Assembly: GCF_017873855.1 (NCBI RefSeq)
Contig: NZ_JAGGKR010000001.1
Coordinates: 2,299,529-2,363,528, forward strand
Source: Methanolinea mesophila
Lineage (GTDB): Archaea; Halobacteriota; Methanomicrobia; Methanomicrobiales; Methanospirillaceae
Direction of reading: 5' to 3'
DNA: 64,000 bases
Each line of letters opens with the position of its first letter. Positions within the stretch are counted from its first letter, which is position 1. The position numbers were made by a program, and so were the translations under genes. This document shows positions 1-64,000 of this stretch, one piece after another. Under the pieces are notes generated by a model, which saw nothing but the letters and a program-made list of their open reading frames with translations, searched no databases and had not been told where the DNA came from.

Positions 1-214
1 TACCGGGGGACCGGGATGGCGGCGACCACTGCGAACATCTCCGATATATCGTCAGTTATCCGGGAGCGAGGAAGTCGTTGACCGCCGGTCCGGATGAGGA
101 TAACCGGCAGATTCAGGGATCGACCTTCAGAAATCAATGATATAACTCATATCCTCTATATCCGGTGAGAACAGCTCCACAAACATATTCCCTCCCCGGG
201 TCCCAGATTGAGCT
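1..214. other. left-edge non-coding stretch
   Basis: I can support no gene here. All three plus-strand frames entering from the left edge meet stops within about 180 bases. A/T-rich stretches near 138-161 could hold the promoter of the exported-protein gene that starts at 215. A minus-strand gene starting near 38 and leaving the window cannot be excluded but has only about a dozen visible codons. Confidence 0.4.
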
Positions 215-1006
215 ATGAAAAAAGTAGGTCTGGCAGTAATCCTTCTTATCCTCCTTGTTGCGGGAGCACAGGCGTACCTGGTCACCATCGATGCCCCCGT
301 AACGGTTCAGGCCGGCGCCCCGCTCGTGGTGACGGGCACTACCACGTTCCCGGTCGGCACCCTCATCGATATCGTAATCTACCCCACGGAGTTTGCGGTT
401 CCCTCCGAGATCGCCAGGAAGACCGTCGTCGTGGACGAGACGAAATCGTTCATGGTCACGTTCCCCACCACCGACCTCCAGGCCGGCCAGTACAAGGTCG
501 AGGCCCAGCTCGCCCCTGACCTCACCAGCAGCCTGGGAAGCGGGTCGGTCCTTTGGAAACTTGTGCAGGTCGTGGACCGGTCGAAGGAGATCGTGCTGAC
601 TGTCCCGAAAGACCAGGACCTTCACAATGCCCTGATGATCGAGGGGCACCTGGTCGATTCGGGCGTTACGACGCTCACGCTCGATGTCACCGGACCGAAG
701 GACTTTGCCATCCCTCCGGTGAACATCAGGACCACCACTCAGATGGGCCAGAAGGACGGGTATTTCTCGACAAAGATCAACGTGTCCGACCCGGGAAATT
801 ACTATGTCTCCTTCTACGACCCCAAAGGCTTCATGGCGACGATCAAGTTCTCGGTCTTTGAACCGCAAATGACCACTCCGTCAACCGAAGCGACGACGGT
901 TGCACCGGAAACGAGCGCCGGTACCACCAGCATCCCTCTCGGCGGGCTGGTCGCCCTGGCAGCGATCGGTGCGGCGTGTGCGGTGTTCCTGGTAAAGAGA
1001 CGATAA
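215..1006 (+). CDS. exported, C-terminally anchored surface protein
   Basis: 263 residues. The N-terminus is a clear Sec signal (MKK, a hydrophobic run to about residue 20, then AQA). The body is beta-rich with no recognised catalytic motif. Residues about 215-235 form a Thr/Ser/Pro/Glu-rich linker typical of glycosylated archaeal cell-wall spacers. A single hydrophobic segment at about 240-258 is followed by KRR. This is the architecture of an archaeal S-layer-associated protein held by a C-terminal membrane helix or archaeosortase-type tail, although I see no perfect PGF motif. It stands alone; the next gene is 370 bases away on the other strand. Function unknown. Confidence 0.8.
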   Translation: MKKVGLAVILLILLVAGAQAYLVTIDAPVTVQAGAPLVVTGTTTFPVGTLIDIVIYPTEFAVPSEIARKTVVVDETKSFMVTFPTTDLQAGQYKVEAQLAPDLTSSLGSGSVLWKLVQVVDRSKEIVLTVPKDQDLHNALMIEGHLVDSGVTTLTLDVTGPKDFAIPPVNIRTTTQMGQKDGYFSTKINVSDPGNYYVSFYDPKGFMATIKFSVFEPQMTTPSTEATTVAPETSAGTTSIPLGGLVALAAIGAACAVFLVKRR

Positions 1007-1373
1007 ATAGAGAAACACTCCACTTTTTGTCCGGTCCATTTGGATTTGTTTCGTCCGGTCCGGTGATGCGGGGCTTACGCCGGACCTCTTCGGGAAGACC
1101 CTCTGCCGGGATTGATAAAAACAAATTTTCCGCCTGAATGAAATCCTTTTTCCGTCTTTCTCCGGAATATTATATAAAATAATTTTCCGGGTCGGGAATT
1201 GCCAGATGGATCAGACTTTCCGTCTATGAATGTCCCGGGCTCTGCACCGCTGCCACGGCGCCATAACAGGATATGCCCGATTTGTCGTATTTCCCCCCCG
1301 GTCCGGTCCCGTGCAGGCTAAATAAACAACGTAGTACTCCGGAAAAGTAAAAAAATGGGTTTGAAGAGGGCGG
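1007..1373. other. intergenic region between convergent genes
   Basis: About 370 bases without a convincing gene. A T5 run at 1023-1027 follows the exported-protein gene. A T7 tract on the minus strand (A run at 1348-1354) lies just beyond the stop of the winged-helix gene and may terminate it. An A/T-rich stretch near 1167-1181 resembles an archaeal TATA element, but only a few codons follow it, so I do not call a gene. The octamer TCCGGTCC recurs near 1030, 1050 and 1300. Confidence 0.4.
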
Positions 1374-2000
1374 TTATTTATTCTTCCGCCATAGGTACGC
1401 TTCGTAGACCGCCAGCATCAGGATAACCAGGCATCCTCCGAGGAAGAAGGCGAGGACCGGGTCGAACGACGGGGCCGGCGGTGCGAACGCTCTTTGGGCG
1501 ACCTCGGAGGTGGGGGCGGGGGCGGACATGATCCCGACGGACTTTTGCTCCTGCACGAAGCTCCCGTCATTCACCCCGCCACCCCCGCCGGTGGGTCCCG
1601 AGACCGCGGGGCCGAGCAGGGGGAGGTAGAAAAACCCCGCGAGGGATATCAGCGCCACGATCGCGAACAGGGACGCATATTTGAGGAGGAGCGACCGGAT
1701 ATTCTGCATTTTCGGTGCGACGATGAGGAGCTGGTCCCGCAGTGCATAGACCTTGATCTCCCTCCCCTTGATGCTGTACTTGGTCTCCACTACCTCCACA
1801 AGTCCTGCATCGAGCAGGTTTTCCAGGTGGTATTTCACCGTGCTCATGGGGAGGTCGAGGGACCCGGTAATATCGGTGGCGGTCTGGTGCCCGTCCCCGA
1901 GCAGGTGAAGGATATCGTTCGCGGTGCTGCTCGAGATGGCCTTCGCGATCTTCTGGGCCCGGGAGTCGCCGGGCGACAGGATGATGACTTCTTCACTCAT
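1374..2000 (-). CDS. membrane-anchored winged-helix transcription regulator
   Basis: 208 residues. Residues about 20-85 form an ArsR-like winged helix with a recognition-helix signature (LPMSTVKYHLENLL) and a wing with KGREIKVY. Two membrane spans follow, at about 105-130 and 180-203, separated by a Gly/Ala/Pro-rich loop, and a short basic tail (WRKNK) ends the protein. The DNA-binding domain would therefore be cytoplasmic and tethered to the membrane. The start ATG overlaps the alaS stop as ATGA, so the two genes are probably translationally coupled. The ligand and targets are not visible. A one-component membrane regulator is an inference from the architecture. Confidence 0.85.
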   Translation of the reverse strand: MSEEVIILSPGDSRAQKIAKAISSSTANDILHLLGDGHQTATDITGSLDLPMSTVKYHLENLLDAGLVEVVETKYSIKGREIKVYALRDQLLIVAPKMQNIRSLLLKYASLFAIVALISLAGFFYLPLLGPAVSGPTGGGGGVNDGSFVQEQKSVGIMSAPAPTSEVAQRAFAPPAPSFDPVLAFFLGGCLVILMLAVYEAYLWRKNK

Positions 2001-4735
2001 TGCAACGCTGCCAGGATCCTGTCCCTGCCGACCCTGATGGCCAGGTCGACCTTGTCGATCTCGGGCCCCCCTCCCTGGGCCATGGTCTTCGATCCCCCGC
2101 CTTTACCCCCGAGCAACCCGCAGACCTGGCCGATGACTTCCCCCGCATCGACGTTCTCGGTCCCGGACATGAGCACCACGTGGGCCCTTTCGGAACCTCC
2201 GGCGAGGAGGGCGACCCCGCCCTGTCCGGAGACCGATGCTGCCAGCGCCGCCATGTCACGCGGGGGGAGATCGATGCGTTTCACGACCACCGGGACACCG
2301 TTGATCATCTCGGGCTCGATAGTCTTCACTTCGAGGTCGACCACCTGCTGGGAAAGCCGCTCGATCTTTTTCTTCTGGTCCTTCCACTCGGTGAAGAACC
2401 GGGCCACCGTCGGGGGAAGGTTCTCCTGCTGGACAGAAAGGATCTCGGCGGACTCGGCGACGATCTTCTCCAGCGAGTGGCTGTACTCCAGGGCGGCAAT
2501 CCCGGCCGCAAACTCAAGCCGCTCGATTCCGTCCTGGATATGCTCCACCCGGATGATCTTGATCAGCCCGATCTCCCCGGTCATCCGGCAGTGGGTGCCG
2601 GCACAGGCCTCGACGTCCCCGCCGACCTGCACGACCCGGATCTCCCTCCCCGGGGGGACGCCTCCCTGATAAAGGGCGAATCCGTAGGTCTGCTCGGCCT
2701 TCACTCTGTCCTCGAAACTCACGTCCACGGGCTGGTCGGCCATGACCATCCGGTTTGCGTCGATCTCGATCCGGTGGAGTTCTTCGGGAGTGATATGCTT
2801 GTAATGCCGGATATCCAGGCGCGAACTTTCAGGCCCCTTCTGTGCCCCCGCCTGGTGGATGTGTGCCCCGAGCACGTCCTTGCTCGCCTTGAGAAGGAGG
2901 TGGGTGGCCGTGTGGTGCCGCATCAGGGACCACCGCCGCTCTTCGTCGACGATCCCCTTGACCCGGTCACCGCGCCGGAGCACGCCGCCGGTGATATGGT
3001 GGAGTATCACCTCGCCGATCTTCTGCACGTCGTCGACCCTCACCATGTTCTCGGCCCCGATGAGCATCCCGGTGTCTGCAGGCTGTCCTCCGCCCTCGGG
3101 ATAGTAGAGCGTCTGGTCGAGAACCACGTAGCTCTCGAAGGCGTCGATCACCATCGCGTCGAATTCCATGTCGCAGGTCTGCTCGTAGTAGAGCCTCCTT
3201 GTGACCGGGAGGCCCGCGATCCGTTCGCGGAATTTTGCGAAGGGGTCTTCAACCTCTTCCCGGCCGCTCTCCGAGTGCATGTCGGCGATGAGGGAATAGA
3301 AATTGTCCGGGAGTTCCACCACCGCGCCCTCCGCCACCGCGACCTCCTTGATGATCTCGGGAGGGATCCCATGGGAGTCATAGAGGGTGATCACCTCGCG
3401 GAGCGGCACCCTTTCGCTTTTGCTCTTGTAGTTCCGGGCGATCTTCTGGACGATCTTCGTCCCGCGGGCCATGGTCTGGTTATATTTCTCCACCTCCCGC
3501 TCGATGATCTCTCTCATGATCACCACGTCCTGCTCGAACGACCCGGTACCGATGATCCGCATCTGCTCTTCGACCAGGTCTGCAAGAGGCTCCTGAACTT
3601 TGAGGTCGTTCATCATGCGAAGCGTCCGGCGAAGTACGAGCCTGGCCAGGTATCCTTCACGCACATTCGAGGGGACGATGAGGTCCCCGAGCATATAGGC
3701 CAGACACCGGGAATGGTCGACTACCGAGTAGACCTTCTCGATGGGGGTGATCATCCGGTCGAGTTTCTCGATCGGGACGTCGATCGCGGTGGCGACCTTC
3801 TTCCGGAGCTGGTAGAGGTTCGTTCCGGATATGTCCATAACCCCGGCGAACTTGGCCGAGAGCGCGAGAATCTTGGTGTACTCGACATTGTCGAGCATGT
3901 GCTCCATACCTGCGGATTCCATGACCCGCGAGACCATCTCCGGAAAGACCGCATCGTAGATGGTAGGGGATCCTTTCGATGCCCATACGAACCGTTCGAG
4001 CCCGTACCCGGTATCCACGATGTAGTTGCTCATGGGATAGTAGGTCTCTCCGTTGAGGTCGACCCCCGGTTTCTGGGTTTTTTTCCGGCCGAGGTTCATG
4101 AACACGAGCGTGGCGACCTCGAGCCCCCCGATCAGCACTTCCAGGCTCGGTCCCGCGTTTCCTCCTCCGATCCAGGGGTGTTCCTTATAGGTTACCTTGT
4201 CGAGATCACCCCCAATCGAGGCGATGAACTGTTCACAGAGCTCGACGGTGCGGTCTTTCCAGTAGATCTCCTCAAGGTCCGAGTTGAAGGCGTGGTGGGC
4301 CATCATCTCGAAAAGGGTGAGATGCCGCCCCGATCGTCCGACAGAATCGAGGTCGTTCAACCTGATGCAGGGTTGGGAGATCGTCAGCGGGTTCGCCGGC
4401 GGGGGGACGATGCCGCCGGTTACATAAGGCTGGAAGTCGGCAATCGAAGCAATGGTGAGATAGATGTCGTCCCTCCAGCGGGCGACGACAGGATAGCGTT
4501 CAATCCTCGTATGGCCGTTTCGTTCGAAGAACGAGAGGAACGCCTCCCGCATCTCGTCCACGGAATGGCGGCGGAACACGGGATTCCCGATAAAATTATA
4601 GGTCTCGCAGGGCGCGTCGCCGCAGATCTCCTGGTCCGGGTTCCGGGTCCAGAATGCAGCCCCGCATTTCCTGCACTGTTTCCGTATCAGGCCTTGTGTC
4701 TGAAAATATTCCAGCCGATATTCATCTTCCAGCAT
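1997..4735 (-). CDS. alaS: alanine--tRNA ligase, archaeal type
   Basis: 912 residues. It charges tRNA-Ala with alanine in the cytoplasm. The N-terminus has the archaeal extension with a zinc-like cluster (CRKCGAAFW). It is followed by the class II catalytic domain and the tRNA-recognition region. The editing domain shows HTATH near residue 605 and CAGTH near 710, the zinc ligands that hydrolyse Ser/Gly-tRNA-Ala. The C-terminal coiled coil and DHHA1-type domain are intact (GGKGGGS near 890). Length is normal for archaeal AlaRS. The gene overlaps the downstream membrane-bound regulator by 4 bases. Confidence 0.97.
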   Translation of the reverse strand: MLEDEYRLEYFQTQGLIRKQCRKCGAAFWTRNPDQEICGDAPCETYNFIGNPVFRRHSVDEMREAFLSFFERNGHTRIERYPVVARWRDDIYLTIASIADFQPYVTGGIVPPPANPLTISQPCIRLNDLDSVGRSGRHLTLFEMMAHHAFNSDLEEIYWKDRTVELCEQFIASIGGDLDKVTYKEHPWIGGGNAGPSLEVLIGGLEVATLVFMNLGRKKTQKPGVDLNGETYYPMSNYIVDTGYGLERFVWASKGSPTIYDAVFPEMVSRVMESAGMEHMLDNVEYTKILALSAKFAGVMDISGTNLYQLRKKVATAIDVPIEKLDRMITPIEKVYSVVDHSRCLAYMLGDLIVPSNVREGYLARLVLRRTLRMMNDLKVQEPLADLVEEQMRIIGTGSFEQDVVIMREIIEREVEKYNQTMARGTKIVQKIARNYKSKSERVPLREVITLYDSHGIPPEIIKEVAVAEGAVVELPDNFYSLIADMHSESGREEVEDPFAKFRERIAGLPVTRRLYYEQTCDMEFDAMVIDAFESYVVLDQTLYYPEGGGQPADTGMLIGAENMVRVDDVQKIGEVILHHITGGVLRRGDRVKGIVDEERRWSLMRHHTATHLLLKASKDVLGAHIHQAGAQKGPESSRLDIRHYKHITPEELHRIEIDANRMVMADQPVDVSFEDRVKAEQTYGFALYQGGVPPGREIRVVQVGGDVEACAGTHCRMTGEIGLIKIIRVEHIQDGIERLEFAAGIAALEYSHSLEKIVAESAEILSVQQENLPPTVARFFTEWKDQKKKIERLSQQVVDLEVKTIEPEMINGVPVVVKRIDLPPRDMAALAASVSGQGGVALLAGGSERAHVVLMSGTENVDAGEVIGQVCGLLGGKGGGSKTMAQGGGPEIDKVDLAIRVGRDRILAALQ

Positions 4736-4789
4736 CTTGAACCACGTGATACCAGATTATTCGGTTTCGGAACGATAAAAGACTGTTTA

Positions 4790-5125
4790 TCAGGGGTGTT
4801 TGCCCCCCGTCCATCGTTCCTGGTACCACCGTTGTACCGGGACGTCACGGCCGGTGCAGCAGGCGATCATGACCGCAAGAATATGCCAGCAGGTCCCCCC
4901 GCGGAAAACGAAGTCGCGGCAGGTGCAGAACTCCTCGTCCACGATGTATTCCCCCGATCCCCCCTCGACCACGTAAAAATCCAGGTACCGGAGGACTCTT
5001 CCCTCATTCACCGCATCGATCGCCTTCCTTCCGCGGCTCTTCCAGACATCAAGGATCTTTTCCTCCAGTGCAGGCGTGAGAGATTTTTCCCTGCAGATGG
5101 TCTCAACTAGTTCCCGGAAGTCCAT
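4790..5125 (-). CDS. SWIM zinc-finger protein
   Basis: 111 residues from the ATG at 5125; an in-frame GTG at 5161 would add 12 residues inside nif3. The C-terminal half has the SWIM ligand pattern CTC, about ten residues, then CWH (CTCRDFVFRGGTCWH), a zinc fold that binds DNA or protein. The N-terminal half is helical and charged. The start lies inside the end of nif3 (19-base overlap), so the two genes are co-transcribed. SWIM domains occur in bacterial SNF2 helicases and in archaeal stand-alone proteins; no partner helicase is present here. The exact role is unknown. Confidence 0.85.
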   Translation of the reverse strand: MDFRELVETICREKSLTPALEEKILDVWKSRGRKAIDAVNEGRVLRYLDFYVVEGGSGEYIVDEEFCTCRDFVFRGGTCWHILAVMIACCTGRDVPVQRWYQERWTGGKHP

Positions 5126-5823
5126 AGCGAGAGAGCGGGAGGGTCGTCGATATAGTTCCACCCGAACCTGCGGGCGAGTTCCCGCATGGCCGGTGCTTCC
5201 AGCGAGTAATGGGTCGCCTCGATGAGGGGGATCGGGGCGGCACGGGCCACCGAATGCTTCAGTTCGGCAGAGAGGAAGGCATCCGCGCCCTGTTCGTATG
5301 CTTCCCGTATCAGGAGTGGGTCAAACCCGCTCCCCCCGACGACCGCCAGGCGGGACACTGTCTCAAGCTCGCCCCACACCCGGAGCGGCACCCCGAGCAG
5401 ACCGGAGATTTCGGAGATCGATAGAGGACAATCCCCCACCAGGCCCAGGCTGAGTGGAATGATATCCGAAAGCCGGAGCATCTCCGCCAGCACGTCGTTC
5501 ACCCCCCCGGGGGCGTGGTCGAAGTTCGTGTGCAGGACGTACACATTCATTCCTGATCTGAGCACCCCCCGTAGAAACGCCGCGAGATCGCCGTCTATCT
5601 TCGTTACCGGGGCCCAGATGGGAGTGTGATGGACCACAAGCATGTCCGTACCGTCAAGAAGCGCCTTCTCCACCACCCGCGGGCTCGCATCCAGCGCACA
5701 ATATATCGATCCGGTCTCTTCCCTGCCCTCCACAACCAGCCCGATCCTGCCCGCATCGAACTCTTCCGCAAGCTCGGGAGGGGCTAAGGCCTCCAGATGC
5801 CGGATTACGGCCTCCCTTTCCAT
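5107..5823 (-). CDS. Nif3-like dinuclear metal centre protein
   Basis: 238 residues, the compact form of the Nif3/YbgI family. Metal-binding signatures are visible: VVHHTPIW near residue 62, HTNFDHAPGGVND near 98, and ATHYSLEAPAM near 207, giving the His/Asp/Glu set that holds two metal ions inside a toroidal hexamer. Members have been linked to GTP cyclohydrolase-like or general metal-dependent hydrolase activity, but the physiological substrate is unsettled. It is the first gene of a two-gene unit with the SWIM protein. Confidence 0.9.
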   Translation of the reverse strand: MEREAVIRHLEALAPPELAEEFDAGRIGLVVEGREETGSIYCALDASPRVVEKALLDGTDMLVVHHTPIWAPVTKIDGDLAAFLRGVLRSGMNVYVLHTNFDHAPGGVNDVLAEMLRLSDIIPLSLGLVGDCPLSISEISGLLGVPLRVWGELETVSRLAVVGGSGFDPLLIREAYEQGADAFLSAELKHSVARAAPIPLIEATHYSLEAPAMRELARRFGWNYIDDPPALSLWTSGN

Positions 5824-5885
5824 GGAAGGATATGTGGTGCGGTGAGGTAAAAGAGCACTTATTACTGCAAGTAATAAACACTACC

Positions 5886-5895
5886 TATAAATATT
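5886..5895 (+). promoter_or_regulatory. TATA box of a probable leaderless transcript
   Basis: TATAAATATT lies 22-31 bases before the ATG at 5917, the distance expected when transcription starts at or next to the start codon. No Shine-Dalgarno sequence precedes this ATG. The neighbouring DNA is strongly A/T-rich in an otherwise GC-rich region. Confidence 0.65.
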
Positions 5896-5916
5896 CATAT
5901 AAAAATATACCATGGT

Positions 5917-7425
5917 ATGGACAAGTCCATCGATCTGATCAATCAGAGGATCAGGGACGGGAATGCGCGGGTGGTGACCGCAGAAGAGATGCCTGCCCTT
6001 GTATCCGAACTGGGGGAGGAGGGGGCGCTTGCCGAGGTTGACGTGGTGACGACAGGGACCTTCGGCGCGATGTGCTCCTCGGGGACCTTCCTCAACTTCG
6101 GGCATGCGGATCCACCCATCAGGATGGAGAGAGTCTGGCTCAACGACGTGGAGGCATATGCGGGGCTCGCCGCGGTGGACGCCTATATCGGGGCAACCCA
6201 GGAGTCAACCACCCGGGAGGACCAGTACGGCGGGGCTCACGTTATCGAGGATTTTATCGCCGGAAAGTCCGTTGAGCTCAGGGCGATCTCCCGCGGAACC
6301 GATTGTTATCCGCGAAGGACCATAAATACCGAGCTGCGCCTGGAGAACCTCAACCAGGCGATCATGGTGAACCCACGGAATGCATACCAGCGGTATAACG
6401 CGGCGTCGAACAGCACCGATCGTACCATGTTCACCTACATGGGAATGCTTCTCCCAAACCACGGAAACGTGACCTACTCGGGAGCGGGACTTCTGAACCC
6501 CATCTCGAACGACCCGGGGTTCCGGCTGATCGGGAGTGGCGTCCCTGTCTTCCTCGGCGGGGGTAAGGGGATGGTGGTCGGAGAAGGGACCCAGCACTCC
6601 CCGGGGTCAGGGTTCGGGACGCTGATGGTGACCTGTGACGTTAAGGAGATGTCTTCCGATTACCTCAGGGCGGCGACTATGCACGGCTACGGGGTAACGC
6701 TCTACGTAGGGCTTGGCATCCCCCTCCCGGTCCTTGATATCGAGACGGTGAGGAACTGCGCGGTCAGGGACGAGGACATCGCCGTGGACATTGTCGATTA
6801 CGGTATTCCTGCCAGGGATCGCCCGTCGTTCCGCAAGGTCACCTATGCGGAGTTAAAAAGCGGATTCGTCGAGATCGCGGGCGAAGAGGTGCGGACCTCA
6901 TCGCTCTCAAGTTATCGCAAGGCGAAGGAGGTCGCAACGGAGCTCAAGAGTTGGATCGAGAAGGGATCGATGGAGCTGGCGCTTCCAACCCGCAAAATCT
7001 CCTCGCAGAAGAAGGCCATGCCCATGAAAGAGACGGTGCATGCTCCGAGGGTACTTGATATCATGGACACACGGGTGATCTCCATCGGGGAACACGACGA
7101 GATCCGGACCGCGGCCATGAGGCTCCTGAAAGGTGAGACGAACCATCTCCCGGTGATCGATCAGGCCGGGGTGCTCGTCGGGATAGTGACTACGTACGAT
7201 ATCTCGAAGGCGGTCGTGAACCCGTCCAAGGGGAGTCTTGTGCGGGATATCATGAGGACGAAGGTCATCACTACCACCCCGGAGGAGCCTGTCGATGTTG
7301 CGATCCAGAAGCTGGAGAAGAACAATATCAGCGCCCTTCCCGTGGTGGACAAGGGACATCACGTCCTGGGGATGCTCACCGCGATGGACCTCTCGAAGCT
7401 TTTCGGGGGGAGGTGGCTGAAATGA
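5917..7425 (+). CDS. L-aspartate semialdehyde sulfurtransferase (DUF39/HcyBio with CBS pair)
   Basis: 502 residues. The first 370 or so form the homocysteine-biosynthesis (DUF39) domain, which in Methanosarcina (MA1821) is required with its ferredoxin partner to turn aspartate semialdehyde plus a sulfide source into homocysteine, the methionine precursor. Two conserved cysteines are present: Cys53 (MCSSGTF) and Cys130 (GTDCYP). The C-terminus, about 380-500, is a CBS pair, presumably an adenosyl-ligand sensor. The start codon at 5917 follows a TATA box at leaderless spacing. The stop overlaps the ferredoxin gene as ATGA. Pathway assignment is by family knowledge. Confidence 0.93.
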   Translation: MDKSIDLINQRIRDGNARVVTAEEMPALVSELGEEGALAEVDVVTTGTFGAMCSSGTFLNFGHADPPIRMERVWLNDVEAYAGLAAVDAYIGATQESTTREDQYGGAHVIEDFIAGKSVELRAISRGTDCYPRRTINTELRLENLNQAIMVNPRNAYQRYNAASNSTDRTMFTYMGMLLPNHGNVTYSGAGLLNPISNDPGFRLIGSGVPVFLGGGKGMVVGEGTQHSPGSGFGTLMVTCDVKEMSSDYLRAATMHGYGVTLYVGLGIPLPVLDIETVRNCAVRDEDIAVDIVDYGIPARDRPSFRKVTYAELKSGFVEIAGEEVRTSSLSSYRKAKEVATELKSWIEKGSMELALPTRKISSQKKAMPMKETVHAPRVLDIMDTRVISIGEHDEIRTAAMRLLKGETNHLPVIDQAGVLVGIVTTYDISKAVVNPSKGSLVRDIMRTKVITTTPEEPVDVAIQKLEKNNISALPVVDKGHHVLGMLTAMDLSKLFGGRWLK

Positions 7426-7814
7426 AGCTCATCGTGACATTCTCCCGGAAAGCGGGGAAAAAACCGATCATCGCCCAGGTGGTGAAGGAGACAGGGGTCC
7501 TGATCAATGTCGAACGCGCCCAGATCGATTCGTCAGAGGGAGAGGCCTTAATCGACATACCTGACGAGAGCTGCGAACTGATCAGGCAGAGACTCGAGGC
7601 GCTTGGTGCATCGGTGCGAATCCTGGAGGACCAGATCGAGTTGAACGAGCAGGAATGCGTTGACTGCGGGGCGTGCATCAGCATATGCCCGCAGGAAGTA
7701 TTCTCATTCGGGGAGGACTGGAAACTCCGGGTTGAGGCAAAGCGCTGTGTCCTCTGCGGCCGGTGTATCGAGATCTGCCCCCATCATGCGCTCTCCCGTA
7801 AATCCGAAGGGTGA
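7422..7814 (+). CDS. NIL domain / 2x[4Fe-4S] ferredoxin, sulfurtransferase partner
   Basis: 130 residues from the ATG at 7422, preceded by GGGGGGAGG; a GTG at 7413 is in frame but sits within that ribosome-binding site. Residues 1-75 form a NIL domain (ACT-like fold). Residues 80-125 carry two CxxCxxCxxxCP clusters (CVDCGACISICP and CVLCGRCIEICP). It matches the MA1822-type partner that supplies electrons or sulfur to the DUF39 enzyme in homocysteine synthesis. The overlap with the preceding gene indicates coupled translation. Confidence 0.93.
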   Translation: MKLIVTFSRKAGKKPIIAQVVKETGVLINVERAQIDSSEGEALIDIPDESCELIRQRLEALGASVRILEDQIELNEQECVDCGACISICPQEVFSFGEDWKLRVEAKRCVLCGRCIEICPHHALSRKSEG

Positions 7815-7818
7815 CGAA

Positions 7819-7834
7819 GGAGATCCTCATCTCC
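7819..7834. terminator. small hairpin after the sulfurtransferase operon
   Basis: GGAGAT-CCTC-ATCTCC forms a 6-base-pair stem with a 4-base loop, 5 bases after the ferredoxin stop, followed by a short T4 run. This is consistent with transcript-end formation. It is weak by bacterial standards. Confidence 0.4.
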
Positions 7835-7968
7835 CTGATTTTCCCCTGATTCCGGGTCAATAACGGAACTATCCGGAATCTGCGGGGTATCGGGGATCCG
7901 GAACCTCACCCATGAGGGATAGGGTGGAGGGGATTGCAGGTAACCTTCCCGGTTTCCCTTCCTTTGAG

Positions 7969-8640
7969 TTAACAGGGCGTGAACAAGTCCTTTCGTTCCT
8001 TCCAGGTCTTTGTCGCGAGGTCATACTCTTTCCATAGCGCCCCGTTCCGGATCACGGCAATCCCGGAAACCTGCAGCTCTTCTGCGCCCGTATCACAGAT
8101 CCGTCCGGGCACCAGGGATCTTTGCAGGCACGCGGAATGCAGGACATGCTCTCTTATCCGGAACGCAAGCGGTGCAGGCAGATTGAATGCAAGAGTGATA
8201 TGGATCACTCTCTTATCCGGTTCCCGGTCGAGCCAGGTGCAGTCACCTGCATGCCGGAAAAGACAGACCGAGATCTCCCGGTATGCCGTTTTCATCTCTT
8301 CCGGGAGGATCACCTTCCAGACGACGGCCTTTCCCTTCCTCCCCTGGAGCTCGAGGAGCTCACCAAGGGAGTACGCGGTCTCATGGATATCTGCGGACGC
8401 GCCGGCAATGCAGTCGAGGATCTCCCGCTCAGTGTCAGGGTCTTCAAGGGTAAACGGTCCGAAAAGGGTGATATGGGGCATCCTCATGTCAGAGGGAGAG
8501 AGGAAGAAGGTGGTCGCCAGATCGTGCATAAGTCCGGCGATGCAGGGGTGAAGAACCCTGACAAGGATGAGATACCGGACCTCCGGGGAGCGCCGGGAGA
8601 GGAGTCTCCTCCCCACCCTCCGCACCCATCCGACTGCCAT
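7969..8640 (-). CDS. 2H phosphoesterase superfamily protein (2'-5' RNA ligase-like)
   Basis: 223 residues. Two HxTx motifs, HITLFGPF near residue 56 and HITLAF near 147, are the paired catalytic signature of the 2H superfamily, which opens or forms 2'-5' or 2',3'-cyclic phosphodiesters. It differs in sequence and spacing from the canonical ThpR encoded at 28174-28713. The basic N-terminal 18 residues may be overextended, but no later start keeps the first beta strand (YLILVRV). It is divergent from the UPF0280 gene. The substrate is unknown: RNA ends, ADP-ribose 1'',2''-cyclic phosphate or cyclic oligonucleotides are all possible. Confidence 0.8.
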   Translation of the reverse strand: MAVGWVRRVGRRLLSRRSPEVRYLILVRVLHPCIAGLMHDLATTFFLSPSDMRMPHITLFGPFTLEDPDTEREILDCIAGASADIHETAYSLGELLELQGRKGKAVVWKVILPEEMKTAYREISVCLFRHAGDCTWLDREPDKRVIHITLAFNLPAPLAFRIREHVLHSACLQRSLVPGRICDTGAEELQVSGIAVIRNGALWKEYDLATKTWKERKDLFTPC

Positions 8641-8724
8641 ACTAACTGCCTCGCGCTCCCGGGCAAAAAAGGTTTATTGAGCTGGTTTATTCTGGTACAT
8701 TCACCACACTGTTCTTCCGGGAGC

Positions 8725-9477
8725 ATGGACAAGAGGCAGGATAAAAGCCGTGAGATCATCCGGCATCACTTCGAGTTCAGGCAGACCATTGCCACGATCC
8801 TCGCACTCGATCATGCCCACATCCGGGCCGCCAGGGAGGGAATGATCCGGGCCCGTCATGAACTGGAGGATTATATCGCAGGCGACCGGTTCTTCGCCAC
8901 CACGTTCGACCCGTACCCCGTGACCCGTGCGCCGCTGATCGTGGAGAGGATGTCGTCCGCCGGCATCGAGGCGGGGGTCGGACCCATGGCTGCGGTTGCG
9001 GGGGCGATAGCCTGGGCCGGGGCGGAGGCAATGAAGGATGCGGGCGCGATATTCGGGGTTGTCGACAATGGGGGGGACATCGCACTGTTGAGCGACCGCG
9101 AACTGAAAATCGGGTTATTCGCCGGGGAATCGCCATTCAGCGGTCGTTATGCGTTCCGGGTCCCGCCCCGGAGGGAGATCCTGGGGATATGCACCTCCTC
9201 CGCAACCGTCGGCCCGTCTGTTTCGCTGGGGATGGCGGACGCGGTTACAGTCTTTTCGGATGACGTCGCCCTTGCCGACGCCTGGGCCACCTCGATCTGC
9301 AATCAGGTCACCCCCGCGGACCAGGAGGTCTTTTCCCGGCTTGACCCGGCGAGGGTCACAGGGGTGATGGTGGTTGCCGGAAGCTGGACGACCCGGTGGG
9401 GGACTGTACCCGAACTGATACCCGCGAGAGTGGAGACCGGGCTGATCACCGCGGGGCACGGACCCTACTTCCCATAA
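8725..9477 (+). CDS. UPF0280 family protein
   Basis: 250 residues from the ATG at 8725, which has GGGAG just upstream; the frame is open far upstream only by chance over the opposite gene. It carries the UPF0280 hallmarks GVGPMAAVAGAIA near residue 88 and VVDNGGDIA near 112, and a Ser/Thr-rich motif (CTSSATVGPS) near 155. The family is common in methanogens and distantly resembles ApbE flavin transferases. No activity is established. It shares an 84-base divergent promoter region with the 2H phosphoesterase gene. Confidence 0.9.
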   Translation: MDKRQDKSREIIRHHFEFRQTIATILALDHAHIRAAREGMIRARHELEDYIAGDRFFATTFDPYPVTRAPLIVERMSSAGIEAGVGPMAAVAGAIAWAGAEAMKDAGAIFGVVDNGGDIALLSDRELKIGLFAGESPFSGRYAFRVPPRREILGICTSSATVGPSVSLGMADAVTVFSDDVALADAWATSICNQVTPADQEVFSRLDPARVTGVMVVAGSWTTRWGTVPELIPARVETGLITAGHGPYFP

Positions 9478-9630
9478 CCATCCGTGGTTTCTTATCACGG
9501 CGACCCGGAACGGACATACCCGGGACCCCGGGAACAGGGACGGACCGGGGGGTGTCCCGGATTAACCCTGTAAATTCCGGTTCCGATAATGTGGGGGCTT
9601 ATCCCCTGTAGTTCCGGTTCAGCCAAGGAA

Positions 9631-10074
9631 TCAGAGCGTTTCGTCTATGAACTCCTTGGCTCTCCGGTATGCATCCTTTCCACGGAAGTTGGCCAGGATC
9701 TGGTCGTCATCGGTGACCGAGATGACCCCTCCTTCTTTATCCAGCCGAAACACCAGTTCGAGCAGTTCGATCTCGTTGATGGTAACCCCGCCGGCGAGCG
9801 AGGATGCAGGCTCGAGTTCGAGTCGCTCGCGCTCAAAATCTCCGGGATCCTCCCTGAAATAAAAATAAAAAACCTGGAAGGCATTCAGAAGGTCGGACCG
9901 GAACAATTCGTCGCGGAGATGCGGGGGGAAGCGGTCAAGTTCCTTCACAAGTGCATCCGTGTCCTCGTCGACCCTGTCCAGGAGGGCGTCCACGGTTTGG
10001 GAAAGTTCACGGTAACTGATCCTGTGCTCCTCCGGTATCCCGGCACCCCCGGGCTGTTCGGTGTCTTCGGGCAT
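9631..10074 (-). CDS. unrecognised acidic protein
   Basis: 147 residues, soluble, strongly acidic, with no membrane segment or cysteine motif. The N-terminal third is predicted helical (ELSQTVDALLDRVDEDTD) and the C-terminal half looks alpha/beta (INEIELLELVFRL, then VISVTDDDQIL). I do not recognise the family. It is convergent with UPF0280 and divergent from the wHTH-Trm56 operon. Codon choice and the absence of a competing frame argue that it is real. Confidence 0.65.
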   Translation of the reverse strand: MPEDTEQPGGAGIPEEHRISYRELSQTVDALLDRVDEDTDALVKELDRFPPHLRDELFRSDLLNAFQVFYFYFREDPGDFERERLELEPASSLAGGVTINEIELLELVFRLDKEGGVISVTDDDQILANFRGKDAYRRAKEFIDETL

Positions 10075-10180
10075 TGAATACGTGCTGGTGTCTCCGCGGC
10101 AATAATAGTTCCCCGGGAGATCGGACGGAATCAGGGGGAAGAGAATAAGCTATATTCCCGGAATTGCCGAATGAATACAG

Positions 10181-10471
10181 GTGAAAGAAGAGGACCAGGA
10201 CTGGCTGATCTACCACCTGCTGGCGGATCCCGGCCGCGCGGGAGTGAAGGACCTTTCGGAGCGGGCGGGAATTCCGCCCGAATTGGTGGAAGAGTCCCTG
10301 CAAAGGCTGGAGCAACAGCTCCTGGTGCAGCGGAAGGGGGAAGAATATTCCGTCCTTTCCGTCCAGGAGATGATGCTACGGTGCCACTGCAGGTATGACC
10401 CGCACCTTCCTTACGAGATCGAGAATGGGGTAATAAAAATGAAGATTCGCCGGGAAGACGACCATGCCTGA
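10181..10471 (+). CDS. small winged-helix protein
   Basis: 96 residues, GTG start. Residues about 5-65 look like a winged helix ([23 protein letters not shown] as helix-turn-helix, then a wing). A C-terminal stretch with CHCRYDP could bind a metal. It is the first gene of a run of five with 4-8 base overlaps or tiny gaps: wHTH, Trm56, ATP-grasp, TFE, HD. It is probably a DNA-binding regulator, possibly of this operon; the target is unknown. Confidence 0.75.
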
Positions 10472-10988
10472 GATCGCGGTACTCCGGATCGGGCACCGTC
10501 CGGAACGGGACCAGCGGGTCACCACCCATGTCGGGCTCACCGCGAGGGCCCTGGGAGCGAGAGGTATGTTCCTGGCCGCGGACGACCGGGGCGTCGCAGA
10601 GAGCATCAGAGACGTAGCAGGTCGCTGGGGCGGGGATTTTTTCGTCACCGACGGAGTGCGGTGGAAACGCTGTATCCAGGACTGGAAAGACTTGGGAGGG
10701 ATAGTCGTGCACCTCACCATGTACGGGATCAACCTTCCTGACGTCGAGGCAGACCTGCGCACGAAGGATAAGATCCTGGTGGTGGTAGGGGCGGAAAAAG
10801 TACCGGGAGAACTCTACTCCCTCGCCGATTATAATGTCGCAGTAACCAACCAGCCCCATTCCGAGATCGCGGGACTCGCGGTATTCCTCGACCATCTCTT
10901 CATGGGGAAGGAACTCTCGGGTGAATTTCCCGGGGCCCGGATCCGGGTAATCCCCAGCAGGGAGGGGAAGTTCGCCGAGGAGGTATGA
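10464..10988 (+). CDS. tRNA (cytidine(56)-2'-O)-methyltransferase
   Basis: 174 residues, matching archaeal Trm56 (aTrm56), a SPOUT-class enzyme that 2'-O-methylates C56 in the T loop of tRNAs using S-adenosylmethionine. Visible family features are the N-terminal [16 protein letters not shown] motif, HLTMYG near residue 83, VVVGAEKVP near 106, and [11 protein letters not shown] near 128, which makes the knotted cofactor site. It overlaps the wHTH gene by 8 bases and the ATP-grasp gene by 4. Confidence 0.95.
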
Positions 10989-12058
10989 AACCTTCGATAC
11001 TTGTTGCCGGGTTTGCCACCCGGCATGTGGCGATGTCGGCATTCGCGGCCGGGTACCGGGTCTATGCGGTGGACCATTTCCGGGACCAGGACCTCTCCTG
11101 GTATACGGCCGACACCGCGGGGTTCGAAGAACTCGGCGACCTCCCGGGAGCGATCGGGGAGATGATCGGGCGGCACCCTGTCGATTATGCGGTCCTTACC
11201 TCGGGCGCGGAATCCCTCCGGCCCGGGGTTCCGATCTGCGGGACGCCCCCCGATAAGATCCGGCGGTTCCTGGATAAGCTCACCATGCAGAATTTTTTCG
11301 GGGAACTCGGTGTCCCCACCCCCGCGCTCTCTCCGCCGGGGGTTTATCCCGCCATGCTCAAACCCCGGGAGGGTTCGGGAGGCTGGAGGAACCGTGTCGT
11401 GTTCACACGGGCTGAACAGGAGGAATGGGAAAAATTCTTTGAATATCCCGATTTCATCGCTCAGGAGGTCGTGGAAGGGCTCCCCTCCTCGGTCTGCTGC
11501 GTGAGCGACGGGATCCGCGCACGCGCCGTGGCGGTGAACGAACAATTGCTCAGGGGAGAAGAATCGGCAGCATACGGCTTTTCGGGCTCGATCACCCCTC
11601 TTGATCACCCCCTCGCACCACGCATGATGGATATTGCAGAGAAGATTGCGGGGGCATCCGGTTGCGTGGGGACGCTCGGCGTAGATTTCGTGCTCGGGGA
11701 TGCCCCCCGGGTGATCGAGGTGAACCCGAGGTTCCAGGCGACCCTGGACACGGTCGAACGGGCGACCGGGGTGAACCTGTTCTCGCTCCACGCGGGGGCG
11801 TGCAGGGGAAGAATCCCGGCGGAACGCCCGAAGACCACGGGAGTCGCGGCAAGGAAGATCCTGTTCGCGGAACGGGAAACGGTGATCAGGACCGATCTCT
11901 CGAAACTGGGGCCAATTGTTGCGGACATCCCTTACCCCGGGACAGAGGTCGGGGAAGGACGGGCAATCGTCAGTGTACTCGGGTGGGGAAAGGACCGGGC
12001 CGGGGCGATGGGTATGTTGGATAAGCATATTAGCGCAGTACTGCAATATATGGGCTGA
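10985..12058 (+). CDS. ATP-grasp protein, COG2232 type
   Basis: 357 residues. An N-terminal pre-ATP-grasp alpha/beta domain ([15 protein letters not shown]) precedes an ATP-grasp fold with [14 protein letters not shown] near residue 122 and the metal-binding end [11 protein letters not shown] near 242. The family (predicted ATP-dependent carboligases, COG2232) is conserved in methanogens. The acid and amine or thiol substrates are unknown. Its start overlaps trm56 by 4 bases and its stop lies 6 bases before tfe. A role in cofactor or amino-acid ligation is inference. Confidence 0.88.
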
Positions 12059-12064
12059 AGGGGC

Positions 12065-12577
12065 ATGGAAGAGTTACTCAGCAATCCTGCAATACAGGCA
12101 TATCTGGACCGGTTGATCGGAGAGGAGGGGATCAGCCTTCTGGAAAAATTCCCGCCGGAAGGGGAATTTTCGGACGAAGACCTTGCGTCGCAGACCGGGA
12201 TCAATCTGAACTCGGTGCGGCATACCCTCTATACTCTCTATGAAAAAAGGCTGGCCGAATACAGGAGAATAAAGAATAACGAGACGGGGTGGCTCACCTA
12301 CCTGTGGCACCTCCGGATGGACCTGATTTACGAGGTAATCATGGAGGATATGGAGAACGTGCTCGAGAAGCTCGAGGCACGGGAGCGCTACGAAGAGGAG
12401 AACGATTTCTATATCTGCAAGGAATGCAGCGGCATCCAGACGTTCGTTCAGGCGACCGACAGCAATTTCCAGTGTCCCATATGCGACCAGCCGCTCGAAC
12501 ACTTCGATAACCAGATCCTTCTCCGGGCCCTGAAAAAGAGGATAAAGGATATGAAAGAGTCCCTGGGCCATGCCTGA
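12065..12577 (+). CDS. tfe: transcription factor E, alpha subunit
   Basis: 170 residues. The N-terminal extended winged helix (residues about 1-90, with [21 protein letters not shown]) and the C-terminal zinc ribbon ([10 protein letters not shown] and CPICDQPLE, about 118-150) are the two domains of archaeal TFE. It helps RNA polymerase open promoters by binding the clamp and the non-template strand. It overlaps the following HD gene by 8 bases. Length is typical. Confidence 0.97.
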
Positions 12578-13073
12578 AGACGGGGACTGCGAAAGACTTC
12601 TCAGAGATGCGGGCTGTTCCGCGAATGTCATAGATCATTGCTCGCTGGTGGAAACGGTCTCCGTCCGCTATGCCAGATGTTCCGGGATGGCGGACACCGG
12701 GCTCGTGGCATGCGGGGCATGCCTCCACGATATCGGGAGGGGGATTACGCATTCTCTTCACCATGCGCAAATGGGGGCTGCCTACTGCAGGGATATCGGG
12801 CTCCCCGAAGAGGTGGCAAGGATCGTGGAATGCCACACCGGGGCCGGACTTTCTGCTGACGAATGCACACTGCTCGGGCTCATTCCTATCTCATGCATTC
12901 CCATTACTCTTGAAGAGCGCATAGTGGCCGCGTCGGATAACCTTGTCCGCGGGGGACGGGTGATCACGATCTACGACCGAATCGCCCGCTCGTACGCACT
13001 TTCCCGGAAGATCCGGAGGAGAATATATCATCTATGGCTGGATGTGGAACGTATCGCCGAACCGGGCGGGTAA
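12570..13073 (+). CDS. HD-domain phosphohydrolase family protein (TIGR00295-like)
   Basis: 167 residues. The HD metal-binding set is visible: H23 (VIDHCSLVE), the central CLHDIGRG near residue 52, and HHAQMG plus VECHTG further on, with a distal Asp in AASDNLV. Members act on phosphate esters of nucleotides or similar small molecules. The gene ends the trm56-tfe operon. The substrate is unknown. Confidence 0.88.
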
Positions 13074-13106
13074 CGCTTCCCGGCGGGCTAATCCCGTTCT
13101 CCGCGT

Positions 13107-13607
13107 TCAAAGAATAACCTGTTTTACCTGGGGGAGATGCCGTATCTCGTCGATAACCAGGGGAGGGAGTTCCCCGTCCACGATGATCACAAGGCGCGGC
13201 TCCTCGGAGAGGTAGGGATCGGTGACGAATATCTGCCGGATGGAAAGATCGTGGCCCGATATGACCCTGACCGCCGCTCCGACGATCCCTTTCTCACCCG
13301 CATCGCGGGGATGGATTACGATCACCGAAAGGCCAAGGGATTCCGCGAGCCTGGACAGGTCGGGAGTCGCCCGCATATTGGTAAAAACCTCGCGGAGCAC
13401 AGGGTGATTGAGGATTCGCTGGGCGGTCGCATCCACCACGCGCCGGTCCGTCCGGATCGCCCGGGCGATCTGGGTGGAAGGGATCTCGATACCGTTCACC
13501 GTTACACGGCCTTCGTTGTTCACCCCGAAACCGTTTTCCAGCAGGAATCTGACCACCTTGTTCTGGGAAGGCGAGTCGGAAAACTCGCGGGCAATCTCCG
13601 ACCACAT
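13107..13607 (-). CDS. ACT-domain regulator of amino-acid metabolism (COG2061)
   Basis: 166 residues. The N-terminal half is a helical DNA-binding type region (ARAIRTDRRVVDATAQRIL). The C-terminal half, about 85-166, is an ACT-like fold with the turn HPRDAGEKGIVGAAVRVI near residue 98. COG2061 proteins are widespread in methanogens and are thought to be amino-acid-responsive regulators. It is convergent with the HD gene. The effector is not readable from sequence. Confidence 0.88.
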   Translation of the reverse strand: MWSEIAREFSDSPSQNKVVRFLLENGFGVNNEGRVTVNGIEIPSTQIARAIRTDRRVVDATAQRILNHPVLREVFTNMRATPDLSRLAESLGLSVIVIHPRDAGEKGIVGAAVRVISGHDLSIRQIFVTDPYLSEEPRLVIIVDGELPPLVIDEIRHLPQVKQVIL

Positions 13608-13737
13608 AGTATGATCTAGGTCGGGTGATGTTACATATACATTGGTGTCTTAATCTGCGCACCCATCGGGTCCGCCCCCCTGGGTCGTTTCTGACCGGAG
13701 AGGACCGGAGCATCTGCGCCCCAATGATAAATGGATA

Positions 13738-13747
13738 CTTTATTTTA
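13738..13747 (+). promoter_or_regulatory. TATA-like element upstream of tRNA-Leu
   Basis: CTTTATTTTA is centred about 34 bases before the mature 5' end of the tRNA, leaving room for a short leader. It sits in a local A/T-rich dip. Confidence 0.5.
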
Positions 13748-13776
13748 CCTAGAACTCATTTGTATAATGGTCACGG

Positions 13777-13861
13777 GCGAGGGTTGCCGAGACAGGTCAA
13801 AGGCGCAGGCTTGAGGGGTCTGTCGCGCAGGCGTTCGTGGGTTCGAATCCCTCCCCTCGCA
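13777..13861 (+). tRNA. tRNA-Leu (anticodon GAG)
   Basis: An 85-base class II tRNA. The acceptor stem GCGAGGG (13777-13783) pairs perfectly with CCCTCGC (13854-13860), and A13861 is the discriminator. The anticodon stem CAGGC/GTCTG encloses the loop TTGAGGG, so the anticodon is GAG at 13813-13815. A long variable arm (13823-13836) and the T loop TTCGAAT (13842-13848) follow. The T stem has one T-T mismatch (13838/13852). CCA is not encoded, so the CCA enzyme at 26774-28177 must add it. A T4 run directly follows. Confidence 0.95.
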
Positions 13862-14026
13862 TTTTCTACGATTCTTTTCGACTAAAATTGTTTACCCGGG
13901 GCAATCCAGGAGTATATCGGGGATCGGCTTCTCCCGGGCTGTACGATACATGCTGATAATTTTGGATTGCAGGTGGAATCGCGCATCATTTCTTTTTTCC
14001 GCCCCGCTTCGTAACCTGCCGTCCCT

Positions 14027-14905
14027 TCAGACGAGGGGGTCCGGCAGGTTACCCAAATCGAACGGAAGATCGGCCCCCATCAGGACTACAGGCTGGTCCA
14101 GGACCCTGACCTTCTCGAGGAGGAGGTCCTTTCCTGCAGGGGTCATCGCGAAGACCGGTATGGAAGAACCTGCCTGGAGAAGTGCTCTCGACCCCGCGAT
14201 CTCCCGCACGAACCTCGAGGCGCAGGAGGTCACGAGATCACACGTCTCGGCATATATCAGGGCGGTTTCCTGGGAAATTCCGGTCGTATGAACCGCGATA
14301 AGGAAAGCCGAGGGATACCTGCGGCGCAGGGCCAGGGCATCATCCGCCGTGGCCAGGGTCACTCCTACTCTGCGATACCCCTTCCTGAACGCGAGAGATA
14401 CTCCTTCCACCTGGTCTATCGTTCCGGCAGCGGGATCGAGGACCACTCCACCTTCGTCTTCGATCCGGGTTATGACCCCGGGATACGGAGAGGTGCTGAC
14501 CAGCCCTGACATTCTCCCCCCGATCCCCTGGATAAGATGAGGGGATGAAGCAAGCACCGTCCCTGCACCATCGGCAGCAATCACAGCACAGTCGAGAACC
14601 CCGTTTGTCAACGCAAAAGAAAGCAGTTCGGATGCCCCGAAACCAACGAACTCTCCCTTCATCGTGACATGTCTCTCCGGAGTGCACAGTCCGAAGGTCT
14701 TCATGCGGTATTCGATGTTCTCCCGCACATTTTCGGGAGTGATAGGGTCAACCGGGATCCCGAACCTCCTGGCCAGGGGACAGCTTCTGATCAGCGGAGT
14801 TCCCACCTCGATGATCTTCCCGTCCCTGATAACGATCCTGCACCGGCCTATTGCTTCCATCACGTGGGTATTCCGTGTATCGGGATCGTGGGGCACTATA
14901 CTCAC
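14027..14905 (-). CDS. methanogenesis marker protein 8 (DUF2099)
   Basis: 292 residues, GTG start overlapping the stop of the upstream lectin-like gene as GTGA. The sequence has the family signatures HVMEAIGR, KIIEVGTPLI..CPLA, CTPERHVTMK, GFGASE, IQGIGGRMSGLVSTSP, IDQVEGV and HTTGIS..DLVTSCASR. Marker 8 is nearly restricted to methanogens and relatives; its biochemical role is not established. Several conserved cysteines (C42, C74, C226, C232 approximately) could bind a metal or participate in chemistry. Length is normal. Confidence 0.94.
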   Translation of the reverse strand: MSIVPHDPDTRNTHVMEAIGRCRIVIRDGKIIEVGTPLIRSCPLARRFGIPVDPITPENVRENIEYRMKTFGLCTPERHVTMKGEFVGFGASELLSFALTNGVLDCAVIAADGAGTVLASSPHLIQGIGGRMSGLVSTSPYPGVITRIEDEGGVVLDPAAGTIDQVEGVSLAFRKGYRRVGVTLATADDALALRRRYPSAFLIAVHTTGISQETALIYAETCDLVTSCASRFVREIAGSRALLQAGSSIPVFAMTPAGKDLLLEKVRVLDQPVVLMGADLPFDLGNLPDPLV

Positions 14906-15813
14906 CGGGGCCGCGTGAATAGCGCCAGAATGCCAATCGTGATCACGAGCGCGGCAAGAACCGATCCCGCGGGGAGTGGAGCGGGTGTCGGGGAGGGTGT
15001 GGGAGTTGGTGTGAGGGTGGGTGTCGGCACCGTGGTGGCGATGGTTGTCGGAGTGGGGGTCGGCGTCGGAGTGGTGGTCACGATCCGGTAGGTGTAGAGC
15101 TCCACGTTATCGAGGTATCCCTCCGCCTTGTTCTGCTGTGCATAGTCCCCTTTCGAAGTGATCGCGAGCCGGTTCAGGAACTGGAGATCCTGGCCGACCA
15201 TGACATAATACCCCCATACCAGGTTCCCGCTCTCTTTCTCGGTCACCCGTATGTCGGCGTTCTGGAGGTCGTCGTTGTACCTCAATACCACATGATACGT
15301 TACGTTATCGCTGAACTCAACGGTGTCGCAGTTCTTGAGATCCCCGCAGTACGATCCGGACCAGCTGGTGACCTCATGGAGGTGGTTATTCTGATCGATG
15401 ACCTTGAGCCCCATCAGGGGCCCGTATTTTCCATTCTCGAACTGGGAAAGCACGACGGTCCCCTGGGTGATATCCATCTCGTCACTGGTGATGCCGAACC
15501 GGAACGCTCCATCCTTTCTGGTGCTGACCGGGGTGACGTCAAATTCGAGGAAGAGCGAGCCGCCGTCGTACGAAACGGGAATGAACGCATACCCGTTGGT
15601 GGCTCCCTCGGTCAGGTAGTGGTATGACTGAAGGGCAGGGTCCCAGTAATAATACGAGGGGCTGTTAGTCGTCCATTCCGGACTGGTGGAAAAATCGGTC
15701 TGGTAGAGGATCACCTTCTCCGACACTCCGGCAGATTGTACCGGCAGTATGAGGGACGATGCAAGGGCCAGGAGGCATATTGCCCATAATATGGCGTTCT
15801 TTTTCATTTTCAC
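14902..15813 (-). CDS. exported lectin-like surface protein with Thr-Pro stalk
   Basis: 303 residues. The N-terminus is a signal peptide (MKMKKNAIL, a hydrophobic run to about residue 28). Residues about 35-245 look like a concanavalin-like beta sandwich (LYQTDFSTSPEW, then FLEFDVTPV, GYLDNVELY), with a Cys pair near 155-162. A TPTPTP-rich stalk spans about 248-280 and a final membrane helix is followed by TRPR. It should be displayed on the cell surface. It is directly upstream of, and overlaps, methanogenesis marker 8, which is an unusual partner. The ligand is unknown. Confidence 0.85.
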   Translation of the reverse strand: MKMKKNAILWAICLLALASSLILPVQSAGVSEKVILYQTDFSTSPEWTTNSPSYYYWDPALQSYHYLTEGATNGYAFIPVSYDGGSLFLEFDVTPVSTRKDGAFRFGITSDEMDITQGTVVLSQFENGKYGPLMGLKVIDQNNHLHEVTSWSGSYCGDLKNCDTVEFSDNVTYHVVLRYNDDLQNADIRVTEKESGNLVWGYYVMVGQDLQFLNRLAITSKGDYAQQNKAEGYLDNVELYTYRIVTTTPTPTPTPTTIATTVPTPTLTPTPTPSPTPAPLPAGSVLAALVITIGILALFTRPR

Positions 15814-16032
15814 TCCGAATATCCGATATAGAATCCGGTAGATCTGCCTCGCAAACCCCCTCCGGAGGCGGGGGAAGGCAGATATAGGATAGATCGTAAC
15901 ACGTGTAATTTTGCAGTCAGATCTTTATAATTTTTCGAATAGGAAATGGGAGAAGACCGCTTCCGAATCCGACCCGGGAGAAAGGTATATGCTCCATCTT
16001 CTCACAAAAGGGAAATAAGCAGTACGTTCTCA
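15814..16032. other. intergenic region between divergent surface-protein and TPR genes
   Basis: About 220 bases. An A/T-rich block at 15921-15935 could serve as promoter for either side. I see no RNA gene and no convincing ribosome-binding site in front of the ATG at 16033. Confidence 0.35.
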
Positions 16033-18808
16033 ATGACGTCCGGGCAGGCACGCGGGGGGGGTTTTTATCCATTACGAGATCTATTACAACAGGGGCGTTG
16101 CGTATCACCGGAAAGGGCGGTACGATGAGGCCATTACTGATTATACCAGGGCGCTTGAACTCTGTCCCGGAGATCCCGAAGCGCTCAATAACCGGGGTGT
16201 TGCGTGGGCAGGGAAAGGTGAATACGCTAAGGCAGTAGAGGATTATACCCGGGCAATCGCCTCAAATCCGGAATTTTCAGAGGCTTATTATAACCGGGGG
16301 GTGGGGTATTCCCGTCTTTCGAGGAGAGAGGACGCGATCGGAGACTTTACCAGGGCGTTGGAGATCGATCCCGGTTTTTCCGAAGCCTATTATAACCGGG
16401 GGGTGGAATATTCCGAACTCGACGATGACCAGCGGGCCCTCGAAGACTTCGACTTCGCCCTTTCTCTCAACCCACAATACTGCGAGGCGCTCAATAACCG
16501 GGGGGTTGTCCTGGCCCGAAAAGGGAGGTCCGACGACGCGGTAGCAGATTACACGCGTGCCATCGGGCTGGATCCCCACTTTGTCGAAGCGTACTTCAAC
16601 AGGGGGATCGAGTACAGCAAGGTTGGGATGTACGACGAGGCCGTCGCTGATTATGACAAGGCCCTCGAACTACGACCGGGAAACCCCGATATTTTCTATA
16701 ACCGCGGAGTGGCATACGGAAAAGCGGGCAGGAACAGGGAGGCGATCGAAGATTATCACCGCTGTCTTGAATTGGATCCCGACAATGCCCCGGCGTGCAA
16801 CAACCTTGGGGTGGAATACACCAAAAATGGTGAGTTCGATCGGGCCGTCGAATGGTATTCCCGTGCGATCGGGATACGACCCGATTTTGTGGAGGCGTAT
16901 AACAACCGGGGTGTCCTCTATAACCGTGTCGGGAAGTACGACGAAGCAATCACCGATTTTTCTATTGCCATAGACCTTGCCAAGTGCGTCGACAGCCCGG
17001 GACCGGAACCCGATATCATCGTCCAGAACGAGAGGCTGGAGAGTGACACTGCAGTCATCGAGCAGAAGATCGACGTGGTCTCGCCGGAAAGCCGCCCGAT
17101 TTCTCCGCAGGTCCGGGAAGACTGGGTGCCTGAAGGCCTGGAGGTCCTCGAGATCGAGAAGGAGATCGCGGACCTCACCCGTTCGATCTCGGAGGCGCCC
17201 GACGACGGGGAGCTCTATATACAACGCGGAGTCGCGTATTCGCGACTGGGATGGAGCGAGAAGGCGCTGGCCGATTTTACCAGGGCAATCGAGCTCGATC
17301 CCGGAAATATCGAGGCGTATTATAACCGGGGGAACGAATACGACCGGGTGGGAATGACCGAAGAGGCGCTCCACGACTATGCGAAGGCCCTGAGTATCAA
17401 CCCTTCGTATGCCCGGACGTATTTCGACCGGGGTCACGAGCTGGAACTCCAGGGTGAGTGCGACCGTGCGATCACGGAATATACCAAGGCATTGGGAGTC
17501 GATCCGGACTTTTCCCTCGCGTACCTGTCAAGAGGGAGGGCATTCCTTGCAATGGGTCTTGGAGCGATGGCGTTGCGGGACCTCGACCGGGCTCTCGAGC
17601 TCGAACCGGGCAGCAGGGAAGCCCTCCTGATGCGGGGCAGGGCGTATTCCCTGACCCAGGACTATCCGAAGGCGCTGGACGATTATTCCCGGGTGCTTGA
17701 GAAGGACCCCGGGAATTTTGATGCCCTTCTCTGTCTGGGGAATGCGTTCAGCGGTGCCGGACGGGGGGACGAGGCGATAGATGCCTACAATCGTATCCTT
17801 GAGGCAGCTCCGGATAACGCCGAGGCGATAACCAGGAGAGGAGAAGAATACCAGCGTAAAGGAGACCTGGACCTGGCGCTTGCGGACTACGAACGCGCGG
17901 GAGAGATATTTCCTACGTCCCCGTTTCCCCTGCTCCGGCAGGGAGAACTCCTTGTCCTGATGGGACGGCCCGATGATGCGCTGGAACGGCTCTCAAGGGC
18001 TCTCCAGCTGGACCCCGGTCTCGAAGAAGCCTATCTTCAACGGGGGGAATTGTACCGGAGCCAACAGAAATACCCTCTCGCAATCGAGGATTTTACCCAG
18101 GCATTGAGACTCAACCCCGGATTCAGGGGATACCGGATGAGGGCTTCTGTCTACGCGGATGCAGGGAATCCGGGTGAGGCAATCGAAGACTTTACCAGGG
18201 CGATCGAGAGGAATGGAGACGAGGAATGGATTTATGTGCTCCGGGGGGTAGAACACGAGAAGGTGGGAGAACCGGAGCTGGCGTTTGTTGACTACTGCTA
18301 TGCACTCGAACTGAACTCCGGATACGTCGAGGCGCTGAATCGCCGGGGAGCGCTCCTGGGAGCCCAGGGCCGGTACCAGGAAGCGATGGAAGACTTTAAC
18401 CAGGCCATCCTTTTGGATCCCCGGAATTTTACCGGGTATTACCTCAGGGGATCGGAATTCGCGAGAAGAGGAATGATCGAGGAGGCACTTGAGGATCTCC
18501 GGCATGCCATCGGGATAAAACCCGAGAACGCGGAGGCGTATTTCGCACTGGGGAGTATTTACTATAATCGCAACCAGGCGGAGGATGCTATCGCTGCATT
18601 CGACCAGGCCCTTTCCCTTGACCCGGATTACGGCCGGGCCTACATAAACAAGGCACTCGCCTGCGAGAGATTGCAGAGACTGGACGAAGCCAAAGCCGCC
18701 TATGAAGGATATCTCAGGACCGAGGGGGGATCCGGGAAACTGAATGATTTCGTCACGCACCGGTTGAAGGATATCACTTCCCTGGTCTTGAAAACCAAAA
18801 ACAGGTAA
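16033..18808 (+). CDS. giant tetratricopeptide-repeat protein; 5' end disrupted by a G8 tract
   Basis: The protein is almost entirely 34-residue TPR units, with motifs such as YYNRGVAY, DEAIADYTRALELDP and DP..A repeated about two dozen times, and one non-repeat linker at 16980-17200. The long frame is open from 16037, yet its first legal start is a GTG at 16301 in the middle of a repeat. TPR-coding sequence runs back to about 16079 with no ATG, GTG or TTG. The ATG at 16033 reads into GGGGGGGG (16054-16061) one base out of phase; loss of one G would join it to the TPR frame. TPR arrays mediate protein binding; no partner is visible. Confidence 0.85.
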
Positions 18809-18814
18809 AATCCC

Positions 18815-18830
18815 GGGAACCCGGGTAAAG
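18815..18830. terminator. CCCGGG hairpin after TPR gene
   Basis: CCCGGG-AA-CCCGGG lies just after the TPR stop and can fold back. The adjacent minus-strand gene has its own T-rich tail on that strand (A run at about 18889-18897). The two together separate convergent transcripts. Confidence 0.4.
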
Positions 18831-18898
18831 GATCGAAGATGTTGCGTGCATCTTTCTGTAAAAAACCCGGAAACTTCGCTTCGGAATAGAAAAAAAAA

Positions 18899-20425
18899 TT
18901 ATCCTATTGTTACCCCTCCGGCACCTCCCACATACGTGAGAGTTCCGACTTTCTGGATGTAATACATCCTGCCCGAACTGTCCTGCCTGAGGTCAGAGAA
19001 CGTGACGGTGTCCGTGGAAGAGGGGCTTACCCTGCTCTCATCGACAAAGAGAGTATATCCTGTCTCACCGGGAGGGATCCGGATCCCGAGGGTGGAGACG
19101 AGGCCGTCGAATGCGGGGACGTTGATAGATGACACGGTCCCTTTCTCAACGAGAATGCCGTTTACGTACATGCGCACCCCGTCGAAATAGAATGTGTTTA
19201 TCCCGCTCGCTGCGACGTCGATCTCTCCCACGGGGACCTCTCCGATGAATAACTGGACCTTGTCTCCTTCCTGGAACTGATAGACATGGCCGGCGATCTT
19301 GATGTTACCCGCGGGCGCACCGACCACGAACTGCAGGTACCCGTCAGGCAGGAGGTACCCGGTGACGCTGTTCTGGAGATAGACGTTATGGGTCATGGTC
19401 TCGCTTACATGGATGTAATTGCTCTGGATCCGGGTGTTGGAACCGAAGGTGTTCGCGGCGGTGAGCGTCACGGTATAGCTCCCCGGCTTGAGATAGACAT
19501 GGGACGGGTTCCGCAGCACGGATTGCTCCCCGTCGCCGAAGTCCCAGGTCCACCTGTCGGGGGACCCCGATGAGAGATCGTTGAACTGGACCGTCATGGG
19601 AGCGGGACCGTCGCGGGGAGTACCCACGAAGTTTGCCTCCGGGATGATACCTACTGCGATATAATCGTTAATGGTGCGGGTATTGGTCCCGTATGCGTTC
19701 TCCACGGTGAGCGCCACAGAGTAGACCCCGGTTGAAGAATATGTGTGGAGCGGGTTTTGTTCGATAGAGGAAGTGCCGTCGCCGAAGTTCCAGATCCACG
19801 AGGTGGGGACACCGGAGGAGAGATCGGTGAACCTGACCTGGAGCGGGGATTCGCCCGAGCGAGGACTGGCCGTAAATGCAGGGACAGGCGGCTGGGGGAC
19901 CGAGGGGCCAATCGGGGGAGTAACGGTTTCCGCGGGAGTTGTCATCACCGGTGTCGCACCGGTCGCAGATACGGTGGGTGTAATCAACGACGTCGCTACG
20001 GTCGAGATGGGGATGGGAGTGGTCTGCGGACCCTGTACCTCGGTGGAATAGACCAGCTCCTGGGTGGATCCGCTGGAATAGATGACCTGGACCAGCTGCA
20101 CCGGGTCTGTCCCGGGGTATGCCACCTGGAGCGTTTTACCTGCGGTCCAGGGCCAGTCCTGTCCATGGAGGAATACGGCATTGCTGGCAGGTATGGCGAG
20201 ACCGTTGATCCTGAGGATCGTGGTATCCTCATAGAGTGCATCCCCCCCGTCATGATACAGGTAGACGAGGTTTCCGGATGTTTCGACATTTGCGGAGAAT
20301 TGGGGCACGACATCGGGATGGGGAGGGAAAAGGACCATCACTATGACCGCCCCTATCACGATCACCGCCACCGCCACGATCACTATCAGCAGAATATTTC
20401 TGGAAATTGCTTCTTCCTTATCCAT
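18899..20425 (-). CDS. membrane-anchored PKD surface protein with pilin-like head
   Basis: 508 residues from the ATG at 20425, which has AGGAG five bases upstream; an in-frame TTG adds five residues. One N-terminal membrane span (about 9-32) is followed by a head domain with YHDGGDAL and GKTLQV, a Thr/Pro stalk (about 136-185), and two PKD domains, each with WxFGDG (IWNFGDGTSS and TWDFGDGEQS). A C-terminal domain, about 355-508, is shared with the proteins at 21021 and 22401. The pilin SE-x-x-G signal is absent, so it is probably a tethered surface protein rather than a polymerising pilin. Confidence 0.85.
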   Translation of the reverse strand: MDKEEAISRNILLIVIVAVAVIVIGAVIVMVLFPPHPDVVPQFSANVETSGNLVYLYHDGGDALYEDTTILRINGLAIPASNAVFLHGQDWPWTAGKTLQVAYPGTDPVQLVQVIYSSGSTQELVYSTEVQGPQTTPIPISTVATSLITPTVSATGATPVMTTPAETVTPPIGPSVPQPPVPAFTASPRSGESPLQVRFTDLSSGVPTSWIWNFGDGTSSIEQNPLHTYSSTGVYSVALTVENAYGTNTRTINDYIAVGIIPEANFVGTPRDGPAPMTVQFNDLSSGSPDRWTWDFGDGEQSVLRNPSHVYLKPGSYTVTLTAANTFGSNTRIQSNYIHVSETMTHNVYLQNSVTGYLLPDGYLQFVVGAPAGNIKIAGHVYQFQEGDKVQLFIGEVPVGEIDVAASGINTFYFDGVRMYVNGILVEKGTVSSINVPAFDGLVSTLGIRIPPGETGYTLFVDESRVSPSSTDTVTFSDLRQDSSGRMYYIQKVGTLTYVGGAGGVTIG

Positions 20426-21020
20426 GAGACTCCTACCCAATCCGAATCGCGTTCACCGGTGCCGGTGGATCCGGACTCAATTTAAATACTAATTTGTCAC
20501 CTCTCCGGGGTATATGAATGTATTGGAAAATTTCGGGAATATCGGGGCCCGATTGCGAGGGATGGCGCCCGCGGAGGGGGGGAAACCCTCCGTTAGGGAA
20601 AAGCGCACGGGGCGGCCTTGGCCTGATTCTGTCATCGTCGAAGGACCGCATCCGGATACTCCTTCGTGAAGTATCCCACAGGAAGGAGACACTCCATAGA
20701 CGTTGCCACATAATCCTTGGAGATCTGCACATGCCGGGAGGGAGGGGCCGTATCTTATTTTAGAGCGAAAAGAATGGTTCTGACCGGACTCAAAGGAAGA
20801 TTGTGCTCCGGTTGGAACCCCATTGAAGATATCGGTTTTTCTCCTTTTTCTTCTCATCTTCGTCCTGATATCACGATACCCAACATCGAAATGATCCTCA
20901 TCCGGCAGAAACAGCGTCGTACGGTGACGACCCGGGGAGACAGGATCCTGCGGGCAGGAATCCTGTATCGCGCCGTTCTGCAACAGGTTCCGGAAGAAAG
21001 AATGGCGGGAATTGCCGGGA
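20426..21020. other. long intergenic gap
   Basis: About 595 bases between two minus-strand surface-protein genes. Frames on both strands stay open for 130-165 codons (for example minus 20489-20983 and plus 20717-21112), but they are Arg/Pro/Ser-rich, lack recognisable domains and starts with ribosome-binding sites, and overlap each other. The A/T-rich stretch near 20478-20495 suits a promoter for the gene starting at 20425. I call no gene or RNA. Confidence 0.4.
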
Positions 21021-22304
21021 CTAATCCCGGATACCTGAGGTACTTCCCTGGAAGTAGGTTGAGCCGGGCATCGAGGTATCCACGACCAGGTCTCCCGCCC
21101 GGTCAGGGATGAGGTCCAGGAGGGTGAGTCTGCCCTGCAGGGTTGACAGGTCGGTGGTGCTCCCCTCGACGATCAACCGTCCTTTCATCGATTCGGGCGG
21201 CAGGAAGAGGGTGAGATTGGAGACAAACCCGTCGTAGGCCGGGATGGAAATGTCACTTATCCTGCCCTTTCCCGCGGGCTGCCCGTTTACCTCGACCTCC
21301 GTATCATCGAAGGTCCATTCCAGGATAAAGGGGTTATGGACCGAGATCTTTCCCTGCCCGTCGTTCCCGAGAACGATCCGGACCGAATCGCCGGGTTGAG
21401 GAGTTAAAATCCTGCCCCCCACTTTTATCCTGGCGCCGCTTCCTGTGACCGTGAACAGGGCGAATCCTCCCGGAAGGAGCGACCCCGGTCCCCCGGCATC
21501 GAGGGTCACCTCTCTGGTCTCCGGCGACCCCACGCCGATATAGTTCTGCATTATGCGGGTATTCGCCCCCTCTGCGTTTGCAACTTTCAACGATACCGTG
21601 TAATTTCCGGTCGCGGTGTAGGTATGGACCGGGTTCTTTCCGGTGGATTCCGCTCCATCTCCGAAGTTCCATTCCCACTGGTCAGGAGTCCCCGTCGAGA
21701 GATCCGTGAACGAGACGGTGAGGGGATAGGGACCGGACCGGGGGGATGCCCCGAATGCAGCCTGCGGGGGTCCGGGAGGGGTTGGCGTGGCGGGAACCGT
21801 TGTGGGGTGGGTTGTTATGGCAACGGTGACCGGGGCGGTGATCGGAATTGTTGGTTCGGTTTCCGGGATAGAGATGGTGGGGGTTACGGTCGGTAATTCA
21901 GTTGCCGGGGGGATTGTGGCGGTGAAGATTTCGGTGCGGGAGGTGCCGGTGTCATAGGATACGGTGAGGGTCTGAGGTTCCGTTGAGGGGTAATAGGGGA
22001 TGACGAGGGTTTTTCCGATAGAAAAGGGCCATTCCTGGCCCTCGACGAATGAAATCTGCGAGGATGGAATGACGATTCCGTTGATCTGAATAATGAGATT
22101 GTCACCCGGGAGGGAATCGCCTCCGTCATGGACAAGAAGAATCGTATCCCGGTCCTGGAAAGCGGTGAGGTTGACTGAAGGTTCACCCGTTCCCGATTGC
22201 TGTATCAGGAGGAATAGTATGGCAATGACCAAAAGTATCGCGATGGTGGTGATGACAATCCAGGTCATTCTATGACGATTCTTCTGACCTGACGACTCTG
22301 CCAT
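21021..22304 (-). CDS. membrane-anchored PKD surface protein with pilin-like head
   Basis: 427 residues from the ATG at 22304; an in-frame TTG at 22343 would add a poor N-terminus. A basic N-terminus (QKNRHRM) and one membrane span (about 13-34) are followed by a head domain with LVHDGGDSL and IGKTLVIPY, a Thr/Pro stalk, one PKD domain (WNFGDGAEST near residue 210) and the shared C-terminal domain (about 270-427). Domain order parallels the 18899 gene, with one PKD fewer, suggesting duplication within the cluster. Confidence 0.85.
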   Translation of the reverse strand: MAESSGQKNRHRMTWIVITTIAILLVIAILFLLIQQSGTGEPSVNLTAFQDRDTILLVHDGGDSLPGDNLIIQINGIVIPSSQISFVEGQEWPFSIGKTLVIPYYPSTEPQTLTVSYDTGTSRTEIFTATIPPATELPTVTPTISIPETEPTIPITAPVTVAITTHPTTVPATPTPPGPPQAAFGASPRSGPYPLTVSFTDLSTGTPDQWEWNFGDGAESTGKNPVHTYTATGNYTVSLKVANAEGANTRIMQNYIGVGSPETREVTLDAGGPGSLLPGGFALFTVTGSGARIKVGGRILTPQPGDSVRIVLGNDGQGKISVHNPFILEWTFDDTEVEVNGQPAGKGRISDISIPAYDGFVSNLTLFLPPESMKGRLIVEGSTTDLSTLQGRLTLLDLIPDRAGDLVVDTSMPGSTYFQGSTSGIRD

Positions 22305-22400
22305 TTTAACACAGTTTGGTTGTCCGTGGGGATAAGGGTTCAAGGTATGGAATGAAGGTGGAATCCTAAAACTGTGGTACAGAAAAAATGTGTTGCACCC

Positions 22401-24722
22401 TCACACAGGACAGGCGGCATAGTTCCCGCTGCAATCTATGTATACCGATGTTGATTTGAGGTCGATCCTCGCCTGCCCGTCCGGGGGAACACCGATATTC
22501 ACAATATCAACTATGTCGCCGTTCAAAGGATACCAGTCGATCAACACATTCCCATTCGCCTCAAATCTGGTCGAAGAAGTGATCGAGGGCATATGGAATG
22601 AAAGCGTGGACATATAGGAATCATACACCTTTATCCAAATTTTATCGACAGACCCGGTTCTGTAGGGCGTATTCAGATCGTTGATATAGAGATCGGCGTA
22701 GAAATTGAAACGGGTAATCTGGGATGTATAAATATCCGCATCTCCTGTGGTCTGATCGCCGTGGATTGCGAGGCGAACCGTATCCCCGTATGCCAGATCG
22801 ATTGTTTCTCCGTTGATCCTGATATAAGAATGATCGTTTGACGTGCCATAGATGTTCCTTACCTGCACGTATGTCCCATCTTTAAGGAAACCGTGAACGC
22901 TATTGTCATTCCAATTTTTATTGAACAGGATAGGATTGCCGTATCCGCTCATGCATGAATTTATGACAATATATCCAACTTTTTGAATTGCGACGGTCTG
23001 CCAGCTATTCGAAACAGTCAATGTCACGGTATAGGTTCCGGGATTCGGGTAGGTGTGGGTCGGGTTTTTATTCGTGGAAGTGCCTCCGTCACCGAAATTC
23101 CAGAGCCAGGAGCTGCTCCCTGTTGACAAATCCGTGAAATCCACTGTAAGGGGTGCAGGGCCGTTTCTTGGCGACCCGCTGAAATCAGGCGCCCACTTGT
23201 TCCCGAAATTCACATCAGTCGCATAGCATTTTGGCGGGACTCCCACTGAGCCGGGGCCCGGAGGTTCCAGGTGAACCTCCCACGAACCACTTGCCGGGAA
23301 GGTCTCCTGCCATCCGGTCTGCAATGTTTCCTGTACGAGGTAATCGTTTGCGGGATGGTAAGTCAGGCCGGTAAAGATGTAATATCCACTCGAATTAGTC
23401 ACGGTGGTTGCCAGGGAAGTCCAATGATTTCCTTGTTTTTCGGAGACGTTAATCGTCCATCCGCTCAACCCGGGTTCACCTGAATCCCAATTGCCATTCC
23501 CATTCAGGTCATTCCACTTGTACCCGGAGATGGTACCGCAGGCAGGAGCGGGTGAGGTGGCATTTATCAGATTCGTAAAAGTTACGGATCCCGAATTTCC
23601 ACAGGTCGTGTTGAATGCGGTCAGAGTCACAGTATAAGACCCTCCTGCCGCGTACGTATGGATCGGGTTCTGGACGGTTGAATTGACAGTCCCATCCCCG
23701 AAATCCCATTGCCAGGAGTTGGGGTGGCCGGTGGACGTATCGGTAAAGGTGACCGACAGCGGAATGTCCCCGCTGGTCGGGACGGCATTGAAATTCGCGA
23801 TAACCGGAACGCAATACGGCGGAGAGGTGGAGAACGACGCGGAGATCGTATGGTTCGCGACGATATCCCCGAACGTATAGGTGGCTACCGGCCCTACCGC
23901 CGATCCGTCGACCAGAACATTCTGGACATAATACCCCGGCGAGGGAGTTATGGAAAAAGTCTGCGACCCGTGGCAGGTGGCGGGGACCGTGCCGTTCGGA
24001 AGGATTGATCCGTTCGCTCCCGCAGTCGCAACGATTGAGAGGGTATTCGACGCGAATGCTGCAGATATCGTATGGTCCGCCTGGACATTATTGAAACTGT
24101 AACTGCTCACCGCACCTGCCGGGGAACCATCTACGATGACGCCGGATATCCGGTAACAGGGATCCGGGGTTACGATGAAATTCTGGAACCCGCCGTCCGG
24201 GACCTGGACCTGGCCCGAAGGTGAGATATGTCCTCCTGACCCGGCAATTGAGGTGATCGTATGGTACGAGCCGGGCGGGAGCGTGGGAGCGACTGACGCG
24301 GGTGTCTCGGTGAACGTCGCGGTCAGCAGCAATGCCTGAGACGAACCTCCGTTGTAGATCAGGGAGACGCTCTGGGGAGTCCGGGAGTCCGGGATGACCA
24401 GCGTCGTCCCGACAGTCCAGTCCTGGGTCGTCCAGTTGGCCTGGGTCCCGTTCTCGTAGCGAAGAAGTATCTGGTCGTTCGGAACCGGATTTGGGTTTCC
24501 ATCGATCCTTACGATAGTTTCCAGGGGGGTAAGCGGGTCCCCCCCGTTGTGCCTGATGAATATATAGCTCGTATTGTTTCCGGCCACGGCATTTACCTGG
24601 GGAATTTCCCGGGGTGGCGGCTGGGAGAGAAGGGCCACTGCGACTATCATCATTGCCAGGATCACCAGTGCGACGAGAAGAATGGCACCTGCAATTTCCG
24701 AAACTCCGTTCTCGTTCTCCAT
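22401..24722 (-). CDS. type IV pilin-like multidomain adhesin (PKD, SdrD-like, InlB-repeat-like)
   Basis: 773 residues from the second of two ATGs (24722), which has GAGG seven bases before it. The N-terminus has the archaeal pilin motif (ENGVSEIAGAILL), then a head domain with RHNGGDPL. Two repeats near 150-295 resemble divergent InlB B-repeats (SGGHISPSG and GANGSILPNG). PKD1 is near 300-385, an SdrD/Cna-like domain (YKWNDLNGNGNWDSGEPGL) near 390-490, PKD2 near 500-580, and a C-terminal domain related to its neighbours' ends at 590-773. It looks like a pilus-associated adhesin or minor pilin. Confidence 0.87.
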   Translation of the reverse strand: MENENGVSEIAGAILLVALVILAMMIVAVALLSQPPPREIPQVNAVAGNNTSYIFIRHNGGDPLTPLETIVRIDGNPNPVPNDQILLRYENGTQANWTTQDWTVGTTLVIPDSRTPQSVSLIYNGGSSQALLLTATFTETPASVAPTLPPGSYHTITSIAGSGGHISPSGQVQVPDGGFQNFIVTPDPCYRISGVIVDGSPAGAVSSYSFNNVQADHTISAAFASNTLSIVATAGANGSILPNGTVPATCHGSQTFSITPSPGYYVQNVLVDGSAVGPVATYTFGDIVANHTISASFSTSPPYCVPVIANFNAVPTSGDIPLSVTFTDTSTGHPNSWQWDFGDGTVNSTVQNPIHTYAAGGSYTVTLTAFNTTCGNSGSVTFTNLINATSPAPACGTISGYKWNDLNGNGNWDSGEPGLSGWTINVSEKQGNHWTSLATTVTNSSGYYIFTGLTYHPANDYLVQETLQTGWQETFPASGSWEVHLEPPGPGSVGVPPKCYATDVNFGNKWAPDFSGSPRNGPAPLTVDFTDLSTGSSSWLWNFGDGGTSTNKNPTHTYPNPGTYTVTLTVSNSWQTVAIQKVGYIVINSCMSGYGNPILFNKNWNDNSVHGFLKDGTYVQVRNIYGTSNDHSYIRINGETIDLAYGDTVRLAIHGDQTTGDADIYTSQITRFNFYADLYINDLNTPYRTGSVDKIWIKVYDSYMSTLSFHMPSITSSTRFEANGNVLIDWYPLNGDIVDIVNIGVPPDGQARIDLKSTSVYIDCSGNYAACPV

Positions 24723-24801
24723 ATACATGCCTCGGTTAGGCTCCGCACCATTTTCTGGCGGCTTTGGGTATTAAGTGTTGGCTTCCGACTAAAAAATACC
24801 A

Positions 24802-25191
24802 TTATTCAAAATTTTTTGAGAAGAGCACGACCCCTTCGGAAATATCCTCACCCTGATAAACCAGGGTGACGGAACGGACCCCCGTCACGGGAGTGAGGGT
24901 AAGGGTCTGCCCTATCATGAACGGAGTAACGGAGGGAGGTGGGGTGAAATCTGCGGTTCTGTCAGCTGAGTTGACCAGGATGCGATAGGTTCCGGGGGGC
25001 AGTGTATCACCCCCCTGGTTCTGCAGGGTGAGATTGTAGCCTTCATCAATTACGAACACCCGTACTGCGGGTATATCGCGTGGCACGGGTTGGGAGAGAA
25101 TTGCGACGGCAACAATACCTACGGCCCCGGATATTATGGCGATAAGGATGAGGGTTCCCACCAGCTCGGATACGGCGGAAGTGTTCTGCAT
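24802..25191 (-). CDS. archaeal type IV pilin (DUF1628-like), small
   Basis: 129 residues. The N-terminal motif TSAVSELVGTLILIAI is the archaeal pilin class III signal and assembly helix, with the invariant Glu five residues into the mature chain. The short head has LQNQGGDTLPPG and IGQTLTL, the same fold element as in the three PKD proteins. Without extra domains it is the simplest member and a candidate major pilin. It lies between two larger pilin-like genes on the same strand, 7 bases after 25199. Confidence 0.88.
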   Translation of the reverse strand: MQNTSAVSELVGTLILIAIISGAVGIVAVAILSQPVPRDIPAVRVFVIDEGYNLTLQNQGGDTLPPGTYRILVNSADRTADFTPPPSVTPFMIGQTLTLTPVTGVRSVTLVYQGEDISEGVVLFSKNFE

Positions 25192-25198
25192 GGTTCGA

Positions 25199-26668
25199 TC
25201 AGATAGCCACGGTCTGTATCGAGGTGCTCAGATTTACCCGAGTATATTTGACAATGATGTCGAAATCGGTGGACGATGGCCCGGAGATGGTGAAATTGCA
25301 CTGCGACCCGGACCTCGTTACGGAGCTCCAGTCCCAGGGCACGTTATTCTGGACCCCGATCGCCCGGACCTGCTGGAATGCACCCTCCCACATGGTTGCT
25401 GCGGGAACATCCTCGGCGTTCACGTAAATCGTCACCTCCTGTGCGTTCGGAATTCCCCGTGCGATCACGGTCCCGTCGATCGTATCGGTCGACTGGTCCT
25501 CAATAAATCCCGTCACCTCGACCGGAGAGGTTCCCCCGAGCGACTGGGTGGAGGAATTGACCACAAGATCCGTTATCTGGACGATAAGGATATCGGGCGT
25601 CTGGAGCGTGAGGGATATCGAGGGTAAGATCTTCACCACTCCGGCCGCTTCGCCGGGCTGGAACAGGAATACTCCGCCGTCCTGGTAAATGTAATTCTGC
25701 TGGATCCAATAATTGTTGTTCGAGAGATATTCGAGCGAACCCATCCGGTGCGGGGTGCTGATGAATGACTGGCGTGTATACCCCGCCGAAACAGGGTATT
25801 TGTAATTCCAGGCCGGTGTTTTCACGAACGTCAGTTCCGCCGGGGTGGTGAAATCCTCACTGAGTCCGTATGCGGGATCAAGCAGGTCGATCAGGTAGTA
25901 TCTGGAATTCTGTATATCCGGGACCAGGATCAGGCTGCTGAACGTGGCATTGTTGTTCTTAATCAAGGTCAGGGTCAGTCCGTTGGTATAATTTGAAGAA
26001 GCGGATACACTCCCGGACCATGGGACGATCTGTGTATTGATATAGTTGAGGATCTGGTCGAACTGGTTTCCACCCGTGTAGGTAAAGGTAGGAATCGGGG
26101 TGATCGGGGTTGAAACCGACGACCCGGTGATAACTTTTGAGGAATTTATCTCCATGACCCAGTTACCGGTGGTGGGGGTGATGGTGATCCCTCCCCCCTG
26201 GGTCTTGTCCGTCGTCATAACCTCGACATAGAGGTGCTGCGGCAGATCCCGAATAGGAGTAACATTCGGTGCATAATCCCCCGGGAAACCCTCTGTTATT
26301 ACGTCGGGAAATGCGTAACTAATCGTATCCGTCCTCCCGTTCACCACCATCGTCCCCCCGGAACCGTAGGGGGTAAAGAGCGGGAGATTGATGAAGGAAG
26401 ACCCCTGGGTGGCGCTGCCCAGCGTTCCCAGCTGGATGGTCCTTCCCAGTGTCACATCCGTTCTGCCATTCACCCAGAGACTGTCCATACTGATCTTGTA
26501 GCCGGTAAACTCGTCCTGAATGTACTGCATGTGAGTGATCTCGTTTGCCCGGCCCTGGGCCGGCACTGCATAGGTGATATAGAGCGAGGCGATGGCTGCG
26601 ATGAGTGCGATGATGAGGATAAAGCCTATCACTTCCGAGAGTCCCGACTCACGCCTTATTGATGCCAT
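25199..26668 (-). CDS. large type IV pilin-like protein
   Basis: 489 residues from the ATG at 26668; an in-frame ATG at 26698 would add ten residues but overlaps the A/T-rich promoter stretch (about 26697-26712). The N-terminus RRESGLSEVIGFILIIAL is a canonical archaeal pilin/archaellin helix. The long exterior is beta-rich, with Thr/Ser/Tyr content typical of surface proteins and no catalytic motif. It resembles DUF7289-type large pilin-like proteins. It is the first gene of the five-gene surface cluster. Confidence 0.85.
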   Translation of the reverse strand: MASIRRESGLSEVIGFILIIALIAAIASLYITYAVPAQGRANEITHMQYIQDEFTGYKISMDSLWVNGRTDVTLGRTIQLGTLGSATQGSSFINLPLFTPYGSGGTMVVNGRTDTISYAFPDVITEGFPGDYAPNVTPIRDLPQHLYVEVMTTDKTQGGGITITPTTGNWVMEINSSKVITGSSVSTPITPIPTFTYTGGNQFDQILNYINTQIVPWSGSVSASSNYTNGLTLTLIKNNNATFSSLILVPDIQNSRYYLIDLLDPAYGLSEDFTTPAELTFVKTPAWNYKYPVSAGYTRQSFISTPHRMGSLEYLSNNNYWIQQNYIYQDGGVFLFQPGEAAGVVKILPSISLTLQTPDILIVQITDLVVNSSTQSLGGTSPVEVTGFIEDQSTDTIDGTVIARGIPNAQEVTIYVNAEDVPAATMWEGAFQQVRAIGVQNNVPWDWSSVTRSGSQCNFTISGPSSTDFDIIVKYTRVNLSTSIQTVAI

Positions 26669-26773
26669 CGAAGAACAGTGCAATATTTGGTGATGCATTA
26701 TATAAAAATTATCAGAGGGGGCTTTCTTTTCTGGAATTTAAAAAAATAATCATCGTTCTGTTCATTACGTTTT

Positions 26774-28177
26774 TCAGTCCGGGCCGGGATACCCTCCGGG
26801 GGGTTCGTTCCTCCTGATCCTCATGAGGGGAGACTCTTTCAGGATGAACCGGGTGATGAACAATGAGAACGGGTCCATCCAGCACTCGTCCCCTTCTTTT
26901 AATTCCCAGAACTCCTCCATCGACTGCTTGACGTGCTTCCCGAGTCCCACCTCCAGCACCAGGTGGGATTTGAGCAGGTCCCGTGCATGGGGGTAATTCC
27001 TGGAGATCTCCACCACGTAATTCCCGTCCTCGATGAAGGGCCCGGCGAGGAGATCCAGCTGGCGGAGGTCGTGGTATTTCTCCGTGAATTTCAGGGCATT
27101 CACCTTCGTCCATGCGGGAGGCCCCACGTGCCGCCGGATCGCAGGCAGAGTATCGACCAGAAGCTCGAGGAGTATCATGGAAAGGTCCTCGTCCATTGCG
27201 CAATCGCACCGGTTGACCAGGAAGCCCTGACGCTCGAGGAGCGCCCTGATGGCATCGGTGCTCTTCCGGAGCTGGGGGACCACGATATCCTCGATGAGCG
27301 GAGGAGTGTCGAAGACCAGCGCGTAGAGGCAGGTGCCCCTGAACTTGAGATGTTCCCGCAACTCCTCGCGTGATATGACCTCTTCTTCCGGAGGAAAGAA
27401 GAAGGCGGACGATGGGTGCTCGATATATCCGCGAGCGAGCTCGATGAACTCGCACATCCTGGTGAGCGAGAGTGAAGCGGAAACATTCCTGTTGGGATCG
27501 ACGGGATCAACCACCACCAGGGGCTCGGTGAATTTCTTTGCGGCGTGTCCGTTGAGATCAATCACCGTTCCGGGTTTCCAGCCCGCTGCGGCCTCGATGA
27601 GGGGGTGGAACCCCTTGTAGTGCAGGACCAGGAGTTCACAGAGATACCCCGCAAACCCTTCGGTCATCTGGTCCGACCCGTACACTCCGCCTCCTTTGGC
27701 AAACTGTTTCAGGAGGAGGACGTCATCCGTAAACGGTGCGATCCGGTCGACGATGTACCTCGTATGAAAGGGGGTGCGATCTACCGCACTCTGGATGCCG
27801 GCAGCGGAGGGGACCCGGTAACAGGGGACAAGGTCGACATCGAGCCCGTCGATCCGGGCATTGATATAGGGATGTTCGGCATACTTTTCCCGGTATTCCG
27901 CCCCGAACTGTTCCGCGATCTCCTTCGCAAGGCGTAACCCCTCATACTCGAGCTCTTCCCGGGATAACCCCGGGTCAAAGAGCATGAATATGTCCAGGTC
28001 CCGATCACCACGGACGAAGGTGTTCCTCGCCACCGAGCCGACCAGCATCCCCTCGGCGTTTCCCCCCGATGAGACCATGCCGATCAGTTGGTTCGCTACG
28101 TGTCCCACATGCGCGATCTCCTCGGGAAGAGGGCGGATCTTCTCCAGAACTGACAATTCCGCCCGGGAGAAGCTCAA
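26774..28177 (-). CDS. cca: CCA tRNA nucleotidyltransferase, archaeal class I
   Basis: 467 residues. It adds or repairs the 3' CCA of tRNAs without a nucleic-acid template. The nucleotidyltransferase signature GSVARNTFVRGDRDLDIF, near residue 47, supplies the carboxylates; a further Asp is in DVDLVPCYR. The central, C-terminal and tail domains follow (FAKGGGVYGSD, then HLVLEVG). Length is normal. Its start overlaps the thpR stop by 4 bases, so both enzymes are made together. The tRNA-Leu in this window lacks encoded CCA. Confidence 0.96.
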   Translation of the reverse strand: MSFSRAELSVLEKIRPLPEEIAHVGHVANQLIGMVSSGGNAEGMLVGSVARNTFVRGDRDLDIFMLFDPGLSREELEYEGLRLAKEIAEQFGAEYREKYAEHPYINARIDGLDVDLVPCYRVPSAAGIQSAVDRTPFHTRYIVDRIAPFTDDVLLLKQFAKGGGVYGSDQMTEGFAGYLCELLVLHYKGFHPLIEAAAGWKPGTVIDLNGHAAKKFTEPLVVVDPVDPNRNVSASLSLTRMCEFIELARGYIEHPSSAFFFPPEEEVISREELREHLKFRGTCLYALVFDTPPLIEDIVVPQLRKSTDAIRALLERQGFLVNRCDCAMDEDLSMILLELLVDTLPAIRRHVGPPAWTKVNALKFTEKYHDLRQLDLLAGPFIEDGNYVVEISRNYPHARDLLKSHLVLEVGLGKHVKQSMEEFWELKEGDECWMDPFSLFITRFILKESPLMRIRRNEPPGGYPGPD

Positions 28178-28713
28178 CAGGAGACCTCCATCAGATCCTC
28201 GTAAATCGGTCCCGAAGGAGTCAGGGTACTTTTCTTCAGGATTATCCGTTCGACCCTGCAGGATCCGAACTCGCGACCCTTCAGCTGCTGGAGGGCCTCA
28301 TCCAGGTCCGGGTGATAGGATTTCACCCGTGCAACGGTGGCATGGGAGGTAAACGCACGGTCCTCGCGGGGGACCCCCAGAGGCAGGAGGACATCTTCGA
28401 TCCGGCGGTGGAGCTCCTCGCTCTCTCCGCCGTCGCGAATGCTGCACCATATGACCCTGGGGCGACGGGGGTTGTTCGCCTGGATGGTCCCCACCTCGAG
28501 GCCGTAGGAGGTGAACCTGATCTTCTTCAGTGCTTCTCTGATCTTGTCTGCGGTAGGTTCGTCCACCTCGCCAATGAACTTCAGGGTGAGATGGATCTGA
28601 TCCGGTTTCACCAGCGTGACCCTCGCCTTTCCCGTCTTCAGCTCGGCCTGGCACTCGCGGATCTTCTCTCTGATCTCCACAGGGAGATCGACTGCCACGA
28701 AAAGTCTCACCAT
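28174..28713 (-). CDS. thpR: RNA 2',3'-cyclic phosphodiesterase
   Basis: 179 residues, the compact 2H phosphoesterase ThpR (formerly 2'-5' RNA ligase LigT). The two catalytic motifs are HLTLKF near residue 44 and HATVARV near 127. The N-terminus VRLFVAVDLPVEI is the usual opening strand. It opens 2',3'-cyclic phosphates to 2'-phosphates. It is the first gene of the thpR-cca pair, fitting a role in tRNA end repair or maturation. Confidence 0.94.
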   Translation of the reverse strand: MVRLFVAVDLPVEIREKIRECQAELKTGKARVTLVKPDQIHLTLKFIGEVDEPTADKIREALKKIRFTSYGLEVGTIQANNPRRPRVIWCSIRDGGESEELHRRIEDVLLPLGVPREDRAFTSHATVARVKSYHPDLDEALQQLKGREFGSCRVERIILKKSTLTPSGPIYEDLMEVSC

Positions 28714-28800
28714 ATTATCGATTCCTTCCCGATCTTTCCGGGAGTCTCAACCACCCACATCCCATCGCCTGCTCCTGCCCTCGTGCACCAAACGCCCTGC

Positions 28801-28808
28801 TTATATAC
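28801..28808 (+). promoter_or_regulatory. TATA box of the redoxin-nrdD operon
   Basis: TTATATAC predicts a transcription start near 28830. This excludes an upstream ATG at 28821 as the redoxin start and leaves a leader of about 55 bases that carries a Shine-Dalgarno sequence. Confidence 0.5.
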
Positions 28809-28886
28809 AATCGCGACCCCATGAACAAAATATTTTTTCACCAATCAGGGATAATGGGTGAAGAAGAGAATTCCCGGGGGAGAGTA

Positions 28887-29156
28887 ATGGATACCACTAC
28901 GCAATTAATTGTTTATACACTGGAATTTTGTCCTAATTGCGAACTGCTCAAGGAATTCCTGTCCGGCAGCGGGATCCCCTATGCCGAACGGGATCTCTCG
29001 TCCGCGGAGTCGCTCACCGAGCTCCGGGTGAACGGGGTCTTTGTGAACGAGGCCCCGGTGCTGCAGAACGACGACCGGTTCCTCACTTCGGAAGACCTGT
29101 TCTCTTCCGGAAAGGTCAGGGAAGACCAGATTAAGAACCTGATCGAGGGAGCCTGA
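28887..29156 (+). CDS. glutaredoxin/NrdH-like redoxin
   Basis: 89 residues from the ATG at 28887, preceded by GGGGGAG. It has a thioredoxin-fold redox site CPNC near residue 14 (LEFCPNCELLK) and the cis-Pro region EAPVLQ. The next gene, nrdD, starts at the very next base after its stop. In Methanosarcina barkeri a NrdH-type redoxin reduces the class III ribonucleotide reductase, so this protein is the likely electron donor for NrdD here. A general glutaredoxin role is the alternative. Confidence 0.88.
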   Translation: MDTTTQLIVYTLEFCPNCELLKEFLSGSGIPYAERDLSSAESLTELRVNGVFVNEAPVLQNDDRFLTSEDLFSSGKVREDQIKNLIEGA

Positions 29157-31340
29157 ATGGCAGCCCGGGAGACCAGGCAGGCAACCCTTGACGGTGTCTT
29201 CGTCTCCCCGATGCCCCCCGTGCGTACCACGGACGGGCATATCGTCGAGTGGGACAGGGAGCGCATCGTCAGGCAGATCGTCGAGGAAACCAGCCTGGTA
29301 AAGACGTTCTACGGGTTCGAGAGCGCCAACGAGGAACTGGCCCAGGAAATCGCCCGCACGGTGGAGCAGCGGATCCAGTCTATGGGGATCCAGGCTCTGA
29401 GCGGCCCCCTTATCCGCGAGATCATGAATATCACCCTGCTCGAGCAGGGAATGGTCCAGTACAGGAATGTCTGCACAAGGGTGGGGACACCGGTCTTCGA
29501 TGCCCACCTCATCGACGTGGGGCGGGGATTCGAGGCCAAAGACAATGCAAACCTGCAGGAGAACGCGGAGACCTCACATAAGAAGAAAGCGGACAAGATC
29601 AGCAAGGAACAGTACCTCCTCCAGCTGCCGCCCCACCTCGCCGATCACCACCTGGCGGGAGACATCCATATCCATGACCTCGAGTATTTCGGGACCAGGC
29701 CGTTCTGTCAGGACTGGGACCTGCGCTACTTCTTCTACTACGGGTTGATGCCCGACGGGAACGGGACCAAGGCGTCGGTGGCCGGCCCCGCGAAGCGGTG
29801 CGAGGTCGCGGTCCTCCACGCGGTGAAAGCGCTCGGAAGCGCCCAGACAAACTTCGCGGGCGGGCAGGGGTACTATAATTTCCTCACGTTCCTCTCCCCG
29901 TTCTTCGAGGGAATGGAGTACGGGGAGATCCGGCAGATGATGCAGATGTTCGTGTACGAGATGACCCAGATGATGGTCGCCCGTGGCGGACAACTGGTAT
30001 TCTCTTCCGTTCAGCTCAGTCCCGGGGTGCCATCGCTTTGGAGGGACAAGCCCTGTGTCTACAAGGGCAAGGTGTGGGACGGGTCTTCCGGACCGAGGAG
30101 GACTTACGGGGAGTTCGAACGAGAAGTCCGCCTGTTATTCAGGGCGATGATTGAGGTGATGATGGAGGGGGACTACTGGGGCAAGCCGTTCAGCTTCCCC
30201 AAACCCGAGATCAGCATCGAGCCGGATTTCTTAAAAGAGGACGAAGAATTCAACAGGAATAACCCCGATCTTCCCACCTACCAGGACCTCTATCTTCTTA
30301 CATTCGAGCTCGCGTCGAAGTTCGGGACGCCGTATTACGATAACCAGATACCCGCATACCGGGGCGCGGGGAAGGGGATCTCCTGTTACCAGTGCTGCGC
30401 CTACCAGTTCTCCGCCCTTGCGGACGAGGACACGCAGTTCGAAGATAAGCTGTTCTTCAGGGACGGGAGGCACTTCTCGATGGGTTCGTGGCAGGTGGTC
30501 TCCCTCAACTGCACAAGGGCGGCGTACGAAGCAGAAGGGGACGATGCCCGGCTTTTTGCCGAGCTTCGCGCACTGATGGACATCTGCGTCGAGGTATTCC
30601 GGATCAAGCGCCGCTGGCTGGAGATCATCCGCGCCAATGGTCGGATGCCGTTCGCGATGCAACGACCGAAAGACCCGGTTTCAGGGGAGCGGGGTTCCAT
30701 CGCGGTCGATCTGGACGGGCTTGTCTACACCATCGGGGTGGTAGGGGTGAACGAGATGGTGCAGCACCACGCCGGCGCCCAGCTGCACGAATCGAAAGAT
30801 GCGTTCAAGCTGGCGGTGAGGGCCATGACCGAGATGGAACTCTACGCCCGCGAACTCTCCGAGCGGCACCACATGACTATCGCACTTGCCAGGACGCCGG
30901 CGGAAACGACGGGACAGCGGTTCGCGGTCTCGGACCTGCTGAACAAGAACTACCGGGACTCTGCAGAGAAGGTGATCAAGGGAGACCTGGAGACGGCGCT
31001 AAAGAGGCTCGGAACCACCCGCGACCTTCCCATCTACTACACGAACGGGACCCACGTGGCACCGGGGGCGAACATCACCCTCGCGAAGAGGATGGAGATC
31101 GAGCACGTCTTTTTCCCCATCGTGGACGGGGGAAACATCTTCCACATCTGGCTCGGCGAATCGAGGCCCGACCCCCGGGGCCTGATGGACATGGCGATGA
31201 AACTCTGCCGGACCACGCAGATCGGATATTTCGCATTCACCCGCGACCTGACGGTTTCTCTTCGCAGGTTCAGGGAATTCCCCTCGGGCGGGGAGAAGGT
31301 CCCGGCATGGATGCCGGGCTCCTCGAAGATACAGGCCTGA
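29157..31340 (+). CDS. nrdD: anaerobic ribonucleoside-triphosphate reductase (class III), lacking C-terminal glycyl-radical region
   Basis: 727 residues. An ATP-cone (about 20-110, EWDRERIVRQIVEETSL) regulates activity. The ten-stranded barrel has cysteines in SCYQCCAYQF near 410 and SLNCTRAAY near 450, and the conserved end region GGNIFHIWLGESRPDP and IGYFAFTRDLTV. The protein then ends after 28 residues (stop at 31338). Family members normally continue here with a four-Cys zinc ribbon and the RxxGY glycyl-radical loop; neither is present in any frame before the T-rich tract. It is either a split or unusual enzyme, or a damaged gene. It makes dNTPs anaerobically if active. Confidence 0.93.
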   Translation: MAARETRQATLDGVFVSPMPPVRTTDGHIVEWDRERIVRQIVEETSLVKTFYGFESANEELAQEIARTVEQRIQSMGIQALSGPLIREIMNITLLEQGMVQYRNVCTRVGTPVFDAHLIDVGRGFEAKDNANLQENAETSHKKKADKISKEQYLLQLPPHLADHHLAGDIHIHDLEYFGTRPFCQDWDLRYFFYYGLMPDGNGTKASVAGPAKRCEVAVLHAVKALGSAQTNFAGGQGYYNFLTFLSPFFEGMEYGEIRQMMQMFVYEMTQMMVARGGQLVFSSVQLSPGVPSLWRDKPCVYKGKVWDGSSGPRRTYGEFEREVRLLFRAMIEVMMEGDYWGKPFSFPKPEISIEPDFLKEDEEFNRNNPDLPTYQDLYLLTFELASKFGTPYYDNQIPAYRGAGKGISCYQCCAYQFSALADEDTQFEDKLFFRDGRHFSMGSWQVVSLNCTRAAYEAEGDDARLFAELRALMDICVEVFRIKRRWLEIIRANGRMPFAMQRPKDPVSGERGSIAVDLDGLVYTIGVVGVNEMVQHHAGAQLHESKDAFKLAVRAMTEMELYARELSERHHMTIALARTPAETTGQRFAVSDLLNKNYRDSAEKVIKGDLETALKRLGTTRDLPIYYTNGTHVAPGANITLAKRMEIEHVFFPIVDGGNIFHIWLGESRPDPRGLMDMAMKLCRTTQIGYFAFTRDLTVSLRRFREFPSGGEKVPAWMPGSSKIQA

Positions 31341-31359
31341 TCTTTTAATTTTTTTTATT
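31341..31359 (+). terminator. T-rich terminator after nrdD
   Basis: TCTTTTAATTTTTTTTATT immediately follows the nrdD stop. Archaeal RNA polymerase terminates at such T tracts without needing a stem. Confidence 0.6.
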
Positions 31360-31478
31360 CCTGCGATTGACATATTTTTTGGCATGGCGAGCCGGGGGCT
31401 TTCCCCGATCGTGGCAACTCCTCGGGAGATATCTCGGAAATAAGGTAATCCTGACTGACATCGCTCAATATTACCACG

Positions 31479-31510
31479 AAAAAAGAGCCTGGACTTCCGA
31501 CAGTCCGGGC
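31479..31510 (-). terminator. stem-loop plus U6 terminator of the heat-shock operon
   Basis: On the minus strand a 9-base-pair stem (31487-31495 with 31502-31510, one T-G pair) with a 6-base loop is followed by six T residues (A run at 31479-31484). It lies 65-95 bases beyond the stop of the Hsp20-like gene and has the form of an intrinsic terminator. Confidence 0.55.
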
Positions 31511-31574
31511 GCATGCAGTCAGGCCGTCGCAGCAGCGGGGCGTAACCCCGGAGCATCAAAGCAAAGCGGACAGG

Positions 31575-32000
31575 TCAGAACTTTGCCTGCCAATCGGCTT
31601 TCGTCGGGCCTTTCTTGAGGATGATATCCATGACCCCGTGACGGACCTGGTAGAAGCTGTGGATGAGGTCCACCGGGCTGTCAAGCTCGATCCCGGTCCG
31701 TTTCTCACCGTGTACGATCTCCACCCGGGTCGGCTTGATATCGGCATATACTGCACTACGAATGCCCGGAGGGATCTCTGCGGTGATGAATACCCGGTCT
31801 TCTGTCTCGATCAGCTCGTAGTGCAGATCTTCGCCGGCACCCTGCACCGGGACGAACTGCTCGGGAAGGTCTCCGGGGGCCCCCGAGATGATGGTGCACC
31901 CGATGAACCTCGCAGAATCTCCTTCGGGCATGTTCCTGATAACATCCTCGACCATTTTTGCCAGGTTTTTTAAGAAATCGTCGTATGGGCTATTCGGCAT
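31575..32000 (-). CDS. Hsp20/alpha-crystallin-like protein
   Basis: 141 residues from the ATG at 32000, inside the end of the regulator gene (11-base overlap). The second half resembles an alpha-crystallin sandwich (YELIETEDRVFITAEIPPGI, then GIELDSPVDL and VMDIILKKG). The N-terminal third is helical, possibly for oligomerisation. Similarity to small heat-shock proteins is weak by eye; coupling to an HSR1-like regulator supports a stress chaperone role, as in Archaeoglobus fulgidus, where HSR1 and hsp20 are in one operon. Confidence 0.7.
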   Translation of the reverse strand: MPNSPYDDFLKNLAKMVEDVIRNMPEGDSARFIGCTIISGAPGDLPEQFVPVQGAGEDLHYELIETEDRVFITAEIPPGIRSAVYADIKPTRVEIVHGEKRTGIELDSPVDLIHSFYQVRHGVMDIILKKGPTKADWQAKF

Positions 32001-32610
32001 GGGCACCACAGAGCCGGAACGTATCTCCTTTCTGCTCGATCAGTCTCTGTTTCTTCAGCATATCAAGCCGCTCTTTGAGGGCGTCCGGGGGGATACTGGT
32101 GACCTCTTCCAGTTCTCCGAGGGTAAGGTCGTAATGGGCCAGGGCGATGGCGAGTTCCGTATCGAGCCCGCCGGAGAAGACGGTTTTCCCAAGCTGGACC
32201 ACCTCCTTGATCTGCGCATCGATGTCCTGGTCCAGATGGAGCAGGTTCGTTGCCACATCGTCCCGTGTAGTGACCAGTTTCTTCAGTTTCAGGAGGGAGA
32301 GCCTCAATCGCAGGGTCTTATCGTCGGCCCGGGAACGGTCGCCGGTCTCCATCCGGTTGAGGCTGACGACGATGTTGATATCATTTGCGAGGAAGTAATA
32401 TTTTCGCCTCCGCTCGTCAAGCCTGAACGAGAGGATCTCCTCCCGTTCCATCATCTGCAGGTGCTCTATCACCGCTTTCGGCGAAAGCATGAGCCTGTCC
32501 GAGATCTCCGTGACAAAACAGGGCTTCTGCCTGAGCAGGTCGATAATCCGCCTTCTGTTCCGATTCCCCAGTATGTCGAGGATACGGGCTACCTCAACAT
32601 GGTCGAGCAT
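31990..32610 (-). CDS. ArsR/HSR1-like winged-helix heat-shock regulator
   Basis: 206 residues. Residues about 5-75 form a winged helix (ILGNRNRRRIIDLLRQKP, then LMLSPKAVIEHLQMM and a wing with RRRKYYFL). A long helical middle (about 95-150) and a second small winged-helix-like tail (LGELEEVTSIPPDALKERL) follow. The architecture, the linked Hsp20-like gene and the palindrome over its own start site resemble the A. fulgidus heat-shock repressor HSR1. I infer an autoregulated repressor; the identity is not proven. Confidence 0.8.
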   Translation of the reverse strand: MLDHVEVARILDILGNRNRRRIIDLLRQKPCFVTEISDRLMLSPKAVIEHLQMMEREEILSFRLDERRRKYYFLANDINIVVSLNRMETGDRSRADDKTLRLRLSLLKLKKLVTTRDDVATNLLHLDQDIDAQIKEVVQLGKTVFSGGLDTELAIALAHYDLTLGELEEVTSIPPDALKERLDMLKKQRLIEQKGDTFRLCGAHAE

Positions 32611-32612
32611 TA

Positions 32613-32627
32613 ATAACTTTATGTTAG
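32613..32627. promoter_or_regulatory. HSR1-type palindromic operator candidate
   Basis: ATAAC-TTTAT-GTTAG on the plus strand (CTAAC-N5-GTTAT on the coding strand) differs by one base from the CTAAC-N5-GTTAG palindrome reported for HSR1 of A. fulgidus. It lies between the TATA box and the start codon, over the predicted transcription start, an ideal position for repression. Confidence 0.6.
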
Positions 32628-32635
32628 TGCTGATA

Positions 32636-32644
32636 ATATTTAAA
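32636..32644 (-). promoter_or_regulatory. TATA box of the HSR1-like operon
   Basis: TTTAAATAT on the minus strand is centred 30 bases before the ATG at 32610, predicting a transcript that begins within a few bases of the start codon. Confidence 0.6.
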
Positions 32645-32740
32645 TCAAACTCAGAAATCGATGGTAATCCATGAGTAGTCCCTGTATAATGTATAGGAAC
32701 ACAGGATTTTGTGAAAAAAACGAAAAAGAAATATTCAGAG

Positions 32741-34207
32741 TTACTCAGTCAACCGGTAATTCGGGGCCTCATCCGTGATCAGGATGTTGTGGGGATGGCT
32801 CTCCGTGTATCCCGCGTGGGTGATGTGGATAAACTTCGTTTTTGAGTGCATCTCCGCGATCCCTTTCGATCCGGTGTACCCCATTGCTGATTTGAGACCT
32901 CCGATCAGCTGGTAGATCACGTCGGAGACCTTGCCCACGTAGGGGGTCACTCCTTCCACGCCCTCGGGCACGTACTTGGTACTGCCGATCTCCTTCTTCT
33001 GGAAGTACCGGTCGCTGGAGACACCACTGCTCATTACACCCAAAGACCCCATTCCCCTGTACTGCTTATAGCGGCGGCCTTTCATGGTGATAACCCTCCC
33101 CGGGGACTCGTCGGTCCCGGCGAAAAGACTCCCGATCATCACCGAGTCGGCGCCTGAAGCGATCGCCTTGGCCACATCCCCGCTATAGCGGATTCCTCCG
33201 TCGGCGATGACCGGGAGGTCGATTTCTTTCGCCATCTCCGCGACATTCGCGATCGCAGTGATCTGGGGGACCCCTACCCCGGCGACGATCCTCGTGGTGC
33301 AGATGGACCCCGGCCCAATCCCCACTTTCAGGGCATCCACGGTCCCCATCAGGGTGGAAGCGGCCTTGGCGGTGGCGATGTTCCCTGCCACCACGTCCGC
33401 CCTTGCACTGGCCTTGATGTCGCGGACCGCTTTCACCACGTTCATGTTGTGACCGTGAGCGCAGTCGACTACCAGTGCGTCGACCCCGGTCTGGTCGAGG
33501 AGCATGGCGCGTTCGAAGTCGAACGGCCCTACCGCGGCCGCTACCCTTAACTTGCCGCACGGGTCCCTGCTCGCATTCGGATACTGTTTCTTCTCCAGGA
33601 TGTCCTGCATGGTGATGATCCCGATAAGACGCCCGTCATGGTCCGCCACCGGGAGCCGCTCCACCTTGTTGGTGTACATGACTTCGAGCGCCTCCTCCAT
33701 GCTGATATCCTCCCCCGCGGTAATCGGTTCGCGGGTCATGATGGCCCGGATGCTCTCCTGCCCCCTCCGGGAGACGATCCCCCTCAAGTCTCTCCGGGAG
33801 ACGATCCCCACGATCTTCCCGTCCTCGAGCACCGGGACGCCCCCGATCTGGTGCTCGTTCATCAGGCGCTCGACCTCGGAGACAAGGGCGTCAGGACCGA
33901 CGGAGAGGACCCTTCTCTCGATGAGCTCCTCCACCTGCTTGACCAGGGTGATCTCCTCCGCCTCCTGCTCGGCGGACATGTTCCTGTGGATAACCCCGAT
34001 GCCGCCTTCCCGTGCAAGGGCCACCGCCATCGAGCCTTCGGTAACCGTATCCATGGCCGAGCTGACCAAGGGGATGTTTATCGGGATATTCCGGGAGAAC
34101 CTCGACCTCGTGTTCGCTTCGTTCGGTTCCACCCAGGACTCCGCAGGCTCGAGGAGGACGTCATCGAATGTCAGCGCAAGCGGTATCTGCAGTTTTTCAA
34201 GATACAT
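32741..34207 (-). CDS. guaB: inosine-5'-monophosphate dehydrogenase
   Basis: 488 residues. It oxidises IMP to XMP with NAD+, the committed step to GMP. N-terminal TFDDVLLEP, a CBS pair near 95-205, the catalytic Cys loop GSICTTR near residue 303 and the flap with [11 protein letters not shown] are all present. Length is standard. It starts 3 bases after mfnB with GAGGT as ribosome-binding site, so the two form an operon. Confidence 0.97.
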
Positions 34208-34210
34208 ACC

Positions 34211-34897
34211 TCACCTTACCTTCGCGATGAGTTCGTGGACGAGCTCCTCCCTGATCGCAGATTCACGGTCCCCGCCACAGACCATTCCCCTGACCCCGAT
34301 GATGGTGGGGTTGACCCGTTTCAAAAGAGGGAGGTCCTCGAACTTCAGGGATCCCGCAAGGGCGGTCATAAGCCCTGCGTCATGGGCCAGCTGGTTAAAT
34401 TCGGAGAGCGCGTCCTCGTTCATAAACTCAAGAGTACTTCTTCCGTCTTTAATCCCGGTGTCCACCATCACCACGTCCGCTCCTTCCCTGGCGGCAAGAG
34501 GGACCATGGCGAACGGGGATATGGAGCCGAGCCTTTCCCAGTCGGAATATGCGGCGATGACAACGTATTTCTCGGGAAATTCGTCTTTTACCGCCCTGAC
34601 CACACCCTGGATGAATTCACCCGCCCTCGCGGCACCGTCGAACATCAGGCCGACCTTGATATAGTCTGCACCCGCACATGCCGCCCCATATGCGGCGAGT
34701 GCGGCCCCCCCGGGCTTGAAATCAAAATCCCCGATGGCAGCGCTCACCGGTTTGGACGAGAGATCCTTGATCGCCCGGATCACCCACGGAAAATTGGCGC
34801 CGAGAGATCCTTCTTTCGGTCGTTTGACATCCACGATATCAGCAGCAAGAGACCGTCTCGCCTCTTCGATATCCCTTGGGCTGACCAGCAATCGCAT
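34211..34897 (-). CDS. mfnB: (5-formylfuran-3-yl)methyl phosphate synthase
   Basis: 228 residues, DUF556 family. MfnB makes 4-(hydroxymethyl)-2-furaldehyde phosphate from two glyceraldehyde-3-phosphates, the furan ring of methanofuran. Visible features are LLVSPRDIEEA, the Lys-bearing VDVKRPKEGSLGAN near residue 24, YIKVGLMF near 78 and DTGIKDGR near 145. It is TIM-barrel-like with normal length. It is upstream of guaB and divergent, across 43 bases, from a HisA-like gene. Confidence 0.95.
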   Translation of the reverse strand: MRLLVSPRDIEEARRSLAADIVDVKRPKEGSLGANFPWVIRAIKDLSSKPVSAAIGDFDFKPGGAALAAYGAACAGADYIKVGLMFDGAARAGEFIQGVVRAVKDEFPEKYVVIAAYSDWERLGSISPFAMVPLAAREGADVVMVDTGIKDGRSTLEFMNEDALSEFNQLAHDAGLMTALAGSLKFEDLPLLKRVNPTIIGVRGMVCGGDRESAIREELVHELIAKVR

Positions 34898-34940
34898 AGG
34901 ATTTAATGATCCTGTAAACTAATAGTGATTACGCTATCTT

Positions 34941-35615
34941 ATGGATTTGATACTGGCAATGGATTTGCTGGGCGGCCTGGTCGTACAGGGGAAAAGCGGA
35001 AACCGCAGCTCCTATACGCCCCTGACCTGGGGACTGGCGCCTTCGGCAGACCCCCCCCGATACCTTGAGTTCATGCGCCCGAAATACCTCTATATCGCCG
35101 ACCTTGATAGCATCGAAGGTCGTATTTTCGATGCCGCGCTGATCAGGTCCTGCGTATCGGGAGTGGAACGGTGCTACCTGGACCGCGGAGTGAGATCCAC
35201 CCGTGACCTGGTGGACATCCAAAACGTCATAAACGTCGTCGGCACGGAGACCGCGGGCGCCGATCTCGCCGTTTACCGGGATCACTTCCTGAGCATCGAC
35301 ATCAGGAACAGCAACGTAATCCCGGGAGGGGGGGACCCGGGAGACCTCCTCCGGAATGCTGCGGATCAGGGATTCCGGGGATGCATCCTCCTCATGATAA
35401 GTTCGGTCGGGACCGGCACCGGTGTAGAGGACCGGAACATGCTCGATCACTACCGCAGTCTTTTTCCAGGCACGCTGCTCTATGGGGGAGGGGTCAGGGC
35501 CCCGCAGGACCTGCAGCGACTGAAAGACGCGGGTTTCGACGGTGCGATCGTCGCAACCGCGGTTCACAAAGGAGCTATTCCGCTTGAATGGCTCCGGAGG
35601 GGGCATCCATGCTGA
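34941..35615 (+). CDS. HisA/HisF-related TIM-barrel protein (COG1411)
   Basis: 224 residues. The HisA-like barrel is recognisable from MDLLGGLVVQG at the N-terminus, ADLDSIEG near residue 53, YLDRGVRS and the C-terminal phosphate loop YGGGVRAPQDL. It is shorter than true HisA, and the histidine-pathway acid pair is not obvious. It starts without a ribosome-binding site and is divergent from mfnB, with tmk overlapping its end. A role in methanofuran or another cofactor is suggested only by position. Confidence 0.83.
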   Translation: MDLILAMDLLGGLVVQGKSGNRSSYTPLTWGLAPSADPPRYLEFMRPKYLYIADLDSIEGRIFDAALIRSCVSGVERCYLDRGVRSTRDLVDIQNVINVVGTETAGADLAVYRDHFLSIDIRNSNVIPGGGDPGDLLRNAADQGFRGCILLMISSVGTGTGVEDRNMLDHYRSLFPGTLLYGGGVRAPQDLQRLKDAGFDGAIVATAVHKGAIPLEWLRRGHPC

Positions 35616-36211
35616 TCACCCTCGAGGGGATCGACGGGAGCGGGAAAAGCTCGTTGATCGAAGGGTTGAAAGAAGACCTCCGGGATCTCTCCCCGGTATT
35701 CACACGGGAACCCGGTTCCACCTGGATCGGGGAACAGGTGCGGAAAGCAGTCGCGCTCCGCATCGACCCGGTGGCCGAAGCCCTTTTGTTTGCCGCAGAC
35801 CACGCCGCCCACCTTGACCAGGTGATTCGTCCTGCGCTCGAGTACGGAGCGCTGGTGATATCAGACCGGTATACCGACAGCAGGTTTGCCTACCAGAGCG
35901 CGACTCTCGAGGGGGTGATCCCCGATCCCCTCCAGTGGCTTCGCGATGTTCACCGTGGATGGAGTATTCGACCGGACCACACGTTCCTGCTGGTCCTCCC
36001 GGTCGAGATCGCGCTCTCCCGTATCGGAGACGGCAGGACCCGGGAACATTTCGAGGACCAGGACTTTCTCGAAAAGGTTCAGGAAAATTATCTCTCGCTT
36101 GCCCGCGAAGAACCCGCCCGGTTCGTAGTCATCGATGCGGAACTGGAAAAAGAAGAGATCCGGGGTCTGATTTCCAGGGCAGTCAGGAACTTTTCCGGAC
36201 CGTCACGATGA
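35609..36211 (+). CDS. tmk: thymidylate kinase
   Basis: 200 residues from the ATG at 35609, which has GGAGGGGG five bases upstream. It phosphorylates dTMP to dTDP. The P-loop GIDGSGKSS is at residues about 7-15, [11 protein letters not shown] near 86 carries the DRY motif, and the LID region is near 140. It overlaps the HisA-like gene by 7 bases, and its 3' end overlaps the convergent valS gene by 29 bases. Confidence 0.95.
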
Positions 36212-38777
36212 GGTCCCCGACGGTGACCAGGTCAACTTTCTCTCCTTCGACCATGTAGGAATACTGGAGCGAGAACGAGTTCTCGGGGACCATTACTTCG
36301 GTGCCGTTGACCATCACGGAGCGCGGCGGGTTCTCCTGCAGGTCCGCGGGGAGCCGTTGTATCGCGTCCATATAGGCCTTCGCCTCCTTCCGGAAGAGGG
36401 GACCGATCACGCCCATGTTAAACTGCACCCCGGTGAGCGCTTTTTCAAGTTTCGCGACCCCTGACCGCCAGATGACCTCGGCATTCAGGGTACGTGCCAT
36501 ATCACCGGAATCGTCCATGGGCAGGGGTGAAAAGACCGTGATCTTCCCCATCGGGGCATTGAGCGCCATGCCGTTCTCATGTTTGTAACGGCGAAGTTCG
36601 GAGACGAGCTTCACCAGCATCTCACCTTCTTCGAGAGATGCCCGATCGGGAGCGGCAGCCTCCGGCCAGGAGGTCTTATGTACGCTTCCCCGGTCCAGGA
36701 ACGAATAACACTCCTCTGCGAAGTGCGGGGTGTAGGGGGCCATCATCCGGCACAGGGTGTCGAGCGCGGCAGTGAGCGCTCTGCATGCCCCGTCCCTCCC
36801 GGGCTCATCGGAATACAGCCGGCCTTTCACCAGTTCGATATAGTTGTCGGCCAGGACGTCCCAGGCAAACTCCCTGATGCCCTTCAGCGCCCGGTCGAAC
36901 TGGTAGTGGTCGATCGCATCGGTGACTTCATCGACCGTGACGGAAAGACGTGCCATGAGCCACCGGTCCGCAAGTGCCGAATACGGGGCATCAGCATCGA
37001 ACGCTTTTCGTTCCAGCTGCAACAGAATGAACCTGGCGATGTTCCAGAGCTTGGTCTGGAACCGTGACGCGGAGACCACGTCGTTCCAGTTGAACATGAT
37101 GTCCGATCCGGTGGCTGCTCCCGCCGCAGCCCATTGCCGGAGGGCATCCGCACCGTACTCCTTCACGATCTCCTCGGGGGAGATGATGTTCCCCCGGCTC
37201 TTGCTCATCTTGAATCCGTCTTCCCCGAGGACCATGCCGTTGATCAGGATCTCATCCCAGGGGCGTTTCCCGGTCAGGGCAACCGAGCGCAGGATTGTAT
37301 AGAACGCCCAGGTCCGTATGATGTCATGCCCCTGTGGCCGTATCTGGGCGGGGAAGATCCCGGGTACCCCGCTCCCGTCCCACCCGGTGACGTTCAGCAC
37401 CGATATCGAAGAGTCCATCCAGGTGTCCAGTACGTCCTCCTCGCCGATGACCTCATCCGACCCGCATGAAGGGCAGGGAGCGCGGGGCTTGTCGGTGGTC
37501 GGATCAATGGGAAGATCGGCTTCGTCGGGGAGGATCATCCCCCCGCATTTCGCACAGAACCAGACCGGGATGGGGGTGGCAAAGATCCTCTGCCGGGAGA
37601 TGCACCAGTCCCATTCCATCTGGTCCACCCAGTTTTCCATGCGGAGGAACATGTGCGGTGGGTTCCAGGCAACTTCTTTTGCCGCGGCCATGATCTCGGG
37701 GGGGACGATCTTCACGAACCACTGCCGCTCGGAGAGGATCTCGATGGGGGTTTTGCACCGCCAGCAGGTGCCCACCCGCTGCTGGAGGGGCTCGGACCTC
37801 TTCAGGATCCTGCCTGCCACCATGTCCGCAAGGATGGCTTTACGACATTCGTCGGGTTTCATCCCGGCGTACTTCCCCGCGATCGCGGTCATTCTCCCGG
37901 ACTTGTCGATGGCCTTCCGAAGGTCGAGCGAGTGCTGCTTCCACCAGTGGACATCCTGCTTATCCCCGAAGGTACAGATCATGACTGCACCGGACCCGAA
38001 CCCGGGATCCACGGCTTCATCGGCGATAACAGGCACCTCGTGGCAGAAGATGGGCACCTTCAGGCTCCTTCCCTGAAGGCCGGTATACCGTTCGTCCCCG
38101 GGATGCACAGCGACGGCGACGCACGCCGCGAGAAGTTCCGGCCTGGTGGTCGCGATCTCCACCCCGTCGAAATCGAAGAAGTTGAGCACGGTCTCCCGAT
38201 CCTCGTAGGATACCTCCGCAAAGGCGATGGCAGTCTCGCATCGCGTGCAGAAATTCACCGGGTGTTCGCTCTGGTAGATATACCCGGAGTTCGCCATTCG
38301 CAGGAACGAGAGCTGGGTTTTCCGGTAGTATGCCGGGAGCATGGTGATATACTCGTGGCTCCAGTCCACGGAAAATCCCATTCTCCGCAGGGTCTTCCTC
38401 ATCTTCTCGATATTTCCAAGGGTGAGTTCCCTGCACATCCGGCGGAATTCGTCACGCGGGACATCGTTTTTGGTGATCCCGTGGATCTCCTCTACTTTTA
38501 CCTCGGTGGGGAGCCCGTGACAGTCCCATCCCTGCGGGAACATCACGTTGTATCCGCACATCCGCTTGTAACGGGCAAGAAAATCGATATAACACCAGTT
38601 GAACGCATTTCCGATGTGGAAGCTCCCTGTGGGGTAGGGTGGGGGCGTATCGATCACGAACGGCGGTTTTTCGGAGCCGGGATCAAAAAAATGATCCTCG
38701 TCACGCCAGACACTCTGCCAACGCCCCTCCACCTCGGCGAAGTCATAGTTTTTGGGGAGATCCCGTGAGGGTGACAT
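36183..38777 (-). CDS. valS: valine--tRNA ligase
   Basis: 864 residues from the ATG at 38777. It is a class I synthetase with HIGN near residue 54 ([13 protein letters not shown]) and KMSKS near 522. The motif [17 protein letters not shown] is typical of archaeal ValRS rather than IleRS. The editing CP1 domain (ATTRPELL), two zinc-like Cys pairs (CWRC, CPSCG) and the anticodon-binding domain are present. It charges tRNA-Val. The start follows only a weak A-rich leader. The 3' end overlaps tmk on the other strand. Confidence 0.96.
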
Positions 38778-38939
38778 TTCTTTATTATCTGCTCTGGAAT
38801 GACATATACTGTTCGAAGGCCCGGTGCGATTCCGGGTGGATATTCCTGCGTTCCGCCGGAAAACTTTATACCGCCCGGAAAATTCCCCCGGTGCGCGAGA
38901 GATAAGCATTTTTTAACGGAGCGCAAACTGATCTCCTCA

Positions 38940-40136
38940 ATGCTGAACCATCCCGGCGACAGGATCGCAGTCCTGCTCACCCTCGTATTCGTGCTCGCAG
39001 CACCGGTCGTCCAGCCGCCATGGTTCCTTGCAGTGATCATAGTTCCGTTTTCCCTTCTCCTGCTCCTGATCAGGAACACACGGAACCTCGGCCTCGCCCT
39101 CATCCCGGTCGCAGTGCTCTATGGTATCGGGATTCTCCCGCTATTGGTCTTCTGCTGCACCCTGACAATCCTGGTGATCGGCGAGCTCGCCTTCCGGGGA
39201 GGGCTCGAGAAACTGTACTCTTATCTCCTCTACACGTCCGCGACACTGGTGGGATGCACCCTGGTCATGCTGTACCTGGACATCATCGCACCCCTGGTCG
39301 TTCTCTTCGGGATAATCGTCGCGGTGCTCCTCAAGGCCATATTAAAGGAACGCGATGACGCCATGATGCTCGAGGCGATGGGAATCGCGATGACCATGTT
39401 CCTGATCGACGAACTCAACTACCAGGCGAATTTAACCCTCATCGCGCTCGCGGTGATAATCGCGTTCTCTTTCGGGTATTTTTCCTACCGGTTCAAGGCG
39501 GCGGACGTAAGCGGTCTTTTTTCAGGGGCGCTTGTCGGGGTGGTCCTGATAGTGTTCGCGGATGTGCGGTGGTTCCTGGTGATGCTGGTCTTCTTCATCC
39601 TTGGTGCGGTCTCGACCCGGTGGAAGTACGAGTACAAGCTCAAAATGGGAGTCGAACAGTCCCACGGAGGTGCCCGGGGATACCTCAACGTATTCGCGAA
39701 CGGGAGCGTGGGACTCGCCGCCGCGGTATTATGGGGAGTATCACAGGATACCATATTTCTCGCGCTCTTCGTGGGAAGCGTTGCCACGGCGGCCGCTGAT
39801 ACCATGGCATCAGAGATCGGGGTATGCGGAGGAAGGCCCTACCTGATCACCACCTTCAAAAAAGTCCCTACCGGGACGAACGGGGGTGTCACCCTGCTCG
39901 GAGAAGGAGTCTCCCTCATCGGTGCGGTGATCGTCTCCCTCTCTGCCTACCTCATGGGAGTGATAACCCTCCCGGTGGCAGGGATCTGTGTCCTGGCAGG
40001 GTTTATAGGGACCAATATCGACAGCGTTGCGGGGGCACTTCTGGAGAACCGGGGATACATAGGGAATGCAGGCACGAACCTCATCGCGACCGCGGGAGGG
40101 GGGATTGTCGCAATGGTGTTCGCCTATTTCCTGTAA
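38940..40136 (+). CDS. DUF92 family integral membrane protein
   Basis: 398 residues from the ATG at 38940. About ten or eleven hydrophobic segments span the protein. The C-terminal half has DUF92 landmarks: ADTMASEIGV near residue 285, KKVPTGTNGGVTLLG near 305 and IDSVAGALLENRGY near 360. Relatives include plant and cyanobacterial phytol-phosphate kinases (VTE6), so an isoprenoid-alcohol phosphate kinase activity on archaeal lipids is conceivable but unproven. It is divergent from valS. Confidence 0.87.
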   Translation: MLNHPGDRIAVLLTLVFVLAAPVVQPPWFLAVIIVPFSLLLLLIRNTRNLGLALIPVAVLYGIGILPLLVFCCTLTILVIGELAFRGGLEKLYSYLLYTSATLVGCTLVMLYLDIIAPLVVLFGIIVAVLLKAILKERDDAMMLEAMGIAMTMFLIDELNYQANLTLIALAVIIAFSFGYFSYRFKAADVSGLFSGALVGVVLIVFADVRWFLVMLVFFILGAVSTRWKYEYKLKMGVEQSHGGARGYLNVFANGSVGLAAAVLWGVSQDTIFLALFVGSVATAAADTMASEIGVCGGRPYLITTFKKVPTGTNGGVTLLGEGVSLIGAVIVSLSAYLMGVITLPVAGICVLAGFIGTNIDSVAGALLENRGYIGNAGTNLIATAGGGIVAMVFAYFL

Positions 40137-40467
40137 GAGACGCGCAACAGAGATTCCTGACTTTCAGACTGCTTTTTCTCTTCGTAGGGAACAATTCTCA
40201 CGGTATGTTCGGGATGGGACAATCGTCGATTCCGCTCAGAATAGCGGCGGGATAGTATGCAATCCCCGTGTTCAACAGTGCGGATTCCGGATAAAGGCAT
40301 CGTAACTCGCGTGCAACAGTATTTGGCATGCTCCCCGGGTCCGTTCTCTCCGGGGCGTTCCGGAGGAAGGGGTTCATCCCCGCGGGCTTAAAAAGAAATT
40401 CTGTAGATTCCTGTTGCGTTCAGGGAGTGAACCCATGCCCGGAACGAGCAGATACAAAAAAAGGATG
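40137..40467. other. intergenic region between convergent membrane-protein genes
   Basis: 331 bases. A plus-strand frame from the ATG at 40435 (GTSRYKKRMSG) reads into the antisense of the membrane gene and looks spurious. Short GC hairpins and a T5 run (about 40172) may mark the 3' end of the DUF92 transcript. I see no RNA gene. Confidence 0.35.
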
Positions 40468-41316
40468 TCAGGTATATTTGTACCATCGGCCCTTGCTGTC
40501 GAATTCTCCCTCTGCGGGGACTTCACTGGTCCCGGGGGTGGTTTCTGCAATGGCCTTGAAGAGTGTTGCTTTGAAGGTATACAGGATCGAGAACACGAGG
40601 GTGATGCCCACGAATGCGAGTGCCGCGGTGATCAGGATCCCCTCAAAGCCCAGGAGCTGGTTGATGCTTTCCAGCGTGATCTGCTGGACTTCTTCGGGTG
40701 AAAGCTGGGTCAGGGGCAGCAGCTGGTCGTAGAGTATCCCTGTCCAGGCGATCATGAGGCCGAACACGATGATCCCGCCGGCAATGAGGGATCCAAAAAG
40801 AAATCCGAGCGAGGCGCCGGGGTTTCGGAGGACGACCTCGACGCTCCTACGGATCGACTCAAAGACTTTTGTCCGCTCGAACACCGCGACGTTATCGAAG
40901 AACATGGTGAAAAATCCGATAGGTATCGCGCTCCCGAAGAATGCCACCCCGAGGAGCCCGATATTTGCTCCCTGTGTCACGAGTCCGACCGGTATGGAGA
41001 TGAGGATCACGGTGATGAGTATCGCGAGGACGATGATCACCAGCGGGAGGATGATGCGGAAATAGTTCTCTCTCATCCCCTTCAGAAATGTAGCGCTGTC
41101 CCTCGCGTCCCCGCCAAGGACCTGGAGCATGCCTCCCATGAAAAAGGGCATCGCGACCAGCTCCAGGATGAACAGCCTCTGTGCCGTGAAAAGCCCGAGG
41201 GTAAACTGTAAGACAATGTCGACTGCGACAAAAAGCCCGGCGGCCAGACCCGGTATCCACAGCAACGGGTTCGCTGCCAGGAGCCTGATCGCCCTTCCGA
41301 ATGCAGACCCGATCAT
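40468..41316 (-). CDS. multi-span membrane protein
   Basis: 282 residues with about six hydrophobic segments (for example LLWIPGLAAGLFVAVDIVL, IILPLVIIVLAILITVILI, FLFGSLIAGGIIVFGLMIA). An amphipathic helix with RRSVEVVLRNP precedes a GSLIAGG stretch, as seen in DUF7847/GlpQ-membrane-type proteins. No transport motif is obvious. It lies 3 bases after the pyruvate-kinase-like gene on the same strand. Function unknown. Confidence 0.8.
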   Translation of the reverse strand: MIGSAFGRAIRLLAANPLLWIPGLAAGLFVAVDIVLQFTLGLFTAQRLFILELVAMPFFMGGMLQVLGGDARDSATFLKGMRENYFRIILPLVIIVLAILITVILISIPVGLVTQGANIGLLGVAFFGSAIPIGFFTMFFDNVAVFERTKVFESIRRSVEVVLRNPGASLGFLFGSLIAGGIIVFGLMIAWTGILYDQLLPLTQLSPEEVQQITLESINQLLGFEGILITAALAFVGITLVFSILYTFKATLFKAIAETTPGTSEVPAEGEFDSKGRWYKYT

Positions 41317-41319
41317 CGG

Positions 41320-41910
41320 TCACCGCACCCGCGGCATGGCCACGATCTCGCGTACCTGGAGGTCGAAGAACGTGGAGGTGTGAGCCGGCCTGATAACCAC
41401 GACGGTATCGGCCCCGCTCGCGGTCCCCCCGACGGCAACAACCTCCTCGTCGACAGGTATCGCGCCCTGGTCCGCGGCGATCAGCACGCACTCGACGGCG
41501 ACCTTCAGCCCGACCGCAACAACGCGGCGAAGCGCCTCAGCGACGGCCTCGGATCGCGAACCTCCACCCACCTTCCCCGAACGGGAGAATGCCCTCTCCA
41601 CGCCGGAGAGCGCATGAGTACCGGTGACGATGGTCACCCCTTCTTTCCGGAGCATGTCCGCAGCATTTTTCCTGAACTCCCATTCGCCTGGCCGGGAGAA
41701 CCCTACCACGTGGCTCACGACGACCAGGGAGACCCCGGTCCCTTTCAGCACCTCATGGAAGATCTCCGCGGTCGCGCCGGAAGTGCTCGCGACCACCACC
41801 CGGGAGAGCCCGAGTTCCCTGGCCCTCTCGAGCGCGAAACGTGCGCAGTCCCTGGTGTTTTCAGGGCCGGGAGCAGCAAAATAATAGGTTTTCCTGACCT
41901 CAAACGACAT
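41320..41910 (-). CDS. pyruvate kinase C-terminal domain-like protein
   Basis: 196 residues. The fold and motifs (VVASTSGATAEIFHEVLKGTG, then VVVSHVVGFSRPGEWEF and GTHALSGVERAF) match the stand-alone pyruvate-kinase alpha/beta-domain family common in archaea. The catalytic barrel of pyruvate kinase is absent, so it is not a kinase; a regulatory or small-molecule-binding role is inferred. Its start is 41 bases from the divergent GTPase gene. Confidence 0.85.
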   Translation of the reverse strand: MSFEVRKTYYFAAPGPENTRDCARFALERARELGLSRVVVASTSGATAEIFHEVLKGTGVSLVVVSHVVGFSRPGEWEFRKNAADMLRKEGVTIVTGTHALSGVERAFSRSGKVGGGSRSEAVAEALRRVVAVGLKVAVECVLIAADQGAIPVDEEVVAVGGTASGADTVVVIRPAHTSTFFDLQVREIVAMPRVR

Positions 41911-41951
41911 AGTATCAATATTAATAAACCAATCACTTAAAGGGAATTGCT

Positions 41952-43121
41952 ATGATCACTCTTGCCCTGGCAGGAAAGCCGAACTGCGGGAAATCGACTT
42001 TCTTTCGGGCCGCAACAATGGCTCATGCCGAGATCGCGAACTATCCGTTCACCACTATCGATGCCAACTTCGGAGTGGCCTATATCCGTACCGCCTGTCC
42101 CTGCAGGGGCCTTGACCTGCAGTGCGGTAACTGCACCGACGGGGTCCGTTTCGTACCCGTTAATCTCATCGACGTGGCAGGCCTTGTCCCCGAGGCTCAC
42201 AAGGGAAGGGGGCTCGGGAACCAGTTCCTGGACAACCTCCGCCAGGCAGATGCGATAATCCATATCGTGGATGCGAGCGGCGCCACCGACAGCGAAGGAA
42301 ACCCCGTGGATATCGGGAGCCACAACCCGCTCGGGGATATCGAGTTCCTCGGGTTCGAGATGACCATGTGGATCTACGGCATCCTGGACAAGCACTGGGC
42401 CAAACTGCAGCGCCAGGCACAGAGCAAGACCTATTCTCTCTATAACGGGGTCTCGGACGTGCTCACCGGGCTTGGAATCTCTCCCGAAGAGGTGAGGGAT
42501 GCCGAGGTTTCCGCGGGGATCGAGCTCTCGCATGCCGGCGAACAGGAACTGATCATGTTCTGCAGGGAGATCATGAAGATCTCAAAACCCATGGTGCCAG
42601 TGGCCAACAAGGCCGACCAGGCCCCGCCCGCGATGCTCGAGAAACTTGTTGCGGGAGGAGCGATACCTGCAAGCGCCGCCGGCGAGCTCGCATTGCGGAA
42701 TGCGGCGGCGGCGAACCTGATCCGTTACCTGCCGGGGGACCCCGTGTTCTCGGTAGCGAACGAGGGAGCGCTCACCCCGCCCCAGAAAGCAGGCCTCGCG
42801 AAGATATCGGAGTATATGGCAAAGTTCAAAGGGACCGGTGTCCAGCAGGCGATAAATTATACCGTTCACACCCTGCTGGATATGATCGTGGTGTACCCGG
42901 TCGAGGACGAGCATAAGTTCTCTGACAGCAGAGGGAGGGTGCTCCCCGACGCGTTCCTGATGAAAAAGGGATCGACCCCCCGCGACCTTGCCTTCCAGGT
43001 GCACACCGATATCGGTGAACGTTTCCTGTACGCGGTAGATGCCAGGACCAAGATGCGCATCAAAGATACCTACGAGCTGCGGGAAGGCGATATCGTCCGT
43101 ATCGTAAGTGCCGCGAAATAA
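41952..43121 (+). CDS. YchF/OLA1-type Obg-family NTPase
   Basis: 389 residues. G motifs: P-loop GKPNCGKST at residues about 8-16, the switch region YPFTTIDANFG, DVAG near 75 (LIDVAGLVPEAHKGRGLGN), and NKAD near 217. A C-terminal TGS domain ends with LREGDIVRIVSA. A CPCRG..CGNC insertion could bind zinc. Members bind ribosomes and often prefer ATP; the archaeal branch is not fully characterised. Confidence 0.92.
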   Translation: MITLALAGKPNCGKSTFFRAATMAHAEIANYPFTTIDANFGVAYIRTACPCRGLDLQCGNCTDGVRFVPVNLIDVAGLVPEAHKGRGLGNQFLDNLRQADAIIHIVDASGATDSEGNPVDIGSHNPLGDIEFLGFEMTMWIYGILDKHWAKLQRQAQSKTYSLYNGVSDVLTGLGISPEEVRDAEVSAGIELSHAGEQELIMFCREIMKISKPMVPVANKADQAPPAMLEKLVAGGAIPASAAGELALRNAAAANLIRYLPGDPVFSVANEGALTPPQKAGLAKISEYMAKFKGTGVQQAINYTVHTLLDMIVVYPVEDEHKFSDSRGRVLPDAFLMKKGSTPRDLAFQVHTDIGERFLYAVDARTKMRIKDTYELREGDIVRIVSAAK

Positions 43122-43170
43122 CCTCTTTTTCCCCCATCAGGGGCAATAATCCGGTAGTTTACCCATTAAG

Positions 43171-43178
43171 CTTAAATA
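43171..43178 (+). promoter_or_regulatory. TATA box upstream of small unknown gene
   Basis: CTTAAATA is centred about 31 bases before the ATG at 43206, predicting a leader of only a few bases. Confidence 0.5.
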
Positions 43179-43205
43179 TGAGGACTGTTTATACTGAATA
43201 TTAAT

Positions 43206-43526
43206 ATGGGTGGCGAGATATTCCAGGCCCAAATCCTGCGTAATTTCTTCGATACTATAACGGGTACCGACAGGAATCTCACCCGTATCTACATGTGCGT
43301 GATCAGCCTGGCGAAGCTCCGGATGGAATCCCCCGAAAAAGTCACCTTCCTTGTCGACCAGTTGAAAAAGAGCAAGCAGCAACGCGAGCTCTCCATAGAT
43401 ATTCTCGATTATATGGCCGACTGTGCCCTCCAGCTGGAGATGAACGTGGTGCAGACGGCGTTCGGGGTAAAGGAAGTCGGCGAGATGGTCCAGGATTTCA
43501 ATACTATCAGCCTGGACTCCCTGTAA
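43206..43526 (+). CDS. small helical protein of unknown function
   Basis: 106 residues, apparently all helical, with no membrane segment. Motifs such as LVDQLKKSKQQRELSIDILDYMADCALQ suggest a compact helical bundle. A well-placed TATA box at 43171 and lack of a competing frame support expression as a single gene. I do not recognise the family. Confidence 0.7.
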   Translation: MGGEIFQAQILRNFFDTITGTDRNLTRIYMCVISLAKLRMESPEKVTFLVDQLKKSKQQRELSIDILDYMADCALQLEMNVVQTAFGVKEVGEMVQDFNTISLDSL

Positions 43527-43693
43527 TCCCGACCGGGGTCCCCTGTAATTATATTAATTTTACACTAATTCTGCGGTATTTTTCTGGCAGGCGACCCCGG
43601 ATACATCCAGGTTCCGGTTGAATTTGGGAAAAAATGAATGATCCCCCTGTTCGGACGCCGTCCGGGTCCGGATCCTCCCGCTCCGCGGATCGT

Positions 43694-44548
43694 TCAGAGA
43701 CCGAGCTGCTCTTTATAAGAACTGATGATCTGAAGCGGGAAGTTCTGGTGCTCGTCGAGTGCCTGCCCGTCGTCGGGAGATTCAAGGTATGCCACCGCGT
43801 AGAGCAGGAGGATTGCATTGTTCAGGATTAGCGTGTCCCTGTCCTCGACCTGGTCCGGGGGGAGGCGGATGGCGAGATAGTCCTCCTGGTCAGGGGAGAA
43901 CATGACCGGTGAATAACCCGAAACCCTCGCATTCTCGAGGTTGTCCGACCGGTCCCTGACAATTTCGAGGGCGGCTTTCAGGACACGATGTTCAGGCGTC
44001 GCGTCGAGTCTCCGGATCGCGTTGTCTGCGCTCGCAATCACCTTCCGGTAGAGGGCGAACTTGAATGAGAGCACCGCGGAGGCAATCTCATGAGCGGTCA
44101 CCCGGTCCATTCCCCGGTATAGCGGGGAAAGCCTGGTAATATAGTTGTAGAGAAATTTTTCCATGGGATCTTCTCCTGTCACTTTGGTGCGAGGCACATT
44201 AAACCGAACGTTGAGCCTGATCATCAGGATCGTGATGCTGGCGGCAAACAGCAGCTGGAGCAGCAGGCTCGGCCGGAGCTCCAGGGGGACGATAAAGATC
44301 ATCAATGCATAAAATGGCGCCAGGAGCGAGACGATGTCCTTTCGAGGTTTAAGCCAGGCGAGATATGCGAGCAGGATCGATGCGATCACCGATCCCCAGT
44401 AAAAGTCGCCTGCTTCTGAGATCACTCCCGAGGCCTGGAGGGAATACGCAAGTGCAGCCCCTCCGAACGAGAATACCGGGACCGCGATCGAGAGGATCAG
44501 CTCGTTCCGGCGAAGCCCGAAAAGACCGTGATGTTCTGTTTCGGCCAT
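43694..44548 (-). CDS. membrane protein with cytoplasmic helical domain
   Basis: 284 residues. Four hydrophobic segments lie in the first 110 residues (IAVPVFSFGGAALAYSL, SVIASILLAYLAWL, IVSLLAPFYALMIFIV, LLLQLLFAASITILMIRL). The remaining 170 residues are soluble and mainly helical (RVTAHEIASAVLSFKFALYRKV). Function and family are unrecognised. It is monocistronic and divergent from the sugar nucleotidyltransferase. Confidence 0.75.
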   Translation of the reverse strand: MAETEHHGLFGLRRNELILSIAVPVFSFGGAALAYSLQASGVISEAGDFYWGSVIASILLAYLAWLKPRKDIVSLLAPFYALMIFIVPLELRPSLLLQLLFAASITILMIRLNVRFNVPRTKVTGEDPMEKFLYNYITRLSPLYRGMDRVTAHEIASAVLSFKFALYRKVIASADNAIRRLDATPEHRVLKAALEIVRDRSDNLENARVSGYSPVMFSPDQEDYLAIRLPPDQVEDRDTLILNNAILLLYAVAYLESPDDGQALDEHQNFPLQIISSYKEQLGL

Positions 44549-44721
44549 GATTGCGTATGTACATAGTTGAGGAATCGTGATAACTCTTTTTTATGGGTCC
44601 CGCAACGGTGCGGGAGCATAAAAATCCTGCCGGGCGAGGATTTCGAAGAATCCGTACCGGAACAATACCGCAGAAGCGTCCCTCACTATGGTTAATGAGA
44701 AATGGAAGCGCATCCTCTTGC

Positions 44722-45900
44722 ATGAAGGTCTGCATTATGTGCGGGGGCGAGGGCACGAGGCTCCGCCCGCTTACCTTTGAGCGGCCCAAACCCTGCATTC
44801 CCATCGTGAACCGCCCCTCAATCCAGCACCTGGTCGCCCACCTCGCCAACCTCGGGTTTCGTGAAGTGGTAGTCACTCTGGGCTACATGGGGGATGCGAT
44901 CGAGGCCGCCCTCGGCGACGGGTCGCTTTTCGGCGCAGATGTGACCTATGTGCACGAAGAGGTCAAACTCGGCACCGCGGGAAGCGTGAAAAATGCGCAG
45001 GAGTTCCTCGACGGCCAGAATTTTCTCGTCGTCGGGGGGGACCACGTCACCGACCTCAACCTGTTGGAATTCTACCGGGAATTCAACAGGAAAAAATCGA
45101 TCCTTTCCATCGGGCTGATAAGCATCGACGAGCCTTCGGAGTATGGCATCGCGGAGATCGACGTCTCCTACCAGATCAAGCGGTTCAAGGAGAAACCTTC
45201 TCCGGGGGAGATATTCTCGAACCTGGCCAGCACCGGGATATACGTCTGCAGTCCCGAGATATTCGATTACATCCCGCCCGGCACCAAGTTCGATTTCGCC
45301 CGGGACCTCTTCCCGAAACTCATGGAACAGGGCCACACAATCTCCGGGTGGCTGGCCCGGGGGAACTGGACCGACGTGGGAAGTCCCGGGTCCCTCCGCC
45401 AGGCGGAGAAATGGAAGTTGCAGGATATCCCGTTCACCAGCATCACCGGGGATCTCACCATCCGCTCCGGCCAGATTCAGGGGCCTGTCATGCTGGGCAA
45501 CTCGTTCTCCATGGGCTACAACTCAAGGGTCATCGGTCCGGTAGCCATCGGAGAAGGAACTACGATCGGGGACAGTGTTCTGATCGGCCCCTATACGAGT
45601 ATCGGCGACAACTGCCACATCAAGAACGACGTCAAGATATTCTCCTCATCGGTCTACAATCGGGTTACGGTAGGCAGGAATACCACGATCTCCGGGTCGA
45701 TCATCGATAATGACACGGTCATCGGGGACGATTGCAGCCTCGAGCACGATACTGTGATAGGGCCGAGGGCGGTGCTCAGGAACAGCGTGGTGGTCCATTC
45801 CCGGACCCGGCTCTGGCCCGAAGTGGTGGTGCCGCAGGGCACCGTCGTAAAAGAGCACGTGCTTAACGAGAAATACGACCTGCGCTGCGAGGGGTCCTAG
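44722..45900 (+). CDS. sugar-phosphate nucleotidyltransferase with left-handed beta-helix
   Basis: 392 residues from the ATG at 44722. The N-terminal nucleotidyltransferase domain has MCGGEGTRLRPLTFERPKP and the metal-binding VGGDHVTD near residue 108; GNWTDVGSP marks the end of the catalytic region. From about 255 a hexapeptide-repeat beta-helix (IGEGTTIGDSVLIGPYTSIG) follows. It makes an NDP-sugar (glucose-, mannose- or N-acetylhexosamine-1-phosphate as substrate) for surface glycans; specificity is not readable. The stop overlaps the convergent CBS-ParB gene by 4 bases. Confidence 0.92.
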   Translation: MKVCIMCGGEGTRLRPLTFERPKPCIPIVNRPSIQHLVAHLANLGFREVVVTLGYMGDAIEAALGDGSLFGADVTYVHEEVKLGTAGSVKNAQEFLDGQNFLVVGGDHVTDLNLLEFYREFNRKKSILSIGLISIDEPSEYGIAEIDVSYQIKRFKEKPSPGEIFSNLASTGIYVCSPEIFDYIPPGTKFDFARDLFPKLMEQGHTISGWLARGNWTDVGSPGSLRQAEKWKLQDIPFTSITGDLTIRSGQIQGPVMLGNSFSMGYNSRVIGPVAIGEGTTIGDSVLIGPYTSIGDNCHIKNDVKIFSSSVYNRVTVGRNTTISGSIIDNDTVIGDDCSLEHDTVIGPRAVLRNSVVVHSRTRLWPEVVVPQGTVVKEHVLNEKYDLRCEGS

Positions 45901-46682
45901 GCCCTCCGGACCAGCCGGTGAGTGACGGCGACCAGGGGGTGGCGGGCATAGTCCATCACCTGGATATCGTCGAGAGAATGCAGGTTCATCGCTTTTGCGG
46001 TCCTTTCCAGCCCGAGTTCGATATCCTCGCACACGTCAATCACATAAGCATCGAGTGTCTTGATCCCGAGCTTCTTCGCCGCGATCGCCCGGTGGTGCCC
46101 GTCGACGAGTATCAGCCGGTTCGGCCTCCTTACCACGATCAGGGGCTCCGCAAGGCCCTTCCTGATCTCGTACATCCTTCCCTCGAGCTCGTCTTCATAA
46201 ATCCTCGACTGCGTGGGGATGAGTTCGTTGATGGGAACGCTCTCCCGCTTCAGCTCGGGTTCGACCCCGTGGAGTTTCTTGAGGGTGGTGATGAAATTAA
46301 AGACCTTTTCCGGTGAGACATGCTCGATCTGGGAGCGGATGACGTCCGTATTGGAGATGATCCCGAGAAGCACATTTTTCTCGTCGACCACCGGGAGTTT
46401 CTGGATTCCCGAGCGGAATATCACCCGTGCGGCATCGTTGATACTCATGTCAGGGTCTGCCACGATGAGGTGCTGGGACATCACCTTCTCGACCGGGGCG
46501 GTGGGAGGGACGAAGAGCAGATCCCTGGCAGCGATATATCCCACCACCTCCTTTCCGTTGACCACCGGAAATCCGTCGTGTTTCGTGGTCTGGATCTTCT
46601 CGATCACCTCTTTTATGGTTCCGTGTACATCAACGGTCACCACATCGTAGGTCATGTAATCCCTGACCTTTTTCTTGTCCAT
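45897..46682 (-). CDS. CBS-pair protein with ParB/sulfiredoxin-like domain
   Basis: 261 residues. Two CBS motifs occupy residues 1-120 (VRDYMTYDVVTVD and VEKVMSQHLIVADPDMS). The C-terminal domain, about 145-245, is ParB/Srx-like with VPINELIPTQSRIYEDELE and the nucleotide-binding LVDGHHRAIAAKKLG near 195. No ParB helix-turn-helix is evident. The archaeal ADP-dependent free-serine kinase SerK has the same fold and motif, so a CBS-regulated small-molecule kinase is a serious alternative to a partition role. Confidence 0.88.
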   Translation of the reverse strand: MDKKKVRDYMTYDVVTVDVHGTIKEVIEKIQTTKHDGFPVVNGKEVVGYIAARDLLFVPPTAPVEKVMSQHLIVADPDMSINDAARVIFRSGIQKLPVVDEKNVLLGIISNTDVIRSQIEHVSPEKVFNFITTLKKLHGVEPELKRESVPINELIPTQSRIYEDELEGRMYEIRKGLAEPLIVVRRPNRLILVDGHHRAIAAKKLGIKTLDAYVIDVCEDIELGLERTAKAMNLHSLDDIQVMDYARHPLVAVTHRLVRRA

Positions 46683-46741
46683 GGGATCAGTACTTGTTGG
46701 TTTTTACCCATCAAGCCATCGGGGAAAAAAAGGAGGCCCGG

Positions 46742-47212
46742 TTATTCGATGGGGATCCTTGTCCCCTTGTCTACGGCCGCTTTTTTGAGCCGGATCTCGA
46801 GCACACCGTTCTTGAACGAGGCATTGGCCCGTTCTTCGCTCACTTCACGGGGAAGGACCACAATTCTCTTCATCGACCCGGAAAACCTTTCTTTTACAAA
46901 GTATTCCTTCTCCCTCTCCTCGCTCTCCATTCTCCTGAATGTAGCGATCTCCAGGGTCACGGGGTTTATCAGGCTTACGGAAATGTCTTCTTTCTCCAGC
47001 CCGGGAAGGTCTGCGACTACGATCACCTCCTCTTCAAGGTCCCGGACATCCACCCGGAACTCTCCCCTGATGGCCGGAAGCATGCGGTCGGCGATCCCCC
47101 CCGGAGGGAGGATCCTGACGGCGGTCGGCCCCCACATGCGCTCCATATCGAGCATCAGGTCTTCCATATCCCGCGACATCCAGTGGAAAGGATATCTTCG
47201 TCTCCATGCCAT
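46742..47212 (-). CDS. small heat-shock protein, Hsp20 family
   Basis: 156 residues. The alpha-crystallin domain spans about 50-140 (EFRVDVRDLEEEVIVVADLPGL, then FKNGVLEIRLKK with the GVLEI core). The C-terminal tail RIPIE carries the I-x-I motif used in oligomer assembly. The N-terminus is aromatic and methionine-rich, as usual. It is an ATP-independent holdase. A palindrome resembling the HSR1 site lies over its predicted transcription start. Confidence 0.94.
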   Translation of the reverse strand: MAWRRRYPFHWMSRDMEDLMLDMERMWGPTAVRILPPGGIADRMLPAIRGEFRVDVRDLEEEVIVVADLPGLEKEDISVSLINPVTLEIATFRRMESEEREKEYFVKERFSGSMKRIVVLPREVSEERANASFKNGVLEIRLKKAAVDKGTRIPIE

Positions 47213-47260
47213 GGTAGTACCTCATTCCTGTAGATCCGACCGGGCCGGGGCCCCGAAGGA

Positions 47261-47275
47261 CTAGCCTCCAGTTAC
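47261..47275. promoter_or_regulatory. possible HSR1-type operator at hsp20
   Basis: CTAGC-CTCCA-GTTAC matches the CTAAC-N5-GTTAG pattern at eight of ten arm positions and sits where transcription of hsp20 should start (TATA element at 47289-47297 on the minus strand). It is weaker than the 32613 site and could be chance. Confidence 0.35.
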
Positions 47276-47288
47276 GGTTCTTTAATGA

Positions 47289-47297
47289 TAAAATTAA
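47289..47297 (-). promoter_or_regulatory. TATA box of hsp20
   Basis: TTAATTTTA on the minus strand predicts a start near 47267 and a leader of about 55 bases before the ATG at 47212. Confidence 0.5.
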
Positions 47298-47413
47298 CCT
47301 ATGCACGGCGGGAGAATATATCAGCCGCAGGTGGTTCGCGACCGGTTAAATCCCGGTATCGTCCGGTCCTGTAAGTGAATGTTTATCAATATTCGTGACG
47401 GATGGTACTCCAG

Positions 47414-48112
47414 ATGAATAAGAAGAAAACATCGGGCCAGAAGGGTAAAAAAACCTCCTGGAACTCCACGAAAATCTTAATGGTGGTGTTCGGGGTAGGT
47501 TTCGTGATTTTCATGATTCTGAGTTCGCTGGGCATGGGATGGCTCGCCGGGCTCCGCCCCGCATCCGCGGGCGATTCGGTCATGATCGACTATACTATCC
47601 AGGACAACCAGGGCATGCCCGTACTGACCTCGAATCCGCGGATCTTCAATGCCACTCTTGACCAGGGAAGGCTCTGCATCCTCACCAATTACCTCATCGT
47701 CCCGGTGAATTCCACCAGCGGGTCGGTAGTCTACACCTTCCCCGACGCGACCGGGACCGCACAGGTCGGGATCTTTTCGAGCGAGTACAATTCTCTCGCC
47801 AGTGCCATTGCAGGGATGAAGGACGGGGAGACCAAGGTGGTATCCTTCCCCGACAAAGACGGACTTTCCTGGAACATGACCATCGAGAACTTCCAGAGCA
47901 TCGGGGGCAACTATACGACCGCACGGGTAGGGGACGAAGTCCTCATGAACTTCGCCAAGAACCCGGAGATCAACGTGGACGACACCCAGCCGACACCGGA
48001 TAACTACTACTACAGGATCGGATACATCAAAGAGAAGACCGCGGACGGCGTGATCATCGACTTTGGATATTCCCAGATCCAGCTCGACGTGCTGCGCATC
48101 AATAACCGCTGA
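47414..48112 (+). CDS. membrane-anchored FKBP-like protein
   Basis: 232 residues from the ATG at 47414; an ATG at 47402 would add four residues. A lysine-rich N-terminus precedes one membrane span (about 22-42, IFMILSSLGMGWL). The exterior domain begins ASAGDSVMIDYTIQDNQG, has AIAGMKDGETKVVSFP, and contains an inserted second lobe, the SlyD-like FKBP arrangement. It may act as a peptidyl-prolyl isomerase or chaperone outside the membrane. Several N-x-S/T sites suggest glycosylation. Isomerase activity is not assured. Confidence 0.82.
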   Translation: MNKKKTSGQKGKKTSWNSTKILMVVFGVGFVIFMILSSLGMGWLAGLRPASAGDSVMIDYTIQDNQGMPVLTSNPRIFNATLDQGRLCILTNYLIVPVNSTSGSVVYTFPDATGTAQVGIFSSEYNSLASAIAGMKDGETKVVSFPDKDGLSWNMTIENFQSIGGNYTTARVGDEVLMNFAKNPEINVDDTQPTPDNYYYRIGYIKEKTADGVIIDFGYSQIQLDVLRINNR

Positions 48113-48126
48113 ACCGGGGCAGAGGT

Positions 48127-48134
48127 TTTTATAA
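48127..48134 (+). promoter_or_regulatory. TATA box of the thioredoxin-like gene
   Basis: TTTTATAA lies 23-30 bases before the ATG at 48157, the spacing of a leaderless transcript. Confidence 0.55.
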
Positions 48135-48156
48135 CTCCGGACCCTCTTTTCTTGGT

Positions 48157-48417
48157 ATGGCACTTCAGGTGATCAGTTTTTACCAGGAAGGGTGCATGGC
48201 CTGCCAGGAGCAGGAGCCCATCAATAAAGAGATAGAAAAGGCCTTGAACATCAGGATCGAGGCGATAAATCCCCTGAAGAATCGTTCTTATATCTCCCAG
48301 TACAATCTCCGCGTCACTCCGACAGTCCTGGTGATCAGGGACGGTGAAGTGGTTGCACGCTTCGAAGGGGTTGTCCACAGGGAGGAGCTCGAAGCGGCAA
48401 TAAAAAAGAATCTATAA
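48157..48417 (+). CDS. thioredoxin-like protein
   Basis: 86 residues, a minimal thioredoxin fold. The redox motif CMAC is near residue 13 (YQEGCMACQEQEP), and the cis-Pro strand VTPTVLV is near 53. It lacks the usual WCGPC, so the partner and redox potential may differ from standard thioredoxin. It has its own promoter and stands alone. Confidence 0.88.
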   Translation: MALQVISFYQEGCMACQEQEPINKEIEKALNIRIEAINPLKNRSYISQYNLRVTPTVLVIRDGEVVARFEGVVHREELEAAIKKNL

Positions 48418-48425
48418 AAGGGAAT

Positions 48426-49001
48426 CTATAAAGGATACCCGTATACACGCCGTATCCGGCTGGCAACCGTCCTGTACCCCTCTTTTCGGAGCACTCCCCC
48501 GTCCCTGAGCTTTATCTGCGCCACCCTGAACTTCCATTTCCCGACTGTGTAGACCGCTCCCACCTCGTACATTGTGTCCCCGGCAACACCGGCCTCCAGG
48601 GGGATGGTTTTCCACCCTTCGTGGACCGAGAACCGCACTACCACTTCTTCTATCTTCCGTGTCCATAGTGCGGAGATATCCTTTGCGGGTGCCTTTTTGA
48701 GCCTCTTAGGCCCTGCTTCGATCCCCGTGATCTCGACACCGATGTAGTCTTCCCCGCATCCGGCGACATGATGATCGCCAAGTTCGCACAGCTCGTCGGG
48801 GAACAGCTCTATCCCGCACACCCTGGAAGCGCCCTCCTCGCTGACTATGGTTTTAACCGTTATTGGTTCCGGCTCTTCATGGCGGGGGGTATGGAAAACC
48901 GTACCGCATTGTCCGCATCTGACCAGGAGGTCCCTCGAATCGGCAAGGATTTCGCATTCAAGCATATCCCGGCAGGTCGGGCACCAGGCCTCTGTATTCA
49001 T
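48426..49001 (-). CDS. HVO_0476-family zinc-finger protein
   Basis: 191 residues from the ATG at 49001; an upstream GTG-type extension would cross the promoter. An N-terminal zinc ribbon has CPTCRDMLEC and CGQCGTVFH. The remainder is beta-rich (VGVEITGIE-like strands, WTRKIEEVVVRFSVHEGWKT) and resembles a small beta barrel that might bind RNA. The family is conserved in euryarchaea with no known function. A TATA box lies 26 bases upstream, so translation is probably leaderless. Confidence 0.87.
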   Translation of the reverse strand: MNTEAWCPTCRDMLECEILADSRDLLVRCGQCGTVFHTPRHEEPEPITVKTIVSEEGASRVCGIELFPDELCELGDHHVAGCGEDYIGVEITGIEAGPKRLKKAPAKDISALWTRKIEEVVVRFSVHEGWKTIPLEAGVAGDTMYEVGAVYTVGKWKFRVAQIKLRDGGVLRKEGYRTVASRIRRVYGYPL

Positions 49002-49022
49002 TAATAAGAATGGTGAACCTGT

Positions 49023-49031
49023 GATATAAAA
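49023..49031 (-). promoter_or_regulatory. TATA box of the HVO_0476-like gene overlapping the DUF371 start
   Basis: TTTTATATC on the minus strand is centred 26 bases from the ATG at 49001. On the plus strand it abuts the DUF371 start codon (49034), so the two divergent genes share a 32-base control region. Confidence 0.55.
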
Positions 49032-49033
49032 GG

Positions 49034-49468
49034 ATGAAGGCAACGGAACGGATCGTCTGCAAAGGACATAAAAACATCACCGCACAGCATCGCACCACCT
49101 TCGAGGTCACCTGCGAAGATCAGCTGACCCTGCAGGGAGACTGCATCATCGGAGTTGGCGCCGACAGGAGTGCGGCGGATCTCGGAAGCGAGTTCCGGAC
49201 GGTGATGACCTCTCCCCATTCCGTCCTGACCACAAGGCTGCGGTGCGAAGGGCACGAGCTCGAGATACGTTCCTCAGGTGATCCCGGGCTCAGCCTGACC
49301 CATCCCACGGATCTCGTGTGGAGGAAGAGTGAGTTTGTGTGCGCAAGGACCATCGGGATCCGGACAAATGCCGCGGCCCGCGATTTACCCCGGGATTTCG
49401 TTGAATCCCTTGCGAACGGCGCTGTGCTGATTGTGGAACTCATCGCCGAATGCCCGGACTCCGGGTGA
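49034..49468 (+). CDS. DUF371 family protein
   Basis: 144 residues. Family landmarks include GHKNITAQHRTTFEVT near residue 11, LQGDCIIGVGADRSAADL near 34 and HPTDLVWRKSEF near 90. DUF371 is a small archaeal family without known activity; conserved His, Asp and Lys residues could form an active site. It is divergent from the zinc-finger gene and convergent with xseB. Confidence 0.9.
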   Translation: MKATERIVCKGHKNITAQHRTTFEVTCEDQLTLQGDCIIGVGADRSAADLGSEFRTVMTSPHSVLTTRLRCEGHELEIRSSGDPGLSLTHPTDLVWRKSEFVCARTIGIRTNAAARDLPRDFVESLANGAVLIVELIAECPDSG

Positions 49469-49476
49469 CTACCGGG

Positions 49477-49671
49477 TCAGCCTTTCCCAGGATCGCATCC
49501 AAGACTCGATATTTTCAGTTCGGCTTCTTCCAGGAGTTTTTCGGCCTGGCTGATGAGGACCGCCCCCCTCTCGTAGAGCTGGATGCTCTCGTCGAGGCTG
49601 GTATCCGGATCCTCCATCTTTCTTACAATCTCCCGCAGTTCTTTTACCAGATCTTCATATTTTACGCTCAT
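49477..49671 (-). CDS. xseB: exonuclease VII small subunit
   Basis: 64 residues, helical hairpin. The motif YEDLVKELREIVRKMEDPD and DESIQLYERG is the XseB signature. Several copies bind the long C-terminal helix of XseA and are needed for activity. Its start lies inside the end of xseA (17-base overlap). Confidence 0.93.
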   Translation of the reverse strand: MSVKYEDLVKELREIVRKMEDPDTSLDESIQLYERGAVLISQAEKLLEEAELKISSLGCDPGKG

Positions 49672-50905
49672 GCTTCTCCTCCACCGTGACTTCGCATTCC
49701 CCGTCCTGCATCTGCAGTTCCATCCGTTCTCCCCTGGAAATTTCGGAAACGGACCTCACGATCCTGCCCTCCGCCCGGGGTATACAGTATCCCCGGGAAA
49801 GGATCGAGTAAGGATTTCGTGCCTCGATCGAGCTCTTCATCGAAGAGATGTGCAGGTGTTCGCGTTCCAGGCGTACACGCATCACCTTTTCGAGGAGTTC
49901 ATCCGCAACTGCGAGGTCTTCCTTCTTTTCGGTAATCCTTCGTTCGAGTCTCCGGGGGGCCATCCGTTCCCGGAGATGGCCGAGCTGTTCGGCCGCACGT
50001 TCCAGCCTCGAGAGCAGCGAACCCGCGAGCTTGTTTTTATTCTCCCGTAAGTTTTCGAGGAGAACCTCCCTGTCCGGGACCACCAGCTCGGCCGCCGCCG
50101 AAGGGGTGGGCGCCCGCACGTCGGCGGCAAAATCGGCGAGGGTGACATCCACCTCGTGTCCTATCGCACTCACTACCGGGGTCCTGCACGAGGATATCGC
50201 CCGTACAACCCGGGGATCGTTGAACGGGAACAGGTCCTCGAAACTCCCGCCGCCCCGGGCGATGATGATAACGTCAGTCTTTCCGTCGATCCGGGCGAGC
50301 GCCTCGGTGATCTCTCCTACCGCGGCGTCTCCCTGGACCGCGGCCGGGGAGAGCACAATCTCAAGGGGATACCGCCGGGCGATTACATTCCGTATATCCT
50401 GGAGTACCGCACCGGTGCCGGAGGTGACTACCCCTACCCTGCCGGGATACGGCGGCAGCGGCCGCTTCCTCGCCTGGTCGAAATGTCCCTCAGCTTCGAG
50501 TTCCTTTTTCCAGCGTTCGACCAGGAGGTGTTTTTCTCCCTCACCGGCGAGGCGGAGTTCCTTCACGTAAAGCTGGTACTTTCCCTGGGGCGCATAATGT
50601 CCAATCGAACCCATCGCGAGAACGTCCATGCCGTCCCGCGGGGAAAATGCCAGCCTCCGGGCGTCGGTGCGGAACATGACGCACTGGAGCGTGGCAACGG
50701 AATGATCGTCCCGCTCACCGAGAGAAAAGTAACAGTGTCCCTTGGTGTGACACTTGAAGTTGGTCACCTCGCCCCTCACCCAGATGTCCTGGAACCTGGG
50801 GTCGTCCAGCACCGACGCGATCAGGGCGCTGACCTGCGACACCCGGAGGACGTCCATGTGTCCCGCACCCGCGTCGAGGTCCAGGGTCGTCTGGGACTTG
50901 TCCAT
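49655..50905 (-). CDS. xseA: exonuclease VII large subunit
   Basis: 416 residues from the ATG at 50905. An N-terminal OB fold (about 20-115, DIWVRGEVTNFKCHTKGHCYF) is followed by the catalytic domain (RVGVVTSGTGAVLQDI near 150, IIARGGGSFEDLFPFND near 205, SAIGHEVDVTLADFAAD near 245) and the helical tail. It degrades single-stranded DNA to short oligonucleotides. The enzyme is chiefly bacterial; in methanogens it is probably an old transfer. It forms an operon with xseB. Confidence 0.96.
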   Translation of the reverse strand: MDKSQTTLDLDAGAGHMDVLRVSQVSALIASVLDDPRFQDIWVRGEVTNFKCHTKGHCYFSLGERDDHSVATLQCVMFRTDARRLAFSPRDGMDVLAMGSIGHYAPQGKYQLYVKELRLAGEGEKHLLVERWKKELEAEGHFDQARKRPLPPYPGRVGVVTSGTGAVLQDIRNVIARRYPLEIVLSPAAVQGDAAVGEITEALARIDGKTDVIIIARGGGSFEDLFPFNDPRVVRAISSCRTPVVSAIGHEVDVTLADFAADVRAPTPSAAAELVVPDREVLLENLRENKNKLAGSLLSRLERAAEQLGHLRERMAPRRLERRITEKKEDLAVADELLEKVMRVRLEREHLHISSMKSSIEARNPYSILSRGYCIPRAEGRIVRSVSEISRGERMELQMQDGECEVTVEEKHERKI

Positions 50906-50944
50906 TAACAACTAATACGCGCCGAATCAATATCAAATACCAGC

Positions 50945-51766
50945 ATGGTTCAGTTCGCAGTCTCCAGCATGTTCTTTCACGAGTACCAGGTGGAAGAGAT
51001 CTTCGACTTCGTGCAGGAAGCCGGCCTCGACACCATGGAGTTCTGGATGGAAACGCCGCATTTCTGGCTCCGGGATATGCCGGTGCCCGAGCTCTCATCG
51101 TGCATCCGGGATCATCCCGTACTCTCCCCGGTCACGCTTCATGCACCCATTCTCGATCTCAACCCCTGTTCCATCAACCCCCGGGTGGCGGCCGCGTCGG
51201 TCGAATACACCCTCGAGTCGATCGCGATCGCGGAACGGGTGGGAGCACCCGTCCTCACCATCCACCCGGGAAGGAGGACTGCCAAGCGAAATCCGAGCGA
51301 GGCCGACTATGCCCGGTTCGAACACTATATAGATGCCGTGCACCGGTCGTCAAAGGGAAGAACGGTAAAGATCGCCATTGAAAACATGGAGAATAAGGTC
51401 AATTCTCTCCTCTGCACCCCTGCAGGGGTCCGGGAACTCCTCGACCGCGAGCCGTGGCTTTATTTCACTCTCGACATCTCGCATGCCATGGGCGTCTCGG
51501 TCGAAGAGGTCAGGCGGTATATCGATCTCTGCCACGACCGCCTGGTCAACGTCCATGCGGGGAGGGCGAGCGCGGGAGTCATGCACCTGCCTCTCGACAG
51601 GAAACCGGAAATGGAAGAGATCCTCACGTATCTTGCGGAATCAGGATACCGGGGACACGTAACCCTCGAGCTCGAGGACATGAACTTCGTCCACGACCTC
51701 TGTTCGGAAGAAAAGATACTGATTCTCATGGAAGAAGTGGCGTTTATGCGGGAATGCTTCGGATAA
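50945..51766 (+). CDS. sugar phosphate isomerase/epimerase-like TIM barrel (AP endonuclease 2 family)
   Basis: 273 residues. Metal-binding positions are visible: TLHAPI near residue 66, TIHPGRR near 104, IENMENK near 145, DISHAMG near 178, NVHAGRAS near 202 and LELED near 242. These fit a xylose-isomerase-like TIM barrel with a divalent metal. Both sugar isomerisation and endonuclease IV-like roles exist in the superfamily; lack of a clear DNA-binding loop favours a small-molecule isomerase. Substrate unknown. It is divergent from xseA. Confidence 0.85.
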   Translation: MVQFAVSSMFFHEYQVEEIFDFVQEAGLDTMEFWMETPHFWLRDMPVPELSSCIRDHPVLSPVTLHAPILDLNPCSINPRVAAASVEYTLESIAIAERVGAPVLTIHPGRRTAKRNPSEADYARFEHYIDAVHRSSKGRTVKIAIENMENKVNSLLCTPAGVRELLDREPWLYFTLDISHAMGVSVEEVRRYIDLCHDRLVNVHAGRASAGVMHLPLDRKPEMEEILTYLAESGYRGHVTLELEDMNFVHDLCSEEKILILMEEVAFMRECFG

Positions 51767-51774
51767 TCGCTGGG

Positions 51775-51783
51775 TTTATAAAA
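51775..51783 (+). promoter_or_regulatory. TATA box of the transporter-purN operon
   Basis: TTTATAAAA predicts a start near 51806 and a leader of about 58 bases before the ATG at 51864. Confidence 0.55.
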
Positions 51784-51863
51784 CACTGGTTCCATACTAT
51801 ACAGCCAACCGATTGAACCTATGAACAAAACAATATTTTTAGCCGTTGAACGGCGTGAAGTCG

Positions 51864-53156
51864 ATGGCTGAAGATTATCTCCTATTTCTGCTCTTCATCA
51901 TCTGTATCCTGCTCTCGGCATTCTTCTCAAGTTCCGAGGTGGCCCTGATCTCCATCACCAGGGCGAAGGTCAGGACCCTGGTGAACGAGAAACGAAAGGG
52001 GGCGGAACGGCTCGCAGAACTGAAGGAAAACCCCAGCCACTTTCTGATCAGCATCCTTGTAGGGAACAATATCGTGAACGTCGCCGCAGCCGCGATCGCG
52101 ACTGCACTCGCCATCAGTATCTACGGGAATATCGGGGTAGGGATCGCCACCGGGGTCGTGACCATCCTGCTGTTGATCTTCGGGGAGATCGGTCCGAAGA
52201 TGTATGCATCCCGGTACTCGGAGAAGCTCGCGCTCACTGTGGCGCCTCCCATCTACTATTTCTCACGGCTCTTCGTTCCGTTTATCCACCTTTGGGAGAA
52301 GATGGTCCATCGCGGCGGAGCCGGGACGGCCCTTACGGAACCCGCGGTCACAGAAGAAGAGATCAAGGAATGGATCGAGGTCGGAAAGGAAGAGGGGACC
52401 ATCGAGCAGGAAGAGCGGGAAATGCTCTATTCCGTCCTCGAGTTCGGCGATACCATTGCCCGCGAGGTGATGACCCCCCGGGTCGACGTCGTGGTGGTGG
52501 AGGATACAAAGACCCTGAACCAGGCGCTGCAGGTCTTCAACGAGACAGGGTTCTCCCGGATCCCGGTCTTCCACGAACAGGTCGACAACATCATCGGAGT
52601 CCTCAACGTGAAGGATGCCTTCTCTTCGGTCCTCTCCGGGAAAAAGAATACTCCTATCAAGGACCTGATGTATGACCCGTTCTTTGTCCCGGAGACCAAG
52701 AAGATCGACGACCTCTTAAAAGAGCTCCAGGTGCGGAAAGTGCAGCTGGCGGTCGTGCTCGATGAATACAGCACGTTCATCGGGATCGTGACCCTGGAAG
52801 ACATCCTTGAAGAGCTGGTCGGGGACATCCTCGATGAGTTCGACAAGGAAGAGCCTGAGATCCAGCAGACCGGCGAAGGAGTCTTCGTGGTGGACGCAAA
52901 GGTCTGGGTGGAGGACTTAAACGACGAACTGGACCTCAACCTCCCCATCCACGAGTCGTACGAGACCATAGGGGGGCTCCTGATCGATCGCCTGGGACAT
53001 ATCCCCCATCCGGGGGAGAGCGTGTATCTCCAGGAAAGCCACGTGACGCTCGTCGTCCTGCAGATGATGGCGCGCCGTATCGTCAAGGTGAAGCTGATCC
53101 TTCACCACCTGGCAACCGAGGAGAACGGGTATTCTCCGGAGCAGCACCCGCAATGA
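51864..53156 (+). CDS. CNNM/CorC-type hemolysin-family membrane protein with CBS pair
   Basis: 430 residues from the ATG at 51864. The DUF21 (CNNM) membrane domain has about four spans (LLFLLFIICILLSAFFSSSEVA at the N-terminus). A CBS pair (VMTPRVDVVVVEDTKTL, then LMYDPFFVPET) spans about 200-325, and a C-terminal CorC_HlyC domain (DAKVWVEDLNDELDLNLP) completes the family layout. Relatives export Mg2+/Co2+ or act with Na+; a divalent cation role is likely. Its stop overlaps purN as ATGA. Confidence 0.93.
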   Translation: MAEDYLLFLLFIICILLSAFFSSSEVALISITRAKVRTLVNEKRKGAERLAELKENPSHFLISILVGNNIVNVAAAAIATALAISIYGNIGVGIATGVVTILLLIFGEIGPKMYASRYSEKLALTVAPPIYYFSRLFVPFIHLWEKMVHRGGAGTALTEPAVTEEEIKEWIEVGKEEGTIEQEEREMLYSVLEFGDTIAREVMTPRVDVVVVEDTKTLNQALQVFNETGFSRIPVFHEQVDNIIGVLNVKDAFSSVLSGKKNTPIKDLMYDPFFVPETKKIDDLLKELQVRKVQLAVVLDEYSTFIGIVTLEDILEELVGDILDEFDKEEPEIQQTGEGVFVVDAKVWVEDLNDELDLNLPIHESYETIGGLLIDRLGHIPHPGESVYLQESHVTLVVLQMMARRIVKVKLILHHLATEENGYSPEQHPQ

Positions 53157-53758
53157 AACTGGTGGCGGTTCTCGCCTCTGGCAGGGGATCAAATTTCCAG
53201 GCGATCATCGACGCCACGCGGTCCGGGGACATCACTGCCGGGCGGTGTTCCCGTCTCATCACCGATAATCCCGGCGCCTATGCCATTGTAAGGGCAAAAG
53301 AAGCAGAAATCCCGGTCTCGCTGGTTGATTATCGTACATTTCCCTCACGGGACCGGTACGAGGACCAGTTGATCCGGGTCATGCGCGAGACGGATGCCGA
53401 CCTCTTCGTGCTCGCGGGATACATGCGGATCCTTGGAAAAGGCATCGTTCACGAGTTTTCCGGCAGGATCATGAATATTCACCCTGCGCTCCTCCCCAGT
53501 TTCCCAGGTCTTCATGCCCAGCGTCAGGCACTGGAATGCGGGGTGAAGGTGGCGGGTTGTACCGTGCACCTGGTGGACGAAGGTATGGATACCGGCCCGA
53601 TCGTCCTCCAGGAATGCGTACAGGTCATCGAGGGTGACACCGAAGAGAGTCTTTCGGAGCGTATACTTCAGAGGGAACACCGGTGCCTCCCCCGGGCGGT
53701 CCAGCTCTTCTGCGAGGGACGCATCAGGGTGGAAGACGGCCGGGTGCGGATCCTGTAG
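53153..53758 (+). CDS. purN: phosphoribosylglycinamide formyltransferase
   Basis: 201 residues. It transfers a formyl group from 10-formyl-tetrahydropterin to GAR in purine synthesis. The N-terminal VLASGRGSNFQAI binds phosphate; the catalytic Asn-His-Asp set appears in MNIHPALLPSF near residue 105 and VDEGMDTGPI near 142. Use of tetrahydrofolate versus another donor in a methanogen cannot be read from sequence. It is coupled to the upstream membrane gene. Confidence 0.95.
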   Translation: MKLVAVLASGRGSNFQAIIDATRSGDITAGRCSRLITDNPGAYAIVRAKEAEIPVSLVDYRTFPSRDRYEDQLIRVMRETDADLFVLAGYMRILGKGIVHEFSGRIMNIHPALLPSFPGLHAQRQALECGVKVAGCTVHLVDEGMDTGPIVLQECVQVIEGDTEESLSERILQREHRCLPRAVQLFCEGRIRVEDGRVRIL

Positions 53759-53842
53759 GAACGGGGAATGCGGAGCATCCCCGGGGACCGTTTTAATTAC
53801 GATGCCGGACGATTAGTGTAAGGATACGAGAGCGGTTTTCCC

Positions 53843-54166
53843 ATGCCCCCGAAGAACGCACAACCCCAGGCGAAGCGGATTGCACGCGAGCGCATCGCGG
53901 TGCTTTTCCGGCAGGCGGAGCGGTTTTACCGGGAGAACCCGGCCTGGAGCAGCAGGTGCGTGGAACTCGCGAGGAAGATCGCCATGCGCCAGCGGATCAG
54001 GATCGAACGTGAGTTCCGGAGAAGGTTCTGTCATCAGTGCCATACCTACCTCGTACCGGGGGCGAACATGAGGGTCAGAGTGTACCGGGGAAAGGTGATT
54101 GCGACCTGCCTCGCGTGCGGCTTCCAGACCCGGTATGTACTAAGGAGGAAGCATGAACGGGGATGA
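53843..54166 (+). CDS. rnp4: ribonuclease P protein component 4 (Rpp21)
   Basis: 107 residues. A basic helical N-terminus (AQPQAKRIARERIAVLFRQAE) is followed by a zinc ribbon, CHQC near residue 64 and CLAC near 92, the four ligands of Rpp21. It assembles with RNase P RNA and other proteins to cleave tRNA 5' leaders. It overlaps the YhbY-like gene by 14 bases. Confidence 0.95.
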   Translation: MPPKNAQPQAKRIARERIAVLFRQAERFYRENPAWSSRCVELARKIAMRQRIRIEREFRRRFCHQCHTYLVPGANMRVRVYRGKVIATCLACGFQTRYVLRRKHERG

Positions 54167-54398
54167 CAAAGCCCGCGCTATCCATGACCTGAAACCCACA
54201 ATCTGGATAGGAAAACAGGGATGTACCATGGCCCTGATCGAAGAGATACAGCAGCAGCTCGAGAAACGCAGGCTGGTAAAAATAAAATGGCTCAAAAACA
54301 CCGAGGTGGACCCCGCAAGGATAGTCGAACTGTCCGGCGGAGACCTGGTCGATGTGAGGGGCCGCACCATGGTCATTGCGGCGCGCAAAAAGAAATAA
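54153..54398 (+). CDS. YhbY/CRM-domain RNA-binding protein
   Basis: 81 residues, one CRM domain. The sequence IHDLKPTIWIGKQGCTMAL, LVKIKWLK and VDVRGRTMVIAARKKK fits YhbY, a protein bound to pre-50S particles in bacteria and also widespread in archaea. The GxxG loop is GKQG near residue 20. It is co-transcribed with rnp4, so RNA processing or ribosome assembly is likely. Confidence 0.93.
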   Translation: MNGDDKARAIHDLKPTIWIGKQGCTMALIEEIQQQLEKRRLVKIKWLKNTEVDPARIVELSGGDLVDVRGRTMVIAARKKK

Positions 54399-54443
54399 TC
54401 CTCCCGATCCTTTTCAGGCCGGCCCGCATGCACCCTTTCCAGA

Positions 54444-54454
54444 AATATATAAAA
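54444..54454 (+). promoter_or_regulatory. TATA box of the ribosomal/SRP superoperon
   Basis: AATATATAAAA is a near-ideal archaeal TATA box. It predicts a start near 54477 and a leader of about 37 bases that contains GAGGTC before the ATG at 54514. No comparable promoter is seen in the next 9 kb. Confidence 0.65.
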
Positions 54455-54513
54455 GGCTATTGAACAAATAAGTAAAGACTGTTATATCGTTCTAGTGACA
54501 GTGAGGTCAAGAC

Positions 54514-54963
54514 ATGACAACCGTATACGACGTACCGGCCGACAGGTTCATCAGAAGCCTGGCAGAAGAATTGAAAAAACGGCCGGAGATAAAACCTCCC
54601 GAATGGGCGGCATTCGCCAAGACGGGAGTACATAACGAGATGCCGCCCGAGGACCCCGACTGGTGGTTCACCAGGGTGGCCTCGATCCTCCGCCGGGTGT
54701 ATATCGACGGACCCGTCGGTGTGGAAAGGATGAGAACATTCTACGGAGGAAAACAGGACCGTGGCTCGAAGCCGAGCAGGTTCCGCAAGGGCAGCGGATC
54801 CATCCTTCGTAAATCGCTGCAGCAGCTCGAGGCTGCCGGGCTGATCACCAAGGACAAAGCCGGAAGGCGCGTCTCGCCCGCGGGAGCCTCTTTCATGGAT
54901 GGGCTCGCGAATTCCCTTTCCAAGGCTTCTGCCGCGAAGGCGACCGAAGCCGCCGCACAGTAA
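54514..54963 (+). CDS. rps19e: 30S ribosomal protein S19e
   Basis: 149 residues. It has the S19e markers VYDVPADRFIRSLAEELKK, PPEDPDWWFTRVASILRRVY, and KPSRFRKGSGSILRKSLQQLE. It is needed for small-subunit maturation in archaea and eukaryotes. It is the first gene of the long operon, with a strong TATA box and ribosome-binding site. Confidence 0.97.
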   Translation: MTTVYDVPADRFIRSLAEELKKRPEIKPPEWAAFAKTGVHNEMPPEDPDWWFTRVASILRRVYIDGPVGVERMRTFYGGKQDRGSKPSRFRKGSGSILRKSLQQLEAAGLITKDKAGRRVSPAGASFMDGLANSLSKASAAKATEAAAQ

Positions 54964-54978
54964 GTCGAGGCGACCCCG

Positions 54979-55320
54979 ATGGGAGACGACGAGCTTGCTG
55001 AACTGCGAAGGAGGAAGATGGCGCAGCTGCAGCAGCAGTCCATGGACCAGCAGTCCATGCAGGACGAGCTTGAACGACAGAAACAGGCCGAGGATGCCCT
55101 CAAGCGTGTCCTGCAGCAGATAATGGAACCGGAAGCCAGGGAACGGCTGAACACCATCAGGCTCACCCGCCCGGACTTTGCGAGGGCGGTCGAGCAGCAG
55201 CTGGTGATGCTGGCCCAGACCGGGCGTCTCAGGGGGAAGATCACCGACGAGCAGCTGAAAGCCATCCTCCAGCAGATCCAGCCTGAAAAGAAAGAATTCC
55301 GGATACGGCGCGTAGGATGA
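54979..55320 (+). CDS. PDCD5-related DNA-binding protein
   Basis: 113 residues. The Gln-rich N-terminal helix ([14 protein letters not shown]) and the core triple-helix ([23 protein letters not shown]) match the archaeal PDCD5/TFAR19 family. These proteins bind DNA and perhaps prefoldin or chaperonin partners. It follows rps19e by 15 bases and overlaps the PP-loop gene by 4, a conserved archaeal arrangement. Confidence 0.95.
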
Positions 55321-55901
55321 AGGCCGGGGTGCTCTTCAGCGGAGGAAAGGACAGCTCCCTTGCGGCGCTGATGCTTTCCAGGGATTACGAGGTGGAGCTG
55401 AATACGTTCGTCTTCACCCCGGCCCGAACCCTGCAGGGCGTAATAAAGGCCGCCGAAGCGCTGGGATTTTCCCACAGGATGCACGTATTCGCACCGGAGA
55501 TCCTTGAAGGGGCGGTTGCATCGGTGATTGCGTGCGGGTATCCCAACGACGCGATCAACATGGTACACCGGGCCGCCATCGGGGTCCTCTGCAGGGACTA
55601 CAGAGTGGTCGCCGATGGGACACGGCTGGATGACCGGGTTCCCATGCTCACCCGAGATGAAGTCCAGCGGCTGCGCGATTGCTGCGGGTGCTCCTATGTC
55701 CGCCCCCTCCTGGGCTATGGGAAACCGGAGATCACGCGGCTGTCCGAACGGCTGCTCAGGGTGCAGTACGGGGAGACCGGGGCACTGGAGAACGGTGACT
55801 ACGAGGGGGAGATAAGGGAAGCCCTGGCGGCCAGGGGAATGAGCCCTGAAGCATTCTTCCCCCCGCACCATATGCAGTCCCTTGTAGTCGGGAGAGCCTG
55901 A
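55317..55901 (+). CDS. PP-loop ATPase (COG2117)
   Basis: 194 residues. The pyrophosphatase loop [13 protein letters not shown] is at residues about 6-18; [11 protein letters not shown] near 101 and [15 protein letters not shown] near 120 follow. PP-loop enzymes adenylate a substrate, often in tRNA thiolation or amidation; COG2117 has been predicted to modify tRNA. The CCGC motif may hold a metal. It lies between PDCD5 and rpl39e. The substrate is unknown. Confidence 0.88.
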
Positions 55902-55918
55902 ATAAGGAGGTCAGAAAC

Positions 55919-56071
55919 ATGAGCAGATCAACAAAAGGTTACAAAATTCGATTGGCAAAGGCATGTGAACAGAACCGGCGTGTCCCCGCGTGGGTAACGC
56001 TCCGGACCAAGCGTGGTGTGACGTCCCACCCGAAGCGGCGCCACTGGAGACGCTCCACTCTTAAGGTGTGA
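55919..56071 (+). CDS. rpl39e: 50S ribosomal protein L39e
   Basis: 50 residues, highly basic. The sequence begins [18 protein letters not shown] and continues with [20 protein letters not shown] and a C-terminal TLKV. The ATG at 55919 is preceded by AAGGAGGT eight bases upstream. L39e lines the exit tunnel of the large subunit. Confidence 0.97.
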
Positions 56072-56077
56072 TTGGCG

Positions 56078-56341
56078 ATGGCAGACAAGATGGAAGAACA
56101 GATCTATATCATCCCTCTCCGGGCGGTGAAGAGAGCCCCCGGTTGGAAACGGAGCAACGCCGCGATCAAGGACATCAGGAAGTACCTTTCCCGGCATATG
56201 AAGAGCGAAGACGTAAAACTCGACCGGAGCATTAACGAGCGCGTCTGGGAAAGGGGAAGCAGCAAACCGCCCTCCCGAATCAGGGTCAGGGCTATGAAGT
56301 TCGAGGACGGGCAGGTCCAGGCCGAGCTCGCCGAGGAATAA
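56078..56341 (+). CDS. rpl31e: 50S ribosomal protein L31e
   Basis: 87 residues from the ATG at 56078; an in-frame TTG six bases earlier is less likely. Family features are [36 protein letters not shown] and the C-terminal RIRVRAMKF. It sits near the exit-tunnel rim where SRP docks. It is 6 bases after rpl39e and 1 base before eIF6. Confidence 0.96.
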
Positions 56342-56342
56342 G

Positions 56343-57002
56343 ATGGAAAGAACCGTCTCGTTTGCGGGAGATCCCAATATCGGCGTCTTTGCACGTGCAT
56401 TCGATGATATTGCAGTAATTCCCCCGGAAGCCCCGGAAGATTTCCGGAAGGCCCTCGTGGAGACCCTGAAGGTGGAGCTCGTGGAGACCACCATCCAGGG
56501 AAGCACTATCATCGGGTCCCTCCTCGCGGGGAACAGGAACGGGTTCGTAGTAAGCGGGCTTGCAAGCGATGAAGAGATCGGTTGCCTCTCCCGTTATCGT
56601 AACGTGTTCCTGCTCGAGGATACCATGAATGCGGCCGGGAATGTAATCCTGGTTAACGACGTCTTTTGCGCGGTTCACCCGGAGATGCCGCGATCCCTGG
56701 CAGACGAGGTGGGAGAATTTCTCAAGGTCCCTGTGGTCACCCTTTCCCTTGGAGGGGTGAAGACGGTGGGAATGGCCGCCGTCGCAACGAACAGGGGAGT
56801 TATCGCTCACCCCCGGAGCAGCAGGACCGAGATCCAGCGTATAGAATCGGTGACCGACCTGCCCGTGGGAACGGGCTCTGTGAACATGGGGAGCGGCCTT
56901 GTCGGCGCGGGTCTCCTGGCGAACCAGAACGGATACGTGGCCGGACTGGCGACCAGCGGGTTCGAGCTCGGCAGGATAGAAGACGTATTTGGATTCATAT
57001 AA
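56343..57002 (+). CDS. eif6: translation initiation factor 6
   Basis: 219 residues. The pentein fold is built of five similar repeats; landmarks include [47 protein letters not shown]. aIF6 binds the 50S subunit and blocks premature joining with 30S. Length and order are normal. It is embedded in the ribosomal operon. Confidence 0.97.
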
Positions 57003-57015
57003 GTGAGGAATTGAG

Positions 57016-57201
57016 ATGAAATCTTTTGAAGTATCAGGCAGTTTCAAGATCGGGGATGACTGGAAGCCTTACACCAAGGTAATCCCCGCCCCGAATGAGA
57101 ATCAGGCACGCGAGAGAGCGTTTGCGGTATTTGGGAGCAAGCACCGCCTAAAAAGAAGGTATATCACTGTTCAGTCCGTGAAGATGATCAATGGTGAATA
57201 A
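57016..57201 (+). CDS. rplX: 50S ribosomal protein L18ae (LX)
   Basis: 61 residues. The motif SFEVSGSFKIGDDWKPYTKV and the end SKHRLKRRYITVQSVK match archaeal LX/L18ae. GAGG lies seven bases before the ATG. Its end overlaps the prefoldin gene by 11 bases. Confidence 0.95.
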   Translation: MKSFEVSGSFKIGDDWKPYTKVIPAPNENQARERAFAVFGSKHRLKRRYITVQSVKMINGE

Positions 57202-57667
57202 CGTGGACGCCGTTGACCCGAGAGAGATGCAGACGCTGCAGATCTATCTGAACGAGTACCGCCAGCAGGCAGAGATCTTCTCCCAGCAGCTGGGAATGCT
57301 GGAAGAGGGAAGGATGGAAGCTCACGCCGCGATTGAGGCGCTTAAAGGCCTCATGGAAGCGGGGGAGAGTACCGTGCTCCTTCAGATGGGGGGTGGCGTA
57401 AGCGTTCGCGCAAAGGTCAGCACGCCCGACGAAGTTCTGGTAAATATCGGTGCCGAGGTCATCGTGCAGCGTACGAGTCAGGAAGCAGTCGATTACCTGA
57501 ACGACCGGATCACGGAGATGGAAGCCTCGAGCAAGAAGGTCGCAGAGACTCTCGGCAAGGTCCAGAACCAGATGAACGAGATCGCGAGGAGACTGGAGAT
57601 GGGGTACCAGATGTCACAGATGCCCCCGCAGGCCCCTGCAGCAGCCCCCCGCCAGGCGGACGAGTAA
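57191..57667 (+). CDS. pfdA: prefoldin alpha subunit
   Basis: 158 residues. Two long coiled-coil helices flank beta hairpins (STVLLQMGGGVSVRAKV and VLVNIGAEVIVQRT), as in prefoldin alpha. The C-terminus is Pro/Ala-rich (PPQAPAAAP). It forms the hexameric jellyfish chaperone with beta subunits and hands nascent proteins to the thermosome. The position between L18ae and ftsY fits a nascent-chain theme. Confidence 0.95.
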   Translation: MVNNVDAVDPREMQTLQIYLNEYRQQAEIFSQQLGMLEEGRMEAHAAIEALKGLMEAGESTVLLQMGGGVSVRAKVSTPDEVLVNIGAEVIVQRTSQEAVDYLNDRITEMEASSKKVAETLGKVQNQMNEIARRLEMGYQMSQMPPQAPAAAPRQADE

Positions 57668-57692
57668 TCGCCGGCAAGGTTTGAGGTCTGGT

Positions 57693-58748
57693 ATGTTCGA
57701 GGGGCTGAAAAACAGGCTCAAACAGATCCAGGGCCAGCTGGGCAGCACCATCGAGGCCTCCGCACAGGTACCGGAGGGAGCATCAGCTTCCCCGGAAAGT
57801 AACAAGGACCGCGGGAAAAATTCCGGGGCACGGCCGGAACACGCTCCGGAAAAGAGTACGAACATCATCTCGAAGGTAAAAGTCCTGATCACCGACAGGG
57901 AATTCGTCATCAGCGAGAAGGATATCGAAGAGCCGCTTTTCGAGCTCGAGATGGGACTTCTCGAGAGCGACGTGGCCCTCCCGGTCACCGAAGAGATAAT
58001 CAGCCATATCCGGAATGACCTCACCGGATCGCGGCGAAAATTCGGTGAATCGGTGGATGGAATTGTGGTGGCCGCATTGAGGGATGCACTGCTTGATGTG
58101 CTCGGGGAGGGATTCGACCTGGTTTCCTACATCCGGGAACACGACCGGCCGGTAAAGATCCTGTTCACTGGGGTAAACGGGACCGGTAAGACCACCACTG
58201 TTGCGAAAATTGGTGCATACCTTAAAAAGAACGGTTTTTCCGTGGTGATAGGTGCCGGGGACACCTTCCGGGCGGGCGCGATCGAACAGATCGATGTCCA
58301 CGCCACCAGACTCGGGATCAAGGTTATCCAGCACCAGCAGGGAGGAGACCCCTCGGCGGTCCTCTTCGATGCCGTGCAGTATGCCAATGCCCATAAGATC
58401 GACGTGGTGCTTGCCGATACCGCAGGCCGGTTCCACAACCGGGCAAACCTAATGAGCCAGCTCGAAAAGATCCGGAGAGTCATGCAGCCGGACCTGATCG
58501 TCTACGTCGACGAGGCGGTCGCGGGCAACGACGCGGTGGTCAGGGCGTTCGAATTCGAGAAGACCGTCGGTGCGGATGCGGTCGTGCTGACCAAGGCGGA
58601 CATGGACTCGAAAGGTGGCGCAGCCATCTCGATCTCCCATACCATCGGGAAACCCCTGATGTTCCTCGGTGTGGGCCAGGGGTACGATGACATCATGCCG
58701 TTTTCGCCCCGCCAGCTGGTGGACGAGCTCCTGAAGGAGGCGGCCTGA
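57693..58748 (+). CDS. ftsY: signal recognition particle receptor FtsY
   Basis: 351 residues from the ATG at 57693; a TTG 12 bases upstream is also in frame. A short charged N-domain extension precedes the NG domains. G motifs: [10 protein letters not shown] near residue 155, DTFRAGA near 190, DTAGR near 244 and TKAD near 298. It docks SRP-ribosome complexes at the membrane by GTP-dependent pairing with Ffh, encoded 2 bases downstream. Confidence 0.96.
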
Positions 58749-58750
58749 AC

Positions 58751-60070
58751 ATGCTGGATAAGCTGGGGTCGTCCCTCAAGGATGCCCTGAAGAAACTTGC
58801 CGGAAAGACCGTGGTCGACCGGGCAGCGGTGGAAGAGCTGGTCAGGGACCTTCAGCGGGCGCTGATCCAGTCCGATGTAAACGTCAAGCTGGTGATGCAG
58901 CTCTCCCAGGCGATAAAGACCCGGGCGCTCGACGAGGAGCCTCCCAAGGGGATGACCGCCCGCGAACACGTGCTCCGTATCGTGTACCAGGAACTGGTCC
59001 GCCTTATGGGTTCGACCGCGGAGGTGAAGCTCGGGCCCCAGACTATCCTCATGGCCGGCCTGCAGGGGAGCGGGAAGACCACCACCACGGGAAAACTCGC
59101 CCGCTACTTCCAGCGAAAAGGGCTCCGCGTCGGGGTTATCTGTGCCGATACGTTCCGCCCGGGTGCGTTCGACCAGTTGAACACACTCTGCAGCAGGATC
59201 AACGTCCCCTGTTTCGGGAACCCGAAGGTGCAGGACGCCCGGGTGATCGTGAAAGACGGGTTGAAGGCCATGAGCGGGGTCGATGTGGTCATCATCGATA
59301 CGCAGGGACGTCACGCCCTCGAAGAAGACCTGATCCAGGAGATCATCGACCTCAACACCATGACCCGGGCCACCCACCGGTGGCTGGTGATCGATGCCGC
59401 ACTCGGCCAGCAGGCAAGTGAACAGGCCCGCCGGTTTCACCAGGCTATCAACATCGACGGAGTGATCATCACCAAGATGGACGGCACCGCGAAGGGAGGA
59501 GGCGCGCTCTCGGCGGTCTCCGAGACAAAGAGCGGTATCGTCTTCATCGGTTCGGGCGAGACCATAGAGGATCTCGAACGGTTCGATCCCGACGGGTTCA
59601 TCTCCCGGCTCCTGGGGATGGGTGACCTGAAAGCCCTGATGGAGAGGGCTGAAGAGTCCATCTCCACCAGCGAGCTTGATATCAACGCCATGATGAGGGG
59701 CAAGTTCACCCTCCGGGACATGTACAAGCAGCTCGAGGCCCTGAACAAGATGGGTCCCTTAAAGCAGATCATGAGCATGCTCCCGATGGGGAGCATGGAG
59801 CTCCCCACCGACGTGTACGATGTCACCAGCACCAAGATGGTCCGCTACCGGATCATCATGGATTCGATGACCGCGGAAGAACTCGACGACCCGTCGGTGC
59901 TCGGCAGTTCCCGGATCCAGAGGATCGCGTTCGGTGCCGGGGCCACCCCCGAGGAAGTCCGGGAACTGATACGCTATTACAAGATGATGAAGCGGGCCCT
60001 GAAGGGAGCCCGGGGCGGACAGGGCAAGTTCAACATGCAGCGGATGATGAAGCGCTTCGGCGGGATGTAG
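58751..60070 (+). CDS. ffh: signal recognition particle 54 kDa protein
   Basis: 439 residues. The NG domains have [18 protein letters not shown] near residue 103, DTFRPGA near 136, DTQGRH near 185 and [11 protein letters not shown] near 243. The methionine-rich M domain, from about 300 ([25 protein letters not shown]), binds signal peptides and 7S RNA. It follows ftsY by 2 bases, so both GTPases of the targeting cycle are made in step. Confidence 0.97.
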
Positions 60071-60079
60071 GCGTTTTTC

Positions 60080-60652
60080 ATGATCCGGTTTATCGTGCTT
60101 GGCCATCTTGCGAAGACCAGCGGCGACTTTTCCTTAAACGACATGCCCGGTGGAGCGGGAAGGATGGACGTGCTCTGCCGGTGCGTCAACTCTTCCCTCT
60201 TCCTGTCGCACGACCTCCGGAGGAACGTGGAATGCTACCTTGTGCTCCTTGGCGAACCCGAACCTCCGAAGACCGTCCTCTTTTCGGGGGAAAAGGTGCG
60301 GTATCTCTCCCCGGACGAGCGGAGCGCCGGTGCCCTGATCAAAAAAGCCCTCGCCCTGCACGCGGGTGAGGAGTTCAGGGAATCGACCCCTGGCGTTTAC
60401 GTCAGGAAAGGTGGCCTTGCCTGCCTGCTTCGCGACGTGCCCCCTGCAGTGCTTGACGAGGCCGGAAGCGACATACGGGATGAACCGGCGCTTCCCGACA
60501 CGTACCTTTTAAGCGATCACCATGATTTTTCCCCGGAGGAACGCGACATGATCAGGGATCTTCCGGCGTACTCGGTCGGGCCCCGCTCGCTCCATGCCGA
60601 TCACGCCATAACGATAGTGTTGAACGAGATCGACCGGAGGGAATCTTCGTGA
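60080..60652 (+). CDS. trmY: tRNA (pseudouridine(54)-N1)-methyltransferase
   Basis: 190 residues, SPOUT-class DUF358 family. TrmY methylates pseudouridine-54 to m1-pseudouridine in archaeal tRNAs. Landmarks: FIVLGHLAKTSGDFSLND, GRMDVLCRCVNSSLFLSHD, YLLSDHHDF near residue 142 and VGPRSLHADHAI near 166, which makes the knotted SAM site. Its stop overlaps the start of pus10 as GTGA, joining the two enzymes that act in series on the same base. Confidence 0.95.
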   Translation: MIRFIVLGHLAKTSGDFSLNDMPGGAGRMDVLCRCVNSSLFLSHDLRRNVECYLVLLGEPEPPKTVLFSGEKVRYLSPDERSAGALIKKALALHAGEEFRESTPGVYVRKGGLACLLRDVPPAVLDEAGSDIRDEPALPDTYLLSDHHDFSPEERDMIRDLPAYSVGPRSLHADHAITIVLNEIDRRESS

Positions 60653-61881
60653 GCCTGATGGAAGAGGTAGGAAGAATTCTGGAGTACGGGGATGTCTGCG
60701 ATCACTGCCTGGGCAGGTTCTACGGGAGGAGATCCTTCGGACTGACAAACAAAGACCGCGGTTCTGCGCTTAGGATTGCTTATTATCTCCATGCAAACCT
60801 CCCGTTTCACTCACACGAGGGCCCCTGCTGGATCTGCGGGGACCTGTTTGCCGCCGTCCCGGCATGGGCCGGGCGGGTTGTCCATGCGACCGAAGGGATA
60901 GAATTCTCAACGTTCCTCATCGGGACACGTGTGCCGCCCCTCATGGCCGAAAGCGAGGAGATGGTGTGGAGCGACCTCGGCCTCGGCGGCTCCGAAGCGC
61001 TGAAGTCCGAAATGAACCGCGAGGTGGGAAAAGCGGTATCGGAGCTCACCGGAAAATCCGCGGACTTGTCGCATCCTGAAGTCGTGATTATCCTCGACCT
61101 GCAGCACGGGGTGGTCGAGGTGCAGATATCCCCTCTCTTCATCTACGGGAGGTACAGGAAGTTCGAGCGGGGTATACCTCAGACCCACTGGGACTGCAGG
61201 GTCTGCCGCGGTGCGGGGTGCGAACGATGCAATTTCACCGGGAAAATGTACCCCGACTCGGTGGAGGAACTGATCGGCCGCCCGGTCACGGAGTTCTTCG
61301 GGGCAGAGTCTGCCGTTCTCCACGGGGCGGGACGGGAGGATATCGATGCCAGGATGGTCGGCACCGGGAGGCCCTTCGTTCTGGAGGTGGTCTCGCCGAG
61401 GAGAAGGTCTGTCGACCTGCATGCTCTCGAGGAATTGATCAACGAACAGGCCAAAGAAAGGGTTTCTGTCTCTTCCCTGCGCTGGAGCCGCAGGGACGAG
61501 GTGGAAATTATTAAATCACACAAAGGTTATAAAAAATACAGGATCCTGATCGAGGTTGAAAGTCCTTTATCCAGGAATGAGCTCCAATCGGCGATTGAAG
61601 CCCTGAAAGGGGTGAAAATAGAGCAGCGCACCCCTCAGAGGGTCGCACACCGCCGCGCAGACCTGGTAAGGGAAAGGAAAGTCCTTGATATCGAGTTCAT
61701 CGGTGAAGAGCAGGGAAGATACCTGCTGGAAGTGACCGGCGAGGCCGGACTTTACATCAAAGAACTCATATCGGGTGACAACGGCCGGACCCGACCAAGT
61801 CTTGCGGAGATCCTGGGAAGACCTGCACAGGTCTGCACGCTCGACGTCGTGCAGGTGGAAGGATTCACAGACGGAGAATAA
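60649..61881 (+). CDS. pus10: tRNA pseudouridine synthase Pus10
   Basis: 410 residues, GTG start with GGAGGG seven bases upstream. An N-terminal zinc and THUMP-like region has CDHC, CWIC, and later CRVCRGAGCERC. The catalytic motif GAGREDIDARMVGTGRPF, near residue 225, carries the nucleophilic Asp. Pus10 makes pseudouridine 54 and 55 in archaeal tRNAs. It supplies the substrate for the overlapping TrmY. Confidence 0.96.
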   Translation: MSLMEEVGRILEYGDVCDHCLGRFYGRRSFGLTNKDRGSALRIAYYLHANLPFHSHEGPCWICGDLFAAVPAWAGRVVHATEGIEFSTFLIGTRVPPLMAESEEMVWSDLGLGGSEALKSEMNREVGKAVSELTGKSADLSHPEVVIILDLQHGVVEVQISPLFIYGRYRKFERGIPQTHWDCRVCRGAGCERCNFTGKMYPDSVEELIGRPVTEFFGAESAVLHGAGREDIDARMVGTGRPFVLEVVSPRRRSVDLHALEELINEQAKERVSVSSLRWSRRDEVEIIKSHKGYKKYRILIEVESPLSRNELQSAIEALKGVKIEQRTPQRVAHRRADLVRERKVLDIEFIGEEQGRYLLEVTGEAGLYIKELISGDNGRTRPSLAEILGRPAQVCTLDVVQVEGFTDGE

Positions 61882-61884
61882 ACA

Positions 61885-62175
61885 ATGGCACATCACAACG
61901 GAACACGAAAAAAGACGCGGTATAAGCTGAAGAAAGACCTCCGGCGAAGGGGAATTGTTCCCGTCACCGCAGTAATTCAGCAGTTCGAGATCGGGCAGAA
62001 AGTACATGTAGTCTGCGAACCGAGCATACAGAAGGGAATGCCGAACCGCAGGTTCCATGGAAAGACCGGCACGGTCATGGGCCAGCGGGGCAGGGCCTGG
62101 GTCCTTTCGATCCGGGACGGCGATAAAGACAAGGTCGTAATCGCCAGACCGCAACATCTAAAAGCCCAAAGGTAA
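61885..62175 (+). CDS. rpl21e: 50S ribosomal protein L21e
   Basis: 96 residues. It has the L21e pattern HHNGTRKKTRYKLKKDLRRR, HVVCEPSIQKGMPNRRFHGK and GQRGRAWVL. It starts 3 bases after pus10 and precedes the RNA polymerase subunit gene, the usual archaeal order. Confidence 0.96.
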   Translation: MAHHNGTRKKTRYKLKKDLRRRGIVPVTAVIQQFEIGQKVHVVCEPSIQKGMPNRRFHGKTGTVMGQRGRAWVLSIRDGDKDKVVIARPQHLKAQR

Positions 62176-62198
62176 CAGTTGAGCAAGAGGGGATTGGC

Positions 62199-62549
62199 AT
62201 GAAGGTAAAAGGTATAATTCGCGAAGAGAAGATCACACTTCCCGAACTGAAAGAGATCCTGATTACGGTTGAATCGGAGCGCCTTGAGGCGGGAAAAGAG
62301 ATGTCCTATGAGCTTCGGAAGAGTATCGAGCATGCCAACCAGCTGTCGAAAACCTCCGCAGAGCAGGCAAAGAACCTGGCGGGCGAGCTCCTGAAGATGG
62401 AAAAGATGAAACCGGAGATCGCCTACCGGATTACCAACCTGATGCCCAGGACCAGGGACGAGCTCCGGGCAGTATATGCCAAGGAAAAGTACTCTCTCAC
62501 CGGCGAAGAGCTCGATGGAATCCTCGACCTGGTAAAAACACATTTCTGA
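62199..62549 (+). CDS. rpoF: DNA-directed RNA polymerase subunit F (Rpo4)
   Basis: 116 residues, all helical. The sequence VKGIIREEKITLPELKEIL and the C-terminal HRDC-like part (RDELRAVYAKEKYSLTGEEL) match archaeal Rpo4, which pairs with Rpo7 to form the polymerase stalk that binds RNA and TFE. Rpo7 is not in this window. GAGG precedes the ATG. Confidence 0.94.
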   Translation: MKVKGIIREEKITLPELKEILITVESERLEAGKEMSYELRKSIEHANQLSKTSAEQAKNLAGELLKMEKMKPEIAYRITNLMPRTRDELRAVYAKEKYSLTGEELDGILDLVKTHF

Positions 62550-62559
62550 GGGGCTGTGA

Positions 62560-63120
62560 ATGAAGGCGGAGAAGAAAGAGGTCAACGCCATAGTGCTTGA
62601 CGTACTCCTGAAAGGTCATGCCGAAGACCCACGCCCCACGTTCAAGCGCGAGCCCATCGTTCAGGCCATCGGGGTTGAGCAGTTCAAGTTGCTGGAACTG
62701 ATCCCGAAGCGGGTCGAGATCCAGATCCACGACAATGTCTACATCGGGGATGGTGAGAGGGAGAAGGTCGAGCGGGTAAAGCGAAGGATACGATACGACG
62801 ATCTCACCCAGACCGCAAAACTCGAACTGCCCTTCGTTGTCGAACGGATCGTAAAGGAGCGGGAACCGGATTTCGTCCAGTTTTTCAACAAGTCGATCTC
62901 GGTCACCCCGAAACTCCATATGCTCCACCTGCTTCCCGGCATAGGTAAGAAACTTATGTGGGAGATCCTCGAGGAGCGGGAGAAGAAACCCTTCGAGAGT
63001 TTCGCCGAGATCTCGCAGCGGATCAAGTCCATCCCCCACCCGGAGAAGATGATTATCAGCCGGATCCTTGAAGAACTCCAGGATCCCGATGTAAAATACC
63101 ACGTGTTTACGTCGAAATGA
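62560..63120 (+). CDS. DUF655 family RNA/DNA-binding protein
   Basis: 186 residues. An S1/OB-like N-terminal part (KRVEIQIHDNVYIGDGEREKV) is followed by a helix-hairpin-helix (LHLLPGIGKKLMWEILEER) near residue 130. DUF655 is almost always between rpoF and ksgA in archaea, suggesting a role with ribosomes or RNA. It overlaps rsmA by 4 bases. Confidence 0.93.
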   Translation: MKAEKKEVNAIVLDVLLKGHAEDPRPTFKREPIVQAIGVEQFKLLELIPKRVEIQIHDNVYIGDGEREKVERVKRRIRYDDLTQTAKLELPFVVERIVKEREPDFVQFFNKSISVTPKLHMLHLLPGIGKKLMWEILEEREKKPFESFAEISQRIKSIPHPEKMIISRILEELQDPDVKYHVFTSK

Positions 63121-63887
63121 GTGCGCCGAAAGACCAGCATTTTCTGGTCGATCCCAATGCGGTGCAACGCATTGCCGATCTCGTTCCCGTACAGGGCCGG
63201 GATGTCCTTGAGATAGGGCCCGGAGAGGGGGTGCTCACAAGGGCGCTCCTTGAACGGGGGGCCCGGGTAAACGCCATCGAAATCGACCCCGAACTGGTCG
63301 AGTACCTTTCCGTCCTTTTTTCCGACGAGATCGCTCTGGGGAGACTTTGTGTCATCCGGGGCGATGCAACCAGGTGCGAATATCCACCCTTCGAACTTGC
63401 GATCTCGAATTTACCTTACTCGGCGTCGTCCAAGATCACCTTCCGGCTTCTCGATGCCGGGTTTGAATGTGCGATATTGATGTACCAGTACGAATTTGCC
63501 CGTAGGATGATGGCTCCCCCGGGGACCCCCGAATGCGGGCGCCTCTCCATCATGGTGCAGACCTACTGCTGCGTCGAACGGTGCTTCGACCTGCCGCCCC
63601 AGTGTTTCTCTCCCAGGCCCCAGGTGCGGTCGACGGTGATGAAACTGATCCCCCGGGGACCGATATTTCCTATCTGCGACCAGGCCCTGTATGCCGATGT
63701 TGTCCGTGCCCTCTTCTCACACAGGCGGAAAACGGTGAAGAACTGCCTGAAAAGCTCGGGTGGTATCCTGAAACGTGAACACGTGGAACGGATGCTGGAA
63801 GTTCTCCCGCAGGAGATCCTGGTGTCCCGGCCCGAGGAACTCTATCTCGAGGACTTCGCGACGATCACCAACACGGTCTGCCCATGA
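63117..63887 (+). CDS. rsmA: 16S rRNA (adenine-N6,N6)-dimethyltransferase KsgA/Dim1
   Basis: 256 residues. SAM motifs are DVLEIGPGEGVLTRALLERG near residue 30, EIDPEL, and the catalytic SNLPYSASSKITF near 98. It dimethylates two adjacent adenines near the 3' end of 16S rRNA during 30S assembly. It overlaps DUF655 by 4 bases and the next methyltransferase gene by 4. Confidence 0.96.
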   Translation: MSAPKDQHFLVDPNAVQRIADLVPVQGRDVLEIGPGEGVLTRALLERGARVNAIEIDPELVEYLSVLFSDEIALGRLCVIRGDATRCEYPPFELAISNLPYSASSKITFRLLDAGFECAILMYQYEFARRMMAPPGTPECGRLSIMVQTYCCVERCFDLPPQCFSPRPQVRSTVMKLIPRGPIFPICDQALYADVVRALFSHRRKTVKNCLKSSGGILKREHVERMLEVLPQEILVSRPEELYLEDFATITNTVCP

Positions 63888-64000
63888 CGCACCCCCAGGT
63901 CTATTCCCCTGAGATGGATACCTACTTCCTGCTCGAATGCTCTTTAAAGGAACTCCGGCCGGGAGAGAGAGTGCTCGAGGTCGGCACCGGATCGGGGTAC
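63884..64000 (+). CDS. HemK/PrmC-like class I methyltransferase, cut by window edge
   Basis: Only the first 39 codons are present. They read YSPEMDTYFLLECSLKEL, then the SAM motif I VLEVGTGSGY. The YxPxxDTxLL opening is typical of the HemK2/Mtq2-type methyltransferase that modifies the GGQ glutamine of release factors in archaea, commonly next to ksgA. The start overlaps the rsmA stop as ATGA. Confidence 0.8.
   Translation, partial: MTHPQVYSPEMDTYFLLECSLKELRPGERVLEVGTGSGY

Follow-up and report, generated by a model that had tools for sequence, protein, structure and literature searches.

The nrdD gene of Methanolinea mesophila, located in the 64,000-nucleotide stretch of DNA analysed here (the window), encodes the catalytic chain of a class III ribonucleotide reductase (RNR) without its glycyl-radical domain (GRD), and a GRD of the NrdD family is encoded by a separate gene, 1.05 Mb away in the same genome. 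The window NrdD and the distant GRD very probably constitute an obligate two-gene class III RNR, both parts of which are under selection.

A NrdD catalytic body without its glycyl-radical domain

The features of the nrdD locus in the window are the following:

28887-29156, plus strand: nrdH-like glutaredoxin, 89 aa, CPNC motif (PF00462, weak match to TIGR02194, NrdH)
29157-31340, plus strand: nrdD body, class III RNR catalytic chain without GRD, 727 aa
29220-29462, plus strand: ATP-cone, residues 22-102 (PF03477, E 4e-4, under the curated cut-off)
29544-29552, plus strand: Asn-Ala-Asn active-site flap, residues 130-132 (NxN flap, from the alignment)
29706-29708, plus strand: Cys184, invariant active-site cysteine (64/64 alignment rows)
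30384-30398, plus strand: CYQCC finger loop, residues 410-414 (Cys414 in 64/64 rows, Cys413 in 62/64)
31257-31337, plus strand: 27-residue Cys-free tail replacing the GRD (read from the letters)
31341-31360, plus strand: T-rich run after the TGA stop, presumed terminator (read from the letters)

The window NrdD matched two profiles of the NrdD-family body: PF13597 (NRDD), covered at positions 1-510 of 562 (E 6e-133, 445 bits), and TIGR02487, covered at positions 1-529 of 581 (465 bits against a cut-off of 326). The last ~50 profile positions, the site of the zinc ribbon and the RxxGY loop, were missing; identity to four full-length NrdDs from other orders was 54-69%. The catalytic residues were conserved in the alignment of 64 NrdD rows: the flap residues (NxN flap of NrdD, PMC11226230) were present in all 30 split rows and in 33 (Asn130) and 32 (Asn132) of the 34 full-length rows. 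The cysteines Cys184 and Cys414 had no exceptions. From what is generally known of the family, we take Cys414 to be the thiyl cysteine.

As the original prediction had stated, the protein is intact through FAFTRDLTV (residues 692-700, 31230-31256) and continues without the Cys4 ribbon and RxxGY. The tail was also correctly described as Cys-free and followed by a stop and a T-rich run, its length being 27 residues instead of the 28 predicted. This tail evolves fast (pN 0.35-0.47 versus six relatives), and a few relatives retain in it the motif TVCL, which corresponds to the first zinc cysteine of the full-length enzymes; it therefore looks like, and presumably is, the leftover of an old linker. 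The 30 bodies compared (the window NrdD and 29 relatives) all end ~10-40 residues past TRDLTV or a variant of it, without a GRD, and none of the 30 has the RxxGY loop on the same chain. The alignment with other Methanomicrobiales proposed at the outset thus shows that the 3′ end of nrdD is not the result of missequencing or of a frameshift, since all the bodies examined end alike. The search for a second nrdD, also proposed there, gave a negative result: no other NrdD body was detected in the genome (2.66 Mb in 2 contigs, 99% complete), including by a six-frame PF13597 search.

A stand-alone gene encodes the missing domain

The six-frame NRDD search of the whole genome matched profile positions 506-562, besides the window body, only at C1:1276915-1277070, outside the window. 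The prediction that the missing part is not encoded before the terminator was thus borne out, as was the proposal of a split enzyme with the radical domain in another gene; the suggested search for small proteins combining a Cys4 ribbon with RxxGY yielded a single gene:

C1:1276720-1277082 (L032:1306-1668), outside the window: GRD gene (P0001), 120 aa, found by the six-frame NRDD search

The C-terminus of its product is organised as in other NrdDs (Cys4 ribbon, SRVTGY loop and a C-terminal segment), and is preceded by ~65 Cys-rich, zinc-ribbon-like residues with further CxxC motifs, which gave weak profile matches to generic zinc ribbons only. PF01228 (Gly_radical) did not match this protein at E values up to 1, and no enzyme of that family was detected in the genome. 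A profile built from GRD relatives matched the Prevotella copri NrdD (8p23) with E=8e-8, SRVTGY falling on its radical loop, whose radical residue is Gly711 (PMC11226230).

SRVTGY was kept in 80/80 GRD loci from the genome collection, whose record titles correspond to Methanomicrobiales (a few to Euryarchaeota only), and ten cysteines, Gly95 and the SRVTGY loop were invariant across 47 GRD sequences, including three viral copies. The dN/dS of the GRD gene was ~0.07-0.14 against seven relatives (the eighth pair was saturated), as expected under purifying selection. The order of the neighbouring genes is conserved (names by sequence reading): a deoxyhypusine-synthase-like gene, pyrF, GRD, cbiZ (in most cases overlapping the stop codon of the GRD gene) and RPA genes. 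In the host genomes the GRD gene lies beside pyrF and cbiZ and is not adjacent to nrdD.

The AF2 model of L112, a relative of the GRD, reached a pLDDT of 74 with low confidence in the Gly loop, and no NrdD appeared among its Foldseek / VIA-align rows; a body model from five sequences was poor (pLDDT 52). A diverged GRD paralogue with a KAGYLQ loop was found in one relative (G013, L105:1123-1476), on a contig also bearing nuclease-like and Orc1/Cdc6-like frames (named by eye), which is perhaps a mobile element.

Partner genes and other ribonucleotide reductases

The nrdH-like gene, profile-scanned as the longer frame 28821-29156, ends immediately 5′ of the nrdD ATG, and an NrdH homologue was found upstream of nrdD at 30/30 loci examined; its product is presumed to be the reductant of the window NrdD. 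Both nrdG and a class II nrdJ, for which a genome search had been suggested, are present: an NrdG2-type activase was detected in 41/41 genomes (TIGR02495 above cut-off), the M. mesophila copy carrying CPLRCSYC, and this genome encodes a class II-type NrdJ of 607 aa (C1:2061877-2063700; L036:1878-3701). The split enzyme may be non-essential in M. mesophila because of this NrdJ. PF02867 was present in 26 of the 34 high-quality relatives. One relative (G025) encodes, besides the split enzyme, a second, full-length NrdD of a distant type (569-aa frame; L104, region C1:592215-592376), with an NrdG-like match ~2 kb away.

Distribution and evolution of the split

The relatives analysed comprised 41 genomes, 34 of high quality. 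Body and GRD were each present in 34/34 high-quality Methanomicrobiales genomes, belonging to six families, and body identity was 74-85% across 27 genera, with the catalytic residues intact. Five genomes of one genus of the same order (g28) had neither body nor GRD; the weak matches found in them fall in frames of ~1145 aa that presumably encode DNA polymerase D. Eight relatives (G006, G009, G012, G015, G018, G019, G023, G039; 92-99% complete) showed no class I or II RNR by PF02867 or PF17975, and their PF13597 matches were the body and the stand-alone GRD only; consequently, these relatives probably have no RNR besides the split enzyme.

Outside Methanomicrobiales, the NRDD proteins among the matches listed were mostly full-length (profile 1-562), the full-length relatives having TVCLSCC...CPRC...SRITGY within one chain. 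The 30 split bodies fell on one side of a branch of the body tree (SH-aLRT 100), adjoining full-length Methanosarcinales-like NrdDs. This is most simply explained by a single split, no later than the root of Methanomicrobiales. Two full-length NrdDs of the sister group, L098 and L107 (TVCLNDF, TVCTDGG), retain a single Cys where the first zinc pair would be, and erosion of the zinc site may have begun earlier than the split.

The NrdD bodies of several relatives (G034, L193:695-4423; G013, G021, G025, G027-G029, G033) contain long insertions that keep the reading frame, located at Cys184 and around Cys410-425; the L193 insert starts with C and ends with HN ahead of the catalytic Cys, and is intein-like. 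Split NrdDs were also sought elsewhere in the phylum, where most of the broken-looking cases among the matches listed were insertions or contig ends, the insertions in these long frames probably being inteins.

Viral copies

A viral contig of 127.7 kb (IMGVR_UViG_3300002220_006617, L206) encodes GRD, NrdH and a truncated NrdD body in tandem on one strand:

4324-4728, same strand as NrdH and body: GRD, SRVTGY
4756-4998, same strand as GRD and body: NrdH
5001-7073, same strand as GRD and NrdH: truncated NrdD body, ending FAFTRDITISKNEYRWRRS

The body groups with the host split bodies (96/92) on a long branch, and the frames near the cassette are tail-, MCM- and thymidylate-synthase-like (by eye). 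This cassette is the strongest sequence-based evidence that GRD, NrdH and body belong to one system.

Stand-alone GRDs with SRVTGY were found on six other viral contigs: L198:3736-4071, L199:2401-2727, L200:4932-5333, L201 ~5001-5321, L209 ~6001-6294 and L210 ~6001-6306, some of them with terminase- or baseplate-like frames. No NrdD body was detected in the contig stretches examined of L198-L200, nor by eye in those of L201, L209 and L210. These contigs may supply radical subunits to the host body. Another stand-alone NrdD-type GRD, with SRIVGY, lies on a virus-like contig (L192:699-1067, P0002; identical to L195) from a MAG of another family (f10).

Other viral NRDD C-terminal proteins are short (59-100 aa; L202:170-373, L203:29-205, L204:4824-5123), have RVVGY, RIVGY or RVMGY without a clear Cys4 ribbon, and may be NrdD pieces split by introns. 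The L204 gene is flanked by a portal-like and a head-like frame, an arrangement resembling that of Mu-like phages; further along this contig (6816-8197) overlapping frames repeat SPRMRGN, IPAHAGE and YPRACGG, with the look of a translated CRISPR array, so that L204 may represent a prophage next to the CRISPR array of a bacterium.

Discussion

The class II-type NrdJ of M. mesophila, together with the PF02867 matches in 26/34 high-quality relatives, would favour a decayed gene, with a NrdD already deprived of its radical end and bound to disappear, the dNTPs coming from NrdJ. This possibility, contained in the original prediction, is extremely improbable in view of the conservation of the body across 27 genera with its catalytic residues, the retention of the GRD in trans under purifying selection, the eight relatives without another detected RNR, and the joint absence of both genes in g28. 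A different radical source had also been envisaged: the body would use it, and the GRD would be an unrelated zinc protein or part of another enzyme, as its extra Cys-rich N-terminus and its lack of linkage to nrdD in the hosts might suggest. We consider this very unlikely, since the GRD matches the NRDD C-terminus, is present or absent together with the body and stands in tandem with it in the viral cassette, and since no Gly_radical (PF01228) enzyme was detected in the genome.

Trans-splicing of protein or RNA might instead join the products of both genes, once made, into a single full-length NrdD, the intein-like insertions inside the bodies of relatives (L193) speaking for an intein-prone family. 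However, an intein half would need more than the ~10-40 residues of the variable body tails, the GRD gene starts with a codon of its own, and the conserved extra domain of the GRD would break up the joined enzyme, which makes this explanation extremely unlikely.

The two-gene enzyme would work as follows. The window gene would supply the catalytic body with ATP-cone, flap, barrel and thiyl cysteine; NrdG would remove a hydrogen from the GRD at Gly95, perhaps solely while the GRD is docked, as in YfiD, whose activation has been proposed to occur only in the docked state (PMC8683613). The Gly loop of the complexed GRD would then enter the barrel beside Cys414, the resulting thiyl radical would begin NTP reduction, and NrdH would re-reduce the cysteines of the body. 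The GRD would thus resemble a YfiD/GrcA "spare part" that has become permanent. In P. copri NrdD the GRD is thought to shift mostly as a rigid unit (PMC11226230), and installing the radical involves flipping of the GRD out of the core (PMC12662201); both make a detachable GRD plausible.

The closest known enzyme by sequence and tree is the NrdD of Methanosarcina barkeri, which works with NrdH (subclass NrdD3, PMC9176816). Both share the NrdH-type redoxin, NrdG and the same catalytic body, whereas the NrdD3 GRD forms the C-terminal end of the catalytic chain and the present one is encoded by a gene of its own, together with an additional Cys-rich domain at its N-terminus. The likeness to GrcA put forward in the original prediction is useful as a working analogy: YfiD/GrcA and T4 Y06I (PMC8683613) are also small stand-alone GRDs acting in trans to a large body, and also virus-borne. 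It fails in two respects: those proteins belong to Pfam Gly_radical and repair an O2-cleaved enzyme that was made whole, whereas the present GRD, which has zinc-ribbon cysteines, falls within the NrdD family and is apparently a permanent subunit of a body encoded without GRD. The split NrdJa/NrdJb (PMC9669993) is another two-chain RNR, of class II and not, as here, class III; its second chain carries the C-terminal zinc-finger part. The nrdD coding sequence is also in more than one piece in phages (PMC3653736), where the breaks are introns, inteins or unexplained and the pieces are neighbours; here an archaeal order has two genes that are stable and unlinked, and neither an intein nor an intron was seen where the sequence is divided.

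The searchable literature, a coverage that leaves out most subscription papers, yielded no description of a split archaeal class III RNR, and term searches within four RNR surveys (PMC9531940, PMC9669993, PMC4390871, PMC3019208) gave no mention of the arrangement. PMC9531940 left out proteins of <400 residues, so the GRD would stay hidden there. The split enzyme thus appears to be a previously unreported form of class III RNR.

We also propose, tentatively and as a rather less likely than likely extension, that the GRD is a disposable radical subunit: O2 would cleave only the 13-kDa piece, which would be replaced while the 80-kDa body survives, and viruses of these archaea would bring along a GRD to keep the host body working, or to take it over, during infection. 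Spare parts have been validated for pyruvate formate-lyase only (PMC8683613); if true, this would be a spare-part system for another glycyl-radical enzyme.

The papers cited describe class III RNRs whose storage radical lies on the catalytic chain. With a radical subunit that is separate throughout an order, nature would have taken apart the installation, docking and repair of the radical: the GRD could be produced, radicalised and exchanged independently, and questions on GRD movement (PMC11226230, PMC12662201) and on the spare parts of glycyl-radical enzymes (PMC8683613) would become directly testable. The split also explains why some methanogens without another detected RNR seem, gene by gene, to lack a working DNA-precursor enzyme.
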